A stretch of 64,000 nucleotides of DNA from Halocatena salina (GTDB lineage: Archaea; Halobacteriota; Halobacteria; Halobacteriales; Haloarculaceae): assembly GCF_023115355.1 (NCBI RefSeq), contig NZ_CP096019.1:992001-1056000 (forward strand). The letters run 5' to 3'. A model generated the notes under the pieces. It did not search any database. It was not told the origin of the DNA and worked only from the letters and a program-made list of their open reading frames with translations. The translations under genes and the position numbers were made by a program. Positions 1 through 64,000 of this stretch are shown in pieces (the first letter of the stretch is position 1; every line of letters begins with the position of its first letter).

Positions 1-1
1 G

Positions 2-580
2 AGCCGAAAGGCGCTGTTCGACATCGGCGTTGCCGGGCCACTGGCCGGACTCGTCGCCGCCATCGTCGTAACAACGGTGGGGTTACAACTCGATCCAGTC
101 ACCGTCGACGGACCGATCTACCAGATCGAGAGCCTGAACTATCCCCCACTCATTCAACTCATCGCGGCGGCCACCGGCACACAGCTTTCGTTCGCCGAAA
201 GCGGAACGCGGGTTAATCCAGTCGTCGTCGGCGGCTGGGTCGGTATGTTCGTCACGTTTCTCAACCTGCTTCCGGTCGGTCAACTCGATGGGGGACATCT
301 CCTGCGTGCGATGCTCGGCAAACGACAGGAGACCGTGGCGGCATTCGTCCCGGCCGTGCTGTTCGTGTTGGGATCCTATCTACTATTCGTGCGTGAGTTC
401 GAGCTCGAATCCGTCTTCCTCTGGTTTTTCTGGGGACTCATCACGATCGGCTTTGCGTACGCTGGCCCGGCCCATCCGATCCACGACGAACCGCTCGACA
501 CACGACGAATGGCGATCGGCGTGGTCACGTTCGTGCTCGGACTGCTCTGTTTCACACCTGTTCCGTTCCAATTGGTGTAA
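2..580 (+). CDS. site-2 protease (M50 family), C-terminal part
   Basis: The frame is open from the window edge, so the N-terminus and the HExxH zinc motif lie upstream of the window. The visible 192 residues contain KALFDIGVAGPLAGL, typical of the region after the first catalytic helix of site-2 proteases. Later comes LLPVGQLDGGH, the conserved LDG motif that carries the third zinc ligand (Asp). Several hydrophobic segments follow, ending in a FTPVPFQ tail. The family cleaves substrates within membranes. The substrate is not known here. Family assignment is firm; the specific role is not. Confidence 0.9.
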   Translation, partial: SRKALFDIGVAGPLAGLVAAIVVTTVGLQLDPVTVDGPIYQIESLNYPPLIQLIAAATGTQLSFAESGTRVNPVVVGGWVGMFVTFLNLLPVGQLDGGHLLRAMLGKRQETVAAFVPAVLFVLGSYLLFVREFELESVFLWFFWGLITIGFAYAGPAHPIHDEPLDTRRMAIGVVTFVLGLLCFTPVPFQLV

Positions 581-808
581 ACGATTCGACGCTAGAGAAC
601 AGCGAACGAGTGCTGTAAGATATAATTCCATATGTATTATTAATAGGTTAGTGTATTTATGCATATGTAATATATCAACACATAATCAATAAAATGATTA
701 TTGCTACAGCTATGGTAGTCACCGAGGGAATATACGGTGTATGAGTAGAAAGAACGATGGGACAGGGCCGGGGGGCGCCACCTCTGGGAGGGCAAGTTCA
801 GAACGGGA
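581..808. other. AT-rich intergenic spacer
   Basis: This stretch lies between the protease and the broken haloperoxidase gene. Its first half (about 610-720) is clearly richer in A+T than the flanks and has TATA-like runs. I see no open frame with haloarchaeal codon use and no RNA gene. Confidence 0.5.
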
Positions 809-1827
809 ATGACCGACGATTGACCGACGAACGTTGCTTCAGGGGATGGTTTTCGCTGGTATCGCTACTGGTGGATTGGAGCGACTCGCCGATCGGGTAA
901 CCGCCTATGATGGTGGATACGACGACGTGTACGACCGTCACGATCGCCTGACGGATGCGATCGCCAAGCGTGAGCAGACGACCCAACGGTTGTTAACCGA
1001 TCTTACCGAGATCGAAGCGGCGTACACCAGTTCGTACTTCGAACACACAAAGCGGTTATGGAACCGAGATGTATCCGGCTCTCTTTATGAAAGAGATGGC
1101 CATGGAAAAAGACGGGGACGGTGACCCCTATCTAGAGGAATTCGTCTCCGTCGATGCCCACGAGACTGTCATGCGTCCGCTCGTTCAAAACCGTGATGGG
1201 TACGGTGGCATTCCACAGGGGGACGAGCGACGGTTCATCAGCCCCCAGTCAGTTCACTCGTTTCCGACAGAAGGGATGGATTCGTGGTCCGGAACGATAC
1301 CCCCAGCACCAGCACCCGACAGCGACCACATGGCAGGTGAAATGATCGATCTTTACTGGATGTCGGCTCTGCGTGATCGCCCTTTCGATACCTACGACGG
1401 CGATATCACGAACGAAGACATCGCAGCGGACCTCACCGCCATCGTCGAGGCAGATCTCGAGACGATCGATTACGGACCGAACCTCTCACAGTTTCTAATC
1501 CAAGACGGGATGTTCGGTGCGTTCCCGGTCAGTCCGAAGATCAAGACGTTCCACCGAGGACAGGACTACGGTACCACTCGTGATGAGTGGTTGGGACTGA
1601 TAGCAGGCCGAGGAAAGGGGGCCGAAGCGTCACCGCCGGAATCGAGACTCACGGTGGGACCGAACACGTGGAGTGTACTGATCGTCAACGTCTTAGGATC
1701 CGATCAGGCTCCCTGGTGGGCGACGTTCGCCGTCCAGCACAACCTCAAACACGGCCACGGATACGACATCGCCGTCGATGATCTCGTCGGTCCCGAAACT
1801 TGGCAGGCGCTCGTCGATCGCTTATAA
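809..1827 (+). pseudogene. broken secreted vanadium-haloperoxidase-like (PAP2 superfamily) gene with peptidoglycan-binding-like tail
   Basis: Three pieces in three frames read as one protein. ATG at 809 gives MTDD then a stop. Skipping one base continues as DRRTLLQGMVFAGIATGG, a twin-arginine signal, in the frame open to 1124. A second shift between about 1090 and 1115 moves into the frame open to 1827. That last frame carries RRFISPQ, HMAGEMIDLYWMSALRDRPF and GPNLSQFL, which resemble the N-terminal half of bacterial and haloarchaeal vanadium-dependent haloperoxidases. The C-terminal PAP2-type vanadate-binding histidines are absent. The end instead carries VGPNTW and LVGPETWQALVDRL, resembling peptidoglycan-binding repeats. 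Two frameshifts and the missing catalytic half argue for a dead gene. The family call is by motif similarity only. Confidence 0.6.
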
Positions 1828-1852
1828 TCATTCGAAATCCGATCGAACCGGA

Positions 1853-2713
1853 TTAGTGGCTGTACCCGCGGTCTGGGAGCGGTTCACCGTCGATCGTCAC
1901 ACCGCGTTCGGTGACGGTGCCGATCGGCGTCACCGGCACGGATGCAACCGTCTGAACCGTCCCCACGTCGTCAGTCGTGAAGACGAGTTCGAAATCCTCG
2001 CCGAAATGAACGGCGTGCTCGAACGCTTCGGAGGCGTCGGTCGTAGTGCTGTACACGCGCTCGTCGATCGGGAGCGAATCGCGGTCCACGTCGAATCCAC
2101 AGCCGCTGGCGTCAGCGAGTTGGTGGAGCGACCGAGCAAGCCCGTCGCTAGAGTCCATCATCGCGCCCGCGTGAGATGCGATCGCCTGTCCGGTAGTGAC
2201 GCGCGGCTCGAAGCGAAACAGCGAGTTCGCCGACTCGGGATCGTGCTCGAACAGTTCGAGGGCGGCCGCGCTGCGTCCCAGCGTACCGGTCACACAGAGT
2301 GTTTCACCCGGCGTTGCTCCCGATCGGGAAACCGGGGAGGTACCGCTGCCGATGGCGGTCGTCGCAACAGTGAACTCAGCGTGTTCGTCGAGATCCCCAC
2401 CGACGTACGCCGCATCGCACAGGTCACACGCTGCTCGCGCACCGTCGATGAAATCCCGCAGTGCGTTCTCCTCGAAAGAAGGTGACCCGTACACCGCGAC
2501 CGCTGCCGTGGCCTCGACGCCCATGGCGGCGATGTCGGACAGCGATGCGCCGACCGACCGCCATCCTGCCGTGTACCGCGTCGTTCCGGTCGGAAAGTCC
2601 GTGCTTTCGTGGAGCATATCCGTCGAAATCACGAGATCATCCACGACCGCCCCGTCGTCACCCGCCGCCGGAAGCCACGAATCGATGAGCGAAAGTGCAG
2701 CCCGTTCGTGCAT
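1853..2713 (-). CDS. thiL: thiamine-monophosphate kinase
   Basis: ThiL uses ATP to phosphorylate thiamine monophosphate to thiamine pyrophosphate, the last step of cofactor synthesis, in the cytoplasm. The 286-residue product has the AIRS-fold kinase signatures: GDDGAV near residue 18, STDMLHE near 30, VGASLSDIAAMG near 55, and MMDSSDGL in the second half. I chose the ATG at 2713 (MHERAALSL), which matches where family members begin; an in-frame ATG at 2725 would add four residues. It is convergent with the broken haloperoxidase gene and divergent from rps19e. Confidence 0.92.
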   Translation of the reverse strand: MHERAALSLIDSWLPAAGDDGAVVDDLVISTDMLHESTDFPTGTTRYTAGWRSVGASLSDIAAMGVEATAAVAVYGSPSFEENALRDFIDGARAACDLCDAAYVGGDLDEHAEFTVATTAIGSGTSPVSRSGATPGETLCVTGTLGRSAAALELFEHDPESANSLFRFEPRVTTGQAIASHAGAMMDSSDGLARSLHQLADASGCGFDVDRDSLPIDERVYSTTTDASEAFEHAVHFGEDFELVFTTDDVGTVQTVASVPVTPIGTVTERGVTIDGEPLPDRGYSH

Positions 2714-2831
2714 CGTCGTCACCACTACACGATACGTTGCAATGAGTATCCCGGCCCCACCGTGGCTTTGCCGCCCACTTCGTCACGTTCGCGTGGACCC
2801 CCCGACGGTAAGCCGAACGGCACATCGATGT

Positions 2832-2838
2832 GTTTAAA
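2832..2838 (+). promoter_or_regulatory. TATA-like box of rps19e
   Basis: TTTAAA lies about 27 nt before the S19e start codon. That spacing would put the transcript start at or next to the ATG, the leaderless arrangement common in haloarchaea. Inferred from position only. Confidence 0.45.
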
Positions 2839-2863
2839 CAGCGCGCGAGAGGATAAACCCGTA

Positions 2864-3313
2864 ATGACGACGTTTTACGACGTGCCGACCGACGCGCTCA
2901 TCGAAGCGGTCGGTGAGGAACTCGACATCGAAGCACCGGAGTGGGCGGCCTACACGAAATCGGGCGTCTCCCGCGAACTTCCCCCCGAAGATGAGAACTT
3001 CTGGCAACGTCGTGGGGCTAGCCTCCTGCGGCGGGTGGCAATCGATGGCCCAGTCGGAATCGAGCGACTGCGGACGCAGTACGGTGGCTCGAAGCAGGGA
3101 TCGACGCGGTACCGCGTCCGTCCCGATATGAAAGCCGACGCCAGCGGTAACGTCATCCGTACCATTCTCCAACAGCTCGAATCCGAGGGTCTCGTGGAGA
3201 TCGCAGAGGGAGAAGGCCGACGGATCACCGGCGCAGGTCGTTCGCTCCTCGATGAGACCGCATCGGACGTACTCGAGGATCTCGATCGCCCCGAACTGGA
3301 ACGGTACGCCTGA
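2864..3313 (+). CDS. rps19e: 30S ribosomal protein S19e
   Basis: This 149-residue protein is the archaeal/eukaryotic S19e, absent from bacteria, which helps mature and form the small-subunit head. Visible family features are TTFYDVPTDALIE at the start, EWAAYTKSGVSRELPP, WQRRGASLLRRV, the GGSKQGSTRYRVRP rRNA-binding segment and a C-terminal winged-helix end with ILQQLESEGLV. The ATG at 2864 follows a TATA-like box at leaderless distance. An open frame extends further upstream but is not family-like. It is followed by the PDCD5 gene, a usual archaeal neighbour. Confidence 0.97.
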   Translation: MTTFYDVPTDALIEAVGEELDIEAPEWAAYTKSGVSRELPPEDENFWQRRGASLLRRVAIDGPVGIERLRTQYGGSKQGSTRYRVRPDMKADASGNVIRTILQQLESEGLVEIAEGEGRRITGAGRSLLDETASDVLEDLDRPELERYA

Positions 3314-3396
3314 GTGTTCTGACAGTCGATCCGGCTTCGTCCCACCGACCACCACCAGTTTGGCCCGTCACGGTTTTGTGTCGTCCTCTCTAATCG

Positions 3397-3747
3397 ATGG
3401 GCATGTCGAGCGAGGACGAGCTCGAGGAACTCCGACAGAAGAAGATGGAACAGCTCAAAGAGCAACAGCAACAGCAGGACGTCGACGAGGAGGCGCTCCA
3501 GGCCCAACAGGAACAGGCCGAAGCCCAAAAGAAGGCGGTGCTTCGTCAGAACCTCACCGATGGCGCTAGAAAGCGCCTCAACACGGTGAAGATGTCCAAA
3601 CCCGAACACGGAGAGCAGATCGAGCGCCAAGTGATCGCTCTCGCACAGAGTGGTCGTGTGCAAGGTAAAATCGACGAGAATCAGATGAAGCAGCTCCTCG
3701 ATGAGCTGACACCGGATTCTCAGAGCTTTAATATTCGCAGGCGCTGA
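3397..3747 (+). CDS. PDCD5 family DNA-binding protein
   Basis: This 116-residue protein belongs to the archaeal/eukaryotic PDCD5 (TFAR19) family of small helical nucleic-acid-binding proteins of unclear function. The N-terminal third is a charged, glutamine-rich helix ([20 protein letters not shown]). The core contains [20 protein letters not shown], the most conserved stretch of the family, and the end is basic. A second ATG at 3403 is also possible. Its place directly after rps19e is typical of archaea and links it loosely to ribosome genes. Confidence 0.93.
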
Positions 3748-3814
3748 GGCAGGTGATCGCACGTCGTGCTCGCGCTACCGCACAGTTGAAGTGTATTCTC
3801 CGAGAGGATCGGAT

Positions 3815-5113
3815 ATGTACGAGCACATCAAGGGGTTCCGTGATTTCTACCCCGAGGAGATGGGTGCGCGACGGTCTGTCGTCGACACCTTAGAGCGCGT
3901 TGCCCGTCAGTATGGCTTTCGAGAGGTGGGAACGCCAGCACTCGAACGCACACAGCTGTACGTCGACAAAAGCGGCGAAGAGATCATCGAGGAACTGTAT
4001 TCGTTCGCCGATCAGGGCGGGCGGGAGCTCGCACTCACCCCAGAACTGACACCGACCGTGGCACGTATGGTCGTCGCCAAACAACAGGCGCTCACGAAGC
4101 CGATCAAATGGTTCTCGACGCGCCCGTTCTGGCGGTACGAAGAGCCACAACAGGGTCGGTTCCGGGAGTTTTATCAGACGAACGTCGACAGCTTCGGTTC
4201 GTCCGATCCGGCAGCGGACGCCGAGATACTCGCGTTTACGGCGGATGCGCTCACCGAACTCGGACTCACAGGCGCGGAGTTCGAATTCCGCGTCAGCCAC
4301 CGGGACATCCTGGGCGGACTGCTCGAAACGTTCGACGCTGATGTCGACGTGGCTGGAGCGATCCGCGCGGTCGACAAGCGCGAAAAGATCGAACGGGCGG
4401 CGTATTACGATCTGTTGGTTGAATGTGGTCTGACACGATCACAAGCCAGCACGTTTGATGAGCTGCTGTCGGCCAACGATCTCTCGGAGCTGACGGCGTT
4501 TTCCGACAACGAGCGACTGACCGACGCCGTCACGAACCTTCGGGAAGTGTTGGCAGCCACCGAGGATTTCGGTGCACGCGAATACTGCACGGTCTCACTG
4601 GATACGGCACGCGGATTGGATTATTACACCGGGACCGTATTCGAGTGTTTCGACTCGACGGGGGATGTCTCCCGATCGGTGTTCGGCGGCGGTCGATACG
4701 ACGATCTGATCGAAGGGTACGGCGGACAGCCGACGCCAGCGGTCGGCGTTGCACTGGGACATTCGACGCTCTCGTTGTTGCTCGAACGAGCGGGGGTGTG
4801 GCCCGAGGAAGCGATCACAACCGATTACTACGTGTTGCAGGTCGGGGAGACACGCAGCGTTGCCGCTGAGATCGTGCAGTCCTTGCGTACACTCGGCCAC
4901 ACTGTCGAAACCGACGTTTCGGGACGGAGCTTCGGGGCACAGATGGGGTACGCCGACAGCATCAACGCCCAAACGGTGATCATCGTCGGCGAGCAGGATC
5001 TCGAATCCGATCAAGTGACGATCAAAGACATGCAGAGCGGCGAGCAGACGACGGCACCGCTCGATTCGTTCCCGCCAGAGCAGGGACGACCGACGTACGA
5101 CGACTACGCTTGA
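3815..5113 (+). CDS. hisS: histidine--tRNA ligase
   Basis: This class II synthetase charges tRNA-His. The 432-residue product begins MYEHIKGFRDFYPEEM (motif 1 region). It then shows WFSTRPFWRYEEPQQGRFRE (motif 2, with the ATP-binding Arg), RGLDYYTGTVFE (the histidine-specific HisA loop) and FGGGRYDDL (motif 3), followed by an anticodon-binding domain ending before residue 432. I chose the ATG at 3815 over an in-frame GTG at 3791 because family members begin at this Met. The stop TGA overlaps the truA start, so the two genes are probably translationally coupled. Confidence 0.97.
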   Translation: MYEHIKGFRDFYPEEMGARRSVVDTLERVARQYGFREVGTPALERTQLYVDKSGEEIIEELYSFADQGGRELALTPELTPTVARMVVAKQQALTKPIKWFSTRPFWRYEEPQQGRFREFYQTNVDSFGSSDPAADAEILAFTADALTELGLTGAEFEFRVSHRDILGGLLETFDADVDVAGAIRAVDKREKIERAAYYDLLVECGLTRSQASTFDELLSANDLSELTAFSDNERLTDAVTNLREVLAATEDFGAREYCTVSLDTARGLDYYTGTVFECFDSTGDVSRSVFGGGRYDDLIEGYGGQPTPAVGVALGHSTLSLLLERAGVWPEEAITTDYYVLQVGETRSVAAEIVQSLRTLGHTVETDVSGRSFGAQMGYADSINAQTVIIVGEQDLESDQVTIKDMQSGEQTTAPLDSFPPEQGRPTYDDYA

Positions 5114-5928
5114 TGCACCGCGCGTTCCGACTGGCCTACGACGGCAGCAACTACCACGGCTTTCAGCGCCAGCCCGATGTACCGACCGTCGAAGACGAAC
5201 TGTTCGGCGCGCTCATGGCGCTCGGCGTCTTCGACGGAGACCATCGGCCAGAGGGCTATGCCGCTGCCGGTCGGACAGACAAAGGAGTGTCTGCTGTCGC
5301 CCAAACGGTTTCTTTTGACTGTCCAACGTGGCTCGTACCACGAGCACTCAACAGCGAACTTCCGTCTGCTATTCGAGCGTGGGCGAGTGCCGAGGCACCG
5401 ACTGGATTTCACGCGACCCACGACGCCTCCTACCGCGAGTACACGTATCACCTCCACGCACCGGATGCGGATCGACAGCGAGCACGCGAAACGTTGACCG
5501 CGCTCAGTGGGTCCCACGATTTCCACAACTTGACCGTTGATACGGACCGTACTCGGCGGACGCTCGAGACAGACCTCGAAACGGCTGGTCCGTACCTCCG
5601 TGTTACACTCCGAGCACCCGGATTCGCTCGTCAGCTCGTCCGCCGCATCGTCGGACTCCTCACAGCAGTCGCACACGGTGACCGGGATGACGTCGATCGC
5701 GTGCTCTCTTCCGAGCAGCTCACCGGTCCCGACGGCGTGTGTGCCGCCCCGCCCGAGCCGCTGGTGTTGACCCACGTCGAATACCCCATGCTGGACTTCG
5801 ATCGTGACGTTTCGGCAGCGACAAGCGCCACGAAACTGTTCGAGACAAAACGAATCGAACAGGAAACACGATCACGAGTAGCTGGGACGATCCATAGAAT
5901 GATCGATGAACCATTCACCAATCAGTAA
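5113..5928 (+). CDS. truA: tRNA pseudouridine(38-40) synthase
   Basis: TruA isomerises uridines at positions 38-40 of the tRNA anticodon stem. The 271-residue protein has the catalytic motif GRTDKGVSA with the nucleophilic Asp at residue 56, preceded by YDGSNYHGFQRQP, and RAPGFARQLVRRIVG in the second half. The ATG at 5113 sits in a TGATG overlap with the hisS stop; a TTG one codon upstream is less likely. Pairing with hisS places two tRNA-maturation functions in one operon. Confidence 0.96.
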   Translation: MHRAFRLAYDGSNYHGFQRQPDVPTVEDELFGALMALGVFDGDHRPEGYAAAGRTDKGVSAVAQTVSFDCPTWLVPRALNSELPSAIRAWASAEAPTGFHATHDASYREYTYHLHAPDADRQRARETLTALSGSHDFHNLTVDTDRTRRTLETDLETAGPYLRVTLRAPGFARQLVRRIVGLLTAVAHGDRDDVDRVLSSEQLTGPDGVCAAPPEPLVLTHVEYPMLDFDRDVSAATSATKLFETKRIEQETRSRVAGTIHRMIDEPFTNQ

Positions 5929-6064
5929 TGGTGTGACGACATTTTGCAGTAATAAAATCGTATAGTAATACTATCATTTGGATGTGATACTAACCAGCAT
6001 CGCCATCAGATATCGTAATGCGGCTCATAATACGCCTGTATAGAATACGATCGGACGCAGGAGC

Positions 6065-6106
6065 TTTATAACAAAACAGAAACGGCCACTCAGGAGCTAC
6101 TGCGTC
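6065..6106 (+). promoter_or_regulatory. TATA box and Shine-Dalgarno-like site of the repeat protein gene
   Basis: TTTATA at 6065-6070 lies about 40 nt before the ATG at 6107. AGGAG at 6092-6096 lies 10 nt before the ATG and could act as a ribosome-binding site on a short leader. The region 5929-6064 upstream is A+T-rich and holds no gene that I can see. Confidence 0.45.
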
Positions 6107-6931
6107 ATGCCGAAAGACAGATCGAAGCGCGATGGGATTGGACGAAGAGACCTGGTAAAGATGCTCGGCGCAGCTGGTGTTACGATCGGTACTCTCGGGA
6201 CGGGAGTCACCGTTGCGTCAGCTAGTGACGATGGAAAAGGTAAGAAACACCACAAACGGAAAACGCCGAAAGACCTCAACATCGGATACACGCGCAAATA
6301 CGGGGAGTGGTGGCCCGACACGTACGACGATATCGGGAAGGAAGTCGACCCGGACAAATTCTACATCAAAGGGGACAAACGGAAAGTAGTGATCTGTGCC
6401 CCCTTCCCGTTCTCAGTTACTTACGCTACTCGTAAAAAGAAACATAAGAAGAAGCACGAGAAGCACGATAAAAAAGACGACAAGAAAGACGACGAGAAAG
6501 ACGACAAGAAACGGAAGAAACATCACCGGAACGGCAAGTCGCACGGTCGCTTCAAGGGCTGTAAAAAACAAAAAACGGTCCGTGCCAAAAAGGATGGGAA
6601 GCATTACCGCGCTAAGATCAAGTGTCCCAAGAAAAAGGAGATCTGTTGGTTCCGTGTCCACCATCCGGACAAAAAGGACGACCACAAGCACCATCACGAC
6701 CACGATGGTCGAGACCGAGATCGGGACCACGATGACCGAGACCGGGATCACGATGACCGAGACCGGGATCACGACCACGATGGTCGAGATCGAGATCGGG
6801 ACCACGATGACCGAGACCGAGACCGAGATCGGGACCACGATGACCGAGACCGAGACCGAGATCGGGACCACGATGACCGAGACCGAGACCGAGATCGGGA
6901 CCGAGACTGCCGAAAGAAAAACGACGACTGA
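6107..6931 (+). CDS. Tat-secreted mixed-charge repeat protein
   Basis: I do not recognise this 274-residue protein. It opens with a twin-arginine signal (GIGRRDLVKMLGAAG, then a hydrophobic run ending in ASAS). Next comes a short globular-looking part with NIGYTRKYGEWWPDTYDD, then a Lys/Asp/His-rich segment. The last third is almost only R, D and H in the patterns DDRDRDH and DDRDRDRDRDH. About five cysteines occur outside the repeat core. Such Arg/Lys density is unusual in a haloarchaeal secretome. The repeat resembles RD tracts of eukaryotic U1-70K or NELF-E only in composition, which I take as convergence. Metal, polyanion or mineral binding at the cell surface is a guess. Confidence 0.75.
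   Translation: MPKDRSKRDGIGRRDLVKMLGAAGVTIGTLGTGVTVASASDDGKGKKHHKRKTPKDLNIGYTRKYGEWWPDTYDDIGKEVDPDKFYIKGDKRKVVICAPFPFSVTYATRKKKHKKKHEKHDKKDDKKDDEKDDKKRKKHHRNGKSHGRFKGCKKQKTVRAKKDGKHYRAKIKCPKKKEICWFRVHHPDKKDDHKHHHDHDGRDRDRDHDDRDRDHDDRDRDHDHDGRDRDRDHDDRDRDRDRDHDDRDRDRDRDHDDRDRDRDRDRDCRKKNDD
6698..6906 (+). repeat. coding tandem repeats encoding RD/HD units
   Basis: A 21-bp unit occurs twice in perfect copy at 6733-6753 and 6754-6774. A 33-bp unit occurs at 6808-6840 and 6841-6873 without change, then at 6874-6906 with differences only at its end. The long unit equals the short one plus extra GACCGA hexamers, with one other base difference. Because the unit has almost no stop triplets, other frames on both strands stay open here too. 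Confidence 0.9.
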
Positions 6932-7278
6932 GATCACGCACCGCTCAGACGTTTTGAGATCGGGTAGCACCCGGATCATTTCTTCCCCGATATTTTTTGA
7001 CGGCTGGAAATAACCGAGCGCGATCAGAGAGAACCATCGGTAGCAGTCGCCGGATCGTCACGACGGAGGCTCGTGTACAGTTCCACTGAGAAGAGGGGCA
7101 CTGGTGCTTGAAACCCGTCCGTAACGAGACCGACGAGTGGGATGAACAGATTTCGTGCACTACTACAAACCAGCGCGAAACCGGACGTCGAACCTGCCGA
7201 ATAGAGCGGTTAGGCGGTCATTACTGAGGGAAACACGTTCATACTTACGTGGGTAGCTGCGCGGACAGTTACTGAACA
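6932..7278. other. intergenic region between two secreted-protein genes
   Basis: About 350 bases with no convincing gene. The left end holds a possible terminator (6961-6998). The right end (about 7200-7278) probably holds the promoter of the PGF-CTERM-type gene, but I cannot pick a clear TATA box. Confidence 0.4.
6961..6998 (+). terminator. possible terminator after the repeat protein gene
   Basis: A small hairpin (stem CGGGT/ACCCG, 3-nt loop, 6961-6973) is followed about 18 nt later by a run of six T residues. Haloarchaeal termination is mainly by T-runs, so the T-run is the more telling part. Confidence 0.35.
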
Positions 7279-8244
7279 ATGAATCGGCCGCACGACGATA
7301 CAACCAGTTCATCAACGGCGTACGAGCGTATGCTCGGCTTGAGCGCGAAAGCCGTGGTGGTCGTGATGGTGGTGGTGACTGTCGGTGCCGTGAGCATCAG
7401 CATGGCACCGATCGCAGACGCACAGGACGGTACCCCAAGCGACAATGGAACCAACGCCTCGGAAACGTTCGCTGTCGAACAGGGTGATACGTGTTATACG
7501 GTCACACCGATAGGAGACGGAACGAATAACGTGGTGTCCTTCTACGACTACCGCACCCACGGAAGCGGATACAGCTCCCGAGGAACGACCGACCTACAGG
7601 TCGAAGACACGAGCCAGTTCTTCTTCCACAAGGGGAACGGAGGACTGAGCCTCGTCTTTATCCACGATCAGTTTTCAGGAAACCGGAGCACGGGCGGCGG
7701 AGCCGTAACGCTCGTGATGCGCGGCCTGCCGGTCACCGGTGGTTGGACCGTCAAAGACGATGGCTACGCCGGAGCGAACGACACCTTCACGTTCAACAAA
7801 TCGATGACGACTGCGTCCTGGGGATGGAACGGCGGTCGTAACGACGGTGGTGTCTACCGAGCACCCCCAGACGACTGGGACAGCGAGATAACCATCGATC
7901 CGCAGTTCAACAGGGAGGCAAACTCCTACCCCTACCCCGGTTGGGATGGTGATGGCACGATGAACCAAGTCGAGCGCTGGATCGTCCGCTCCGGCGACGA
8001 ACAGGCCCATGCGCTCAATATGTATGATGAAGTGAAGATAACCCCGGGGACGTGTGACTCCAAAGGCGGAGAGCAAACCCAAACCCAAGAGCAGGGTCAG
8101 AGCCAGATGAACAACGATCAGGGTTCGAACGAGAACTCCGAGGGGTTGCGAACCATCGTGTCGGGACCGGGATTCGGGGTGGTGCTGACGGTGCTCGCCT
8201 TGGCTGTGGCGCTGATTGCGATCGTCGCCCACAGACGACAGTAA
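7279..8244 (+). CDS. secreted surface protein with PGF-CTERM-type C-terminus
   Basis: The 321-residue protein has an N-terminal Sec-type signal (hydrophobic AVVVVMVVVTVGAVSI followed by small residues near IADAQ). A glycine- and aromatic-rich ectodomain contains Cys residues near CYTVTPIG and GTCDSKGG. A Gln/Asn-rich linker follows. The tail is SGPGFG, a hydrophobic helix and a basic HRRQ end. That tripartite tail matches the sorting signal processed by archaeosortase A, which removes the tail and attaches a lipid. The ectodomain is not one I know. It lies just after the other secreted protein and may share its niche, but nothing shows they act together. Confidence 0.75.
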   Translation: MNRPHDDTTSSSTAYERMLGLSAKAVVVVMVVVTVGAVSISMAPIADAQDGTPSDNGTNASETFAVEQGDTCYTVTPIGDGTNNVVSFYDYRTHGSGYSSRGTTDLQVEDTSQFFFHKGNGGLSLVFIHDQFSGNRSTGGGAVTLVMRGLPVTGGWTVKDDGYAGANDTFTFNKSMTTASWGWNGGRNDGGVYRAPPDDWDSEITIDPQFNREANSYPYPGWDGDGTMNQVERWIVRSGDEQAHALNMYDEVKITPGTCDSKGGEQTQTQEQGQSQMNNDQGSNENSEGLRTIVSGPGFGVVLTVLALAVALIAIVAHRRQ

Positions 8245-8363
8245 ACCGTCCGATAGTCGCATACGGATCTCCGATCAGTTCGAAACCATTTTTCTAGACC
8301 GGGAATCCGGAAGAAGAGTCGGTCCGACGATGCGTTTAACAGAGACGGGACGAACCGTAGTAC

Positions 8364-10157
8364 ATGAGTTCAGTTCCAGAGCGTGGAGAGATCGACGAGC
8401 AGTACAAATGGGATACAGACGATCTGTTCGTGAACGACTCGGAGTGGGAAGACAGCTACGAGCAGGCCGAGTCGCTCATCGAGGAACTCGAAGAATACGA
8501 AGGCCGCGTAACCGAGGACGCTGAAACGCTGTTAGCTGCGTTGCGTCACTCCGAGCAGACGATGCGCACCGTTTCGAACGTCGTCACGTACACGCGGATG
8601 AAAAGCGACGAGGACACTCGTGACCAGCAGTATCAGGCGCTATCAGCGCGAGCGCAGTCGTTGATCGCCGACGCCAGGAGCGCAGCGGGGTTCATCGAGC
8701 CGGAGATCCAAACGCTCACCGAGACGGATATCGAGGAACTGATCGACCGAGAGCCAGCGCTCGAACAGTACGAGCAGTATTTCGACGACGTGCTCCGGCT
8801 GAAACCGCACACGCGATCGACAACGATCGAGCAACTACTCGCTGATTTCAGTGACGTAACCGACGCGCCGGGAGAGATCTACACCATGCTGACGAACGCG
8901 GATATGGAGTTTCCGGCCGTCGAGGATCCCGATGGGAACGCGGTCGAGATCACGCTGTCGAATTTCACGACATTGCAGAAAAATCCCGACCGGACGTTTC
9001 GTCGGGAAGTGTACGAATCGTTTTATGACGAGTGGGAGTCAGTGCGGAACGCGATCGGAGCAGCATATAAAAAAAGCGTGACTGCTGATGTGAAACAGGC
9101 TCGAGCACACGAGTATGAAACCGCCCGCGAGGCCAAACTCGACGGCACCAACGTTCCACTCTCGGTGTACGATACCCTCGTCGAGACGGTCAACGACAAC
9201 CTCGACACACTCCACAAACATCTCGAACTGAAGCGCGACGTGCTCGATCTCGACGAACTTAGAATGTGGGACGTGTACATGTCCCTCACTGGAAACGAAA
9301 GCCCAACCGTAACCTACGAACAGGCGAGATCATACGTCACCGACGCGGTTGCACCCCTTGGAGAGGAGTACCAGTCCCGGCTGGCAGCCGGACTCGATGC
9401 ACGGTGGGTAGACGTCTATGAGAACGTGGGAAAACGGTCGGGAGCCTACAGCAGCGGAACGTACGACACCCAGCCGTATATCCTGATGAACTACCAGGAC
9501 GATGTGACCTCGATGTTCACGCTGGCTCACGAACTCGGTCATTCGATGCACAGCCAATTGGCGAAAGAGACACAGCCGTACGTGTACAGCGATTACGAGA
9601 TCTTCGTTGCTGAGGTCGCAAGCACCGTCAACGAGACGTTACTCACTCACCATCTCCTCGAAACAGTCGAGGATGAACAGCTTCGCCGGCACGTTCTCGA
9701 CCAGTATCTCGAACGGTTCCGATCGACGTTGCTGCGACAGACCATGTTCGCAGAATTCGAACAGAGGACCCACGAAATCGTCGAAGACGGTGGGGCGCTC
9801 ACGCCGGATCGGCTCGATGAGTTGTACGGCGGGCTGAAACGCACGTATCTCGAACCGGCGGTCGTCGACGACCGGATCGATCGGGAATGGATGCGTATCC
9901 CCCATTTCTACAACGCGTTCTACGTCTACCAGTACGCGACCGGGATCAGTGCAGCGGTTGCGATCGTCGACCAGATCCTCGACGACGACAGACCCGACGC
10001 TGCAAAGCAGTATCGTCAGTTCCTCCGCTCGGGGTCCCGAGACTATCCCCTCGAACTCCTGCAAGATGCTGGCGTGGACATGCAACGACCAGACCCCATC
10101 GAAACGACGTTTTCGACGTACGAGGAGTATCTCGGCGTGTTCGAGCAGTTGACCTGA
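8364..10157 (+). CDS. pepF: oligoendopeptidase F (M3B family)
   Basis: This zinc peptidase degrades short peptides in the cytoplasm. The 597-residue product has the N-terminal helical lid domain and the catalytic motif HELGHSMHS at residues 389-397. The third zinc ligand is a Glu near residue 417 within EIFVAEVAS. The motif IPHFYNAFYVYQYATG near residue 515 carries conserved Tyr and His residues that position substrate. Length is normal for the family. The ATG at 8364 precedes an acidic start (SSVPERGEIDEQYKWD) typical of PepF. It is convergent with the HalX regulator. Confidence 0.96.
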   Translation: MSSVPERGEIDEQYKWDTDDLFVNDSEWEDSYEQAESLIEELEEYEGRVTEDAETLLAALRHSEQTMRTVSNVVTYTRMKSDEDTRDQQYQALSARAQSLIADARSAAGFIEPEIQTLTETDIEELIDREPALEQYEQYFDDVLRLKPHTRSTTIEQLLADFSDVTDAPGEIYTMLTNADMEFPAVEDPDGNAVEITLSNFTTLQKNPDRTFRREVYESFYDEWESVRNAIGAAYKKSVTADVKQARAHEYETAREAKLDGTNVPLSVYDTLVETVNDNLDTLHKHLELKRDVLDLDELRMWDVYMSLTGNESPTVTYEQARSYVTDAVAPLGEEYQSRLAAGLDARWVDVYENVGKRSGAYSSGTYDTQPYILMNYQDDVTSMFTLAHELGHSMHSQLAKETQPYVYSDYEIFVAEVASTVNETLLTHHLLETVEDEQLRRHVLDQYLERFRSTLLRQTMFAEFEQRTHEIVEDGGALTPDRLDELYGGLKRTYLEPAVVDDRIDREWMRIPHFYNAFYVYQYATGISAAVAIVDQILDDDRPDAAKQYRQFLRSGSRDYPLELLQDAGVDMQRPDPIETTFSTYEEYLGVFEQLT

Positions 10158-10703
10158 TCAGTTTCGCATCAAACTGATAAACGCGTTGTCGTCCATCTCC
10201 TGCGTTCTATCTTCAAGTCGTGTGGCGAGCCTCTCGATCCGTGATCCGAGTGTCGATAGTTCCTCCTGTGATGACGTTGCCGAGGCGAGAAGCTCGCTCC
10301 GCTCAGCGAGCAAATCGAAATACTCAGCCTCCAGCTCACGATAGTCCTCGTGAGCGAGCATCTGCGAGACGACCGACAGCAGCTCGTCTTTCGTAATGGG
10401 TTTCGTGAGCGCCGCGTCGGCTCCAGCCTCGATGAGATCGAAATTGGACTCGACAGCAGTCGCCATCACGATCTTACAGTCCAATTCTCGTTTTCGTACC
10501 TCCTTGATCACTTCCCGCCCTGTCATGGCTGGCATCAACCGATCCAACACCATGATATCAACGCTGTCATCAATGAGCTCTAGCGCACGTGTACCGCTCT
10601 CTGCGGATCGTATCTGATAGTCACCGGATAACCAGTGTGAGTAGATGTCCACTAACGATGATTCATCCTCGACGATCAACACGACTGGATCCGTATCACT
10701 CAT
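10158..10703 (-). CDS. response regulator with HalX domain
   Basis: The 181-residue protein has a receiver domain (residues about 5-120): acidic pair E12/D13, phosphoacceptor D54 in IMVLDRLMP, and the conserved Lys in LTKP. It is followed by a HalX domain, a helical haloarchaeal module (YFDLLAERSELLAS, then an Arg/Glu-rich helix). There is no classical DNA-binding domain. HalX proteins are thought to relay signals from histidine kinases, but no kinase is adjacent. I chose the ATG at 10703 (MSDTDPVVLIVEDE) over one seven codons upstream. An A+T-rich promoter region lies at 10704-10800. Confidence 0.93.
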   Translation of the reverse strand: MSDTDPVVLIVEDESSLVDIYSHWLSGDYQIRSAESGTRALELIDDSVDIMVLDRLMPAMTGREVIKEVRKRELDCKIVMATAVESNFDLIEAGADAALTKPITKDELLSVVSQMLAHEDYRELEAEYFDLLAERSELLASATSSQEELSTLGSRIERLATRLEDRTQEMDDNAFISLMRN

Positions 10704-10817
10704 TGAGCCGCAAACACACGCCAAATTGATTAATATTCCGATTATCCAACTATATCAAGACTATTGTATTATATTGAATACTAATGTGTAATTATGTCCG
10801 GGTCGAGACGGGTTTAC

Positions 10818-11390
10818 TCATTTCGATGCTTGGTTGAGGGCGTCGAGAGCCGTCGCTGCGTCCTCCGTGGCGGCGAGGAACTTGCGGGCGCGATCAGGAT
10901 CCTCCGTCGTTTCGGCGTGTTTGGCGAAACGCGTGATGGTAGTTACGAGCGACTGGCGTGCCGTCGAGAGATCGGGATCGGACGGAACATCGGCAGCTGT
11001 AGCTGATGTGTCCGTGGTGGTCGTGTCGGTAGTCGGTTCCGTGTGGTCCTCAGACGGTGCCGTTTCATCCTCGATTTCGATCTGCGTTGACGCCGTCGTC
11101 TCTGGCGGCTCCGATGACTCGGCGTCCGCCGTGGCCTGTTGTGTATCAGTTGCGGACCGGGGTGTGTCCCCCGATCGTTGTTCGTCGGTTCGGACCTGAC
11201 AGGTCGGACAGAACTCCTGTCCCTCATACCGGAAAAGCGGATCACTACAGGTGTCACAGTGAGTGTCCGTCATCGTTGCCCCTTGAAGAAGCAGTTCGCT
11301 CATGCGCTCCGTGCTTTCGCGTTTTCGCTTGTCCTGTTCGAACTGCTTTCTAAGCTTCTCACGCTCGGCATCCTCGTCAAATTCGCTCAT
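10818..11390 (-). CDS. Sjogren's syndrome/scleroderma autoantigen 1 family zinc-ribbon protein
   Basis: The 190-residue product starts with a charged helix (SEFDEDAEREKLRKQ). It then has SELLLQGATMTDTHCDTC and EGQEFCPTC, a two-CxxC zinc ribbon typical of the autoantigen p27 family. An acidic Thr/Glu/Asp-rich low-complexity linker follows, with a C-terminal helical part. Function in archaea is unknown. The eukaryotic relative binds centromeric or mitotic proteins. I used the ATG at 11390; upstream in-frame codons up to 11456 look like leader. Confidence 0.87.
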   Translation of the reverse strand: MSEFDEDAEREKLRKQFEQDKRKRESTERMSELLLQGATMTDTHCDTCSDPLFRYEGQEFCPTCQVRTDEQRSGDTPRSATDTQQATADAESSEPPETTASTQIEIEDETAPSEDHTEPTTDTTTTDTSATAADVPSDPDLSTARQSLVTTITRFAKHAETTEDPDRARKFLAATEDAATALDALNQASK

Positions 11391-11619
11391 ACACGAAAGG
11401 AAGTGGTCGATCTCAAAAAGATCTCCGACGGAAACCGAAGCGTACCTCTCGATCATGGCTGATCGAAACGTCGTATCTCGTATACGTTTTGTTCGAATCC
11501 ATTGGTTCAGATTATAATGATTGTACAGAACGGTGTAAACGATATTTTATGCATGCGTTACCAATGTCGAAATGATAGCTTTCGAAGCGTTTAACCGGCC
11601 CGTACGCCGATTTTGGGGT

Positions 11620-12534
11620 ATGGTAAAAGTCAGCGTAGTCGGCGCGGCAGGGACCGTTGGTGCAGCGGCTGGATACAACATTGCGCTCCGCGACATCGCC
11701 GATGAGGTAGTGTTCGTGGACATTCCAGATCAAGAAGACACGACGATCGGGCAGGCTGCCGACGTGAACCACGGCGTCGCCTACGACGCGAACACGGATA
11801 TCCGACAGGGGAGCTACGAGGAGACGGCTGGCTCCGATGTGGTCGTGATCACGGCGGGCATTCCACGCAAGCCCGGACAAACCCGGCTCGATCTGGCAGA
11901 GGACAATGCGCCGATCATGGAGGATATCGGCGCGTCGCTGGCCGAATACAACGACGATTTCGTGACGATCACCACCTCGAACCCCGTCGATCTCCTGAAC
12001 CGGCATCTGTACGAAGCAGGTGATCGTGCCCGGGAGAAGGTGATCGGATTCGGTGGCCGCCTCGACAGCGCACGATTCCGGTACGTGCTTTCTCAGGAGT
12101 TCGACGTGCCGGTGACAAACGTCGAGGGGACGATCCTCGGTGAACATGGGGACGCACAGGTACCGGTGTTCTCGAAGGTGCGAGTGAACGGCCGGGATCC
12201 GTCGTTTACGGACGAGAAAAAGGATCGTATTCTCGGAGATCTCCAAGAAAGCGCGATGAACGTCATCGAGCGCAAGGGAGCGACCGAGTGGGGTCCAGCA
12301 ACGGGTGTCGGACACATGGTTGAGGCCGTGCTCCGGGACACCGGCGAAGTGCTTCCTGGTTCGATCGCGCTCGATGGCGAGTTCGGTCACAGTGGCGTCG
12401 GTCTCGGCGTGCCGGTCAAACTCGGCCGAAACGGGGTTGAGGAGATCGTCGAGTGGGAGCTTTCCGAAAGCGAACAGGAACAACTAGCCAATGCGGCCGA
12501 GAAACTGGCCGACCAGTACGAGAAGATCGCGTGA
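11620..12534 (+). CDS. mdh: malate dehydrogenase
   Basis: It interconverts malate and oxaloacetate in the TCA cycle. The 304-residue protein is of the LDH-like, tetrameric haloarchaeal type: Rossmann motif [15 protein letters not shown] at the start, an acidic residue at the end of strand 2 (VFVDIP) for NAD preference, [10 protein letters not shown] (substrate-binding Arg), [10 protein letters not shown], and the catalytic His in LGEHGDAQV. The ATG at 11620 gives the expected N-terminus; an upstream ATG at 11572 adds a non-family stretch. GTTTAA about 30 nt upstream could be a TATA box for a nearly leaderless mRNA. Confidence 0.97.
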
Positions 12535-12626
12535 GAACTCTGCCGACGGCTCGGAGCTGACGCCTACCCAACGGATAGAGAGCCGTCGGTCGGTACACTT
12601 TTCATTCCCTACGGATTCCAACACGT

Positions 12627-13205
12627 ATGAATAGATCTCACGTCGTCGCAGTCTGTGGCAGTCTTCGGGACGGTAGTTACACCCGAATCGCACTCCAGCA
12701 CGCGCTCGACGGCGCAGCCGATCTGGACGCCTCGACCGATCTGATCGATCTCCGGTCGCTTGAGCTACCGGTGTACGACGCTGACGCCAACGATGCGGGC
12801 GATTCCGACGAACTCCGAGAACGGATTCGGGAAGCCGACAGCGTGTTGTTGGGATCACCGATGTACCACGGCTCCTACTCCGCACCCCTGAAAAACGCGC
12901 TGGATTACTGTGGATTCGACGAGTTCGAGAACACCACGGTGGGACTGCTCGCGGTGTCGGGCGGTTCGTTCACAGTCACGACGCTCGATCACCTCAGATC
13001 GGTGTGTCGCGCGCTGAACGCGTGGGTGATCCCCCACCAGGCTGCGATCCCAAGCGTCAACAGCCAGTTCGAGGACGGCGAATTCGTCGATACAGACATC
13101 GAGACCCGAGTCAGAACCTTGGGGCGGCGCGCCGTCGAGTACGCCACGATCGAACCCGATCCCTACACCGTCGAAAGCGCCGAAAACGTCGGTGCAGACG
13201 ACTAA
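12627..13205 (+). CDS. NADPH-dependent FMN reductase family protein
   Basis: The 192-residue flavodoxin-like protein begins VVAVCGSLRDGSYTRIALQH, the phosphate-binding GSxR loop for FMN. It also has LLGSPMYHGSYSAPLKNALDYC, the second flavin-contact motif of the azoreductase/chromate reductase group. Family members reduce free FMN, quinones or azo compounds with NAD(P)H; the substrate here is unknown. It precedes a sulfur amino acid enzyme by about 100 nt, so they might be co-transcribed. Confidence 0.9.
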   Translation: MNRSHVVAVCGSLRDGSYTRIALQHALDGAADLDASTDLIDLRSLELPVYDADANDAGDSDELRERIREADSVLLGSPMYHGSYSAPLKNALDYCGFDEFENTTVGLLAVSGGSFTVTTLDHLRSVCRALNAWVIPHQAAIPSVNSQFEDGEFVDTDIETRVRTLGRRAVEYATIEPDPYTVESAENVGADD

Positions 13206-13305
13206 TTTCGAAGTGACGCCTGCGCACGATGCGTATGGTGACCGGCAGATCGATCCCTCGCCGAAGAACGACAAGAGTCACACGGATCGGCGGTGTTGTT
13301 CGAGC

Positions 13306-14469
13306 ATGGGCGACGATTCACAACGGATCGAGACGCGGGCGATCCACGCGGGCCAACAGCCAGACCCCGAAACGGGAGCGGTGATGACGCCGATCTACGC
13401 GAGCTCGACGTATGCACAGGACGCGCCGGGCGAGGACCGGGGGTATGAATACTCCCGAACCGGGAACCCGACTCGAGCGGCGCTCGAAGCGAACCTCGCT
13501 GATCTCGAAAGCGGTGCTCACGGCCGAGTCTTTTCGAGCGGAATGGGCGCGATCAACACCGTGCTCAACCTGTGTGAATCGGGCGATCACGTGGTTGCGA
13601 GCAACGACGTGTACGGTGGCACTCATCGCCTGTTCACCCAGGTGTACGACCAGTACGACGTGTCGTTCGACTTTGTGGACATGACGGATCTCGATGCAGT
13701 GGCCGACGCTGTCGGCTCGGCCACTCGCGTAGTGTGGGTCGAAACGCCGACCAATCCGTTGTTAAGCGTGATCGACATGGCAGCCGTCGCAGACATCGCT
13801 CACGAACACGCTGCGCTCTGTGCGGTGGACAACACGTTTGCGACGCCGTATCTCCAGCGTCCACTCGAACACGGCGCTGACGTCGTCTGTCACTCGCTCA
13901 CGAAGTACATGGGCGGACACTCCGACGTCGTTGGGGGAGCACTCATCACTGACGACGCCGAACTCGACGAGCGCTTTGGCTTTTATCAGAACAGCGTCGG
14001 CGCGACGCCGAACCCCTTCGGGTGCTTTCTGGTGTTGCGAGGCGTGAAGACGCTTCCAGTTCGCATGGAACGCCACTGTGACAACGCGCGTGCACTGGCG
14101 GCATGGCTCGAAGACCGCCCCGAAGTCGAGTCCATCTACTACCCCGGATTGGAGAGCCACCCGACCCACGAGACCGCAGCCAAACAGATGGACGACTACG
14201 GCGGCATGCTCAGCTTCGAACTCGACGCAACGTTAGAAGAGACGAGTGCAGTCGTCTCGAACACGGAGGTGTTCACGCTCGCAGAAAGTTTGGGCGGCGT
14301 CGAGAGCCTCATCGAGCAACCAGCAGCGATGACACATCAGGCGATACCACGGGAAGAGCGGATCGCAGCCGGATTAACCGACGGTTTGATTCGAGTCAGC
14401 GCCGGTATCGAGCACGTCGATGATCTCCGAGCGGATCTACAGCACGCGTTCGATACCGTATGCCAGTGA
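13306..14469 (+). CDS. cystathionine gamma-synthase/lyase-type PLP enzyme
   Basis: The 387-residue protein is a Cys/Met metabolism PLP enzyme. It has IETRAIHAGQQPD at the start, YSRTGNPTR (phosphate/substrate contacts), [27 protein letters not shown] and the PLP lysine in HSLTKYMGGHSDVVGG. It ends SAGIEHVDDL. Cystathionine gamma-synthase, gamma-lyase and homocysteine gamma-lyase cannot be told apart by eye. The start at 13306 (MGDDSQRIETRAIH) fits the family; earlier in-frame codons overlap the FMN reductase gene. A paralogue of the MetY type lies at 17961. Confidence 0.92.
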   Translation: MGDDSQRIETRAIHAGQQPDPETGAVMTPIYASSTYAQDAPGEDRGYEYSRTGNPTRAALEANLADLESGAHGRVFSSGMGAINTVLNLCESGDHVVASNDVYGGTHRLFTQVYDQYDVSFDFVDMTDLDAVADAVGSATRVVWVETPTNPLLSVIDMAAVADIAHEHAALCAVDNTFATPYLQRPLEHGADVVCHSLTKYMGGHSDVVGGALITDDAELDERFGFYQNSVGATPNPFGCFLVLRGVKTLPVRMERHCDNARALAAWLEDRPEVESIYYPGLESHPTHETAAKQMDDYGGMLSFELDATLEETSAVVSNTEVFTLAESLGGVESLIEQPAAMTHQAIPREERIAAGLTDGLIRVSAGIEHVDDLRADLQHAFDTVCQ

Positions 14470-14528
14470 ACATCTCGGACCGGAACAGAAGGCGAAACTG
14501 ATAACGGCAGAACACATACCCCGAAGCA

Positions 14529-15338
14529 ATGAAACGTCGGACGTATCTCTCGGGGGCAGTAGCTGCCGTCGGCCTTTCGATGCCGACCATCAGATCACCG
14601 ATCGACGTTAGTGAACAAAAAAAGGACACGACGGGCGAGCTAGAGGCCACGGCAACAGTTCTAGAAGGGACCAAGTACGAAACGGAGCTGTATGCGATCG
14701 ATGGGACCGACGAGGGACCGACGGGCATCGTGGTCGGTGGTGTCCACGGAGACGAAAAGTCCGGATACCGGGCGGCCGAAACGGTGGCGAGCTGGCAGTT
14801 CGAGACCGGTCGGGTGATCGTGCTTCCCCGCGTGAATCGACCAGCGATCGAGCGGAACACTCGCCACGGCGTCGGTGGGGATCTCAATCGACAGTTTCCG
14901 CCCGGAGAAACGCCGACGACGAAGCTCGCACGCGCGATCTGGAACGACGTAGTGATGCGATACGAGCCGGATGTCCTACTCGATCTCCACCGATCGAAAG
15001 GGATCTACAAGTTCCATCCGGACTTCGTCGGACAGTCGATCTACCCGACGAACGCCGGATCCGCACCGTCGAACGCCAAGGAAACGATCGATATACTGAA
15101 CAAAGAACACGTTCCGTGGTACATGCCGTTCCACGAGTTCAAGCCCGGAAACACGGTGTACGGCAGCCGTCCGATGCTCGTTCACAAGGCCGGTAACGAT
15201 CTGAACATACCGGCGTACATCGTAGAAACGGCGCGATTCCTCACCGATCTCGACACGCGGATTGAATGGACGACCGCGGCTGCGGAATCGCTGCTTTCGT
15301 TACACGACATCGGTCGCGCAGGGAAGGGTGAGCAATGA
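14529..15338 (+). CDS. Tat-secreted aspartoacylase/succinylglutamate desuccinylase-type zinc hydrolase
   Basis: The 269-residue protein carries a twin-arginine-like signal (MKRRTYLSGAVAAVGLS). It then has the M14-like AstE/AspA core: GGVHGDEKSG (zinc ligands His and Glu), RVNRPAIERNTR, GGDLNRQFPP and LDLHRSKG (third zinc His). Cytoplasmic relatives deacylate N-acyl amino acids. Export suggests an envelope or extracellular substrate instead, perhaps an amide or peptide. The stop overlaps the next start by ATGA, so it is coupled to a small membrane protein. Confidence 0.85.
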   Translation: MKRRTYLSGAVAAVGLSMPTIRSPIDVSEQKKDTTGELEATATVLEGTKYETELYAIDGTDEGPTGIVVGGVHGDEKSGYRAAETVASWQFETGRVIVLPRVNRPAIERNTRHGVGGDLNRQFPPGETPTTKLARAIWNDVVMRYEPDVLLDLHRSKGIYKFHPDFVGQSIYPTNAGSAPSNAKETIDILNKEHVPWYMPFHEFKPGNTVYGSRPMLVHKAGNDLNIPAYIVETARFLTDLDTRIEWTTAAAESLLSLHDIGRAGKGEQ

Positions 15339-15607
15339 CTGTATCGGATATCCGGCGGATCTTCGCCGGACGGAGCGTCATCGTTGTATTCGTGCTCCTC
15401 GTCGGTCCGCTCGTCGTCGGTGCCATCGACAACGATTTCATGACGCCCTTAGCGCTCCCAGGATACGTCGCGCTGTCTCTGGGGAGTTCGATCGGGAATC
15501 AGCTTTTTCCGAACTTCGCGCTCTGGGTGTACTGGGCACCGTTCTTAGTGGGCAGCTACGCCGTCTCGGTCGTTGTTGGCGGGATACACCGGCATATTCG
15601 ACAGTGA
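15335..15607 (+). CDS. small membrane protein coupled to the secreted hydrolase
   Basis: This 90-residue protein is not one I recognise. It has a short cytoplasmic start, a transmembrane helix at about 14-31 (VIVVFVLLVGPLVVGAI), a second hydrophobic stretch near 38-52 and a third at about 62-83, and a basic end HRHIRQ. Its ATG lies in an ATGA overlap with the preceding gene, so the two are probably made together. It may anchor or assist that hydrolase, but this is inference. Confidence 0.7.
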   Translation: MTVSDIRRIFAGRSVIVVFVLLVGPLVVGAIDNDFMTPLALPGYVALSLGSSIGNQLFPNFALWVYWAPFLVGSYAVSVVVGGIHRHIRQ

Positions 15608-15656
15608 AGAAACACAACCCAGAGAAACGAACAGCCAGTGGCAGTAGCTTTTTGAT

Positions 15657-16154
15657 ATGCCCGAACTGTTCGGTGGTATGAAAAAAGCAGCACTCGATGA
15701 GATCCAGACCGTTCCGAACCCGTTGAACGTGCATGAGATCCGCAAGCCGATTTCGATGGTGCTCGGAACGACCGACTTCGCCATGAACTACTTCGAACTC
15801 TCCTCTGGCGAATCGTTTTCCGGTGGTATTCACACCCATCACGATCAAGAGGAGGTGTTTTTCATCGTGGAGGGCACTGCGACGTTCGAGATCGGTCGGG
15901 AAGGAAGAGAGGAGGTACGAGTCGGTCCGGAGGCAGCAATCCGCTTTGAGCCGGGGGAGTTCCAGTGTGGCCACAACTACGATGAGGAGACCGTCGTCGG
16001 GTTGGCACTCGGCGCGCCCGGCGCGATGCACGACTGGGACGAACTGGAATCGATCGTTTACTGTCCGGAGTGTGAGAAGAAAACGGGCCACGGTGTCGCA
16101 CTCGAAAACGGGGACTTCCAACTCACCTGTACAGTGTGTGAATACGACCACTGA
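15657..16154 (+). CDS. cupin domain protein with C-terminal zinc ribbon
   Basis: The 165-residue protein has a single cupin barrel with motif 1 HTHHDQEEVFFIVEGTATFEIG (metal-binding His/Glu set) and a motif 2 region around FEPGEFQCGHNY. A C-terminal CPEC...CTVC ribbon probably binds zinc. The substrate cannot be read from sequence. Starts at 15657 or at 15678 (MKKAALDE) are both possible. It is convergent with the decarboxylase gene. Confidence 0.87.
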   Translation: MPELFGGMKKAALDEIQTVPNPLNVHEIRKPISMVLGTTDFAMNYFELSSGESFSGGIHTHHDQEEVFFIVEGTATFEIGREGREEVRVGPEAAIRFEPGEFQCGHNYDEETVVGLALGAPGAMHDWDELESIVYCPECEKKTGHGVALENGDFQLTCTVCEYDH

Positions 16155-16160
16155 CCGGCG

Positions 16161-17129
16161 TCAAAACAGCGCGTCGCTTTCTTCGAGGATGCGCGCCGGG
16201 CCGCCGACCTGCCAGCGTCGAGTCGGTGCGTGCTCGCTGACGGCGCGTTCGACTGCATCGACGTGTTCGGCCGTCGTGTTGACGTAGACGCTTGCACCCG
16301 TATCGGTAGAGAAGAACACGGGGATTCCATCGCGCCGGAGATCGCGCACCGTCTCGAAGATCGACAGCGTGGTGGGCTGCCAGTACACCCACCCGGCAGG
16401 ACCGGTCATCGTCGTCGCAGCCAACGAGAGTGAATCGTGCTCGGCGAGCTCGAACGCCGCTTCGAACTCCGCGCTCAGCAGCGCATCGCGCATCTCGACG
16501 ATCTGGCCGTGGATATGGGCCAGTCGGGCCTCGAACATGTGGCTGTCGGCGGCCTCTTTGTGTGCTTCTTCGGTTTCCTTGTACGCCGGTACCTCACAGC
16601 CGATGACCCGTAGCTCGTCTTCGAGTTCGGTGTCGATGCGCTCTGCCCGACAGTCCACGTCGTTCAGCCCCGTCCGGAGGTGGGAAAACGCGCCCGTTAC
16701 TGCCCGTGCCGCCGAGGACGAACCGCGGCGGGCGATCGTGGAAATCTCCGGACGGCTCAACTCCAGCCCGGCGGCTTCACACAGTGCCATCGCGGCCGCA
16801 GCAAAGCCCGACGATGAGGAACCGAAGCCGATGTTCGTTGGAAACGAACTCTCGCTTTCGAACCGAACGGGCGTCTCGATCCCCGCGCGCGAACGTACCT
16901 CGTCGATGACGGTTTCGACGCGCTCTGCGGCGCGCCCTGACACCGCTTCCCCGTCGATCACGATCCGATCGGACGTGAGCGACGGATCGAATTCGACGGT
17001 CGTCGTCGAGTTGCTCGGTGCGGTGCAAACGCTGATCGAATCGTGATACGGAAGCCGAAGCTCCGGATCGCGCATTCCGTGATACTTGATGAGTCCCTGA
17101 ATCGGATGGGCTCGCGCTGTCGCCTTCAT
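16161..17129 (-). CDS. mvaD: phosphomevalonate decarboxylase (alternate mevalonate pathway)
   Basis: The 322-residue GHMP-superfamily protein begins MKATARAHPIQGLIKYHGMRD and has the glycine/serine-rich phosphate loop FPTNIGFGSSSSGFAAAA. It also has SSAARAVTGAF and the conserved Asp in FFSTDTGASV. In Haloferax the orthologue was shown to decarboxylate mevalonate 5-phosphate to isopentenyl phosphate, which isopentenyl phosphate kinase then activates. The product feeds archaeal ether lipids, also served by the reductase at 35604. I chose the ATG at 17129; one at 17135 is also possible. Confidence 0.9.
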   Translation of the reverse strand: MKATARAHPIQGLIKYHGMRDPELRLPYHDSISVCTAPSNSTTTVEFDPSLTSDRIVIDGEAVSGRAAERVETVIDEVRSRAGIETPVRFESESSFPTNIGFGSSSSGFAAAAMALCEAAGLELSRPEISTIARRGSSSAARAVTGAFSHLRTGLNDVDCRAERIDTELEDELRVIGCEVPAYKETEEAHKEAADSHMFEARLAHIHGQIVEMRDALLSAEFEAAFELAEHDSLSLAATTMTGPAGWVYWQPTTLSIFETVRDLRRDGIPVFFSTDTGASVYVNTTAEHVDAVERAVSEHAPTRRWQVGGPARILEESDALF

Positions 17130-17204
17130 TCGCATATCTCTCAGGCGTTCCACCGTAGGCTTAACTGATTCGACTCATCACAACGGAGGTGGGGTACCCG
17201 CCGA

Positions 17205-17759
17205 TCAATCGATCTCTTCTCGTTTGTGTTCGCCCCGCGCAGCTTGCTCTCGGTCGTGTCCGGAGGCTGGTGAGACAGCACCACGAACGACGGCGTATCC
17301 GCCGAGGATGAACAACACACCCCAGATCAGAAACGCTGCGTCCCACAAGAGGACAGGACCGGGACCAGCAGGCCAAACGTGATGAATGCCGAGAAGATGG
17401 TGGTTGATGATTCCCTCAACCACGTTGAATACGCCCCAACCGAGGATCACAGATCCGAACAACGCCCGGCCTGATGCAGGGACATCCGGTTGTTGCCACG
17501 CCCGCCAGAGGAGAATGATTCCGAGAACGGTGAAGACGTAGGTAACGACGTGGAAGAACCCATCGACCATCACGTTCAGTCGGAGGACGCCGATGACCGT
17601 CGTGTCGGTGACGGCGGACAACATGTGGTGCCATTGGAGGATCTGATGGATGACGATCCCATCGAAAAACCCGCCCAATCCCAAACCGAGAAGGAGACCA
17701 GCCCGAACCAGCGGCTTTGCGCGTTTCTGAAGACCTAGCCACGTCTCTTGGTCGCTCAT
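17205..17759 (-). CDS. DUF2243 family membrane protein
   Basis: The 184-residue protein has four or five hydrophobic helices and the family signature GGFFDGIVIHQILQWHHM. A second His-rich stretch reads IINHHLLGIHHVWPAGPGP. The conserved histidines in membrane context suggest metal or heme binding, but function is unknown. I used the ATG at 17759 (MSDQETW); the upstream extension is hydrophobic but off-family. The 17811-17920 region beyond is A+T-rich spacer. Confidence 0.85.
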   Translation of the reverse strand: MSDQETWLGLQKRAKPLVRAGLLLGLGLGGFFDGIVIHQILQWHHMLSAVTDTTVIGVLRLNVMVDGFFHVVTYVFTVLGIILLWRAWQQPDVPASGRALFGSVILGWGVFNVVEGIINHHLLGIHHVWPAGPGPVLLWDAAFLIWGVLFILGGYAVVRGAVSPASGHDREQAARGEHKREEID

Positions 17760-17927
17760 AGGAGAAATTACGAGTGCACAGATTGAAGAAGTAATGTTAA
17801 CAATACTCACATCCTGTTTGTTGTTTAGCTAACATCTGCTCGGAAAAGAGAGACCACAATCACTACTGCGTCTATCACGATTATCGTTCTCACACCCCAC
17901 AACAGCAAACGTTGCCGTAACTGGTGG

Positions 17928-17934
17928 TTATAAC
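17928..17934 (+). promoter_or_regulatory. TATA-like box of the metY-metX operon
   Basis: TTATAAC lies about 33 nt before the metY ATG at 17961, which fits a short-leader transcript. Position-based inference only. Confidence 0.4.
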
Positions 17935-17960
17935 CTCATGTAGATATATGAGTCACAAAC

Positions 17961-19247
17961 ATGGAGAACGAGGAGCGGCGCACGCGTGGCTTCGGAACGC
18001 GGTGTATCCACGCTGGGCAACGAGCGGACGAGGAAACCAGGGCAGCAGCACCACCGTTGTATCAAACGTCGTCGTACGTGTTCGAGGACGCCGACTACGC
18101 GGCTGATCTGTACGCTCTCGAGGCCGATGGCGACGTGTACTCGCGGATCAGTAATCCAACAGTACGAACGCTCGAACGCCGTCTTGCGGATCTCGAAGGC
18201 GGCGTCGGCGCGCTCGCCACGGGGTCGGGCATGGCCGCGCTGGACGCCGCGACGCTCGTGCTCGCCCGGGCCGGGGATAACGTGGTGTCGGCATCATCGA
18301 TCTACGGCGGAACGCACGCGTATCTGAGCCACACCGCGGCGCGACGGAACATCGAGGCACGCTTCGTCGACACGCTCGATTATGGAGCGTACGAGCGATC
18401 GATCGACGAGCGCACGGCGTACGTGCATCTCGAAACGATCGGGAACCCATCGCTGGTGACGCCCGACATCGAACGGGTGGCTACCATCGCCCACGAGCAC
18501 GGGGTGCCGTTGCTGGTGGACAACACGTTTGCGACCCCCGCGTTGTGTCGGCCGATCGAACACGGGGCAGATCTCGTCTGGGAGTCGACGACCAAATGGA
18601 TCCACGGATCGGGGACGACCGTCGGCGGGGTGCTCGTCGATGGAGGCCGGTTCCCGTGGGCGGAGTATCCGGAGAAGTATCCGGAGATCGGCGGTGAAAA
18701 TCCCGCGTTCCACGGGCTGAACTTCGCCGAGCGATACGGAGACAGGGCATTTACCAACGCGGTCCGCCAGCGATCACTCCGGAGTCTCGGGGATCAGCAA
18801 TCACCCTTTGACGCGTGGGTCACGCTCCAAGGATCGGAAACGCTTTCGCTCCGGATGGAACAGCACTGTGAAAACGCGCTCGCGGTCGCTCAGTTCCTCG
18901 CTGACCATCCATCGGTCGCGTGGGTCACCTACCCCGGATTGGAGTCTCACGAAACGCACGACACCGCTCGCCGGTATCTAGAGGGCGGGTTCGGAGGTAT
19001 GATCGCGTTCGGGCTGGAGGGTGGATACGAGGCCGGAAAGCAGCTGTGTGAATCCGTGGAGCTAGCGCAGTTTCTGGCGAACGTCGGGGACGCGAAAACG
19101 CTCGTCATCCATCCGGCGAGCACGACCCACGCCCAGCTCTCGCCCGAGGAACAGCGCGCAAGCGGTGTCACTCCGGATCTCGTTCGCCTGTCCGTCGGTA
19201 TCGAGGAGGCAGACGACATCATCGCAGATCTCGATCGATCGATATGA
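17961..19247 (+). CDS. metY: O-acetylhomoserine sulfhydrylase
   Basis: This PLP enzyme makes homocysteine from O-acetylhomoserine and sulfide. The 428-residue protein is longer than CGS types, as MetY is. It shows [52 protein letters not shown], the PLP lysine in [16 protein letters not shown], and the MetY-specific insert around [15 protein letters not shown]. The C-terminus ends [12 protein letters not shown]. It overlaps metX by four bases, and the two steps are consecutive. Confidence 0.95.
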
Positions 19248-20434
19248 GTGAGACGGTTTCTCTGGGCGAGTTTCGCTTTGCGTGTGGGGAATCGATCCCG
19301 AACCTCGAACTCACCTACGAAACGTACGGCGAATTCACGGGTGATAATGCGGTGTTGGTCTGTCACGCGCTCACCGGAAGCGCCCACGTCGCTGGCGGAC
19401 GAACGAGGGAGACGAGCGGACAGGCCCGTGCGTGGTGGGACGACATCGTCGGCCCGGGCAAGGCGATCGACACCACCGAGTATTACGTCATCTGTGCGAA
19501 CGTCCCCGGATCGTGTTATGGATCCTCGGGACCGGCCTCAACACGACCGGACGGTACGCCATACGGAACCGACTTTCCGCCGGTTACGATCGCCGACTGG
19601 ACGGAGACCCAACGAGCGTTGCTTGACGAGCTTGGGATCCCGCATCTGTACGCCGTCGTCGGAGGGAGCGTCGGCGGGATGAACGCACTCGACTGGGCGA
19701 AACGCCATCCCGACCACACCGAGCGAGTCGTCGCCATTGCCGCCGCTCCGCGGCTCGATCCCCAGTGCCTCGCGCTCGATGCCATCGCCCGGCGCGCGAT
19801 CACCTCCGATCCGAAATGGCAAGACGGTGACTACTACAATACGGACGCCTCTCCCACCCACGGATTGGCACTCGCCAGACAGATCGGACACGTCATGTAC
19901 CTTTCTAAAGACTCGATGGACGGGAAATTCGCTCGACGAGCCGCCGGACGGGATTCGCTCCGCGACACCTTCCCAGTCGACTCCGCGGCGGGCTTTTTCC
20001 CCTATCGGGACGTGGAGTCGTATCTCGATTACCAAGCCGAACGCTTCATCGAACGGTTCGACGCAAACAGCTACCTGTACCTGACCCGGGCGATGGACAA
20101 CTACGATCTCGCCTCGGGATACGAATCGAACACCGACGCGCTCGCGGCCTTCGACGGAAAAGCGCTGTGTATATCGTTTACCGGCGATTGGCATTTCACC
20201 GTCGACCAATCCGAAACTGTCGCTCAAGCGTTTCGTGCAACGAGTACGGACGTCGCTCACCACATCATCGATTCAGACCACGGTCACGACGCTTTTCTCG
20301 TCGAACCTGAAAAGGTAGGTCCTCCGCTGGCCGATTTCCTCGCCGACGGCGTGCGTGGATCGGCCGTTACCGATACCGCTACTGAGGAGGATGAACGGGC
20401 GTTCGCTCCCGTTCACACGAGTCTGTTCGGGTAG
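19244..20434 (+). CDS. metX: homoserine O-acetyltransferase
   Basis: MetX acylates homoserine with acetyl-CoA, supplying the substrate of the preceding MetY. The 396-residue alpha/beta hydrolase has [14 protein letters not shown] (oxyanion region), [14 protein letters not shown], the nucleophile elbow [17 protein letters not shown], and late Asp/His residues in SFTGDWHFT and [13 protein letters not shown] that complete the triad. The start overlaps the metY stop as ATGA. Acetyl versus succinyl specificity is assumed from the archaeal context. Confidence 0.95.
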
Positions 20435-20437
20435 CAC

Positions 20438-20701
20438 TCACTCGCGCCAGACGAGCGGTCCGACACCGACGATGATGGCGAGCAAATACGCCGGTCGAGC
20501 AGTAACGATCGATAGCGTGAGCGGGGCGATCCCACCGACGTCAGTTCCTGCTTCGGTGGCCGCCCCCTGTATCAACACGAGGAGGTAGACGGTGGCGATC
20601 GTTGCCATCGTGACACCTGCGGCCATCAATGGGTTATCGTTGATCCAGTCCAACACACTCTCCACAGACTGCTGTGAGACGGCCGTTATCTGTGAACGCA
20701 T
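20438..20701 (-). CDS. small membrane protein, unknown
   Basis: The 87-residue product has two hydrophobic helices (about 29-47, AGVTMATIATVYLLVLIQG, and 63-83) joined by an acidic glycine-rich loop. It ends in LVWRE, three bases from the metX stop on the other strand. I do not recognise the family. Frame, codon use and hydrophobic pattern support a real gene. Confidence 0.6.
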   Translation of the reverse strand: MRSQITAVSQQSVESVLDWINDNPLMAAGVTMATIATVYLLVLIQGAATEAGTDVGGIAPLTLSIVTARPAYLLAIIVGVGPLVWRE

Positions 20702-20760
20702 ACCCGGTATTTGACATCCCCCGAAATAAGTGTACTCGACATCCTTACGCCGATCACGTA

Positions 20761-21396
20761 TCAGTCTTTGATCACGTTCCGTTCCGTGAGTAGCTCCGCC
20801 AGTTCGTCCATCGCTGTGACCGTCACGTCACACGCGGGTTCGACCGCCGGTTTCGGTTCGTATCCCACCGCAAGTTCGGCGTATTCGAGCATCGGCAGAT
20901 CGTTCGCTCCGTCGCCGACCGCAACAGTGGTCGTCGGATCGAGCGAGCGAGAGAGATCGGCTAACGCCTCGTCTTTGGTGCCTTCGATGAGCGGTCCTTC
21001 GACGTCACCAGTGAGCGTGTCGTCCGCCGCCGGGAGCCGGTTGGCGACGACAGTGTCGACGGTGACGTCCGCCCGGTCGAGAGCCGCTCGCACGCCGCGT
21101 TCGAACCCACCAGTGAGAATCGCAACGTAGACGCCAGCATCACGGAGTGCGTCGATGAGATCGCCAGCTCCCGGTCGAAGCGCCACCGCTTCGAACGCGC
21201 GCCGAGCGGCCGTCATGGGAAGTCCATCGAGCAGCGCCGCCCGTTCGCGAAGGCTCGTGGCGTATCCAATTTCGTCGTTCATCGCTCGTTCGGTGATGGT
21301 CGCCATTTCGTCCGCGACCGACTTCTGTTCGCCCAGCAGGACCGTCATCTCCGAATCCGAAAGTGTTCCGTCGAAATCGAACGCGAGCAGCTCCAT
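20761..21396 (-). CDS. serB: phosphoserine phosphatase
   Basis: SerB hydrolyses O-phosphoserine to serine, completing the pathway that SerA (23637) begins. The 211-residue HAD-family protein has FDFDGTLSDSE with nucleophile D7 and acid/base D9, LTGGFERGV (motif II), and GDGANDLPML (motif IV). It lacks an ACT domain, as usual in archaea. I chose the ATG at 21396 (MELLAFDFDG); upstream codons are not conserved in style. Confidence 0.92.
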   Translation of the reverse strand: MELLAFDFDGTLSDSEMTVLLGEQKSVADEMATITERAMNDEIGYATSLRERAALLDGLPMTAARRAFEAVALRPGAGDLIDALRDAGVYVAILTGGFERGVRAALDRADVTVDTVVANRLPAADDTLTGDVEGPLIEGTKDEALADLSRSLDPTTTVAVGDGANDLPMLEYAELAVGYEPKPAVEPACDVTVTAMDELAELLTERNVIKD

Positions 21397-21750
21397 ACTG
21401 GACGCTCTCACCACGGAGGGAAAACCGAACCGGATCGAGACGAAGCGCTCTTTGACTGGACGTCATATCATTCACCCCATTCTTTATCGGAATTATTAAC
21501 TAACAGTGTGAACACGAAAACGTATGGGTTCGAGGCGCTATGGGGGAATGGCGGACCAACATAAAGCCGCACGAGATAAATACGATCCGGATACAGAACG
21601 ACGTAAACAGAAACGCACAACGAATACAGCAATGAATCATCAACGTATCCATCGAACGAGTCGTGCTCGTCCTTCGTTGATTCGTCTCTGGCCGATTCAC
21701 CGACAGGACCGGTCGGAAAACGCGCGTGGCGGGACATCACGGCTGGAACG
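21397..21750. other. intergenic region upstream of the VirD4-like gene
   Basis: About 350 bases. Short frames are open here but have poor haloarchaeal codon use and no recognisable motif. The centre (about 21480-21640) is A+T-richer than its flanks. I see no tRNA, attachment site or terminal repeat, though the downstream gene suggests mobile ancestry. Confidence 0.4.
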
Positions 21751-23514
21751 ATGCAGACGGCGCGTGAGAAATACAACGTGGCCGACCCCGGCCGTGGAGA
21801 GGAGGTCTCTCCGGCGGACGGTTCCGATCGGCTCCAACGACGAACAGGAATGGACACTCAGATAGGTACGTTCCGGAACCGCCTCGATGAGGCCTTCGAA
21901 AAGGGGCATGCATGGGTGCTGTTACAGATCCGAATGCGGCTCCGGTACGTGGTCGTCCTCGTCGTCGCGGTCTCGGTCCTGGTCCCGGTGTTGGGCCAGC
22001 AGGTCTGGCTTCCACCCGTGACAGTCGGTGGGAACCTGCCGGTTCCACGCTTCTCTGACGTGTTCGTGGGGACCACCTTCGATCCGGTGGTCTTCTTCGG
22101 AGGAGTGGGACTGCTCGGGATCTACTGGCGTGTCGGGCGGACGGAGTACCAACTCCGCCACCAACTGTATGAGGACATCATGCTGGTGCCGCTGACGGAA
22201 GCGGGCGACCGTTACGGTGATCCTGCCGGTTCACAGCGAGCGGTTCAGTTCGAGATGGACCGTTCGGTGTTGGTGCTCGGAGAAACCGGCAGCGGGAAAA
22301 CCGAAGCGATCAAAGTCCTCGCTCATCAACTGCAGGCCGAGCCCGACGAAGCGTTCGTCGTCTTCGATTACAAACAGGACTATCGGACGTTCTTCCCCGC
22401 GGAAAACGTGGTCCGACTGTCGTCCGACGACTCGGACGTGATCTGGAACGTGTTCGAAGAGATCGAGGACGACGGCGATTGTGACGAGATCGCCAAAGCG
22501 ATCTTCGTTGGGGCCGAAGTCGACAACGACTACTTCACTAACGCCGCCACCCAGGTGTTGGCCGACGTACTACGATTGCTCCGGATCCGTGCCGATCGCT
22601 CCGACGTGGAACCATCGAACGAGGATCTCGTGAAGTTCTTGAACGATGTTGACGTGGATCATCTACGCGAAGGATTTATCGAGGAAAATCTTTCGTCAAA
22701 AAAGCATTTCCCGGCAACTGTCGAGGCGAGTAGTAACATCGTCTCGATCCTCGAAGAACGAGTCAAAACGGTGTTTCGTGGCGACTTCTCCAAGGATGGG
22801 TCGTTTTCGGTCCGGAAGTACATGGCCGATCCAGACGGACAAATCCTGTTGTTGGACTTTCCGATCCAGCAATCCGCCTCGGTCCAACCAATTTTCAGAT
22901 TGTTGATCGATTGGAGTATTCGATTCGGGTTGGATGACGAACGAGACTCATACTACATTTTGGACGAGTTCGCGGCGTTGCCGGAGTTAGACATGCTCGA
23001 ACGGCTGATCAACGCGGGGGGAGCGTACAACTGCTATGCGATCTTAGGGGTGCAGGCGATCCCCCAATTACGAGATACCTACGGAACCGACAAGGCCGAC
23101 AGCTTGCTGAGCGGGTTGGCCCAAGAGATCCACCTCCGAGTGGGACAAGGCTCGGTCGAATACTGCCGCAAGCGGATCGGCCGAGAGCACGTCGAGCGCA
23201 ACGTCGGTCCCGACGACGACGAACGGCTTGTCGAAGTCGACGATGACATCCGCGTGTTCGAAGAGTACCCCATTGAGGAGGACACCCTCCAGAACTTCGA
23301 GGCCGGACGCGGCATCGTCCACACTCCCTCGGGACGACAGCGCGGCCGCCTTTATCTGCTCGACGCCATTAGCGGCCGCTTGCTGCCCGCCGACCGTCCC
23401 GGACTCGCTGCGCGACTCTGGGGCCGATTGATCGGTCGAGAACCACGTCGGTCGGCGCTCGAAGAACGGGAACCGGACCGCCAACCTCGACTCGAAGAAA
23501 GACGAGAGGACTGA
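21751..23514 (+). CDS. VirD4/TraG-like type IV coupling ATPase, orphan
   Basis: The 587-residue protein has two N-terminal transmembrane helices (about 65-82 and 112-126). A RecA-like motor follows with Walker A GETGSGKT at 177-184, VVFDYKQDYRTFF, QILLLDFPIQQSAS, and the Walker B-like YYILDEFAALPE near 400. This is the layout of conjugative DNA-pumping coupling proteins (TrwB/VirD4). No relaxase, VirB4 or pilus genes are nearby, so it is either a relic of an integrated element or has a chromosomal role. An ATG at 21850 is an alternative start that keeps both helices. Confidence 0.8.
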   Translation: MQTAREKYNVADPGRGEEVSPADGSDRLQRRTGMDTQIGTFRNRLDEAFEKGHAWVLLQIRMRLRYVVVLVVAVSVLVPVLGQQVWLPPVTVGGNLPVPRFSDVFVGTTFDPVVFFGGVGLLGIYWRVGRTEYQLRHQLYEDIMLVPLTEAGDRYGDPAGSQRAVQFEMDRSVLVLGETGSGKTEAIKVLAHQLQAEPDEAFVVFDYKQDYRTFFPAENVVRLSSDDSDVIWNVFEEIEDDGDCDEIAKAIFVGAEVDNDYFTNAATQVLADVLRLLRIRADRSDVEPSNEDLVKFLNDVDVDHLREGFIEENLSSKKHFPATVEASSNIVSILEERVKTVFRGDFSKDGSFSVRKYMADPDGQILLLDFPIQQSASVQPIFRLLIDWSIRFGLDDERDSYYILDEFAALPELDMLERLINAGGAYNCYAILGVQAIPQLRDTYGTDKADSLLSGLAQEIHLRVGQGSVEYCRKRIGREHVERNVGPDDDERLVEVDDDIRVFEEYPIEEDTLQNFEAGRGIVHTPSGRQRGRLYLLDAISGRLLPADRPGLAARLWGRLIGREPRRSALEEREPDRQPRLEERRED

Positions 23515-23636
23515 AACGGACGGCGTGGATGCGTTCGTCTGCCGGACAGTGAAACGTATTAACCACTGGAATCGACAATATTTGCCATGTGTGAGGAGGA
23601 AGAAAGCGTTATCTCCCCACCGACGGAGACCGAGAT

Positions 23637-25220
23637 ATGAAGGTACTCGTCACGGATCCAATCGCGGATGCTGGATTGGATCGGCTCCGTGAAGCCGGTT
23701 TTGATGTCGAAACGGCGTACGAGGCGGACGATGAGGCGCTACAAACCGCCGTACAAGACGCCGTCGGGCTTATCGTCCGGTCGGGCACAGAGGTGACTGC
23801 GGAGTTGCTCGAGGCTGCACAGGAGTTGGTTATCGTCGGTCGGGCAGGAATTGGTGTCGACAACATCGACATCGACGCCGCAACCGAACACGGTGTGATC
23901 GTTGCCAACGCCCCCGAAGGGAACGTCCGTGCCGCCGCAGAACACACGGTCGCAATGATGTTCGCCACGGCACGCTCGATCCCACAGGCACATACGCGTC
24001 TGAACACCGGTGAGTGGGCGAAAGGCGAGTTCCTCGGCACGGAACTCAACAACAAGACGCTGGGTATCGTCGGTCTCGGGCGCGTCGGCCAAGAGGTGGC
24101 ACGCCGGTGTGGGTCGCTCGGAATGGAGCTGGTGGCGTACGATCCGTACATCGGCGCGGACCGAGCCAACGCCTTGGGCGCGGAGCTCGCAGAGCTCGAC
24201 ACGGTGCTCGAACGCGCCGACATCGTCACCGTCCACACGCCGCTCACACCCGAAACCGAGGGGCTGATCAGCGAACCCGAGCTGGCGAAGCTCGAGGGGG
24301 GCTATCTCGTCAACTGCGCCCGCGGCGGGGTCGTCGACGAGCACGCGCTCGCGGCTGCGGTGGAGGACGGCGTTCTCAACGGAGCGGCGCTCGATGTGTT
24401 CGCCGACGAGCCGCTGTCGGACGACAGTCCATTGCTCGGTGTCGATAACGTCGTCGTGACGCCACATCTGGGTGCGAGCACGGAGGCCGCACAGGAGAAC
24501 GTCGCTACCAGCACCGCCGATCAGATCGTAGCCGCAGTCAACGACGAGCCGGTGATGAACGCGCTCAACGCGCCGTCGGTCGACGCCAGCGCGTTCCCGC
24601 GCGTCGAGCCGTACATCGGGTTGGCCGAAACCGCCGGTCGGATCGCAATGGAGCTGTTCGACGCTCACGTTGAGGAGGCCCACGTCGAGTACGCTGGCGA
24701 CATCGCAACCGAAGAGATCGATATCGTTACCGCCAGCGCGCTGAAAGGGATGTTCCGCCAGCTCGAACCACAGGTCAACGCCGTCAACGCCCCCTCGCTC
24801 GCCGAACAGCGCGGGATCGACGTGGTCGAGTCCAAAGCCAAACAGGCCGAGGATTTCCAGAGCCTCGTAACGGTGACGCTCCACAACGGCGACGGTGAAA
24901 TCAGCGTCAGTGGCACACAGTTCGTCGGGGAGAACCCACGCATCGTTCGCATCGACGGCTACCGAGTGGATGCGATCCCACACGGTCACATGCTCGTCGC
25001 CCGAAACTACGACGAACCCGGTGTCATCGGCTTCATCGGCACCGTGCTCGGTGATTCAGGGATCAACATCGCCGGGATGTACAACGGCCGGGAAACGATC
25101 GGCGGGGAAGCGCTCACCGTCTACTCGCTCGATGACGAGCCTGCGACAGACCTCATCGACACCCTCGAATCCGACGACCGCATCATCCAAGCACAGTATC
25201 TCTCGCTGAACGATCGGTGA
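23637..25220 (+). CDS. serA: D-3-phosphoglycerate dehydrogenase
   Basis: SerA oxidises 3-phosphoglycerate with NAD, the first step of serine synthesis. The 527-residue protein is the long form: split substrate domain, NAD domain with GIVGLGRVGQEVARR near 143, VTVHTPLTPET, NCARGGVVDE (catalytic Arg) and TPHLGAST (catalytic His). It continues with an intervening ASB domain and a C-terminal ACT domain (DEPGVIGFIGTVLGD, GGEALTVYSLDD) that usually senses serine. Stretches of it are unusually GC-rich, so long antisense frames appear. Confidence 0.97.
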   Translation: MKVLVTDPIADAGLDRLREAGFDVETAYEADDEALQTAVQDAVGLIVRSGTEVTAELLEAAQELVIVGRAGIGVDNIDIDAATEHGVIVANAPEGNVRAAAEHTVAMMFATARSIPQAHTRLNTGEWAKGEFLGTELNNKTLGIVGLGRVGQEVARRCGSLGMELVAYDPYIGADRANALGAELAELDTVLERADIVTVHTPLTPETEGLISEPELAKLEGGYLVNCARGGVVDEHALAAAVEDGVLNGAALDVFADEPLSDDSPLLGVDNVVVTPHLGASTEAAQENVATSTADQIVAAVNDEPVMNALNAPSVDASAFPRVEPYIGLAETAGRIAMELFDAHVEEAHVEYAGDIATEEIDIVTASALKGMFRQLEPQVNAVNAPSLAEQRGIDVVESKAKQAEDFQSLVTVTLHNGDGEISVSGTQFVGENPRIVRIDGYRVDAIPHGHMLVARNYDEPGVIGFIGTVLGDSGINIAGMYNGRETIGGEALTVYSLDDEPATDLIDTLESDDRIIQAQYLSLNDR

Positions 25221-25298
25221 AGCAGTCGGACGGCTACTATTTCGTTCCTCTGTCGGTTAGTTCCTAGTTCTTTTCGTTTTCGGACCGATATCGGTGGT

Positions 25299-25952
25299 AT
25301 GTCCCTCCGAAAGAAGGTGTTCGCGTTCGATTTTTCCGCGTGGAATCGACCCCGACGAGCCAAGCGTATCGCGCCCGTGGTCGCTAGTGTCGGGGCAGTA
25401 CTCGGAACGACGGCCTATTATTTCTGGGTGGCTCCCGCCATCGGCTCGGCGATAGGCGGAGACGTACTTCGCATCCTCATCACCACCGGAGCGATTTTTG
25501 GAGCGTTCGCGCTCCTCGCGTTGTTCGATCGAGAGACCCGCCCACTGCACGACTTTCGGCACGTTTTAGCCGGGTCTCTCCGTCAACTGAAACATGGCCC
25601 TCGGCGACGTGGCGATCGCAACGGTGGTACTCCTCGCGGTAACGGCGAGTTTCCCGTTGTTGTTGTACGGCGCGTGGATCGTGATCGACGCCGAGGAAGT
25701 GACGTGGGACGTGCTCACTCACCATCTCAAATACATCCTGTCGGGACTGGCGCTCACGACGATCCCGATGCTCGTGTGGATGATCCCGCGGCTCCCCGAG
25801 CAGCTGGGTGGATTTTCCGCGTTACACGCCATTCTCGGGCTCCAAGCCTACGCCATGCTCGCGTTTGCCTTGACCGGCATCGTCCGTATCTTCCGGGCCA
25901 AACGAGAACACGACTTGTATCACGACTACGACGAACAGGTGTTGCTCGATGA
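25299..25952 (+). CDS. membrane protein with an apparently frameshifted C-terminus
   Basis: Residues 1-95 look real: a basic start, then two hydrophobic helices (SVGAVLGTTAYYFWVAPAIG and LITTGAIFGAFALLALF). From about residue 97 the product becomes Arg/Pro-rich and overlaps the next gene in another frame, which is the mark of reading out of frame. In a shifted frame a TGA stop lies about 6 nt before the ATG at 25594, so an indel may have removed the natural stop. Family unknown. I give the whole open frame but trust only the first 290 bases. Confidence 0.45.
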   Translation: MSLRKKVFAFDFSAWNRPRRAKRIAPVVASVGAVLGTTAYYFWVAPAIGSAIGGDVLRILITTGAIFGAFALLALFDRETRPLHDFRHVLAGSLRQLKHGPRRRGDRNGGTPRGNGEFPVVVVRRVDRDRRRGSDVGRAHSPSQIHPVGTGAHDDPDARVDDPAAPRAAGWIFRVTRHSRAPSLRHARVCLDRHRPYLPGQTRTRLVSRLRRTGVAR

Positions 25953-26079
25953 GATCGGCGGCGAACACATGCGCCACTGGCGGTGGCGGCTCCGGATCGG
26001 GGTGTTCGGCTACATCGTCATGTGGATCCTCGCCTACGTCGTCGGTGTCGTCCGATATCTCACGCGCTATCACATTTGA
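25594..26079 (+). CDS. conserved haloarchaeal membrane protein (DUF7321-like)
   Basis: The 161-residue protein has four hydrophobic helices (about 5-28, 44-60, 72-94, 138-158). A cytoplasmic acidic loop reads REHDLYHDYDEQVLLDEIGGEH. I recall this type as DUF7321, often downstream of serA in haloarchaea; the name is tentative and function unknown. Its start overlaps the 25299 frame, and of the two this one has normal codon use. Confidence 0.7.
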   Translation: MALGDVAIATVVLLAVTASFPLLLYGAWIVIDAEEVTWDVLTHHLKYILSGLALTTIPMLVWMIPRLPEQLGGFSALHAILGLQAYAMLAFALTGIVRIFRAKREHDLYHDYDEQVLLDEIGGEHMRHWRWRLRIGVFGYIVMWILAYVVGVVRYLTRYHI

Positions 26080-26094
26080 GAAACGCTCAGGCGT

Positions 26095-26775
26095 TCACCA
26101 CTGTTCGTTGCTAGCGAGATCCACGTCATTGTCGAGCTTCGAGGACGGACAGAGGTCTTCGAGCACACAGTCCGCACACGCGGGATTGCGCGCCGTACAC
26201 GTCGCCCGACCGTGATCGATCATGAGATGGGTGAACTGCTGCCAGTGCTCTTCAGGGACGAGTTCCATGAGATCCGTTTCGATCCGTTTCGGAGACTGTT
26301 CGGTCGTGAGACCGAGCCGTCGGGAGATGCGTTGGACGTGCGTATCGACCACGATCCCCTCGACGATGTCGTGACCGTGCTGGAGGACGACGTTTGCGGT
26401 TTTGCGACCGACGCCGGACAGCTCCGTGAGATCACTCATCGTGTCCGGGACCGATCCGTCGTACTCGGTGACGATCGTTTGGCACGTGTTCCGGATGTAC
26501 TCGGCTTTGTTGTTGTAGTAGGTGATCGAAGAGATGTCCTCGGCGAGTTCGTCCTGATCGGCCTCGGCAAACGCTTCGGCCGATGAGTATTTCTCGAACA
26601 GGTCGGCGGTGACCGTGTTCACCCGTTCGTCGGTGCACTGGGCCGAGAGCATGACCGCGATGAGCAACTCGAGCCGGTTGGAGTAGTTGAGGGAAATGGT
26701 CGAATCCGGATACGCCTCCAGCAGCCGGTCGATGATCTGCGTCGCCCGGTCGGTGTCCGATCGCTGTGTGCCCAT
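26095..26775 (-). CDS. nth: endonuclease III
   Basis: This DNA glycosylase/AP lyase removes oxidised pyrimidines in base excision repair. The 226-residue protein has the HhH-GPD fold: LIAVMLSAQCTDERVN, LSGVGRKTANVVL (helix-hairpin-helix), VDTHVQRISRRLGL (catalytic Asp nearby) and the 4Fe-4S loop CTARNPACADCVLEDLC. I chose the ATG at 26775 (MGTQRSDTDR); an open extension to 26919 is not family-like. Confidence 0.95.
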   Translation of the reverse strand: MGTQRSDTDRATQIIDRLLEAYPDSTISLNYSNRLELLIAVMLSAQCTDERVNTVTADLFEKYSSAEAFAEADQDELAEDISSITYYNNKAEYIRNTCQTIVTEYDGSVPDTMSDLTELSGVGRKTANVVLQHGHDIVEGIVVDTHVQRISRRLGLTTEQSPKRIETDLMELVPEEHWQQFTHLMIDHGRATCTARNPACADCVLEDLCPSSKLDNDVDLASNEQW

Positions 26776-26995
26776 ATCGAACCACCGAACGGTTCGAACT
26801 TGTGCGTGTCGGCTCGGAAACCGGACGAGTATCCCGGCGACCCCGTTCGCTCCGACGTCACGAATATGGAACTGGAAACGGATTTGAGAACGCTTTTGTC
26901 GAGTGTCCTCCTCGTTCACTACGAAGGATGTACACGGGGAGAGGGACGTGGATGAGAGCCGAGCAGCAGTTGATCGTTCTCTATCGGAGTGAACG

Positions 26996-27763
26996 ATGAT
27001 CCAGGCGACAGTGTTCCAGGTCGACGATTATGGACCGTGGACCGTCACCCCATCACCCCGACCGGAGATGGATCTACAGACGCTCCAATCCCGATTGTAC
27101 GCGGAAATAGCGGGGTTCATCGGAGACCGGGAAGGGTACGCCTTCTATACGAGAGGGGACAACATCGTCGCCATCACCAACCGGCTCGATCAAGACGCTC
27201 ACGAGCGGTTACAGGCATCGATCGGAAACCGATATCCGGTGACGGTTAGCGTCGGTATCGATGTCGGTGATACGCCACGCGCGGCACTCGCTGGGGCGAG
27301 TGCACAGCTCCGGGCTGCTGGCAGTGCACAGGATGATACCCGAACTGCGACCTGTCGGGGCGAGACAGCCGATGCAGACGCCGGAGAAGTGACCGTGGGC
27401 CACTTCGACATCGAGAACGCGACCGATCGGCTCACGGACCGACTCGACGCGTTCGAGGTGTACACCACCGTCCAGCAGTGGTACGGAACGCTTGCCCGGC
27501 ACCTCTATCAGGAACACGAGTCGCTCGCGTTTTTCGTCGGCGGTGACAACGTGGTAGCGATCTGTCCCCCACTCGATCAGGAAACATATCACGACGTGAT
27601 CGACCGCGTTACGAGCCGAACTGACGTTCCGTTCCGTGTCGGTGTTGGTACGGGAAAAACGACCCACCGAGCTGGAATGGCAGCAAAGCACGGACTCGAA
27701 CAGGGACGTGAGACCGATCGAGCCGTCGTGATGGTCGATGGATGCCCGACCCCGAGCGTGTAA
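26996..27763 (+). CDS. gch3: GTP cyclohydrolase III
   Basis: Archaeal GTP cyclohydrolase III (ArfA) converts GTP to a formylamino-pyrimidine, entering riboflavin and deazaflavin (F420) synthesis. The 255-residue protein has the expected duplicated palm-like domains, each with a GDN motif: YTRGDNIVAI near 49-58 and FFVGGDNVVAICPP near 181-194. VTVSVGIDVGDTP and FRVGVGTGKTTHRAG are the matching halves. The start at 26996 follows the nth gene divergently. Confidence 0.93.
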   Translation: MIQATVFQVDDYGPWTVTPSPRPEMDLQTLQSRLYAEIAGFIGDREGYAFYTRGDNIVAITNRLDQDAHERLQASIGNRYPVTVSVGIDVGDTPRAALAGASAQLRAAGSAQDDTRTATCRGETADADAGEVTVGHFDIENATDRLTDRLDAFEVYTTVQQWYGTLARHLYQEHESLAFFVGGDNVVAICPPLDQETYHDVIDRVTSRTDVPFRVGVGTGKTTHRAGMAAKHGLEQGRETDRAVVMVDGCPTPSV

Positions 27764-27772
27764 GAGAAACCG

Positions 27773-28048
27773 CTAGTGGTACGGATACCGCGACTGGGCA
27801 CCACACGAACACGTGATGACCACGTGTCCGTCCTGCAATCGAACGCGTGCGTTGTCGCCCGCCCGAAGATACACATCGCACCGATCACAGGTAAACCGCT
27901 TGAACGACCGATCCAGTCCACACCGATTTCGTTCTGCGATGCGGCGTGCACGCCGGACGTACGTCCGCGCGCGGTCCTCGTGGCCCTCCCGAACGGCTGT
28001 GCGTGCGAGCGCGTGCAGCCGATCGATCCGCTCTTCTGCGATGGTCAT
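27773..28048 (-). CDS. rnp4: ribonuclease P protein component 4
   Basis: Rnp4 (Rpr2/Rpp21 homologue) is a protein subunit of archaeal RNase P, which matures tRNA 5' ends. The 91-residue product has a basic helical N-terminus (RIDRLHALARTAVREG, YVRRARRIAERNRC) and a zinc ribbon formed by FTCDRC and ITCSCG. Family members use these four Cys for Zn. The ATG at 28048 gives the normal family length; upstream open codons are ignored. Confidence 0.92.
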   Translation of the reverse strand: MTIAEERIDRLHALARTAVREGHEDRARTYVRRARRIAERNRCGLDRSFKRFTCDRCDVYLRAGDNARVRLQDGHVVITCSCGAQSRYPYH

Positions 28049-28122
28049 CGCCCGGTCACACCACCTGTTCGATGTATAGCAAAAAAAGCCAGTCGTTTCG
28101 GGAGCCCGCTTCCACCGGGACC

Positions 28123-29076
28123 TTACATGTAGCCGAGATCGCGCAGTCGGGACATCAGATCTTCCTTGTCCTGCGCACGACCGGCGCGTTCTGTCGTCTC
28201 TTCTAAGTTCTGTAGCCATGCGGGTTGGGTGTCGGCTTTGTCCGTGCTCACTTCGCTACCCAACGAGCGGAACCCTTCGAAGTATTTCGGACTAACAGGG
28301 AGATCGGCGTGATCAAGGCCGTTCGGGAGATCATCGTAGTCCTGTGGGACGTGGCCCATCGGGTATTCCTCGACGGTGTCCGGAACGACGTAGTTCCAGA
28401 ACGCGTCCCAAACGGCGCTCTCTTCGAACTGCAGAATCGGCTGAACCCGATCGTGTGGCGGGTAAATGTCGGGATCGTGGCGCGGACTGAAGAACGTCTC
28501 GTCTGCGCGTGCCTCCTGTTCGTCCCACCGAATGCCCGAGATGATGCCGTCGATCCCGTGGGATTCGAGCGTCTCGTTGAGTGCGACCGTCTTCAACAAG
28601 TGGTTCCCGACGTACGTATCGAGCAAGAACGGGAACGTGTCCTCCTCGTATTCGAGAATCTCACGAACATGATGTTGGTTCTGTTCGTTCAGATCCGAAA
28701 CCGCGATCTCTTCGCCCGGCTCGTCTGCCAGATCGCCGACGTCGTCGTTGCGGGCGTAGATCACGTCGAGATCCCATTCGTCTGCCCACCGATCCACGAA
28801 GCCCATCAGCTCATCGAAGTGCTGGAAATGGTCGATGAACACGGCAGGCGGTACCTCAAGCCCGTGTTCCTGTGCGACTTGAGCAACGAAGTACAACGTG
28901 AGTGTCGAATCTTTCCCACCCGTCCACATCACCGCGGGCGACTCGTACTCTTCGAGACCGATCCGGGTGACCTCAATGGCCTTCTCGATCTTGTCCTCAA
29001 GCGCCGGGTAATCAGAGGGCTGCTCACCTTCACCGTCGTCGTACGCGACATCGAGATACTCGGGAAACTCCACCAT
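28123..29076 (-). CDS. PAPS reductase/CysD-type PP-loop protein
   Basis: The 317-residue protein has a PP-loop variant MWTGGKDSTLTLYF near residue 50, IDHFQHFDELMGFVDRWA, and GIISGIRWDEQEARADETFFSPR with the conserved Arg/Glu region. These fit phosphoadenosine phosphosulfate reductase or sulfate adenylyltransferase small-subunit folds. There are no neighbouring assimilatory sulfite reductase, CysN or cysteine-tail genes, so a thiolation or other ATP-pyrophosphatase role is equally possible. I used the ATG at 29076 (MVEFPEYL). A+T-rich promoter DNA lies just beyond. Confidence 0.82.
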   Translation of the reverse strand: MVEFPEYLDVAYDDGEGEQPSDYPALEDKIEKAIEVTRIGLEEYESPAVMWTGGKDSTLTLYFVAQVAQEHGLEVPPAVFIDHFQHFDELMGFVDRWADEWDLDVIYARNDDVGDLADEPGEEIAVSDLNEQNQHHVREILEYEEDTFPFLLDTYVGNHLLKTVALNETLESHGIDGIISGIRWDEQEARADETFFSPRHDPDIYPPHDRVQPILQFEESAVWDAFWNYVVPDTVEEYPMGHVPQDYDDLPNGLDHADLPVSPKYFEGFRSLGSEVSTDKADTQPAWLQNLEETTERAGRAQDKEDLMSRLRDLGYM

Positions 29077-29205
29077 ATCGTAATTAGATATTATTACCAG
29101 CCTAAAGTTGTTTTCGGCCGCGTTCCAGACCGTGAATAGATAACACACGACAGGCTGAAGGAGCGTATTGTAGAGAGCAACGGTTCCGGCTGAGCGGTAT
29201 CGTGG

Positions 29206-29811
29206 TTAGCTGATGAATTCGTTGTTCCGCCAATCGACGCCGTTCGATGCGGACGAGTCGTGCGGATCCTCCCGTACTTCGATCGTGGCAGGCCGGTCCT
29301 CGCCATCGACGATTCGGGTTGCTTCGAGTTGCCCGTTAACGGCGGTGATCGCTGTGAGATTTCCTTTCTCAGCGTTGCGAGCCAGATCACAGAGCACCTC
29401 GAACATCGGATACTGGAGTGCCGTGTTCTGGAGCACTGTTTCTCGATCGCCTTTAAAGCAGGCGTATTCGACGAGCTCCGAAGGTCGTTCCTCTTCTTCT
29501 TCTTGCTGTCCGAACGCTCCCCATTGTGGACCGCTCGGAGAGGTCGACGTGCCAAACGAGTCTGGGTCCTCTTCTTCTTCTTCGTCGAGATACACCCGAT
29601 TTTCGCTGACACTGGCTTTTAGCTGTGCCGTCGGCGTGTACTTGCTAATGTTGTCTTCGGCCGCGACGGCGCTGAGGATGAGGGTGTTGTTTCGCCGCGT
29701 GATCTCTACTTCGTCGATTTCGACTGGTAGATCAGCTGATTCAAAATGGGAATGAACGTCTTCGAGTGGCAGTTCGAGCGTCGAGTGAAGCGTGTATACG
29801 TGGCTGGTCAT
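29206..29811 (-). CDS. conserved haloarchaeal protein (DUF7110-like)
   Basis: The 201-residue protein starts TSHVYTLHSTLELPLEDVHSHF and has a regular beta-rich N-half (VEIDEVEITRRNNTLILSAVA). A very acidic linker (EEEEEDPDSFG, EEEEERPSE) follows, then a helical C-half with ALQYPMFEVLCDLARNAEKG. I do not know a function; the DUF name is tentative. The ATG at 29811 gives the conserved-looking start. The spacer 29812-30011 (200 nt) is A+T-rich with TATA-like runs. Confidence 0.75.
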   Translation of the reverse strand: MTSHVYTLHSTLELPLEDVHSHFESADLPVEIDEVEITRRNNTLILSAVAAEDNISKYTPTAQLKASVSENRVYLDEEEEEDPDSFGTSTSPSGPQWGAFGQQEEEEERPSELVEYACFKGDRETVLQNTALQYPMFEVLCDLARNAEKGNLTAITAVNGQLEATRIVDGEDRPATIEVREDPHDSSASNGVDWRNNEFIS

Positions 29812-30011
29812 AGCTATGACAGGTGCTCTCCGGGGCACTGGCATCCCCGTGACCGGAACTGGTCGGTCCATTCTATGGATTCGTCACTTATACTGTTTTC
29901 GAGCCACACACCACAGAAGTCGACAAACAGACAGATGTGACACTCGACACTATCTCGTCGTGGTGTGTGATATATAGGAGTACACGTGTTGTAGTGGTGA
30001 TATATGTGTCG

Positions 30012-30362
30012 TCAACTACTGTCAGTCGTCAGGGTTTGTTGTAGCTCGCCTCGTTCGTCAAGTTCCGCGAGGATGTCACTACCGCCGATGAACTCCCCAT
30101 CGACGTACACCTGTGGAATCGTTTCCCAATCGCTGTGTCGTTCGAGGGCTGCTCGGTACGCATCGAGCGCATCGAGTACGTTGACCGTTTCGAGGTCATC
30201 GCGGTGCTGGTTGATGAGTCCCAACGCTCGCCGGGAGTACCCACACTGGGGCATCAGCGGCGTGCCTTTCATGAAGAGGACGATCTCGTTGTCTTCGATG
30301 GCCGCGTCGACTCGTTCGATGACTTCGGATTCACTGAGGTCCGGTGCGGGATCGAACGCCAT
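30012..30362 (-). CDS. glutaredoxin family protein (CGYS type)
   Basis: The 116-residue protein has the monothiol glutaredoxin pattern: VLFMKGTPLMPQCGYSRRA with a single active Cys, IPQVYVDGEFIGGSD (the TVP-like and GG motifs) and a C-terminal helix. The active site is CGYS rather than the standard CGFS. CGFS proteins carry Fe-S clusters with a low-molecular-weight thiol. Haloarchaea use gamma-glutamylcysteine instead of glutathione, so the thiol ligand probably differs. It is divergent from the flavoprotein at 30435, sharing a promoter region of about 72-99 nt. Confidence 0.9.
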   Translation of the reverse strand: MAFDPAPDLSESEVIERVDAAIEDNEIVLFMKGTPLMPQCGYSRRALGLINQHRDDLETVNVLDALDAYRAALERHSDWETIPQVYVDGEFIGGSDILAELDERGELQQTLTTDSS

Positions 30363-30434
30363 GGAACCGTGTTTTACGCCTCGACGGAAACGTGTTTCGC
30401 CGGAAGCGTGTAGCTCACTCGTATCCAGGAGGTT

Positions 30435-31478
30435 ATGACTGGGGAACACGTTCGAACAACTATGACGAACGACGCAGTGTACGACGTAGCGGTCGTCGGT
30501 GGGGGTCCTGCCGGATTGACTACTGCGCTATACGCCACACGACTCGGACACGACACAGTCCTCATCGATCGCGGTGGTGGACGTGCCGCAATGATGCTCG
30601 ACACCCACAACGTGATCGGTGTAACCGAATCGGTGTCGGGAAACGAATTCCTCCAAACGGCGATCGAACAGATCGAAGGGTATGGAGCTGACTACCGCCG
30701 TGAGTTCGTCGGATCGATCGAGCGGGTCGACGATCGGTTCCGACTGGTGACCGAAGAGGCCGAACTCGACAGCGAGCGCGTCGTTCTCGCCACCGGATTC
30801 TCTGACGTGCGTCCTGAGCCACCGCTGCCTCGAACCGGTCGAGGGCTGCATTACTGCCTCCACTGTGATGCGTACATGTTCGTCGACGAACCAGTTTATG
30901 TGATGGGTCACGACGAAAGTGCTGCTCACGTCGCCATGATCATGCTCAACTTCACCGACGACGTGGATCTCCTCACTCGAGGGCAAGAACCGACGTGGGG
31001 GGAAGAGACCGATCGACAGCTCCGTGCTCACCCAGTCGATATCGTCGACACCGACGTAACCGGCACCGAGAAAGGCACCGACGGCTGGCTTGAAGCGTTC
31101 ACGTTCGAGGACGGGACCCGACGAGCGTACAGAGGCGGATTCCCGATGTACGGCTCGGAGTACAACAACGAACTGGCGGAGACGTTGGGCTGTGAACTGA
31201 ACGATGACGGCACCGTCGTTACTGACGACCACGGACGGACGAGCGTCGACGGCGTCTACGCTGTCGGCGATCTCACGCCCGGCCACAACCAGATCCCCGT
31301 AGCGATGGGCGAAGGAGCCAAAGCGGGTATCGCGATCCACTACGACCTTCGAACGTTTCCGAAATCCCTCGAGGAGATCGAAGACGAGGGAACAGTTGGC
31401 ACCGAGGAGGTACCAGCCGTTTCTGACGACCTCCGGGAGTCCGCTAACCAGCACAACGCGGCCGAGGCGGACGATTAG
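30435..31478 (+). CDS. thioredoxin-reductase-like flavoprotein lacking an NADPH motif
   Basis: The 347-residue protein has a normal FAD motif (VAVVGGGPAGLTTALYATRLG), a redox CLHC pair at residues 141/144 and the C-terminal FAD-binding VYAVGDLTPGHNQIPVAMGEGAKAG, shown here in parts. Where thioredoxin reductase has GGGxSA it reads VMGHDESAAH, and the HRRxxxR pattern for NADPH is absent. Relatives with such losses take electrons from ferredoxin or are deeply divergent. ATG at 30462 is an alternative start. Its partner may be the divergent glutaredoxin. Confidence 0.82.
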   Translation: MTGEHVRTTMTNDAVYDVAVVGGGPAGLTTALYATRLGHDTVLIDRGGGRAAMMLDTHNVIGVTESVSGNEFLQTAIEQIEGYGADYRREFVGSIERVDDRFRLVTEEAELDSERVVLATGFSDVRPEPPLPRTGRGLHYCLHCDAYMFVDEPVYVMGHDESAAHVAMIMLNFTDDVDLLTRGQEPTWGEETDRQLRAHPVDIVDTDVTGTEKGTDGWLEAFTFEDGTRRAYRGGFPMYGSEYNNELAETLGCELNDDGTVVTDDHGRTSVDGVYAVGDLTPGHNQIPVAMGEGAKAGIAIHYDLRTFPKSLEEIEDEGTVGTEEVPAVSDDLRESANQHNAAEADD

Positions 31479-31725
31479 CTGGGCGAATCGGTCAGATTCC
31501 TTTACATCCTGTGTACGGTTTCTCCAGCGAAGATGAATCCGGGGACCTAACAGCGCCAAACGCTATCGATGATAGAGTGGTCAACGTCGGGGACGGTACG
31601 GGCTATAAACCGATCACTAAGTACTACCTTTACCTGACATAACGAAGATGAATTGTATACAATCCAACTAAAATGGAGTTCAGCAAACGTTCAAAGTGGG
31701 TGCGGTCGTGGATTGAACTGACGTT
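31479..31725. other. spacer upstream of sod
   Basis: About 250 bases with no gene. GGCTATAAAC near 31601 and an A+T-rich run at 31625-31690 are candidate promoter elements for sod. I cannot decide between them. Confidence 0.35.
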
Positions 31726-32325
31726 ATGAGCTACGAGCTACCACCGCTACCGTACGAGTACGACGCGCTAGAGCCACACATCTCCGAGCAGGTGCTCACG
31801 TGGCACCACGACACCCACCACCAGGGCTATGTGAACGGCTGGAACAGTGCCGAGGAGACGCTGGCTGAAAACCGTGAATCTGGGGATTTCGACGGATCGG
31901 CCGGTGCGATCCGCTCTGTCACTCACAACGGCTGTGGACACGTACTTCACGATCTCTTCTGGCAGAACATGTCGCCGGAAGGCGGCGAGGAGCCGTCCGG
32001 GGCGCTCGCCGACCGCATCGAAGAGGATTTCGGTTCGTATGAAGCGTGGAAAGGCGAGTTCGAGGCCGCTGCTGGTGACGCGAGCGGCTGGGCGCTGCTA
32101 GTGTACGACAGCTTCTCGAATCAGCTCCGGAACGTCGTGGTCGACAAGCACGATCAGGGCGCGCTGTGGGGTTCCCACCCGATCCTCGCGCTCGACGTGT
32201 GGGAACACTCTTACTACTACGACTACGGTCCCGCTCGCGGAGACTTCGTCGATGCCTTCTTCGAGGTCGTCGACTGGGAGGAACCGGCAGCACGCTACGA
32301 GCAGGCCGTCGAGCAGTTCGAATAA
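31726..32325 (+). CDS. sod: superoxide dismutase (Mn/Fe)
   Basis: The enzyme dismutates superoxide to oxygen and peroxide. The 199-residue protein has the canonical LPPLPYEYDALEPHIS start and metal ligands in VLTWHHDTHHQGYVNG (His), GCGHVLHDLFW (His) and LDVWEHSYYYDYG (Asp and His). The GCGHVLHD neighbourhood and the overall sequence resemble haloarchaeal Mn-SODs, but Mn versus Fe cannot be set by eye. Length is normal. Confidence 0.97.
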   Translation: MSYELPPLPYEYDALEPHISEQVLTWHHDTHHQGYVNGWNSAEETLAENRESGDFDGSAGAIRSVTHNGCGHVLHDLFWQNMSPEGGEEPSGALADRIEEDFGSYEAWKGEFEAAAGDASGWALLVYDSFSNQLRNVVVDKHDQGALWGSHPILALDVWEHSYYYDYGPARGDFVDAFFEVVDWEEPAARYEQAVEQFE

Positions 32326-32461
32326 GGACGGTTGGGTTTCCGCTATTCTCACCGCGCTCACCGGTGAACGCGGGAATGGCGAGAATAACCAGTATAGTTA
32401 GTACCGATCCTATTGTGCAACGGACGAAAGTCTCATAGTTGATTGATGGACTAGTTACTGT

Positions 32462-32869
32462 ATGGAGCAGATTCGGTGGAAACGGCCGTGGCTTGCGGCG
32501 TTGCTCGGCGTTCTCGGTACCGGGTTCGGACACGTGTATCTTCGGCGGTGGTGGCGCGCAGCCGGGTGGTTTTTCGCCTCGTTCCTCACCTCGTGGTGGT
32601 TCGTTCCTGAAGAGACGTTACAGACGGCATCGACGCTCGTGGTGAACCCTGGTTCAGCCTCGGTATCCGCGCTTCCAATGATGGATCTCCTTCCGGTCTA
32701 TCTCGTCCTCGCTGCCAGTGCCATCGACGCCTACGTCATCGCTCGCATGAACAACCGGCTGTTGATGGAGCAACGACAGGGGATACAGCGGTGTGATAGC
32801 TGTGGTCGCCAGCTCGACCCGGACGTATCGTTTTGCCAGTGGTGTGGTACCGACCAAGACGAAACGTGA
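32462..32869 (+). CDS. membrane protein with C-terminal zinc ribbon (DUF7575-like)
   Basis: The 135-residue protein has a Trp-rich N-terminal helix pair (PWLAALLGVLGTGFGHVYLRRWW, shown partly), another helix near 78-95 (LLPVYLVLAASAIDAYVIA) and a cytoplasmic zinc ribbon CDSCGRQLDPDVSFCQWCG. Function is unknown. It is convergent with the acyl-CoA synthetase gene. Confidence 0.78.
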   Translation: MEQIRWKRPWLAALLGVLGTGFGHVYLRRWWRAAGWFFASFLTSWWFVPEETLQTASTLVVNPGSASVSALPMMDLLPVYLVLAASAIDAYVIARMNNRLLMEQRQGIQRCDSCGRQLDPDVSFCQWCGTDQDET

Positions 32870-32908
32870 TCCTACAGGATCCGTTCCCCATCGTGGATGG
32901 GATCCAAA

Positions 32909-34582
32909 TCACTCCGTAAGCGCTTTTTTATCTGTTTTTCCGATATCGGTAAGAGGAATCTCCTCGACGAATTCGACCTCTTCCGGTAGTGCTTGCCGCG
33001 GAACCTTCCCCTCTAGGTGAGCACGGATCTCCTCAGCATCAAGATCGTCGACATCCGGTTGGGGTTCGATGTAGATCTTCACGCGCTCGCTGCCGGGGCG
33101 GTCCGGATCGGGAATGCCGACCGTCGCGGGCCGTCGAACGTCGGGATGATCGTACAGCACGTCGTCGATTTCCTCCGTATACACCTTCAGTCCCGATACG
33201 TTGATCATGTTCTTCACGCGATCGACGACGTAAAATCGACCGCTGGAATCGATTTTCACCACGTCGCCCGTCGCCACGAACCCCTCTTCGTCGAACGCCG
33301 ATTTCGAATCGTCGAGATAGCCCACCATCCGTTGTGGTCCGTTGACGTACATCTCGCCTTCTCGTTCGTGTTCGACGGCCTCCTCGATGGAGATCTCCTC
33401 ACCAGAGTCTACATCGATCAGTTTCACCTCCGTGTCCGGAACCGGTACGCCGATCGTCGGATGATCGAACGTGTCGGTGGCGCTCGATTCCCCCGTTATC
33501 ATGTCGAGCAGCCCCCGGGCGTTGAAGTGGGTGATGGGAGACATCTCAGAGAGACCGTAGCCCTGTGAGATCCCCTTGGATTTCTCTTCGAACTCCTGTT
33601 GGGTTTTGTTCGCCAGCGGAGCAGAACCGGAGATGCCGATGATATCCTGTTCGAGTTCCTCATCGACGAGTTCCATGAACTGCGTGGGAACACCCAGCAT
33701 GATGAGCGCGCCGAACGTGTTGATCATTTCGACCATCATCTCCGTGTCTCGCGCATCGGGAACCAACAGCATGTTCAACCCGAGTTCGAGCAGCGAGTGC
33801 ATCACCGAGTAGCCATAGGAGTGATACAACGGAAGCGCCATGATGGCCGTTTCTTGGCCACGCATGAGCTGGGCCATCTGGGACTGGCTGGCGACGCCTT
33901 GAAGCGCGTTGGCGTAGATGTTCCGGTGAGAAAGCCGACAACCCTTCGGGAGGCCAGTCGTTCCACCAGTGAACAGGAGCGTGTGAATGTCAGTTGGGGG
34001 ATCGAAGTCGATAGTAGGGGGATCGGGATCGGTCGCCGCGATCACGTCACGGAACCATTCCACACCGTCGAGATCGTCGTGGTCGGCAGGGGGGTCGGGT
34101 GAGTAGTCGTCGACAGTAGTGAGAATGACGGTCTCGATGTCGAGCTCCGATTGCAGTCGGGAAATGAGGTCTCGGTGTTTGTCCTGACCGATGAGTACCG
34201 ACGGTTGGCCCTGTTCGAGACGATAAACGAGATCGTCCTCGGCGTCGAGGAAATCGTTGGGAATGTGAACGCCGCCAGCACGGGAGATGGCACACGTGGC
34301 GACGATGAACTGGACCGATGTGGGAAGGATGGTTGCGACACGGTCGCCTTTTCCAACCCCTTGTTCCGCAAGCGCCGTGGCGAGTCGCTCGGTATGATCG
34401 AGCACCGTCGGGTAAGTGTACTTCTCGCCGAGCTGTACCAGTCCTTGGTCGGGATACTCGTTTGCGGCAGTGTACAACAGATCGTGGACCGGCTCGTCGG
34501 GATACGGCTCGAGCGAACGCGGGATCCCGAACTCCTCGTACTCATCGTGCCATGGACACTGAATCGTATCAGTTTCGGACAT
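32909..34582 (-). CDS. long-chain acyl-CoA synthetase (AMP-forming)
   Basis: The 557-residue ANL-superfamily ligase activates a carboxylic acid to acyl-AMP and then acyl-CoA. Motifs are LLFTGGTTGLPKGCRLSHRN (P-loop, shown near residue 205), ALPLYHSYG, QGYGLSEMSP (A5), FVATGDVVKID (A7 Asp) and RVKNMINVSGLKVYTEEID (hinge A8). The final Lys lies in IGKTDKKAL (A10). Substrate chain length is not readable. The start at 34582 gives a complete N-domain. Confidence 0.93.
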   Translation of the reverse strand: MSETDTIQCPWHDEYEEFGIPRSLEPYPDEPVHDLLYTAANEYPDQGLVQLGEKYTYPTVLDHTERLATALAEQGVGKGDRVATILPTSVQFIVATCAISRAGGVHIPNDFLDAEDDLVYRLEQGQPSVLIGQDKHRDLISRLQSELDIETVILTTVDDYSPDPPADHDDLDGVEWFRDVIAATDPDPPTIDFDPPTDIHTLLFTGGTTGLPKGCRLSHRNIYANALQGVASQSQMAQLMRGQETAIMALPLYHSYGYSVMHSLLELGLNMLLVPDARDTEMMVEMINTFGALIMLGVPTQFMELVDEELEQDIIGISGSAPLANKTQQEFEEKSKGISQGYGLSEMSPITHFNARGLLDMITGESSATDTFDHPTIGVPVPDTEVKLIDVDSGEEISIEEAVEHEREGEMYVNGPQRMVGYLDDSKSAFDEEGFVATGDVVKIDSSGRFYVVDRVKNMINVSGLKVYTEEIDDVLYDHPDVRRPATVGIPDPDRPGSERVKIYIEPQPDVDDLDAEEIRAHLEGKVPRQALPEEVEFVEEIPLTDIGKTDKKALTE

Positions 34583-34651
34583 CTACCGGAACATGCTAGT
34601 CGCTACGCTTAAACTCACTCGCGTGAATACGCGGGGATATTTGAGTCTGGA

Positions 34652-34984
34652 CTAATCGTCAGCAGAGGCGAGGTCGCCCGCTTCGCTCTTGTTTTCGATG
34701 CTCGGTGGATACACACCCCGACGAAGCTTGAGATCCGAGAGCGGCCGTGCCATACAGGTCAAAGCGTAGGATTCGGCTTCCTCCTCGGTGAGACCTCGTT
34801 TCTCGGCGACGGTCTGTTCGACCTCTCCCTCAATGATCTCCGCCGAACAGGCCAAACACATCCCGACCCGACAGGAGTACTCTTGAGCGATCCCTTCCTC
34901 GATACACCGGCTCAGAATCGTCTGTCGGTCCGAAACTGTGATCGTCTCGCCCGTTCCGACGAACTCCACCGTGTGTTCGGTCAT
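34652..34984 (-). CDS. plant-type [2Fe-2S] ferredoxin
   Basis: The 110-residue electron carrier begins TEHTVEFVGTGETITVSDRQTIL (shown in part). It has the cluster ligands CRVGMCLACSAE plus a distant Cys in LTCMARP, i.e. C-x4-C-x2-C with the fourth about 35 residues on. It lacks the long haloarchaeal N-terminal insert of the main ferredoxin, so it is probably an accessory one. The partner is not identifiable. The gene lies upstream of the acyl-CoA synthetase on the same strand, 69 nt away. Confidence 0.92.
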   Translation of the reverse strand: MTEHTVEFVGTGETITVSDRQTILSRCIEEGIAQEYSCRVGMCLACSAEIIEGEVEQTVAEKRGLTEEEAESYALTCMARPLSDLKLRRGVYPPSIENKSEAGDLASADD

Positions 34985-35093
34985 ACTGACAGGGTTCGTA
35001 AGGGACCACTAAACAGTTGTTGGAGTTGCGATCGACAACGGAATCGGTGTTCCAGTGAACGGATTTATTATTCTACCGACGTATTCATCGGGC

Positions 35094-35549
35094 ATGAGTG
35101 CTCCCCGTAAACGAGCCTGGAACAGGCTCGATGAGATCGCATCGTTGCTCGTTCTCGGAGGTGGATTCGTCGCTATGTTCGCCGGGAGCGAGCAGTTCTT
35201 TCTCATCTGGATTCTGGGATTCGTCGTGTTCGTCCCGCTCATTTCCATTCTCACCGACGGAACGATACCCTCGACGCTCGACGACGATCACATCACACAG
35301 CCATCCACGGCGACCGAATGGACGAGAGGACGAGAACAGCAAAGCGCAGATGATCCGGACCCGTCCTCGACACAGGACGCTCTCACAACGCTTCGTGAGC
35401 GCTACGCTCGCGGAGATCTCACTGACGAGCAGTTCGATCGAAAGCTCACCCGGTTGCTAGAGACCGATACTCCCGAGAACGCTATGGAGTGGCGCGAACG
35501 GACGGAGCAAAAGATCGGAATCGATCCGGAGACAGAAACCGAACGGTGA
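35094..35549 (+). CDS. SHOCT-domain membrane protein
   Basis: The 151-residue protein has a basic start, two hydrophobic helices at about 16-54 (SLLVLGGGFVAMFAG, FFLIWILGFVVFVPLI) and an acidic linker. A SHOCT domain follows, ALTTLRERYARGDLTDEQFDRKL, a short C-terminal module that often mediates oligomerisation. Function is unknown. I used the ATG at 35094; the frame stays open to 35055. Confidence 0.82.
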   Translation: MSAPRKRAWNRLDEIASLLVLGGGFVAMFAGSEQFFLIWILGFVVFVPLISILTDGTIPSTLDDDHITQPSTATEWTRGREQQSADDPDPSSTQDALTTLRERYARGDLTDEQFDRKLTRLLETDTPENAMEWRERTEQKIGIDPETETER

Positions 35550-35603
35550 AGAACTGACCACAGAATCGATAACGGTTTTCTTACTGGGGAATCTCTGTGA
35601 AGT

Positions 35604-36965
35604 ATGACCACCTACGATGTCGTCGTCGTCGGTGCGGGTACTGCGGGGTGCTATGCTGCAGCCACAGTCGCCCGAGCTGGCTACGACGTGGCCATCCTCG
35701 AACGCAAGACGGCACAGGAGGCGGGCCACATCGCTTGTGGCGACGCGATCAAGGGCGCTGCGAACTTTCCCGATGCGATCCCGAAATCGCAGATCGAACC
35801 GGCATTTTCGAACACCCACGTCGATCATGGTCGGCTCGAACTTCCTTCGGAGAACACTAAACTCGACATTCCAGTGCCCGGTGAACTGGCCGTTCTCGAC
35901 CGCTGGGAGTACGGCCGTCTCCTCATCGACGGCGCAGAGCAACGAGGAGTGGACTTTCACTACGACACGGTGGTCAAAGACGTGCTCCAGGATGATGGCC
36001 GTATAACGGGCGTCACGGCAGTCAGTGACGGCTCCATGACCGAGTATCTGGCCGATGTCGTCATCGACGGTGCAGGCGCGTTGTCCTTGCTCCAAGATAA
36101 GGCCGACTTCTCGGGAGCGACGTTCGACACCAACGTGAACTACTCACAGTTTTGCTCGGCCTACCGCGAAATCGTTGAGGTCGACGAGCCAGTCGAATGG
36201 GACGACGCGCTCGTATTCAAACCGACTGAGCGTGCCGCTGGCTACCTGTGGTACTTCCCACGATCAGCCACGGAGATCAACGTCGGGCTGGGCTTCCAGA
36301 TGAACGAACAGCCAATCAAACTCGTCAAGGCACTCAGGGCAGATCTCGAAGAACGGGACGAGTTCGTCAACGCACGCGTCACGGACAAGCTGGGGGCAGC
36401 CCTCCCGACCCGGCGGCCGTACGATTCGGCGGTCGCGCCCGGCTTTCTTGCGGTCGGTGACGCCGCGGGTCACGTCAATCCGACGACGGGCGGCGGAATC
36501 GCCGGGGCAGCCTACGCCGGTCAGTACGCCGGTGAACAGGCCATCGAGACGATCGAATCCGGCGACGTTGGGGAATCGGCGCTGTGGGAGTACAACAAAC
36601 GGGTGATGGAACACTTCGGTGCCCGATACGCCGCGCTCGACGTGTACAACATCTTTATCACCGCTTACGATCTCGACGACCTCACCGGGCTGCTCGCCGC
36701 GGTTCCCACCCAGAAGTTTTCCGAAGCCCTCTATTCGGGTAGCACGAGCATCGGCCCCCAGATCGCGCTCAAAACACTGTATCGGAGTATCGGCCACTGG
36801 GACACGCTGTTCGACCTCTACTCGACCAAACGGCTCGCGGACCGACTCCTCAAACATTACGAGAATTATCCAGATTCCATCGAAGGATTCGATGCTTGGA
36901 AGATCCGCCGCGATCGGATCCTAGACGACATCTACGCTGCCTCAGGCGCTGACGCGAAATACTAA
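35604..36965 (+). CDS. geranylgeranyl reductase (digeranylgeranylglycerophospholipid reductase family)
   Basis: This FAD enzyme saturates the double bonds of the isoprenoid chains of archaeal membrane lipids. The 453-residue protein has the FAD motif DVVVVGAGTAGCYAAATVA, HIACGDAIKG near residue 43 (a flavin-loop Cys), YLWYFPRS, and the family signature GFLAVGDAAGHVNPTTGGGI. The C-terminal helical part ends in a short tail. Downstream, 36966-37023 is A+T-rich spacer. Together with mvaD it covers two steps of lipid isoprenoid metabolism. Confidence 0.93.
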   Translation: MTTYDVVVVGAGTAGCYAAATVARAGYDVAILERKTAQEAGHIACGDAIKGAANFPDAIPKSQIEPAFSNTHVDHGRLELPSENTKLDIPVPGELAVLDRWEYGRLLIDGAEQRGVDFHYDTVVKDVLQDDGRITGVTAVSDGSMTEYLADVVIDGAGALSLLQDKADFSGATFDTNVNYSQFCSAYREIVEVDEPVEWDDALVFKPTERAAGYLWYFPRSATEINVGLGFQMNEQPIKLVKALRADLEERDEFVNARVTDKLGAALPTRRPYDSAVAPGFLAVGDAAGHVNPTTGGGIAGAAYAGQYAGEQAIETIESGDVGESALWEYNKRVMEHFGARYAALDVYNIFITAYDLDDLTGLLAAVPTQKFSEALYSGSTSIGPQIALKTLYRSIGHWDTLFDLYSTKRLADRLLKHYENYPDSIEGFDAWKIRRDRILDDIYAASGADAKY

Positions 36966-37023
36966 ACTAATACTAATACCAATACTGAGCCAGAAAACAG
37001 TCGTCTACAACTACGAGGAGGTT

Positions 37024-37908
37024 TCAAGCGAGCCGTGCGCTGGTGTTTGCCGACTCGTTCGCGGGTGCGGTTTGATTGTTCGTTGCGGTCTGATTGCTCG
37101 CGTTTCCATCCGTCGTGTTACCCGATTCATTACTCGATTGCTGTTGTTCGAGCCAGCTCTGGTAGTCGGCTTGGCTTTTGACTTCGATGGTGCCGGTCAT
37201 CTGGGAGTGACCGACGCCACAGTACTCCGCACAGTAAAGCTGGTAGGTGCCGGGGTCCGTCGCCTTGGTTTTCATGGTGTTGTACTGACCGGGGAAGGCG
37301 TCCTGTTTCAGTCCGAGATCCGGGGCGTGGAACGAGTGAAGCCAGTCCTGAGAGACGAGATGGAGATACACGGGTCGATCTTCAGGGATGACGAGCGTGT
37401 TGGTGCTCGTGACATCACCCTCGGCATCGATGTAGTTGAACGTCCAGGCGTACTTGTACGCCACCACCTCGATCTGTACGGCGTTGTCCTCGGTCGGTGC
37501 GTACGCGCCACTCGTGTTGTTGTACGTCAATCCTTCGACGTTTCCGCCCTCGGTGGAGGGCGAGTCGGCGGTGGGAGCGCCGATGTAGCTGCTCGCAAGC
37601 ACCTGTGTGGAGGCCAATCCGACGAACAGAAGGATGATAGCCGTTGCGACCGTCCACGTGATTTCCAATCGTCGGTTCTCCTGTGTGGGTTTGGCTTCGC
37701 CGCTGTCTTTGAACCGATACACGGTGTAGATGAGAATCACTTCGACGAGCACCGTGATCGGGACCGCCGCATACAACAGGTTGTTGTTGAGATCGGTGAT
37801 CAGCTTTGAGTTGATCGATGGCTGGGCGGCTGCCGGAGCGACGAACAAGGTGGCCAGTGCGAGACCGACACTGATACCCACCGCCCTCCGTATCCGCGTG
37901 GCAGTCAT
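37024..37908 (-). CDS. coxB: heme-copper oxidase subunit II
   Basis: The 294-residue subunit has a signal peptide ending near AAAQP, two transmembrane helices (about 45-65 and 86-106) and a cupredoxin domain. The CuA site is LYCAEYCGVGHSQMTG with both Cys, His and Met, plus an upstream His in WLHSFHAPDLG. It accepts electrons, probably from halocyanin, and passes them to subunit I, which is not in the window. The Ser/Asn/Thr-rich tail is typical of haloarchaea. It is divergent from the heme O synthase gene. Confidence 0.95.
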   Translation of the reverse strand: MTATRIRRAVGISVGLALATLFVAPAAAQPSINSKLITDLNNNLLYAAVPITVLVEVILIYTVYRFKDSGEAKPTQENRRLEITWTVATAIILLFVGLASTQVLASSYIGAPTADSPSTEGGNVEGLTYNNTSGAYAPTEDNAVQIEVVAYKYAWTFNYIDAEGDVTSTNTLVIPEDRPVYLHLVSQDWLHSFHAPDLGLKQDAFPGQYNTMKTKATDPGTYQLYCAEYCGVGHSQMTGTIEVKSQADYQSWLEQQQSSNESGNTTDGNASNQTATNNQTAPANESANTSARLA

Positions 37909-38001
37909 ACCCGGCGGTTAGATAGCAGGCGGTAAATACCTGCTGAACTGCGGCCAAGACGACACACGTCGGTCAGGAAACGAAAAAGCGGGGGAATAAG
38001 T

Positions 38002-39441
38002 ATGAACGCTTCCGAGTCACACGTAGTGTCCACGGAATCCCCATCACCGCGATTTACGAAGCTGCTCGTGGCCGCGCTCGTCGGTGTGTATCTACTCGTC
38101 GTCGTCGGGGCAACGGCTGCGCTCGCGGACGCCGTTCGAGCGTGTTCGACGTGGCCGCTGTGTTCGGGACCGATCGGTGATCTGCAAGTAACGATCGCCC
38201 TCGGACATCGACTGACCGCGGCGATCGTGGCAGGGTTGATCGTCGCCGCAACGGTCGTCGGCTGGTCGCACGCCACCACTCGTGTCAAACGCGCGCTCTG
38301 TGTCGTGCTCGTGTTGTATCCCATCCAGATCGGCGTCGGTGCGTTCGTTGCAACCACCGGTGTGCGGGGCGGACTCGCCGAGGTACATCTGTTCACGGGA
38401 GCGGCGATCTTCGTGTCACTTGCGCTCGCGCTCGCGTGGCAACTCGAAGCCGAAACCGGCCAGTTCGAAACCCGATCGACGGCACCACCGGCCGACCGAA
38501 CGTCACAGTCCGACCGTTCGGTACCAGCCAACTCCGAATCGGTCGCTTCGGGGCAGTCCACCGAGACGGGCGTGGTGGCGACTGTTCGGGCGTACTACAG
38601 ATTGATGAAGCCACGGCTGATGTGGCTGCTCTGTCTGGTGGCATCGGCAGGGATGGCGCTGGCCGCAGGAACGGAAGCGGAGCCGCTATCGGTCGAAACG
38701 GTGGTGTTGACGCTGGGTGGCGGCGTGCTCTCGATCGGCGCGAGTGGGACGTTCAATCACGTGCTTGAACGGGACATCGACCGGCGGATGGCTCGAACCG
38801 CAGACCGACCGCTTGCGACCGACACCGTCGGGGTCACCAACGCGATCGCGTTCGGCGTACTGCTCACGATCGCGTCGATCGTCCTGTTCGCACAAGTGAA
38901 CTCGATGGCTGCCCTGCTCGGCTTCAGTGCGGTCGTGTTTTACAGCGTGGTCTACACGCTCGTGTTGAAGCCCAATACGGTCCAGAACACGGTCATCGGG
39001 GGAATTGCCGGTGCGATCCCGGCGCTCATCGGCTGGGCCGCCGTCACCGGAAGCATTGGATGGCCCGGATTCGTGCTAGCCGGCGTCATCTTCCTGTGGA
39101 CGCCGGCCCACTTTTACAACCTTGCGCTCGCCTATCAGGAAGATTACGAGCGTGGGGGGTTCCCGATGATGCCGGTCGTTCGAGGCGAAAGCACGACCCG
39201 AAAACACATCGTCTACTACCTCGTGGCGACGTTGCTCGCCGCAATCGTGTTGACTGCGCTCACCCCGCTCGGCTGGCTGTACGCCGCCGTGACGGTTTCG
39301 CTTGGAGCAGTGTTCCTCTGGACGGTCGTTCGCCTTCACCGCGAGCGGACCGATCGGGCGGCCTTCCGAGCGTTTCACGCCTCGAACGCCTATCTCGGGG
39401 CGATCCTCACCGCTGTCATTATCGATATGATGGTGTTGTAG
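38002..39441 (+). CDS. ctaB: CtaA-like/heme O synthase fusion
   Basis: The 479-residue protein fuses two modules. Residues about 18-150 hold four helices with GHRLTAA and LHLF-like EVHLFTGAAIF, resembling half of a COX15/CtaA heme A synthase. A polar Ser-rich linker (150-195) follows. Residues about 200-479 are a UbiA-type heme O synthase with the farnesyl-diphosphate motif NHVLERDIDRRMARTADRP and TPAHFYNLAL. The second half farnesylates heme B. The fusion occurs in other haloarchaea. It supplies heme for the oxidase next door. Confidence 0.92.
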   Translation: MNASESHVVSTESPSPRFTKLLVAALVGVYLLVVVGATAALADAVRACSTWPLCSGPIGDLQVTIALGHRLTAAIVAGLIVAATVVGWSHATTRVKRALCVVLVLYPIQIGVGAFVATTGVRGGLAEVHLFTGAAIFVSLALALAWQLEAETGQFETRSTAPPADRTSQSDRSVPANSESVASGQSTETGVVATVRAYYRLMKPRLMWLLCLVASAGMALAAGTEAEPLSVETVVLTLGGGVLSIGASGTFNHVLERDIDRRMARTADRPLATDTVGVTNAIAFGVLLTIASIVLFAQVNSMAALLGFSAVVFYSVVYTLVLKPNTVQNTVIGGIAGAIPALIGWAAVTGSIGWPGFVLAGVIFLWTPAHFYNLALAYQEDYERGGFPMMPVVRGESTTRKHIVYYLVATLLAAIVLTALTPLGWLYAAVTVSLGAVFLWTVVRLHRERTDRAAFRAFHASNAYLGAILTAVIIDMMVL

Positions 39442-39442
39442 G

Positions 39443-40141
39443 ATGGATGTGAACGCCGTCGTCGGCGATCGGATGCCCGACATCAAGACGGTGATGCGGT
39501 GGTCGATCGTGATCAACGTCGAGATACTGTTGGTTGGTAGTTATCTGTTGATCGCGCCGGTCACACCGACGGGCGTTTGGAGCTACGTCTACCCCTTTAT
39601 TTGGATCAACGTCGCTCTCTGGGCGTTCAGCCGGACCGAGACGCCCACAGCGAGCCGGTCCAGACAGTACACTAGCGGGCTGATCGCACTCGGGTATCTG
39701 TTCGTGTTGGGTCTTTTCGGCGGACTCTACGGGCCGGGGATGGGTGAGATGGCGACCGGACTCCGGATCGAGTTCGTGAGTCTTCCACCGGGATGGAGTC
39801 CGGCCGTGTTGTACAGCGGGGAGCTGATCCGGCTCGCGTTGCTCCCGTTCAAAGTGGTCGGGTACCTTACGCTCGCCTATCTCGTTTACGTGACCGTTCT
39901 CGACGCCACAGGGAGCGCGACGATGGGGATCTTCGGGTTGTTCTCCTGTGTCTCCTGTGTCCTTCCACTGATCGCAGCCACGGTCAGCGGGGTCGTTGGG
40001 AGTGGTGGCGTACTGGTAGCGGTCGCTACCCGTCAGTCGTACGCGCTCTCGACGGTCGTGTTCGTTTTTACCGTGTTGCTGCTCGTCTGGCGGCCGACGG
40101 CGGGGAGTTTTTCCCAGCTGCGGACCAAGCTCGGAACATGA
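39443..40141 (+). CDS. membrane protein of the oxidase-assembly cluster (DUF7546-like)
   Basis: The 232-residue protein has about six hydrophobic helices. LFSCVSCVLPLIAATVSG contains a CxxC within a membrane helix, which may bind copper or heme. Function is unknown; the DUF name is tentative. It starts 2 nt after the ctaB stop and overlaps the next start by four bases, so it is part of the ctaB operon and likely serves cytochrome oxidase biogenesis. Confidence 0.8.
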   Translation: MDVNAVVGDRMPDIKTVMRWSIVINVEILLVGSYLLIAPVTPTGVWSYVYPFIWINVALWAFSRTETPTASRSRQYTSGLIALGYLFVLGLFGGLYGPGMGEMATGLRIEFVSLPPGWSPAVLYSGELIRLALLPFKVVGYLTLAYLVYVTVLDATGSATMGIFGLFSCVSCVLPLIAATVSGVVGSGGVLVAVATRQSYALSTVVFVFTVLLLVWRPTAGSFSQLRTKLGT

Positions 40142-40368
40142 CCGCCGTCGAGATCGAATACTGCGTCCCGTGTGGCTTTCTGGACCGAGCCGAGACGGTA
40201 CAACACGCGTTGTTGTCCTCGTTCGGCCAGCAACTCGACCGTGTCGCGTTGGTGACCGGCGAGCACGGCGTGTTCCAAGTCAGCGTCGATGGCGATACCG
40301 TGTTCGACAAACAGGAAGACGACTACGACGTAGACGAGATCACGCGGGCAGTTCGGGAGCGGCTGTAG
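40138..40368 (+). CDS. Rdx family protein (SelW/SelT-like, cysteine form)
   Basis: The 76-residue thioredoxin-fold protein begins TAVEIEYCVPCGFLDRAETV, the CxxC motif that in selenoproteins W/T/H holds Sec at the second position; here both are Cys. It ends YDVDEITRAVRERL, as in the family. The ATG at 40138 lies in an ATGA overlap with the preceding gene; the frame is open far upstream but that part is antisense-like noise. A thiol-redox role in oxidase assembly is inferred from context. Confidence 0.85.
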   Translation: MTAVEIEYCVPCGFLDRAETVQHALLSSFGQQLDRVALVTGEHGVFQVSVDGDTVFDKQEDDYDVDEITRAVRERL

Positions 40369-40544
40369 TGCTCCCGGGAGACGGAAGCCGGAGAACAGCA
40401 ATACGAGCGTTCCACGAGCCGACGACTTTCTGCGATCGGGCACTTCCTACTCCATAGTGGATGCTGTATCATTAAAATGCATTCGGCACATTCAAAAAGA
40501 TATGATTGATAGAACTTGCTAAGTATCTTCAGTAGGAGCTTTGC

Positions 40545-40630
40545 ATACGGTTCTGAACGCGGAAAACGCTCTGCGTGAGTAAGGCGATATCGTCGCGGTG
40601 GCGAAGCGGTATGATGTAGACCGCGAGCGG
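40545..40630 (+). pseudogene. vestigial copy of the 5' end of the ABC ATPase gene
   Basis: Bases 40545-40601 align without gaps to 40925-40981, the start region of the ABC ATPase gene, with 45 of 57 identities by my count. The copy reads VLNAENALRE, stop, GDIVAVA against VLNAENVRREYGDTVALD. Its start codon is ACG and it holds an internal TAA. A weaker match (VDR) continues to about 40630, where the hairpin array begins. It is a dead 5' fragment. Confidence 0.75.
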
Positions 40631-40870
40631 TAGCGAGCGGCTTTTTCCCATCTTTGTTGCGTTCTCGCGAGCGCAGAGAGGAACGAAGTTCCTCAAGCAA
40701 CCGGGCGCAGCCCGGTGACAGCGAGTGAGAGCCAGAGAGGCGCGTAGCGCCTCAAGCAGCGAGGAGCGAAGGCTACGAAAATCTTCGATTTTCGCGCTCC
40801 CGAAAACGCAGCGCGTTTTCGAGGACTCCTCGGGCAGTCGGCCTGCGGCCGACGACAGCCGGGCTTCGCC
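40620..40870. repeat. array of short perfect hairpins with 3-nt loops
   Basis: Perfect inverted repeats with 3-nt loops follow one another. GAGGAAC/GTTCCTC (loop GAA) is at 40678-40694. ACCGGGC/GCCCGGT (GCA) is at 40700-40716, and GAGGCGC/GCGCCTC (GTA) at 40737-40753. CGAAAATC/GATTTTCG (TTC) is at 40776-40794, enclosed by GGAGCG/CGCTCC. CGAAAACGC/GCGTTTTCG (AGC) is at 40801-40821, CGAGG/CCTCG (ACT) at 40820-40832, and GTCGGCC/GGCCGAC (TGC) at 40837-40853. A weaker ACCG/CGGT pair opens the array. There is no coding frame of normal composition. Confidence 0.9.
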
Positions 40871-40926
40871 GAGCGGAAAAAAGGTGGATCAGAAGCCTTA
40901 CGCCCGGACCACACCTCGGTTCGGAT

Positions 40927-41874
40927 ATGGTTCTAAACGCCGAGAACGTTCGGCGTGAGTATGGGGATACCGTTGCCCTGGATGGGGTGTCGCTCTCCGT
41001 CGATCGAGGGACGGTGTTCGCGCTCATCGGTCCGAACGGCGCGGGAAAAACGACGCTCACCCGTTCGCTAACGGGGACGACCGACTACGAAGGCACAGTC
41101 GAGCTGTTGGGTGCGCCACCGGAACGGACGGACACCCAGCGGATCGGGCTGCTTCCTCAGTCGTTCGCCCCGCCCGAGCGGCTCACAGCCCGGGAACTCA
41201 TCGAGTACTACGGGGGGCTGTACGAGGAGGCTCGATCTCCAACGGCAGTGCTCGAAGACGTCGGGCTGACAGACGCGGCGGACACGTGGTACGAGTCGCT
41301 TTCGGGCGGACAACAACGGCGGGTCTGTGTCGGAATCGCGCTCGTAAACGATCCTGAGCTGCTCGTGTTGGACGAGCCGACGACGGGGATCGACCCTGCG
41401 GGTCGACGCGACCTGTGGCGGCTCCTCGAACGCCTCACCGACGACGGCACAACTGTCGTGCTCACCACCCACTACATGGAGGAAGCCGAATATCTCGCCG
41501 ACACGGTCGGATTGCTCGCCGACGGATCGCTTGTCGCTACCGGACCACCACAGACGCTGATCGAGGCGTACGGGGGCTCGAATCGGCTGGAAGTCGAACT
41601 CGCCAAAAGCGTCGATCCCAACACGGCCGAACGTGCAACCGAACCGATCGGAAACGGCGTCGATACCACCGGCCGTACGCTCACCATCCACGGCGTGACG
41701 CCACGTGCGATCGGGGACGTGCTCGACGCGCTCGATGACGCAGGGATCGACTACGACGCGCTGTCGTGGCGACAGCCGGACCTCGAATCAGTGTATCTGG
41801 AGTTGACCGGGACGTCTCGTACTGAGACACCCGCATCTAACGCCGACCGAACGGAGGAGAGTACGACACCATGA
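40927..41874 (+). CDS. ABC transporter ATP-binding protein
   Basis: The 315-residue ATPase has Walker A GPNGAGKTT at 35-43, a Q-loop in LLPQSF, signature SLSGGQQRRV, Walker B LLVLDEPTTGID and the switch His in LTTHYMEEAEYL. It is of the DrrA/CcmA-like export type with a C-terminal extension. It overlaps the permease gene by four bases. Placement between ctaB-cluster genes and a DUF420 gene suggests a role in copper or heme handling for the oxidase, as inferred for similar haloarchaeal clusters; the cargo is unknown. Confidence 0.93.
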   Translation: MVLNAENVRREYGDTVALDGVSLSVDRGTVFALIGPNGAGKTTLTRSLTGTTDYEGTVELLGAPPERTDTQRIGLLPQSFAPPERLTARELIEYYGGLYEEARSPTAVLEDVGLTDAADTWYESLSGGQQRRVCVGIALVNDPELLVLDEPTTGIDPAGRRDLWRLLERLTDDGTTVVLTTHYMEEAEYLADTVGLLADGSLVATGPPQTLIEAYGGSNRLEVELAKSVDPNTAERATEPIGNGVDTTGRTLTIHGVTPRAIGDVLDALDDAGIDYDALSWRQPDLESVYLELTGTSRTETPASNADRTEESTTP

Positions 41875-42620
41875 CGATCATACGCCGCGTTCGCGCCGAG
41901 ACGATAGCCGCGTTCCGAGCGTTCGTCCGCAGACGGACGGCTGTATTTTTCACGTTTTTCTTTCCCGTTATTATTATACTCATCTTCGGTGCGCTCGTTC
42001 AGACCCAACCGACCGGTGGCGGGCTGTTCGCACAACCGCCCGCGTACTACGTGCCCGGCTATCTCGCGGTCGTTGTGCTGTTCACGCCGCTTTCCCGGGT
42101 CGGGAGCTCAGTCGCGCGTCACCGCGAGGGCAACCGCTTCGAGAAACTTGCAACGACGCCACTCTCGCGTGCAGAGTGGTTGCTCGCCCATACCCTCGTC
42201 AACGTCGGAATCATCGGCGTCGCGAGCCTCATCATACTTGGGTTGGTGGTAACCATCACGGGAGCGACGATCACGTTTTCGTGGCTGCTCGTTCCGTTTA
42301 TCGTCCTTGGAGTGGCGTTGTTCTGTGGTTTCGGAGCCGTGTTGGGTTCCATTGCCGATTCCCAAGACGGCGTCATCGCCGCGAGCAACACGATCGCACT
42401 CCCGTTGTTGTTCCTCTCAGAAACGTTCATCACGCCGTCACTGCTCCCGACGTGGTTCCAACCGGCGCTCAATCTCTCGCCGCTTTCATATTTTGCGCGT
42501 GGCGTGCGAGCCGCGACGATGGGACCGGTAGCAGACGCCTACGGCAATCTCCTCGTTCTCGCCGTGTTGACGCTGTTGTTCGTCGCAGTGGGAGCGGTCG
42601 CACTCCCACGAACCGATTGA
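41871..42620 (+). CDS. ABC transporter permease (ABC-2 type)
   Basis: The 249-residue protein has a basic cytoplasmic start (RAETIAAFRAFVRRRTA) and six hydrophobic segments. The ABC-2 family signature near LFLSETFITPSLLPTWFQPALNLSPLSYF is visible in parts. It is coupled to the ATPase by an ATGA overlap, so the two should form one exporter. Convergent with the DUF420 gene, 4 nt apart. Confidence 0.92.
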   Translation: MTIIRRVRAETIAAFRAFVRRRTAVFFTFFFPVIIILIFGALVQTQPTGGGLFAQPPAYYVPGYLAVVVLFTPLSRVGSSVARHREGNRFEKLATTPLSRAEWLLAHTLVNVGIIGVASLIILGLVVTITGATITFSWLLVPFIVLGVALFCGFGAVLGSIADSQDGVIAASNTIALPLLFLSETFITPSLLPTWFQPALNLSPLSYFARGVRAATMGPVADAYGNLLVLAVLTLLFVAVGAVALPRTD

Positions 42621-42624
42621 CGCA

Positions 42625-43284
42625 TTACCGCATTTCCAGACGAGGCACCGCCAACAACAGGAGTACTTCTGTGGCCTCGCGTGGCACCCACCCGTAGACG
42701 TGGTTCAACATGTAATACGTGACGATCCCGAGCGCGAGACTGACCGACCACGAAATGACGGCGATGCGTCCGACTCGGGCGTGAGCGGTGTCGACGAGTT
42801 CAGCGGGCGTGTGCGTGAGACCCAAGACGACGGCGTACAGCACCACGGGGACCGCCACCACCGAGAGAAGAATATGGACAGCGAGCATGAGGAGATACAG
42901 CGGTCTGATGATCGACCCGTACGCCGCGAGAAACTGCCCGTCGCTGATCTGAATACTCTTTTCGAACCCGCCGCCAACTTTCCACAGATAAAGCACCAGA
43001 AACACACAGATGAGCGCGAACGCGAACAACATCGCAGTGCGGTGTCGAGACACCTGATCGGTCCGGATGAAATACCAGCCTGTGAGCAACGACACCAGCG
43101 CGAACGAGTTCACGACTGCGATGAGATCCGAAAAGAGGAGGACAGTCTCTTCGGAAAGGGATGGAAACAGCGGGATGAACCCCCCGAACGCACCCAACAC
43201 CAGCGCGTATCCGAGCAAGGAGAGCACACCCGTGATGGCTTTCGGGTGGTCTTTCACGATTCGACGACGGGTTGTGGCGGCCAT
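42625..43284 (-). CDS. DUF420 family membrane protein
   Basis: The 219-residue protein has about five transmembrane helices with several membrane-embedded His residues (VSRHRTAMLFAF, LMLAVHILLSVVAVPVV, MLNHVYGWVPREA). DUF420 proteins (CtaM/YozB-like in Firmicutes) are needed for cytochrome oxidase maturation, which fits this neighbourhood. I used the ATG at 43284 (MAATTRRRIV); the frame is open to 43326. Confidence 0.9.
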   Translation of the reverse strand: MAATTRRRIVKDHPKAITGVLSLLGYALVLGAFGGFIPLFPSLSEETVLLFSDLIAVVNSFALVSLLTGWYFIRTDQVSRHRTAMLFAFALICVFLVLYLWKVGGGFEKSIQISDGQFLAAYGSIIRPLYLLMLAVHILLSVVAVPVVLYAVVLGLTHTPAELVDTAHARVGRIAVISWSVSLALGIVTYYMLNHVYGWVPREATEVLLLLAVPRLEMR

Positions 43285-43436
43285 ACCGATCGTTCGATCA
43301 GCAGGGTTTTGGCCGCTTCGTTTCACGTTCTACGACCGCCTCGCTCTTGCCCATGTGGGCGTATCCACTCGGAACAAAAACCAGTTCATCCTATTATTTC
43401 AGTAGAGTTTTTCACTGATAAATCGTATGTTCGTGT

Positions 43437-44255
43437 ATGGAGCGCAGAGCGTTCATCACTGGGATTACGGCTGGCGTAGGGATGTTCGGCGGATGTCTAT
43501 CAACGTTGCAAGTCAACGACGGCAACGGGATTCGAACGACGCGGACGGAACGACGGAGCCATGATGTCGGTTCGAAAACGAGATTGCGGGTTCATAATCC
43601 CAACGGCTCAGTGACCGTAACAGGTCATGAGGAGACCACAGCGACGATCGACATCGAGATCCGTGGTCCGACAGAACGGTCGGTCGAGGCGGTGTCGGTG
43701 AAGACGGATCGTTCCGACGACCAACTCGCGGTGGTGACGGGATACGATCACACGAACGCCGAGCGGGCAGACGTGTCGTTGACAGTCAACTACCCGAACG
43801 AGGCACCGATCGAGCGACTCCGGACGACCAACGGTTCCATCGAGGTACGGGATACAGCCGGCGATCCTGAGCTTACGAGCCAAAGCGGAAACCTCTCGAT
43901 CGAAAATGTCGATGGAACGGTCGCGCTCTCGACGAACAACGGTTCGATCACTGCACGCGACATCGGTGGGCTTAGAAACGCAACGGCGTCGAACGGATCG
44001 ATCGAGATCGACGTCCCATCGATCACGGGCGACGTGGCCGTCCGTACGGACAATGGCGGGATCGACGCCGCGCTGGGACAGGACCTCAACGCAGCCATCA
44101 CAGCGACCACTAGCCATACTCCCATCGACTTACACGGGGTGACGCTCGCCAAAGACGGCCCGACGACCGTTTCGGGCACGCTGGGAGATGGGATGCACAC
44201 GCTCACCTTCGAGACGAACAACGGTTCGATCGATCTCCGACAGCTGTCGGCGTAA
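43437..44255 (+). CDS. Tat/lipobox DUF4097 beta-helix-like lipoprotein
   Basis: The 272-residue protein starts MERRAFITGITAGVGMFGGC, a twin-arginine-like signal with a lipobox ending at Cys20, so it is probably lipid-anchored outside the cell. The mature part is a DUF4097-type repeat fold with recurring N-G-S-[IV] turns (NPNGSVTV, TTNGSIEV, STNNGSITA, ASNGSIEI, ETNNGSIDL), consistent with stacked beta strands. Function is unknown; such proteins are often called adhesin-like without proof. Confidence 0.82.
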   Translation: MERRAFITGITAGVGMFGGCLSTLQVNDGNGIRTTRTERRSHDVGSKTRLRVHNPNGSVTVTGHEETTATIDIEIRGPTERSVEAVSVKTDRSDDQLAVVTGYDHTNAERADVSLTVNYPNEAPIERLRTTNGSIEVRDTAGDPELTSQSGNLSIENVDGTVALSTNNGSITARDIGGLRNATASNGSIEIDVPSITGDVAVRTDNGGIDAALGQDLNAAITATTSHTPIDLHGVTLAKDGPTTVSGTLGDGMHTLTFETNNGSIDLRQLSA

Positions 44256-44301
44256 GAATCCATCGATGGAATAGCATCCACTGAGAGGAATCAGTGAGGA
44301 T

Positions 44302-45165
44302 ATGTGTGGTACGGCAGTAATTGCCGCCATGATCCCACCTATTGCGAGTCGGTTTGTGGCTGGGGAAACTCAAGCGGAGGCGCTCGAACACGCGCGTCAG
44401 TCGCGTGAACAGGGGATATACACCATTTGTAACGTGCTTGGAGAGCATTATCACGATCGAGCGGCGGCCAGTGAGGATGTGGATCGCTACCGACAGCTGT
44501 GTCGGGATATCGGACGGACGGACCTCAAAGCGTGTATCTCCGTCAAGCCGACACAGATCGGGCTTGGGATCGATGAATCGACGTTTCAGGACAATCTCGG
44601 TACCATCGTGGAAACCGCCCGGGATATGGGAGTGTTCGTCTGGATCGATATGGAGGATCGGACGACGACGGACGCAACCCTGGACGCGTTCGAGCGGTTC
44701 GTCACAGAGTACCCCGAGATGGGCGTCTGCGTCCAAGCGAATCTCCGGCGCACCGAAGAGGATCTCCACCGCCTCGTCGATCTTCCTGGGACGATCAGAC
44801 TTGTTAAGGGTGCTTACGACGAACCGGAAGCCGTCGCCTACACCGACCGATCGGCGGTGAACGAACAGTATCGTACCCACCTCAAATATCTGTTTTCAGA
44901 GACGAGCGCCGGGGCGGTCGCCGTCGGGAGTCACGATCCCCAGATGATCGACCGTGCTATCGAACTCCACGACGCCTACGGGACCGCATTTGAGATACAG
45001 ATGCTTATGGGGGTCCGGGAGGATGCACAGACCGAACTCGCGGAGGAATACGACGTTTACCAGTACGTTCCATACGGCGAAAAATGGGCGTCCTATTTTT
45101 TCCGGCGTGTTATCGAACGCCGAGAAAACCTCTCGTTCGCGCTCCGAGCGATCCTAGAGCGGTAA
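44302..45165 (+). CDS. proline dehydrogenase
   Basis: This FAD enzyme oxidises proline to pyrroline-5-carboxylate for catabolism. The 287-residue protein is the short monofunctional form with a beta/alpha barrel. Motifs are SVKPTQIGLGID, VWIDMEDRTTTDATL, IRLVKGAYDEPE, VAVGSHDPQMID, EIQMLMGVRED and the closing YVPYGEKWASYFFRRVIERREN, shown in parts, whose Arg pair binds the proline carboxylate. No pyrroline-5-carboxylate dehydrogenase is adjacent. Confidence 0.93.
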   Translation: MCGTAVIAAMIPPIASRFVAGETQAEALEHARQSREQGIYTICNVLGEHYHDRAAASEDVDRYRQLCRDIGRTDLKACISVKPTQIGLGIDESTFQDNLGTIVETARDMGVFVWIDMEDRTTTDATLDAFERFVTEYPEMGVCVQANLRRTEEDLHRLVDLPGTIRLVKGAYDEPEAVAYTDRSAVNEQYRTHLKYLFSETSAGAVAVGSHDPQMIDRAIELHDAYGTAFEIQMLMGVREDAQTELAEEYDVYQYVPYGEKWASYFFRRVIERRENLSFALRAILER

Positions 45166-45200
45166 CGGTAATCGATCGGACGGCGGGACTCCGTTGTCAG

Positions 45201-45800
45201 TTATTCGTCGCTGTGCTCCATTTCGGACGCTACCAGAACTTGCTCCGTGAGATACGTCCGAAGCCGATGGCGTGCCGTTTCCAGCGAGGCACCGACGGTA
45301 ACGTTACGGAGTTGCGCACCGTTGATGTGCTCGACCAGAAACGCGGCCGTATCCTCCGGTTCGATCTCGTCGTCGACGACACCGTGATCGATCCCTCTCT
45401 GGAGTATTGAACGGAGTCGATCGAAAATGAGCTGATCGAATTCCGTCAGTCGTTCGCGGTAGGCCTCATCGTACGGCGCTTGTGCTTTGATTTCGAGAAG
45501 CGCTGTTTGGAACTCCTTCTGTCCGTCCCCCCGTGGAGTGAGCCGATCCTCGACGAACGTAACGAGTTGTGTTGCCGGATCGTCACCGCAGTCGGCTCCG
45601 ATGTCTGCCTCGAACTGCTCGTAAAGATGCTCTAAGAACGCGACGAGAAGATCGTGTTTGCTCTCATAATGGTAGTGAAGTGCTGCTTTGCTTTTGGTCG
45701 ATTCGTCCGCGATATCTTGCATCCGGAGCGACGCGTAGCCGTGCTTACACAACGCCCGGTAAGTCGCTCCCATCAGTTCCTCCGTGGTGTCCTCAGACAT
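45201..45800 (-). CDS. TetR/AcrR family transcriptional regulator
   Basis: The 199-residue protein has the N-terminal TetR helix-turn-helix (MQDIADESTKSKAALHYHYESKHDLLVAFLEHLY, seen in parts near 27-60) and a helical ligand domain like haloarchaeal C-terminal TetR forms. Two near-identical inverted sites just upstream (45813-45828 and 45845-45860) are probably its own operators, so it likely represses itself. No pump gene is divergent from it, and the ligand is unknown. Confidence 0.93.
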   Translation of the reverse strand: MSEDTTEELMGATYRALCKHGYASLRMQDIADESTKSKAALHYHYESKHDLLVAFLEHLYEQFEADIGADCGDDPATQLVTFVEDRLTPRGDGQKEFQTALLEIKAQAPYDEAYRERLTEFDQLIFDRLRSILQRGIDHGVVDDEIEPEDTAAFLVEHINGAQLRNVTVGASLETARHRLRTYLTEQVLVASEMEHSDE

Positions 45801-45812
45801 TGTTGTCGCAGT

Positions 45813-45860
45813 AACTGACTAGCCAGTTAAACCGCGTCATCACTAACTGGCCAGTCAGTT
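45813..45860. promoter_or_regulatory. inverted pair of TetR operator sites
   Basis: AACTGACTAGCCAGTT at 45813-45828 and AACTGGCCAGTCAGTT at 45845-45860 are each near-palindromic. The reverse complement of the first matches the second at 15 of 16 bases. They lie 13-60 nt upstream of the TetR start codon, over its likely promoter, and are spaced 32 nt centre to centre, about three helical turns. Confidence 0.75.
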
Positions 45861-45912
45861 AAATGTGTTGTGGAATTGGATAGCAGTGTATCCTCACTCA
45901 AAACGATCGGAA

Positions 45913-46509
45913 TCAATCGGACAGTTGCACGATCACGATCGTCCCGGCGAAGATCGCCAACATGCCGAGAACGATCCGCAATCCGCCAGCAACGAGGACA
46001 GAGGAGAAGGCGAGTGCGATAGCGATCGTTCCGAACACCACCGCTGGCAGCGCCCGTCGTATCGTCTGTTCGTCGATGGTCGGTTGTGCCCCGGGCGGTG
46101 ACGGAGAGGGGGCCGGCCCCGATCCGTTCGTCCGGCGCGGACGACGCGATCCCGACAGCGTCGAATCGACGTTGACTGACGAATGATCTGGTGGGGTCGG
46201 TTCGATGGAGACCGGAACGAACCGCTTTTCGCTGCCGTATGCAGTCGCAACAGTCAACTCACCCTCAACTGCTACGCCCGATGAAACCGGAATCGTAAGC
46301 GAGAGCGTTTCCCCCTGTTCGATGTAGTAGTTAGTTGCGTCGAGATTCGCCACCTCTGACAAGTCCGCGTCGAGATTGAGGTACACGTGGGTCGACTCAC
46401 CGTGATTCCGTAGGACGACATCGAACGCTCCTTGTGTCTCGAACTTCTCAGGAACCCTGAGCGTGTGCATCCCTTCGGGATTGACATCGACGGTGAGACT
46501 ACCCTGCAC
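45913..46509 (-). CDS. conserved haloarchaeal membrane-anchored protein (DUF7524-like)
   Basis: The 198-residue protein starts with a beta-rich domain (LTVDVNPEGMHTLRVPEKF, FDVVLRNHGESTHVYLNLD). A Pro/Ser-rich linker (SGPAPSPSPPGAQP) follows, then two C-terminal hydrophobic helices (about 150-170, 175-193). It lacks a signal peptide, so the N-domain may lie in the cytoplasm. Function is unknown and the DUF name tentative. Confidence 0.75.
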   Translation of the reverse strand: MQGSLTVDVNPEGMHTLRVPEKFETQGAFDVVLRNHGESTHVYLNLDADLSEVANLDATNYYIEQGETLSLTIPVSSGVAVEGELTVATAYGSEKRFVPVSIEPTPPDHSSVNVDSTLSGSRRPRRTNGSGPAPSPSPPGAQPTIDEQTIRRALPAVVFGTIAIALAFSSVLVAGGLRIVLGMLAIFAGTIVIVQLSD

Positions 46510-46560
46510 GGGTTACTTAAATGGGTGTGGGCGTAAAAAAAGTACAGGTTCAGGCACGCC

Positions 46561-46755
46561 TCACTCTCTCATGTCAGGCGGCAACAAGTTCGGGATTCCA
46601 TCATTGATCGGATACTCCGTGCCACATTCGGTACAGACGAGTTCTCCGTCGATGATTTCCGTCTCCGTTTGGTTCGGTTCCTTTTGGGTCACCTCGAGTT
46701 CGAGCGCTTCTTTGTCAAGAGGACAACACAGGATGTCCATTAGCGTCTCCTTCAT
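46561..46755 (-). CDS. Trm112 family methyltransferase partner
   Basis: The 64-residue protein has LMDILCCPLDKEALELEV and LVCTECGTEYPINDGIPNLLPP, the zinc-binding and partner-binding motifs of Trm112. In eukaryotes and Haloferax, Trm112 stabilises several SAM methyltransferases that modify rRNA, tRNA and release factor. It lies 48 nt upstream of the DNA coding the end of purA on the same strand, so the two are separate or share a transcript. Confidence 0.93.
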   Translation of the reverse strand: MKETLMDILCCPLDKEALELEVTQKEPNQTETEIIDGELVCTECGTEYPINDGIPNLLPPDMRE

Positions 46756-46803
46756 ACTTGTTCACTCGACGCTTCGACGCAAAAGCGTGCCGGGTCGGGA
46801 CGA

Positions 46804-48150
46804 TTAAAACGGGGTTTCGCAGACGATCGTTTCTGATCGGCCCGGGCCGACACCGACCGCGTAGATCGGCGTCGACAACTCCTCACTGATGTAGTCGAGA
46901 TACGTCCGTGCAGCGTCGGGGAGCGACTCGTATCCCTGTTCGACGACAGCGGAATCGATTTCGGGCCAGCCCTCGAACGTCTTCGTCACGACCGCACACT
47001 GCCCCCATCGTTCGGTGGTCGATGGCATCGAATACAGTGTCTCCCCATCGAGTTCGTAGGCGTGGCCGACCTGAACCTCCTCCAACCCTGCGAGTACGTC
47101 GAGATGGTTCACGGCGAGTCCGGTGAATCCGTTCGCTCGTGCCGCGTGTCGGAGCATCGGCATGTCGAGCCAGCCGACGCGGCGCGGCCGACCCGTGACA
47201 GTTCCGTATTCCCCACCTTCGTCCCGAATGTACGTAGCAACGTCACTGGCCGCCGTATCTCCGCCGTCAGAGGGGGTTTGTCCCTCGACGTGTCCGAGTT
47301 CCGTCGGAAGCGGTCCGGTGCCGACGCGAGAAAGATACGCCTTCACGATGCCGACGATCTCCCCGTTGCCGACCGTCGCTGGTCCAAGCCCTGTCCCCGC
47401 CGGTGCACCGGTTGCAGTGGTATTGGAGGACGTAACGTAGGGATAGATGCCGTGATCGATATCGATAGCGGTTCCCTGTGCACCCTCTAGCATGACAGTT
47501 GCGCCGTCATCGATCTTCGAAGAAAGAAACTCTCCACCGTTGATTACCATCTCCCTGTTTTCGAGCCGCTGAGCGAAGCCCCGACACGTTTCATACAAGT
47601 GATCGACGTCGAACGCTTCGCCCGGATCGATGCCGTACACCTCCGTTGCGAGCGCCCGGTTGTGAGAGACAGCGTAGTCGAGCCGTTTGCGGAGTACTTC
47701 CGGATCGAGCAGATCCCCGACGCGGATGCCCCGGCGGCCCGCTTTGTCCTCGTACGTCGGCCCGATTCCTCGGCCGGTCGTTCCCGCTGCAAGATCGTCT
47801 TTCGCTTCCTCTTCGATGCCATCAAGCACGCGGTGGTAGGGCAAAATCACGTGGGCGCGCGCGGCGATCCGAACGTCCGGCTCCAACCCGCGCTCTCTGA
47901 GGGCGTCGATCTCCTCAAACAGCGTCGCCAGATTGACGACACAGCCGTTGCCGAGCACTCCCGTAGTACCACGAACAACCCCACTCGGAACGAGCGAGAG
48001 TTTGTACGTCTCGCCGTCGTGCACGACGGTGTGGCCCGCGTTGTCCCCACCTTGGTATCGAACGACGACATCCGCGGAATCGCCGTACAGATCGACGATA
48101 CCGCCCTTGCCCTCGTCGCCTAGCTGTGAGCCGACGATGGTTACAGTCAT
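46804..48150 (-). CDS. purA: adenylosuccinate synthetase
   Basis: PurA joins IMP and aspartate using GTP in AMP synthesis. The 448-residue protein has the GTP loop VGSQLGDEGKGGIVD at the start with catalytic Asp, GDNAGHTVV (catalytic His), GTTGRGIGPTYEDKAGRRGI, EGAQGTAIDIDHGIYPYVTSSN (shown in parts) and TGRPRRVGWLD. The ATG at 48150 (MTVTIVGSQ) is the family start; the frame stays open to 48360 but that extension is not family-like. Confidence 0.97.
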   Translation of the reverse strand: MTVTIVGSQLGDEGKGGIVDLYGDSADVVVRYQGGDNAGHTVVHDGETYKLSLVPSGVVRGTTGVLGNGCVVNLATLFEEIDALRERGLEPDVRIAARAHVILPYHRVLDGIEEEAKDDLAAGTTGRGIGPTYEDKAGRRGIRVGDLLDPEVLRKRLDYAVSHNRALATEVYGIDPGEAFDVDHLYETCRGFAQRLENREMVINGGEFLSSKIDDGATVMLEGAQGTAIDIDHGIYPYVTSSNTTATGAPAGTGLGPATVGNGEIVGIVKAYLSRVGTGPLPTELGHVEGQTPSDGGDTAASDVATYIRDEGGEYGTVTGRPRRVGWLDMPMLRHAARANGFTGLAVNHLDVLAGLEEVQVGHAYELDGETLYSMPSTTERWGQCAVVTKTFEGWPEIDSAVVEQGYESLPDAARTYLDYISEELSTPIYAVGVGPGRSETIVCETPF

Positions 48151-48386
48151 ACGCGGACGTTCCTGCCACCGCGCTAAACAGATTTCGATACCAGCGTCAC
48201 CTACTACCGTGTGCGAAAACACTCCGTGCGTTCTCCCTGATTGTGATCGATTTAAACGTTCCCGAACCGTCCGTACGATCGAGTGGCTTGTTCGTGGCTC
48301 GCGGCCGATCGGTAGTCCGAACCACAACCGGTATACCGGGGAGGAAACACCACACGACAACTAGGTTTTTCGAGAAGACAGCAACA

Positions 48387-48394
48387 TTTAAAAG
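48387..48394 (+). promoter_or_regulatory. TATA box of the winged-helix gene
   Basis: TTTAAAAG lies 33 nt before the ATG at 48420, consistent with a leaderless or very short-leader transcript. Spacer 48151-48386 otherwise shows nothing that I can name. Confidence 0.5.
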
Positions 48395-48419
48395 CATCAA
48401 ACACAAGTTAACAAGTGCC

Positions 48420-48725
48420 ATGATAGATAGACTGGAGAAGGAAGTCGATATGCTGGAACGGCACTTACAGGTGCTGAAAATGGTCATCACGAACGAGCCG
48501 ATCGGAATCGTAAAGATGTCCAACGAGACCGGCTATCCCCACCACAAGGTGCGGTATTCGCTTCGCGTTCTCGAAGAGGAGGATCTGATCGAGCCATCGA
48601 GCCAAGGAGCGATCACCACCGATCGGACCGAGGAGTTCGTCAGCGATCTCGACGGAAAACTCGATGAGATCACTGAGAAGCTCAGCGGAATGAAAATCGA
48701 CGAGGTCGCGGAAGTAGAAGGATAA
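48420..48725 (+). CDS. winged-helix transcriptional regulator
   Basis: The 101-residue protein begins with a helical charged stretch (IDRLEKEVDMLERHLQVLKMV). It then has a winged-helix DNA-binding unit with IGIVKMSNETGYPHHKVRYSLRVLEEEDLIEPS (in parts). The C-terminal helix is acidic. It is a small haloarchaeal regulator type; target genes are unknown. The ATG at 48420 is fixed by the TATA spacing and by the conserved start. Its 3' end touches the next convergent gene. Confidence 0.85.
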   Translation: MIDRLEKEVDMLERHLQVLKMVITNEPIGIVKMSNETGYPHHKVRYSLRVLEEEDLIEPSSQGAITTDRTEEFVSDLDGKLDEITEKLSGMKIDEVAEVEG

Positions 48726-50249
48726 TCAGAGATCCGGCATCGCAACGTGGAACTGCCGCTGGCGTGCTTCGACGAGACAGAGGTGGAATCCGCTCTTTCT
48801 GGAGAGGCGGACGTAGTTCGCCCGACTAGAACTGCTAAACAATCCCCCCCCACCGGCAGTAGCGTCGTCGGCGACCGTGAGCGCATCAGATTCGAAGTAA
48901 CTCGTGGTAACGAGCAGTGCGCCTGTCACTGGCCACTGGCTCGCCGCCACGCTCGCGTCGTCGAGTAACGTTTCTAGTTCCGACTCAGTGGTTGGTTCGT
49001 TCGAATCGTGGATGTTGACCACCAACAGCGGATCACCCCGCTTGTCGAAACAGACGATGTCGAAGTAGATCGACGTGCCGTCAACGGTGTTGCGCGCGTG
49101 AAGTGCTGCCCGGTCGATATCCGGGAGGTAGTCGTACAGTTCAGCCAAATCGTCCTCGTACCCCGCGTTGTAGATGACGTGAAGCAGATCTCGGACGATC
49201 CACGAGACGACATCGAACTCGATGGAGTCAGTGAGAAACTGTTCGAACGGTTCGTCTTCGACGACCGTGTTTTCGGCGTCGAAGCTCGTGTGGTGTTCGA
49301 GCGTGAGGTTGTCGTTTACCTCCTCTGGGGGAGCCTCCCCGTGATACGCGTCGGTGAGCGTCGCCCGGTTTTGGGTATGATACCGGACGAACAACGAAGT
49401 CCCTGACAGTGCTTTCTCGGGAACCAGCTCCGTCGTATCACGGGATGTCGAGGACGACGTAGTTGAGGATGGTGACGCCGATTCGAGTTCGTTGATCTGC
49501 TCTTGTAACCGCGAAATCCGTGTGTTGAGATGGTCCCGCTCTTCAAGCAGGTTGTCCCGTTCGGTCTCAAGCGCGTCGCGTTCGCGTTCGAGCGCGGTAA
49601 TGCGTCGTCGAAGATCCTCGACGCTTTCGCTTGCACCATCGGTTACCAGACGCTCTGACTGTCCCGGAAGCGCGCTAGGTGACGTATCAGAAGCCGATTC
49701 GCTCGTCTTCGGCTTCGAGACCGGGGCTGGAGCGATGGGAGCGACCGCGACTGTGTACTCGCCGGTGATAGTGTGACCGATGGTATCGGCCTGTTCGTTG
49801 GTTAAAAACCGATCCTCGGTTCCGACGAACGCGACACTCTCCGATCCAGTTTGATCGTACACGACGTAGTATTCGTCCCCACCGGAGGACAGTTGAAGAT
49901 AGCCGATGTACTCCTGACGACCGTTCCAATCGTCAAACGCGTTGGTTTGGTTCTTGATCGGAACCCGCGAAGTGTGGTGAGAGCTACTCCGAACGGGTTC
50001 TTGTTCTAACATCGAAAAAAGCACCGGAAGGACCGGATCAGGACTGATGTAAATCGTTCCGATAGATGTTATCTCATCGACATCACCGTCGAAGACACCG
50101 ACACTTTGGCCCTTGGACATGAGTATCCATGCGCCAGCGTGTACGGCCCCGCTGAATCCGGCACTCGCCAGGTCACGCAGTCCAACTTCCCCCTGTGTGA
50201 ACTGACGGGAGGGCCAACTCTCGATTCGTTCCACCGTGCGCCTCTGCAT
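48726..50249 (-). CDS. conserved haloarchaeal coiled-coil protein (DUF7527-like)
   Basis: The 507-residue protein has three parts. The N-terminal domain (1-165) contains SGAVHAGAWILMSKGQSVGVFDG (partly shown) and YYVVYDQTGSESVAFVG. A Ser/Pro linker leads to a coiled coil near 210-260 (RRRITALERERDALETERD). The C-terminal half contains VRYHTQNRATLTDAYHG and YFDIVCFDKRGDPLLVVNIHD, a restriction-endonuclease-like pattern at most. Function is unknown. DUF name from memory. Confidence 0.78.
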   Translation of the reverse strand: MQRRTVERIESWPSRQFTQGEVGLRDLASAGFSGAVHAGAWILMSKGQSVGVFDGDVDEITSIGTIYISPDPVLPVLFSMLEQEPVRSSSHHTSRVPIKNQTNAFDDWNGRQEYIGYLQLSSGGDEYYVVYDQTGSESVAFVGTEDRFLTNEQADTIGHTITGEYTVAVAPIAPAPVSKPKTSESASDTSPSALPGQSERLVTDGASESVEDLRRRITALERERDALETERDNLLEERDHLNTRISRLQEQINELESASPSSTTSSSTSRDTTELVPEKALSGTSLFVRYHTQNRATLTDAYHGEAPPEEVNDNLTLEHHTSFDAENTVVEDEPFEQFLTDSIEFDVVSWIVRDLLHVIYNAGYEDDLAELYDYLPDIDRAALHARNTVDGTSIYFDIVCFDKRGDPLLVVNIHDSNEPTTESELETLLDDASVAASQWPVTGALLVTTSYFESDALTVADDATAGGGGLFSSSSRANYVRLSRKSGFHLCLVEARQRQFHVAMPDL

Positions 50250-50408
50250 ATCCGTGTATTATCGGCCAAGAACAAATACTTTGCAAAGCAGCACTGGTCC
50301 AGCCCCCCCTCGTAGCTTCTAGCTGTTTCCCGTGTCGATCAGTGTTGGACGCGGCTCAGGTGATCGCTTGTCGTCGGAAAAGCGGATGTGACGCCCCGTT
50401 CCTGTCGG

Positions 50409-50903
50409 TCACGATCGCGTGTCGATGTACGAGGACGGCCGACAGCGATAGGACAGCTCCCGTTCGACTGGTTGGGGCAACCCATTCCACCTCGCTTGGG
50501 AGATGAGGTCACGCTCCCCGACGGCGACGACCCACTCCGTGATACTCGTTCGACGACCCTCTATCAGCAACGGATACTCCTTGACGCGCAGTACCCGATC
50601 GACCGGAAACTGCCGATAGCCGTTTCCAACGTCGATATCGACCGGACCGTTTTCGAATCCCGTAGAAAAGTCGCTCGTCGAATCAACAAGTATGTGATAC
50701 AGATACAGCTGATACACTGTATCATCCGAATACACCGACGTACTGTCTCGCCCGATTTCAATGATCCGGTGTGTGATCCCATCCAGCCGTATGCGCTTGG
50801 TGTTTTCTGCCTCCCGGTTCGACTGGTCAGACTGCTGGTTAGTGCTCGTACTCACGATCCGATCATCGAGCGGGAACGCTCGGTTACAACGTATTTCAGC
50901 CAA
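50409..50903 (-). CDS. hypothetical haloarchaeal protein
   Basis: A 164-residue frame with a beta-rich middle (RIRLDGITHRIIEIG, TVYQLYLYHILVDSTSD) and a C-terminal part RRTSITEWVVAVGERD. The opposite strand is also open over nearly the same span. I prefer this strand because its hydrophobic pattern is regular and its residue use is more acidic, but the base composition does not settle it. No family recognised. Confidence 0.5.
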   Translation of the reverse strand: MAEIRCNRAFPLDDRIVSTSTNQQSDQSNREAENTKRIRLDGITHRIIEIGRDSTSVYSDDTVYQLYLYHILVDSTSDFSTGFENGPVDIDVGNGYRQFPVDRVLRVKEYPLLIEGRRTSITEWVVAVGERDLISQARWNGLPQPVERELSYRCRPSSYIDTRS

Positions 50904-50959
50904 GTAATATTAGTTTAACGGAAATTGTACCGTTCACACACCAACGCGAAACCGATCGT

Positions 50960-51730
50960 CTACCGGGGTGGTCGGAGTCGATAGTATCGTCGATTCAACT
51001 CGTACATGTACCCTTCGCGCATGGTTTTGAGCACCGCGTAGGTCAGACAGCCGATGACGATCGGGAGCAAGAATGTCAGGTCAAAGAGGAGATGGGGCGG
51101 CATCATCGTCGGCATGAGGTTTTTGACCGAGAGCGCGGCGATCGTGATCGAGAAGATCACGCCAGCCATTCCGACAGCGGCCCAAAACGGCTGCTCGACG
51201 GGACGGCGCGCCGATCCTTTGTTCAGGAACGGGACGATGGCGATGAAGCCGACGACGACGAGGTTCGCAAGCACTCCGTAGGTACGATCGGACATCAGCT
51301 TCTCCCCGCCCAGTATCGTCAGCTCGGGATTGATCCCACCGAGCTTGAGCAGTCCGAACGACCAATACAGATACCAGTCCGGAAGGATGACCTCCGGCGT
51401 CTGGGCGGAGTTCGCCGGAGCCTCTAGGTGGGGTGGCATGGTCGCCGAGAGAAAGAGGATCATACCGACGAAAAACGAGGCGATGGCGAGATTGCGGATC
51501 GTTTCGTGGGGCCAGGAGGGAAAGCCAAGCACGTCACGCTCGATGTAGCTCGACTCGGTCCGAAGGTCCTGATCCTCACGGCGAGCACGTTCAAAATACT
51601 CGTAGGTCAGCCGGGACAACCCCTGTGTACGACCCTTCCGATCGCTCCACGTCGGGGTTTCGTCGTCCGGGGCGACGATGCCGGTTCCGTCCGTCCGGAT
51701 GACATCGTCAGTGGAGTCACTCTCGGTCAT
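50960..51730 (-). CDS. cytochrome b C-terminal half (subunit IV-like) of the bc complex
   Basis: The 256-residue protein is a split cytochrome b C-half: a long acidic N-terminus, then helices with SFFVGMILFLSATMPPH and PEVILPDWYLYWSFGLLKL, the conserved PDWY-like quinol-site loop (PEWY in classical bc complexes). Three more hydrophobic segments follow. It works with the N-half gene just upstream in the operon (82 nt gap). Heme ligands lie in the other half. Confidence 0.9.
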   Translation of the reverse strand: MTESDSTDDVIRTDGTGIVAPDDETPTWSDRKGRTQGLSRLTYEYFERARREDQDLRTESSYIERDVLGFPSWPHETIRNLAIASFFVGMILFLSATMPPHLEAPANSAQTPEVILPDWYLYWSFGLLKLGGINPELTILGGEKLMSDRTYGVLANLVVVGFIAIVPFLNKGSARRPVEQPFWAAVGMAGVIFSITIAALSVKNLMPTMMPPHLLFDLTFLLPIVIGCLTYAVLKTMREGYMYELNRRYYRLRPPR

Positions 51731-51812
51731 TGTTCGTTATCTGGAGTTACCATCGCGCTACCTTCAACGTTTTGTTAGTCCGATCGGATAATCTGAGATA
51801 GCAATCGACCGA

Positions 51813-52616
51813 TCAGTGCGGTTCCGCGATACCTTGCATCCAGACGATCCCGATGTGGATGGCGATCAGGGCCGTCACGATGAACGGCAACAAGAACACG
51901 TGCATGATGTACATCCGTTGGAGTGTCGCGGGATTGGGAGTAAACCCACCGAAGATGAGGTTTGCCACCCACTCACCTAACAGTGGTATCGACAGCGCCA
52001 TCTCGACGCCGATCTGGCTGGCCCAGTAGGCGAGCTGGTCCCACGTCAATAGATAGCCGGAATACCCGAACACCAGCGTGAGCGAGATGAGCACGATACC
52101 GAGCAACCAGTTGAGTTCTCGTGGCTCTTTGTACGCGCCCGTGAAGTACACCCGGAGCATGTGCAAGAACACTGCGGCGGTCATCACTTGGGCCGACCAC
52201 CGGTGAATACTCCTGAGCATGTACCCGAAGTTCAGATCCATCATGATGAACTCGAGCTGTCGGTAAGCCATCTCCGGGTCGCCACCCGCACCGGTGGCAC
52301 CGGGCGTATAGTAAAATCCGAGCAACGCGCCGCTGAACGCGGCGACGAGATACGCCAACAACGAGAAAAAGCCGAGCGAGTACAGCGGATACCAGTACCA
52401 AAACTTGTTGTCGAGGTTGTACTGCTCGGTGTGGCTCTTTGGCATCTGGAGGTTGACCTTATAATAGAGGTTCTCTAACAGCTCCAGATAGTCGACGACG
52501 CGAAACCGCTTGTCGAGCCACATGAGCGTTGTGAGATACCCACGTTCGACAGGTGTGAGGTCCTTGTTTTCCAACCAAGCTTCGTGGTCGTGGTCGTCTC
52601 GAGGTTCCAAACTCAT
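51813..52616 (-). CDS. cytochrome b N-terminal half of the bc complex
   Basis: The 267-residue four-helix protein carries the two b-heme His pairs: HRWSAQVMTAAVFLHMLRVYF in helix B and MHVFLLPFIVTALIAIHIG in helix D, each shown in part. WQLAYWASQIG-like WDQLAYWASQIG and ELNWLLGIVLISLTLVFGYSGYLLTW form the quinol-site loop. It passes electrons between quinol, hemes and the Rieske cluster. Its start is 5 nt from the Rieske stop. Confidence 0.93.
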   Translation of the reverse strand: MSLEPRDDHDHEAWLENKDLTPVERGYLTTLMWLDKRFRVVDYLELLENLYYKVNLQMPKSHTEQYNLDNKFWYWYPLYSLGFFSLLAYLVAAFSGALLGFYYTPGATGAGGDPEMAYRQLEFIMMDLNFGYMLRSIHRWSAQVMTAAVFLHMLRVYFTGAYKEPRELNWLLGIVLISLTLVFGYSGYLLTWDQLAYWASQIGVEMALSIPLLGEWVANLIFGGFTPNPATLQRMYIMHVFLLPFIVTALIAIHIGIVWMQGIAEPH

Positions 52617-52621
52617 CTCAC

Positions 52622-53512
52622 TTACTCTCCTCCACTGCCGCCGCTGTCTTCCGACTCACTGCTGCTGTCATCGGCCGGCCGGGGAAGCGACGTAAAGGTC
52701 GTTTCGATGATGCTGAACGGATTGTACACGGACTGGTGGCACTGACAATACACCTCGTTTTCAGCGCCGAAGCGAGCACTACCCTCAAACGCCTTGTAGC
52801 CGGGCACACAACAGAAGTGAGTGCACTTGTTGAGCCACGCGATGACGCCCTGATCCGTGCTCGCCTCCAACCACTGGTCGTTTTTGGCCATCTCCTCGAT
52901 CCGTTTGCTCCGCAGCACTTGAACCGGGATCGAAGTTTCGGTGTTTTGCGACCGCCACGTTGCGTCAGCGGGCTTTCCGAGACCGCTTTTGCCGATGTCG
53001 TTGCCCCAGTCCTCGTAATCGCTGAAATTGTCGATCGTGAGGGGATCACCGCCCGACAGTTCGCTGCTCTGCCATTCGTAGTTGGGGCTCGGCGCTGACT
53101 TGAAAACGTTGTCCTGATCGGCTTCAGGATCGATCCCTTCGTAGGTTTGGACGCCGCAGTACTGGAACCACTCCGTGGAGTAGGTAACACCGCCGATGTT
53201 GGTTTCCGCGACAGTGATCGTCTTCCCTCCTTGCTGAACCTCCTTTGGCTCGGGCCATCGACCGATGATCTCGCCGTTATTCCCGATCTCGATCGGGATC
53301 TGGGGCATGCCACGGGGGGCCGGACCGCCCGTGTTCTCGATCGCTCGGTACTTCGTAAGACCACCACCTTCACCCGACGAGGACGTGAGCGAGGTCGTTG
53401 CGACGCCGGTACCGGTCGCAACCGCGCCCAGCGATGCCGCACCAACGACTCCTTTCACGAACCGTCTACGACCCGTCTCAGCCGGATACTTGTCGTTATC
53501 TCGTTGTGCCAT
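52622..53512 (-). CDS. Rieske iron-sulfur protein
   Basis: The 296-residue protein has a Tat signal (GRRRFVKGVVGAASLGA) that also acts as membrane anchor. A long haloarchaeal middle region (about 60-220) precedes the 2Fe-2S motifs CTHFCCVPGY and YCQCHQSVYNPF. Canonical motifs are CTHLGC and CPCHGS; here there is an extra Cys and Gln for Pro, which I believe is partly a haloarchaeal trait. A Ser/Glu/Gly tail ends it. It is the electron acceptor from quinol for halocyanin or another carrier. Confidence 0.95.
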   Translation of the reverse strand: MAQRDNDKYPAETGRRRFVKGVVGAASLGAVATGTGVATTSLTSSSGEGGGLTKYRAIENTGGPAPRGMPQIPIEIGNNGEIIGRWPEPKEVQQGGKTITVAETNIGGVTYSTEWFQYCGVQTYEGIDPEADQDNVFKSAPSPNYEWQSSELSGGDPLTIDNFSDYEDWGNDIGKSGLGKPADATWRSQNTETSIPVQVLRSKRIEEMAKNDQWLEASTDQGVIAWLNKCTHFCCVPGYKAFEGSARFGAENEVYCQCHQSVYNPFSIIETTFTSLPRPADDSSSESEDSGGSGGE

Positions 53513-53518
53513 ACGTAT

Positions 53519-53905
53519 TCACCGTTTGTAGTACGGATACACTGCTCGTTTCATGCTCTCCCAAACGTTAACGTCAGAAGACTGCCCCTCCATATCTTCT
53601 TCTTCGACGTACAGATCTTCCCACTTGCGCCGTCGTTTTTTGACGACCATCACGTCCGGAAGGAATTCTTTTCTGTACAACAGAAGAATGAACGAGAGAT
53701 CGACGAAGATGAGCGTGAGCAAGCCACCCAAAAACATGTTTCCGTAGGGATCGAGCCCCCACCCAGTAGCGAGTCCGTAGGTGAACATCCCCACGAACAC
53801 GACTTCGAACACAGTGAGAAGGACGATCGCGATCGCCGCTGCTGTGCTTTCTCTGGGCGGTTCGTACCGATGGATCGCGCCGTAGCTGCTATCACCGGAT
53901 GGCAT
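53519..53905 (-). CDS. small membrane subunit of the bc operon (DUF7318-like)
   Basis: The 128-residue protein has two transmembrane helices (about 22-44, IAIVLLTVFEVVFVGMFTYG, and 56-76). A basic cytoplasmic tail reads VVKKRRRKWEDLYVEEEDMEG. Its ATG overlaps the halocyanin stop by one base (TAATG) and it ends 6 nt before the Rieske start, so it is cotranscribed. Probably an accessory subunit. DUF name tentative. Confidence 0.82.
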   Translation of the reverse strand: MPSGDSSYGAIHRYEPPRESTAAAIAIVLLTVFEVVFVGMFTYGLATGWGLDPYGNMFLGGLLTLIFVDLSFILLLYRKEFLPDVMVVKKRRRKWEDLYVEEEDMEGQSSDVNVWESMKRAVYPYYKR

Positions 53906-54525
53906 TAGCTGTTCCCTCCTTTGGTGTGTGCGCTCTCACCGTATTTGAGTAGATAGAACGTGAACACGAGCGACGTCGTCATCATCAGCCCTGCTCCAAA
54001 GCCCACGTAGTGGGGTTGGATCGGAACGCCCATCTCATCAGGTTCGACCTCCTGGGCGGCAGCCGGTGATTTGTGAGGAACTTCACCGACGGCGAGCGCG
54101 CCTAACATTCCCATCCCTTTGTGCGGTTGGCAGAAATAGGGGATCACGCCCTCTTCATCGGCAGTGTACTCGAAGGTGCCTTCACTTTTGATCTCACTTT
54201 TGAACTGCCCGTCTTCGGCTTGGACGTTGTGACCCGGACCTTCCCACTCCCAGATGATCTTCGTACCGGGATCGACGTGGACCGCCACGGGATCGAAGTT
54301 GTTCGAGCTGCCCGGACCGACCGCGATGGTGACTTCCCCTTGCCCGGTCTTATCGGCCGTGCTACCGCTACTCCAGCCGTTGGCGTCGTCCAAATACCCA
54401 CCGTAGTCGATCGGACCTGAGCCACCACCACCCTCCTGAGCGGCGGCTGGTCCGGCAACTGCAGATGTCGCAGCCGCGGTCCCCGCAGCGCCGCCGGCTG
54501 TGCGGAGAAATTCCCGTCTGTTCAT
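53905..54525 (-). CDS. halocyanin, membrane-anchored
   Basis: The 206-residue blue copper protein has a Tat signal (MNRREFLRTAGGAAG), a Gly-rich linker and a cupredoxin domain with Cu ligands in WEGPGHNVQ (His) and YFCQPHKGMGMLG (Cys, His, Met). A C-terminal transmembrane helix near 175-195 follows. It carries electrons from the bc complex to a terminal oxidase in place of cytochrome c. I used the ATG at 54525; the frame is open to 54564. Confidence 0.94.
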   Translation of the reverse strand: MNRREFLRTAGGAAGTAAATSAVAGPAAAQEGGGGSGPIDYGGYLDDANGWSSGSTADKTGQGEVTIAVGPGSSNNFDPVAVHVDPGTKIIWEWEGPGHNVQAEDGQFKSEIKSEGTFEYTADEEGVIPYFCQPHKGMGMLGALAVGEVPHKSPAAAQEVEPDEMGVPIQPHYVGFGAGLMMTTSLVFTFYLLKYGESAHTKGGNS

Positions 54526-54584
54526 ACACAGGCTGGAGTCAGAACCGAGTTCGTATAAACCCACCGAAGCCGCCGACAGCGCCG

Positions 54585-55409
54585 CTACAGCCCGTGTGAT
54601 GGCGTATCGCCCGATTCGTCAGTAGCGTCGTCACCGTCGCTTTCGAGTTCGTCTAACACTGTGGGCCGTTCGTCCGAACCACGGCCGACAGCTCGAAGCC
54701 GGTCTCGATACTCCTCGGCACGGAACCGATCGGACAGGCGGGCGTTGGCCACCATAATGAACAACACCACACCGACCACGATGAAACCGAGACCGAACAC
54801 GGTGCCGATGAGCATGCTCTCGGAGACGCCGACGATCACGGCACCGATCGAGAAGACGCCCATCACCGCCATCGCCACACCGACGAACAGCATCATCCGG
54901 TGGCCGATCGATCCACCCCCTTCGGGCACCTCCGAGGGGTGGGGAAGCACTTCCCCTTGCTGTAATTCCGGCACCTCGTATTCGTCCATTGAGCACAGGG
55001 CAACCGACGGTTTGATATCCCGAAGGACGATCCCTTCCCCTTTTACGCTCCCATCTTCGAACACCACGGCATACCCCTCATCAGAGTATGCAATGAGCCG
55101 GTCGGGATCGGACAGCCGCTCGAGACGAGCGAACACGTCTCGGTCGATCACCCGCTGTTTCATATCCGCCTCGACACGGTCGAGCAACTCTGGGCCCGTG
55201 ATCCACGTGTCGGGATCGAATGCAGCGTCCCACTCCTCCGGAGTCATCTGCTCCATGTCTCGGGGACCGAAATCGTCGAAGTCGTATTTCTCCTCGACCT
55301 GCCTGCGTAACGCCTCTACGGACGGCTCCTCGGTGTCCGAACCGGCTGGGTCACCGTTGTCCGGCGAACCAGCGGGCGCATCATCGTTCCGGTTGGAGCC
55401 ACCACTCAT
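54585..55409 (-). CDS. first gene of the bc operon (DUF7319-like)
   Basis: The 274-residue protein has an acidic N-terminus, a central region with DFGPRDMEQMTPEEWDAAFDPDTW (partly shown) and AYSDEGYAVVFEDGSVKGEG. Two transmembrane helices (about 172-195, 200-222) and an acidic tail follow. It leads the leftward operon of halocyanin, Rieske and cytochrome b, so it is probably a complex-specific accessory protein. The ATG at 55409 follows MSGGSNRND; an extension to 55481 is not convincing. Confidence 0.8.
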   Translation of the reverse strand: MSGGSNRNDDAPAGSPDNGDPAGSDTEEPSVEALRRQVEEKYDFDDFGPRDMEQMTPEEWDAAFDPDTWITGPELLDRVEADMKQRVIDRDVFARLERLSDPDRLIAYSDEGYAVVFEDGSVKGEGIVLRDIKPSVALCSMDEYEVPELQQGEVLPHPSEVPEGGGSIGHRMMLFVGVAMAVMGVFSIGAVIVGVSESMLIGTVFGLGFIVVGVVLFIMVANARLSDRFRAEEYRDRLRAVGRGSDERPTVLDELESDGDDATDESGDTPSHGL

Positions 55410-55610
55410 TGTATTCCCTTCGGGTGGAAGACCCGTTAGCGTTGTGGTATGGACGTTACCCCGGGTATCGAACGCCGGCACAGGCGGCAGCTCGGATACG
55501 GCGCGCCCATAATAACAAATATTATTTAATATAATATTGTGTTAAATTCGTAAGTATTATTTGATATGATCGAACACATATGTTCGGAATGCGTATCTTT
55601 TACAAGCAGG
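55410..55610. other. promoter region of the bc operon and A+T-rich spacer
   Basis: About 200 bases. The stretch 55505-55565 is very rich in A+T with TATA-like runs on the minus strand and may drive the bc operon, though it is distant from the start at 55409. The right part leads to the insertion-element end. Confidence 0.35.
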
Positions 55611-55664
55611 GAATCCCGGCCTTCAGGCCGGGCGGGAATGCGACATGGTGCTGATCAACTGCCG

Positions 55665-55793
55665 TTAGTCGGCTGAACCGGATTCCCTTCGTTTGTTGTC
55701 GATACACTCTCTGACGAGACTTGAGAGATTGATGTGATTTTCTTGCAACCATTTGTCTTGCTCTTCTCGTATGGTGATTTGCTTTCGCTTCAT
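55665..55793 (-). CDS. small ribbon-helix-helix protein in the IS605 remnant
   Basis: A 42-residue frame reads MKRKQITIREEQDKW, then LQENHINLSSLVRECI and a short basic-acidic end RRESGSAD. A beta strand followed by two helices is the CopG/MetJ ribbon-helix-helix plan, usually a DNA-binding repressor. It is divergent from the truncated tnpB, with about 67 nt between the starts including a TATA-like run, so it could regulate that promoter. The gene is too short for default gene callers. Confidence 0.6.
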   Translation of the reverse strand: MKRKQITIREEQDKWLQENHINLSSLVRECIDNKRRESGSAD

Positions 55794-55860
55794 CAAGTAC
55801 TACTACAACATCGGAATGTATAGATGTGTGTGTTGTGTATTTATACACGTGTCCGGAACG

Positions 55861-56223
55861 GTGACGAAGACGTTGGAAGCCACACTCGCCACGCCCACAC
55901 AGGGTAAGGAGTGTCGGCTTCAGCGTCTGTTGGACACCTACCGCGAAGCGTTGGCTGACTCGTTCGACGCTCACGCAGACACGATGTCGGCAGTCAACGA
56001 CATCGTGACACCCGACGATCTGTCGTATCAAGCCAAAGACGCGCTCAAATCCTACGTACCGAAGCTCTTCGAGCCGTTCATCGAAAGTGGCAGTCGTGCC
56101 CGTCACCTTCGCAAGGAGATGTACACGACACTCAAGCGATTGCAGGAACGGGACGCCGCCACAGTCCACCGTGAGACGAGTCCGAAATCCGGACAGATGA
56201 CGCTCACGGCCTTCCAGGACTGA
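55861..56223 (+). pseudogene. truncated TnpB (IS605 OrfB) remnant
   Basis: From a GTG at 55861 (TKTLEATLATPTQGKECR), about 120 residues match the N-terminus of haloarchaeal TnpB in style. DTMSAVNDIVTPDDLSYQAKDALKSYV (shown in parts) is typical of its start. Full-length proteins have about 400 residues with a RuvC-like nuclease and zinc finger; here the catalytic part is missing. The last 30 residues (SPKSGQMTLTAFQD) may be the genuine C-terminal tail, implying an internal deletion. Confidence 0.72.
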
Positions 56224-56309
56224 CACCTCACCGGGATTGCACTGTCGATAGCAGGCCCGGAATCCCACTGTGTAGGAAGCCCCGCCGTTTACGGCGGGCG
56301 AGGATGTCA

Positions 56310-56950
56310 CCGTGCAAACGAACGTCAGCGAACGCGATCCGACGCGGTCGTTCGAAACGTACTACGACATCGAGCAGAGCTGGGATTACGGTTTCGTTCA
56401 GGTCTCCACTGACGGTGGCGAGACGGGGGAGAGCCTCTCAAACGGGAACACGGTGTCCACGACCGCGGACGGCGCTCATCCGAACGTGAAAGGGAACGTT
56501 CCCGGCTTCACCGGCCAGTCCGACGGTTGGACGAACCAAACGTTCGATCTCTCCGAGTATGCGGGCGAGGAGGTGCTCATCTCCTTCCGGTATGCGACCG
56601 ATTGGACCACGAACAACGATGGGTGGTACGTCCGGAACGTTTCGGTGGGCGACAAACACCACGACGGCACGACCACCGGCCCGTTCATGAGCCAGCGCGA
56701 AGCGACCGAGCGGCCCGTCGAATACCAGTTCACGTTCATCGGAATCAAACACAACGGGAACTACAAGGTGAAACAGCTTGACGCGCGTACCTTCACTGAA
56801 AGCGACGAACGGGATCTAAAGCAGTTCCTCCACAATGGGAACTTCGAACGAGTGACCGTCGCCAGCACGTGGGCCGCAAACATCGGTGAAAGCGGGCGCG
56901 TTCCGGTGGACGTCGATCTCACGTTTCAACACGAGAACCGGACACGCTGA
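56310..56950 (+). pseudogene. 3' fragment of an M6/immune-inhibitor-A-type metalloprotease
   Basis: The frame open from 56312 starts abruptly next to the IS605 right end and has no signal peptide. TRSFETYYDIEQSWDYGFVQVSTDGGE (partly shown), YAGEEVLISFRYATDW and NNDGWYVRNVSVG are typical of the C-terminal lectin-like domains of immune inhibitor A and related M6 proteases. The HExxH catalytic domain and N-terminus are missing, and no remnant of them lies left of the element. I treat it as a gene cut by the insertion or by a later deletion. Confidence 0.75.
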
Positions 56951-57017
56951 TCCGGACGGAGAGATCGACCGTCACTGACGGACGGCAGTAATCATTTTTC
57001 CTCGCCAACACGGCTGA

Positions 57018-57782
57018 TTACCCGATCACCGGAAGTCCGCCGGTCGCGTACTGATAAGCGAGCAGGAACTGGGTGGCGTTGTACAGCCCGTGAATGAGTG
57101 CCGGAACGAGGAGGTTTTCCGACAGTTCGTAGACAGCCCCGAGGACGAGGGCGAGAACGAACACCGTGAGCAGGGTTGCGAGCGTTTCCAGCGGTGAGCC
57201 GATCAGTCCGAACACGTGGATCGACGCGAAGACGGCACTGGCGATGAGGATCGCGCCAACGGGACCGAGGACGCGCCTGATCGATCCCTGAACGATCCCC
57301 CGATACAACAGTTCCTCTCCCGGTCCGACGACGAGGATCGACAGTGGGATCAACACCAACAGCAGTGTCGGATTCTGGATGCCTTGCTCGATGAACGAGC
57401 TTTCTGCGGGCTCGATGCCCAGCAACGAGGTGAACACGAAGCTGATTCCCTGCCAACCGAGCAACACTGCGACGATCCCGCCGAGAAGGTAGCCGATATC
57501 GGACAGTTTGGGACGATCGATTTCAAGGAGATCGAACTGCTCTGAGTAGTCGAGATACACGAGTCCGAACCCGAGGAATCCGGCACCCTGTACCGCGAGC
57601 GTGCTCAGCACCGCCATCCGTGCGGGATATCCCTCCATAGAGAATCCGACTAGAAGCAAGATCGACATCACCGAGACGGCGACGACGTTTCCGAGGGCGT
57701 ACGCCCCGATCGCGATCGCGATCGCGCTTGCGATCGTCTGCAGTCGCCCGGCCGTTTCAGATTTGATCGACGACTCAGCCAT
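57018..57782 (-). CDS. CPBP family intramembrane glutamic protease
   Basis: The 254-residue protein has about eight hydrophobic helices. It has the family motifs GEELLYRG (EExxxR), SAVFASIHVF (His) and LIHGLYNATQF (His), the three sites that form the Rce1-type active centre. Substrates in archaea are unknown; relatives process CAAX proteins or bacteriocins. I used the ATG at 57782; another lies two codons upstream. Confidence 0.9.
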   Translation of the reverse strand: MAESSIKSETAGRLQTIASAIAIAIGAYALGNVVAVSVMSILLLVGFSMEGYPARMAVLSTLAVQGAGFLGFGLVYLDYSEQFDLLEIDRPKLSDIGYLLGGIVAVLLGWQGISFVFTSLLGIEPAESSFIEQGIQNPTLLLVLIPLSILVVGPGEELLYRGIVQGSIRRVLGPVGAILIASAVFASIHVFGLIGSPLETLATLLTVFVLALVLGAVYELSENLLVPALIHGLYNATQFLLAYQYATGGLPVIG

Positions 57783-57899
57783 CGTCAACCCACCACCGAC
57801 AAGAACTCCGTTGATCCATTAGCGATCGTACGAACGGTCACCGAATAGATCTTGCGCGTTCGGAAAGCCGAGAGAGCGATACTCTGCTGTCACCGCTGA

Positions 57900-59207
57900 C
57901 TATTGGGAGCGATCGGGGGCGACCACCAGCCGTTCTTTCTCAGTGATCGCGTCAGTTTCGGGCGCGTCGATGTCTCCGAGTAGTCCACGGGCAGCTCGTT
58001 TCCCCCATTCGACGGCGGGTTGGGTGAACGTCTCGACGTCAAGCAGTTCGCCGGCGAGAATACACGCGGCCTCCATACCGTACAGCAGTTCGCCGAGGCT
58101 CGCGGCGTCGAGTCGGTCGATCTCGACGCGGACGTTGGGCTGGCTGGCCGCCGCGAGACTCGCTTCGGTCGCCTCGAACTCCGCGTCGATGAGCTCGCCC
58201 ACGCCGGTGTCTCCGAGATACGCGAGTTCCTCGATTTCGGTGTCCGGAATCGTAAGCTGGGACCGGTCACGCGGACGGACGAGCGTGATGAGCTTGTCGT
58301 GTCTGCCGGCGCGATACAGTTGGAGCTGTGAATGTTGATCGGTCGCACCGAGTGCCCGCACAGGGGTTTGGCCCATACCGTCCTTGCCGAGGCTTTCGGC
58401 CCAGAGCTGAGCGAACCATTCAGCAAAGTATTCGAGCCGCTCGGCGTAGGGAACGAACGCGTTCACGTGAGCTCCACGGCGTTCAAGCGCCACCGCCACG
58501 GCACCGTACGCGTAGGCCGGACAGTCGAAGATGCTCGGTGCTAACGCCGTCCGTCCGGCGTGTCCGCCTGCGAGCACTGCCTCGATGTCACAGCCGAGGA
58601 TCGCGGCGGGGATGAGACCAACAGGTGAAAGCACCGAAAACCGCCCTGGGACCCCCTCCGGAACCGACAGCGTTGGCAAGGCGTGTTCGTCCGCGAGCGC
58701 GTGAAGCGGTCCCGACTCGCCGGTCGTGACGATCGTCCGGTCAGTCCAGTCGACGCCAGCGTCGGCCATTGCCTCCCGGACGACCAGAAAGTTTCCGAGT
58801 GTCTCTGCGGTGGTGCCGGAACGCGAAACGACGTGGACCGCCGTCTCCGAGAGGGGAAGCGACTCCACTGTCGTCTGCAACGACTGCGGATCGACGTTGT
58901 CGAGGACGGGTGCGCGTTCACCCACGCCGAGCGCGTCGGCGACGGTGGCGGCTCCCAACGCGCTGCCCCCGATCCCGACCGTAAGCACGTACTCGCTGTC
59001 CGCGAGCGGGGCGACGGCGTCGTGAATGGCGTCGGGATCGGTCGTTTCGGGCAGCGAGAGCGCAGCGTATCCGAACTCTTCGTCGGCGATCCCGCGCTCG
59101 ATCCGGTCGTGGGCGGCAGCAACCCGGTCGTCGAGTCGTCGTAGTGAGTCTTCGGACACTCCCGGTTGTGCGACCGCGTCGAGGGCGTTCCCGATATCGA
59201 TGTTCAT
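57900..59207 (-). CDS. pgi: glucose-6-phosphate isomerase
   Basis: The 435-residue protein interconverts glucose-6- and fructose-6-phosphate. It has VLTVGIGGSALGAATVADALG near 75 (sugar-phosphate site), VVSRSGTTAETLGNFLVVR near 133 (phosphate loop), LGATDQHSQLQLYRAGRHD and the ending segment DAITEKERLVV. It is the conventional PGI superfamily form, not the cupin type of some archaea. The ATG at 59207 (MNIDIGNALD) is the family-like start. Confidence 0.95.
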   Translation of the reverse strand: MNIDIGNALDAVAQPGVSEDSLRRLDDRVAAAHDRIERGIADEEFGYAALSLPETTDPDAIHDAVAPLADSEYVLTVGIGGSALGAATVADALGVGERAPVLDNVDPQSLQTTVESLPLSETAVHVVSRSGTTAETLGNFLVVREAMADAGVDWTDRTIVTTGESGPLHALADEHALPTLSVPEGVPGRFSVLSPVGLIPAAILGCDIEAVLAGGHAGRTALAPSIFDCPAYAYGAVAVALERRGAHVNAFVPYAERLEYFAEWFAQLWAESLGKDGMGQTPVRALGATDQHSQLQLYRAGRHDKLITLVRPRDRSQLTIPDTEIEELAYLGDTGVGELIDAEFEATEASLAAASQPNVRVEIDRLDAASLGELLYGMEAACILAGELLDVETFTQPAVEWGKRAARGLLGDIDAPETDAITEKERLVVAPDRSQ

Positions 59208-59299
59208 AGTCGGTTTCAGGGATCGTGTACTATAAGTCGGGCGACACACGCCGAACCGACACCGCATCACTTAATCGGAACGGTTGCCTCTCCCCAACG

Positions 59300-59836
59300 A
59301 TGGATGCGAGCACGACCGAGACCAGCTATTCGGGTGCGATCACGGCGGTTCCTTACGCCTTCCGAGCGAGTGACTCCCGGCTGTGCAAACTGTACGTACT
59401 CGTCGGCGGACTACTCACGCTCGGTGGGACGATCCTGTTCGGACTCGGGACTCTCGCGCTGTTGAGTTCGATCGCGGGCGCACCAGCTGGCGTGTTCACC
59501 TTCCAACCCGCGCTGTATCTGCTTGTCTGGCTGTTCGTCATCGCTCCGATCATCGCTCCCATCCTGCTCGTTGCACGACAGCACCGACTTCACGACGGGA
59601 CGGTCGAGTACGACCGCTGGATCGCGCTGTCGGGCTTTCTCGTTCTCCTTGCGCTGTATGGGGGTGCGCTCATCGCAGCGCCAGCAGGCCAACGCGGTTC
59701 GGTTCCCTCTGGTGTTTTCGGGCCAATCGTCCAATTTCTGTACGGACTACCTCCGGAATCGGGCCTGATCCCGCCGCTGGTGGCCGTCCTCGTGATGGGG
59801 GCGGTGCATCGATTGCAGGGTCACCCGAGTAATTGA
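59300..59836 (+). CDS. conserved haloarchaeal membrane protein
   Basis: The 178-residue protein has four transmembrane helices (about 30-55, 65-88, 105-125, 150-168) and a short N-terminus with YSGAITAVPYAFRASDSRLCKLY. I recognise it as a haloarchaeal family of unknown function but not by number. The ATG at 59300 is preferred over an open extension to 59225, which overlaps the pgi promoter region. Confidence 0.7.
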   Translation: MDASTTETSYSGAITAVPYAFRASDSRLCKLYVLVGGLLTLGGTILFGLGTLALLSSIAGAPAGVFTFQPALYLLVWLFVIAPIIAPILLVARQHRLHDGTVEYDRWIALSGFLVLLALYGGALIAAPAGQRGSVPSGVFGPIVQFLYGLPPESGLIPPLVAVLVMGAVHRLQGHPSN

Positions 59837-59938
59837 TTTCACCAAACGGACGATCTCGGTGTTACCACGAAGGGAGGTGTCGGATAGGCAACAGCCAGTA
59901 ATGCCAATGGGTGATGTGCGAAAACTAATCTATCGACA

Positions 59939-60631
59939 CTAGTTGTAAGTTATATCGACGTTAACATCCCCCTCAAGATAGAACTCAGATGGGCCAGCCG
60001 TTGAATCCACAGTGTATCTATCCTCATATTGGAAGCTTGCGACCTCCCCAGTAACGAGTTGCCACCCGTTCCGGGAAGTTACACCTTCCACGTCCCAATA
60101 GCATTGCAGTTTGGCACCACCGGAATGCTGGACGGGGTAGCAGCCTTTGAACTCGTCCCCCTCAATGTTGTGCTCAATGATATTTGTGTCGGAATTCCAG
60201 AATCCGATGCTATACTGTCCGTTTCCGCTTATTGTTATCTCGATGGAGTCATGATATTCACCTATCGAATCTCCACAATTATTCGAAGTCTCTATGACAA
60301 GCCCCCCGCCACGGTTATGAACGTAGTGAAATTCAGCACGACCAGAAAGGGCCCAGTCGTCATCATATCCACTGTTTACTTTTCCACCGAACGTACTCGT
60401 GTAAGTTGCACTATCGTCTAAATGGTCATTTCCTTCAGTCGTGGTGCTGTGATTCACATCACCGTCCACTTTCGCCTCGTACTCTGCCGTTCCCTTTTTA
60501 CCGGCCATAGTCACCCATCCACAATGAGACGCTGCTTTTGCGGAACCTGGGAGGAGGCTAACCCCTGTTACACCTACCGCTGCTGTACCGATCGTTCCAA
60601 GCAAACTTCGTCTATTGATTTTCTCTTCCAT
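59939..60631 (-). CDS. Tat-secreted protein of unknown function, A+T-rich
   Basis: The 230-residue protein has a Tat signal (INRRSLLGTIGTAAVGVTGVS) and a mature part rich in Gly, Ser, Asn and Tyr. Four Cys residues lie in SHCGWV, NNCGDS, KGCYPV and LQCYWD, which suggest two disulfides. The predicted strands and lack of hydrophobic tail fit a small secreted beta domain. Its base composition and codons (many A/T third positions) differ from the neighbours, which suggests transfer. No family recognised. Confidence 0.7.
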   Translation of the reverse strand: MEEKINRRSLLGTIGTAAVGVTGVSLLPGSAKAASHCGWVTMAGKKGTAEYEAKVDGDVNHSTTTEGNDHLDDSATYTSTFGGKVNSGYDDDWALSGRAEFHYVHNRGGGLVIETSNNCGDSIGEYHDSIEITISGNGQYSIGFWNSDTNIIEHNIEGDEFKGCYPVQHSGGAKLQCYWDVEGVTSRNGWQLVTGEVASFQYEDRYTVDSTAGPSEFYLEGDVNVDITYN

Positions 60632-60830
60632 CGTCGCTATCAGAGAACATGTATGGGAACCATAAAAGTTATCATTTTATTTTGTATCTATAATATATTC
60701 TTATGATATATCAGCTATATCTATTAGATAAGTATAATTTACATGCCGATTGATTAGATAACTACACCACCGTCTAGATCGATGAATTCCTTGGTGACCG
60801 TTTGTAAGGCCTATCGTAGGTACGAGACCC

Positions 60831-61304
60831 ATGACGACCGAAACTGAAAGCACGTTTCTCATCACGCACGCCGAAGCAGACACCGCAGTGCTCACAGACG
60901 TTCATAGCGGGCAGGTACACACTTTATCGGACAATCCGGGTGTCGAGGAAAACGACGTAGTCGAAGGAACGGTCGCTCCTGAGCCACCTATGAACGTCAC
61001 ATGGCAAATTATTGATATCGAAGAGCGCCGAACGATTCCGATCGAGCGAGGCGAGGAACCGCCGACGGCCCAAGAACGGGAGCTCGCAGCCGACCAGCCA
61101 GTCGGAGAGATCACCCGCCGAGAACGAGCTGGAACCGGGGAGATACACGTTCTCACCGTCGAGCCGGACGACACCGAGGGCGTCGTAGCGGACGTAATAA
61201 ACGACGACGCGACGCGTACACGCGCTGCGCGACTGGGTGTCGACCGCGTCGAACTGCGATCCGATCCGGATGCTGGCGTCGTGAGTGTGAGATATTTACC
61301 ATAA
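60831..61304 (+). CDS. conserved haloarchaeal protein (DUF5812-like)
   Basis: The 157-residue acidic protein begins TETESTFLITHAEADTAVLTDVHSGQVHTL (in parts), with a TRAM/OB-like pattern in VVEGTVAPEPPMNVTWQIIDIEERR. It ends GVDRVELRSDPDAGVVSVRYLP. I recall this as DUF5812, usually beside secF-secD or rnhB in haloarchaea. Function is unknown. The gap 60632-60830 upstream is an A+T-rich spacer without a gene. Confidence 0.78.
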   Translation: MTTETESTFLITHAEADTAVLTDVHSGQVHTLSDNPGVEENDVVEGTVAPEPPMNVTWQIIDIEERRTIPIERGEEPPTAQERELAADQPVGEITRRERAGTGEIHVLTVEPDDTEGVVADVINDDATRTRAARLGVDRVELRSDPDAGVVSVRYLP

Positions 61305-61333
61305 GAGACGGAAAGCACGGCTCATCAGGATTG

Positions 61334-61340
61334 TATAAAA
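61334..61340 (+). promoter_or_regulatory. TATA box of the secF-secD operon
   Basis: TATAAAA lies 34-40 nt before the secF ATG at 61374, consistent with a short leader. A purine-rich BRE is not clear. Confidence 0.5.
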
Positions 61341-61373
61341 AAGCTTATCCGATCTGGTCTCACACGGCCTGTC

Positions 61374-62252
61374 ATGACCGACTTCGAGGTACCGGATGTG
61401 GAGTACAGCCGGTACACGAACCGTCAGCTCGCTGCGATCCCGCTCGCGGTGCTGGCGGTCGCTCTTCTCATTATTGCGGGATGGTACGTCGCTACTGGCG
61501 TGCCCGTGACGCCGGGGATCGATTTTACCGGTGGGACGGAGCTACAAATCTCGACGTCCGACTCTCCCGACCAGATCGAACAGACGTTCGAATCTCAGCT
61601 TCCCTACGAAGTGGATTCGGTCGCCGAAAGCGGCGATTCCTACATCGTGACTATTCAAGCGACCGAACAAGGCGAGGTTAACGAGATCATGAACACCGCA
61701 GAGCAGGAAGGGTATACGGTCCAATCAGCCCAAACGCGATCGGCGGCATTCAGCTCAGACGCCCAAGGACAAGCACTGATCGGGGTAGCCGTCGCGTTCG
61801 TTGGTATGAGCGTGCTCGCGTTCGTGTTGTTCCGGACGTTCGTCCCGTCGATCGCGATTGTCATCAGCGCCTTTTCGGACATCATGATTCCGGTCGCGCT
61901 GATGAACATCTTCGGTATACCGCTCTCGCTGGGGACTGTCGCGGCGCTGTTGATGCTCATCGGTTACAGCGTCGACTCGGACATCCTGCTCAACAACAGC
62001 GTTCTCCGGCGACGCGGGGACTTCTATGAATCCACGTACCGCGCGCGTCGAACCGGCGTGACGATGACGCTCACCTCGATCGTAGCGATGATCGTGATGA
62101 CTGTCTTTTCCTCACCACTCGTGTTCGGTATTCCCCTGTTGCCCGACATCGGGATCGTGCTCGTGTTCGGACTCACAGCCGATCTGATGAACACGTATCT
62201 GCTCAACGTGAGCCTGCTTCGGTATTACAAATACGAGGGGGTCGCGGGATGA
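61374..62252 (+). CDS. secF: protein-export membrane protein SecF
   Basis: SecF with SecD uses the proton-motive force to assist Sec translocation. The 292-residue protein has six transmembrane helices, the RND-type motif TPGIDFTGGTELQIS after helix 1, and GYSVDSDILLNN in helix 4, with conserved Asp residues. In archaea SecA is lacking, so SecDF may act from the outside. The stop overlaps the secD ATG by four bases. Confidence 0.95.
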   Translation: MTDFEVPDVEYSRYTNRQLAAIPLAVLAVALLIIAGWYVATGVPVTPGIDFTGGTELQISTSDSPDQIEQTFESQLPYEVDSVAESGDSYIVTIQATEQGEVNEIMNTAEQEGYTVQSAQTRSAAFSSDAQGQALIGVAVAFVGMSVLAFVLFRTFVPSIAIVISAFSDIMIPVALMNIFGIPLSLGTVAALLMLIGYSVDSDILLNNSVLRRRGDFYESTYRARRTGVTMTLTSIVAMIVMTVFSSPLVFGIPLLPDIGIVLVFGLTADLMNTYLLNVSLLRYYKYEGVAG

Positions 62253-63868
62253 GCCGGAATTTCAGCCTCCGGGAAAACTGGCGTATCGTGTTACTCGTCG
62301 TGATCGTCCTGTTGAGTGCTGTCTCGATTTTCGCCCCCGTCGGTGACGGCGGAGGTGCCCAGAACGATACGGTGGGCAACGCCTCGGATTCGGCCACTGA
62401 GGGCCCGACGAACCTCCAGTTCGGACTGGAGCTATCGGGGGGAACGCGGATCCGAGCGCCGATGGTCGGGATGACCGCAGAAGACGTCGGATTCAACGGA
62501 TCAGATCCGCAGGCACAGACCGAACTCGAGCGAGCACTCACGAACGAGCTATCACTGTCGTCACAGGACGTACGAGTGCGACCGACATCGCAGGACGGCG
62601 GAACTGTCGAACTGTTCAACGAGAACGTGACCCAAGAGGAGTTCGCTCGGGCGCTCCAGAACCAAGGGAAAGATGTTCAAACCGACGACATCCGAGACGG
62701 CGTCACCGACAAAACGCTCGAAACCGCTGAGGGTGTCCTCGATCGGAAGGTCACGGGGGCCGGACTGTCTGGTGGTGAGGTGTCGATCTCACGATCCACG
62801 ACTGGTGATGAGGCGTTCATCGTGGTCGAAGTGCCGAACAAACAGCCAGAAGAGGTCATCGATCTCATCGACGATCGCGGGACAGTGCTCGTCGTCGCGC
62901 ACTTCCCTGTAGAAGAAAACGGAACGAAAACGTACCGGAACGTCCAGCTGTTCACGCAGGAAGGAATCAAGGACGTCAATCCAGCAAACCAACCAGAGGG
63001 TGGACGACCGGGAGTTCCTATTATTCTTGAACAGAATGCTGCAAAGAATTTCTCCGATGCGATGCGAAAGTTCGGCTTCTTGAGTGAGCCGCCATGCACC
63101 TACTACACTAACAAGAACGATTCGGGCCACTGCCTGTACACCGTTTCGAACGGGAAGGTCATCAACGGAACGATCACAGAAGGAGAAATCGTGTCCGCAG
63201 CGAGCATGGGTGACCTGTCAACTAAGATGAAACGTGGTAATTTCGTAGACGATCCGAGATTTCGGATCACCAGCGCCAACCTCTCTGAGGCCCAAAACCT
63301 TGCGTTAGATATGCGAGCCGGTGCCTTGCCGACGACGCTCGACATCGACGGGGGGACCTCCACGTACGTCCAGCCGAGCTTAGCAGAGAAATTCAAGCTG
63401 CTCTCGCTCGTCACCGGACTGCTCACCATGCTCGCTGTCGCCGGCACGGTGGCCTACCGGTACCGAGAGCCACGGATCGCGGTCCCGATGGTGGTGACAG
63501 CGGCTGCTGAGGTGTTCATCTTGCTCGGCTTCTCGGCCGCCATCGGTCTCGCCATCGATCTCTCACACATCGCTGGCTTCATCGCGGTGATCGGGACTGG
63601 AGTGGACGATCTCGTCATCATCGCTGATGAGATACTCCAGCAGGGAGACGTATCGACGAACCGCGTGTTCCGATCGCGGTTCCGGAAGGCGTTTTGGGTT
63701 ATCGGCGCGGCCGCAGCCACCACTATCGTCGCCATGTTACCCCTCGCCGCGCTGTCGCTCGGTGATCTCCAAGGCTTTGCGCTGATCACGATCGTCGGCG
63801 TGCTCGTCGGCGTGCTCATCACACGACCGGCGTACGGCGACGTGATCCGGAATCTGGTGTTGGATTGA
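62249..63868 (+). CDS. secD: protein-export membrane protein SecD
   Basis: The 539-residue partner of SecF has a first helix, then FGLELSGGTRIRAPMVG (SecD loop), a large external domain (about 60-390) and C-terminal helices. Motifs there include GTGVDDLVIIADEI, the site that carries the conserved Asp pair. Cys residues in the external domain (EPPCTYYTNKNDSGHC) could form a disulfide. The gene is coupled to secF as usual in haloarchaea. Confidence 0.95.
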   Translation: MSRNFSLRENWRIVLLVVIVLLSAVSIFAPVGDGGGAQNDTVGNASDSATEGPTNLQFGLELSGGTRIRAPMVGMTAEDVGFNGSDPQAQTELERALTNELSLSSQDVRVRPTSQDGGTVELFNENVTQEEFARALQNQGKDVQTDDIRDGVTDKTLETAEGVLDRKVTGAGLSGGEVSISRSTTGDEAFIVVEVPNKQPEEVIDLIDDRGTVLVVAHFPVEENGTKTYRNVQLFTQEGIKDVNPANQPEGGRPGVPIILEQNAAKNFSDAMRKFGFLSEPPCTYYTNKNDSGHCLYTVSNGKVINGTITEGEIVSAASMGDLSTKMKRGNFVDDPRFRITSANLSEAQNLALDMRAGALPTTLDIDGGTSTYVQPSLAEKFKLLSLVTGLLTMLAVAGTVAYRYREPRIAVPMVVTAAAEVFILLGFSAAIGLAIDLSHIAGFIAVIGTGVDDLVIIADEILQQGDVSTNRVFRSRFRKAFWVIGAAAATTIVAMLPLAALSLGDLQGFALITIVGVLVGVLITRPAYGDVIRNLVLD

Positions 63869-64000
63869 AAATCCGATCCTCTCTCCTTTCCCGATCACTT
63901 GAGCAGTCTCGCCGTTTCCCCCGATGAACCGTGAAACACAACCGTCACCTCCCAATTATCGACAGTTGATTATACTACCACCTGATATGAAACGCTGTAG
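63869..64000. other. spacer after secD
   Basis: The last 132 bases hold no clear gene or terminator. Confidence 0.4.

Follow-up and report, generated by a model that had tools for sequence, protein, structure and literature searches.

What could place six perfect hairpins, each with a stem of its own, within 176 bp of intergenic DNA? The window analysed here is a 64-kb stretch of the Halocatena salina genome (4.01 Mb), in which an earlier note had reported a tandem series of hairpins, most with 3-nt loops and all with different stems. We could confirm this description. Between 40678 and 40853, the window sequence holds six perfect hairpins with 3-nt loops and stems of 7-9 bp, and two weaker ones raise the total to eight hairpins of 5-9 bp (Table 1); the stem sequences are unlike one another. 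Perhaps the cluster is simply an artefact of chance or composition in a GC-rich genome? The window is 58% GC, and short palindromes are frequent in it. Under a first-order Markov model of the 64-kb window, however, hairpins with a stem of at least 7 bp and a 3-nt loop are expected 5.6 times per 64 kb, or about 0.015 times per 176 bp, and six were observed. This disparity refutes chance, as do the dispersed copies, the covariation and the controls described below, and we give composition essentially no weight as an explanation.

Table 1. Hairpins and repeat components of the array, in window coordinates
Feature	Position	Strand	Composition and remarks
Weaker hairpin	40620-40631		5 bp, 2-nt loop
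M1 left end	40620..40646	+	Imperfect hairpin CCGCGAGC..GCGAGCGG, then T run; about 20 occurrences in the H. salina genome
M1 inner part, left arm of hairpin with unit 1 in its loop	40647..40674	+	Uninterrupted in L007 (..GTTCCCGCGAGCGCCAGCGAGTGGGAACC..)
Complete 45-bp unit 1	40675..40719	+	AGA-GAGGAAC GAA GTTCCTC-AAGCA-ACCGGGC GCA GCCCGGT-GAC
Hairpin	40678-40694		7 bp, 3-nt loop, perfect
Hairpin	40700-40716		7 bp, 3-nt loop, perfect
M1 inner part, right arm	40720..40733	+	
First half of outer unit	40734..40757	+	AGA-GAGGCGC GTA GCGCCTC-AAGC, broken inside joiner
Hairpin	40737-40753		7 bp, 3-nt loop, perfect
Nested unit	40758..40856	+	AGC-GAGGAG..CTCCTC-GGGCA-GTCGGCC TGC GGCCGAC-GAC, in outer joiner
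Further double hairpin	40771..40824	+	CGAAAATC TTC GATTTTCG-CGCTCC-CGAAAACGC AGC GCGTTTTCG; present too in G005 L233
Hairpin	40776-40794		8 bp, 3-nt loop, perfect
Hairpin	40801-40821		9 bp, 3-nt loop, perfect
Weaker hairpin	40820-40832		5 bp, 3-nt loop
Hairpin	40837-40853		7 bp, 3-nt loop, perfect
Remnant of outer second hairpin, fused to M1 right end	40857..40890 (end approximate)	+	CCGAGCGGAAAAAAGGTGG

Repeats that make up the array

The earlier note had implied that the array is unique. This proved wrong: the block is made of multi-copy repeats found in H. salina and its relatives, and it has 55 matches within the H. salina genome. Two components recur there independently. The first, which we call M1, is a shell located between genes: it opens on the left with a hairpin and a T run (40620-40646) and closes on the right with CGAGCGGAAAAAAGGTGG; its right-end match (query 280-296) is repeated at many H. 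salina sites, and an 84-nt M1 core is present in 32 of 59 relatives, most strongly in Halocatena. The second is a double-hairpin module, CAGA-hairpin-AAGCA-hairpin-GACAG, which lies inside M1 and also occurs free of it (L006, L008, L010, L013 and L014). The 48-bp motif of unit 1 has four identical copies in the genome, every one of them within M1.

Two further observations concern the surroundings of these repeats. At seven loci (L002, L003, L007, L012, L015, L017 and L020), M1 follows a small multi-copy gene at a distance of 60-100 bp; the encoded protein ends in ..HADD, the one member tested had no Pfam match, and the gene and M1 may together form a larger repeated element. Immediately left of the array, at 40540-40601, 62 nt from the start of the ABC ATPase gene (40920-40981) are repeated in decayed form (77%).

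The right half of the array is nested. Its outer unit is interrupted within the joiner, an arrangement (..GCCTCRRGC/AG.., with the slash at the break) seen again in genome G005 at L202, L204, L229, L234 and L237. The unit that sits in this joiner has its first hairpin enlarged by the further double hairpin, and L233 of G005 is a homologous enlarged variant. Its outer stem is GCGGAG/CTCCGC, compared to GAGGAG/CTCCTC in the window: both sides have changed, and the change is compensated. Hairpins of the enlarging kind constitute a second family, CGAAAATCTTCGATTTTCG with CGAAAACGC..GCGTTTTCG, nested in units in the window and at L233; the family also appears as a single hairpin in other genera (L128, L192, L199 and L225).

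A 45-bp unit with covarying stems

The unit is exactly 45 bp long and has the form AGM-(7 bp/3 nt/7 bp)-NRGCA-(7 bp/3 nt/7 bp)-GAC; it also forms tandem arrays with a period of 45. How widely is it distributed? In a search with a covariance model of the module, for which E-values are rough, 48 of 59 related genomes had the unit, as did 33 of 42 genera; G005 gave 89 matches, and G053 gave 49. With the first hairpin left as 17 free bases (N17), a pattern searched against 84,980 species genomes found at least 119 loci. Among the matches listed, all but four are in Halobacteria, in about 25 named genera, and the locations are archaeal chromosomes plus one plasmid. The first hairpin, again among the matches listed, pairs at 7 of 7 positions in 85 of 111 distinct haloarchaeal units and at six or more in 99; the four matches outside Halobacteria have 1, 1, 3 and 5 of the seven pairs and are chance matches. 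An exact-pattern search of viral contigs returned zero matches, and a search for similar plasmids found none. Two genomes given as separate species, G002 and G006, both have a 3,915,224-bp contig with identical match coordinates, and one may contain the other.

The loops follow no single rule. Those of the second hairpin are often GNA (69 of 111 units among the matches listed), and TTC occurs too, as if loops sometimes flip. We considered C(GNA)G mini-hairpin loops as a rule and rejected it: it fits many triplets of the second loop, but the first loop is free. In G005, at L209, L212, L215 and L126, units are adjoined by a variant module whose hairpins have different joiners (GACATCACC...GGTTAGCA).

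The joiners are constant, while the stems vary and covary. Across ten H. salina copies, 92% of cells are paired, compared to 78% after shuffling; two-sided changes occur in 7 of 14 pairs, and slid-register controls fail to show pairing. Covariation is strong in the wider set as well. At pairs left free by the pattern, 167 distinct units contain 459 compensated cells; 48 cells are unpaired and 12 are G-T, the last among 1837 free cells. G005 alone has 42 different sequences among 45 units, nearly all perfectly paired. The earlier note had argued that each stem must keep its own pairing and that plain repeat expansion does not explain the hairpins; both points proved right. Since G-T pairs are so scarce, we infer that the palindrome matters at the level of DNA, which argues against selection on RNA.

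Is the encoded peptide responsible for the pairing? In histidine kinases, tandem units occupy the N-box loop (VEHGST..). At synonymous positions of these N-boxes, two pairs covary (54/62 and 55/62, with 28 and 32 expected), and hence the peptide is not the cause. Element-free kinase N-boxes were tried as a negative control and dropped, as their synonymous sites pair too (10/10 and 8/10), which leaves this comparison with no clean control. In the kinases at L083, L102, L117, L149, L156, L158 and L179, which have tandem units in this loop, the first hairpin encodes the kinase's own VEHGST. The N-box may be where the element originated or adapted.

Replication template switching, acting alone as palindrome correction, would rewrite the arms from each other, so that pairing is a by-product and mobility unnecessary. 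It would fit the large excess of two-sided over one-sided changes, the near absence of G-T intermediates, and the joint change of the kinase synonymous pairs. It leaves unexplained the constant joiners, the fixed 45-bp length and the clean empty sites described below. Moreover, stem changes at orthologous non-kinase sites are mostly single: 21 one-sided versus 4 two-sided, in a tally whose compared pairs are not independent. We therefore think it unlikely that template switching suffices, though it may act alongside mobility. At the same orthologous sites the loops are the most changeable part, and the predominance of one-sided stem changes indicates that resident copies decay. Pairing-preserving change seems to be tied to a mobile phase, and pairing would be kept either since only perfect copies move or since movement rewrites the arms.

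Insertion sites and host genes

Several sites are occupied in one genome and precisely empty in others. An enolase-superfamily gene contains the unit in G005, whereas G000, G004 and G002 lack the 45 bp in alignments that are otherwise gap-free (78-86% identity). A second gene filled in G005 is empty at this site in G000. At a beta-CASP nuclease site, the insert is missing from nearly all listed orthologs, and G061 is 45 bp longer. The window locus itself is empty in the congeners G001, G002 and G003, which have the same gene order and a short spacer but no array. One site differs: in G004, the second gene (L247) carries just one imperfect hairpin, GAGGAGCAACGCTTCTC, which a partial deletion may have left behind.

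Of 134 solitary copies, 132 follow a triplet that ends in C (GAC in 75, AAC in 37). The right end is GAC whichever left triplet precedes. This limits any target duplication to one or two bases at most, and we rejected target-site duplication on this basis.

Outside Halocatena, most copies are found within coding sequence, as AGC GAG GNN CNN AGN NCC TCN GGC AGC CGG ACG CAG TCC GGC GAC. Where both flanks have a clear third-position GC signal, 65 of 73 matches share one open sense frame. This frame, starting at AGC, encodes the polar 15 residues S-E-x-R-S-x-S-G-S-R-T-Q-S-G-D as a linker, for example SEGRSPSGSRTQSGD. The host proteins are unrelated and often core enzymes; those confirmed by Pfam include adenylosuccinate synthetase, acetyl-CoA synthetase, FAD/NAD disulphide oxidoreductases, hydantoinase B, peptidase M20, beta-CASP nuclease and histidine kinase. 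Judging from the conserved frame, the unit is probably tolerated in genes because it reads as a polar linker. The excess of in-frame copies may also come in part from the use of GAC mostly as an Asp codon. Besides in-frame copies there are intergenic ones, in the window, in G000 and in G005.

Might the array instead have been selected at the window locus as a functional RNA or a transcription barrier? Its RNA fold is stable (z = -4.6), and M1 has T runs at both ends and often lies just 3' of genes; the T-run shell may be a terminator. However, an Rfam search of the array found nothing above the gathering score, the orthologous locus lacks the array in three congeners, and elsewhere most units are within coding sequence. 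G-T pairs, normal in functional RNA helices, are nearly absent from the stems. Such a role is thus very unlikely. Among the proposals of the earlier note, an enzymatic process that makes inverted copies is still viable, but a single self-templated array at the locus is unsupported, as is a stand-alone RNA scaffold, because the block consists of dispersed, apparently mobile units with constant joiners that elsewhere lie mostly inside other genes.

A probable mobile element and its known counterparts

We think it likely that non-autonomous mobile double-hairpin elements have piled up to form the array. In such an element, the joiners (AGM before the first hairpin, RGCA between the two, GAC after the second) would be read by sequence and the stems by pairing alone. 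Its insertion point would be 3' of a triplet with C as the last base, in most cases RAC, and the target would not be duplicated. The element would probably move as folded single-stranded DNA, and the hairpins would be needed for this mobility. In the window, two units, one of them nested, would have landed in an intergenic T-run repeat. Some findings run counter to mobility: copies within a genome are almost all distinct, as in G005, unlike those of a normal recent transposon burst; viral contigs gave no exact match; and the comparison with Y1 transposases, described below, identified no enzyme. Fold-back rewriting of the arms across the 3-nt loop during movement, making each new copy a new perfectly paired stem, would account for G005 copies that are distinct yet nearly all paired, and for the one-sided decay of residents. 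We offer this last idea tentatively and think it unlikely.

In-frame selfish palindromes had so far been an oddity known from a few bacteria and a single methanogen. Here, they would form a class-wide archaeal family that adds 15 residues to core enzymes, reaches dozens of copies in some genomes and is cleanly missing from the corresponding sites of congeners. The filled and empty sites provide many natural before-and-after pairs for studying how proteins tolerate insertions, and annotators should be cautious of 15-residue insertions in haloarchaeal alignments and in histidine kinases. Variable stems between constant joiners offer a test bed for how the arms of a hairpin are kept complementary during mobility, a question that also applies to the mitochondrial elements below. 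Fold-back rewriting, if true, would be a generator of pairing-preserving diversity that also supplies proteins with in-frame peptide linkers. In the papers searched, with subscription journals mostly outside the search, we found no published description of the unit or its peptide; this is weak evidence of novelty.

How does the unit compare to described elements? It works like Rickettsia palindromic elements (RPEs) and double-hairpin elements (DHEs) and resembles the PATEs and SMRs of Haloquadratum walsbyi, but in each case a defining feature is absent from the unit or could not be established for it. The portion of PMC3119063 that we draw on describes PATEs and SMRs as short, transposase-free mobile repeats; PATEs have near-end palindromes and no target duplication, and SMRs target IS605-type elements. 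That portion also gives IS605-derived PATEs in Haloquadratum. Could the unit be a minimal PATE-like derivative of IS605/IS1341 ends, mobilised in trans by a Y1 transposase that recognises end hairpins and cleaves 3' of a short target? In several genera (L052, L054, L066, L074, L155 and L169), units do lie in what look like end hairpins of IS605/IS1341, and duplication-free insertion 3' of RAC matches the IS200/IS605 mechanism. Beyond the insertion point, however, no end sequence common to the unit and a whole IS was established. Y1_Tnp is missing from G037 (26 units), G028 and G002, yet present in G042 and G043, which have no units; the Y1 (IS200) transposase does not follow unit number, and presence and absence across genomes do not support it as a required partner. 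Finally, PATE and SMR sequences are conserved and mostly about 80 bp or longer, with no in-frame coding use described in that portion of the source, whereas the stems of the unit are not conserved. We consider derivation from IS605 ends doubtful.

PARCELs likewise consist of palindromic DNA encoding tandem peptide units, but these make up domains arranged in tandem within repeat proteins, and none were found in Archaea (PMC2996958). DHEs of fungal mitochondria have two adjacent short hairpins and are scattered, and those of Allomyces are reported to lack target duplications (PMC2800124, PMC5910586). The unit resembles them in that two adjacent hairpins make up one dispersed element, present or absent among close relatives without target duplication. 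Compared by description, it differs in being archaeal rather than mitochondrial, in its fixed 45 bp, and in its in-frame position in essential enzymes. In the repetitive hairpin-forming elements (RHEs) of sponges, variation is in the loops and the stems are conserved; in the unit, stems vary with compensation. RPEs, like the coding palindromes of Wolbachia and Methanocaldococcus jannaschii, are both intergenic and in frame within conserved genes (PMC2229807, PMC2996958), and the unit shares this dual placement, in frame within unrelated genes in most clear coding cases. RPEs are 105-146 bp long and form one long stem-loop with 12-bp terminal inverted repeats (PMC2229807). In contrast, the unit has two independent 7-bp hairpins in 45 bp, and its ends, AGM and GAC, are not inverted repeats; it is tandem and nested, class-wide in distribution, and its stems are variable but paired.
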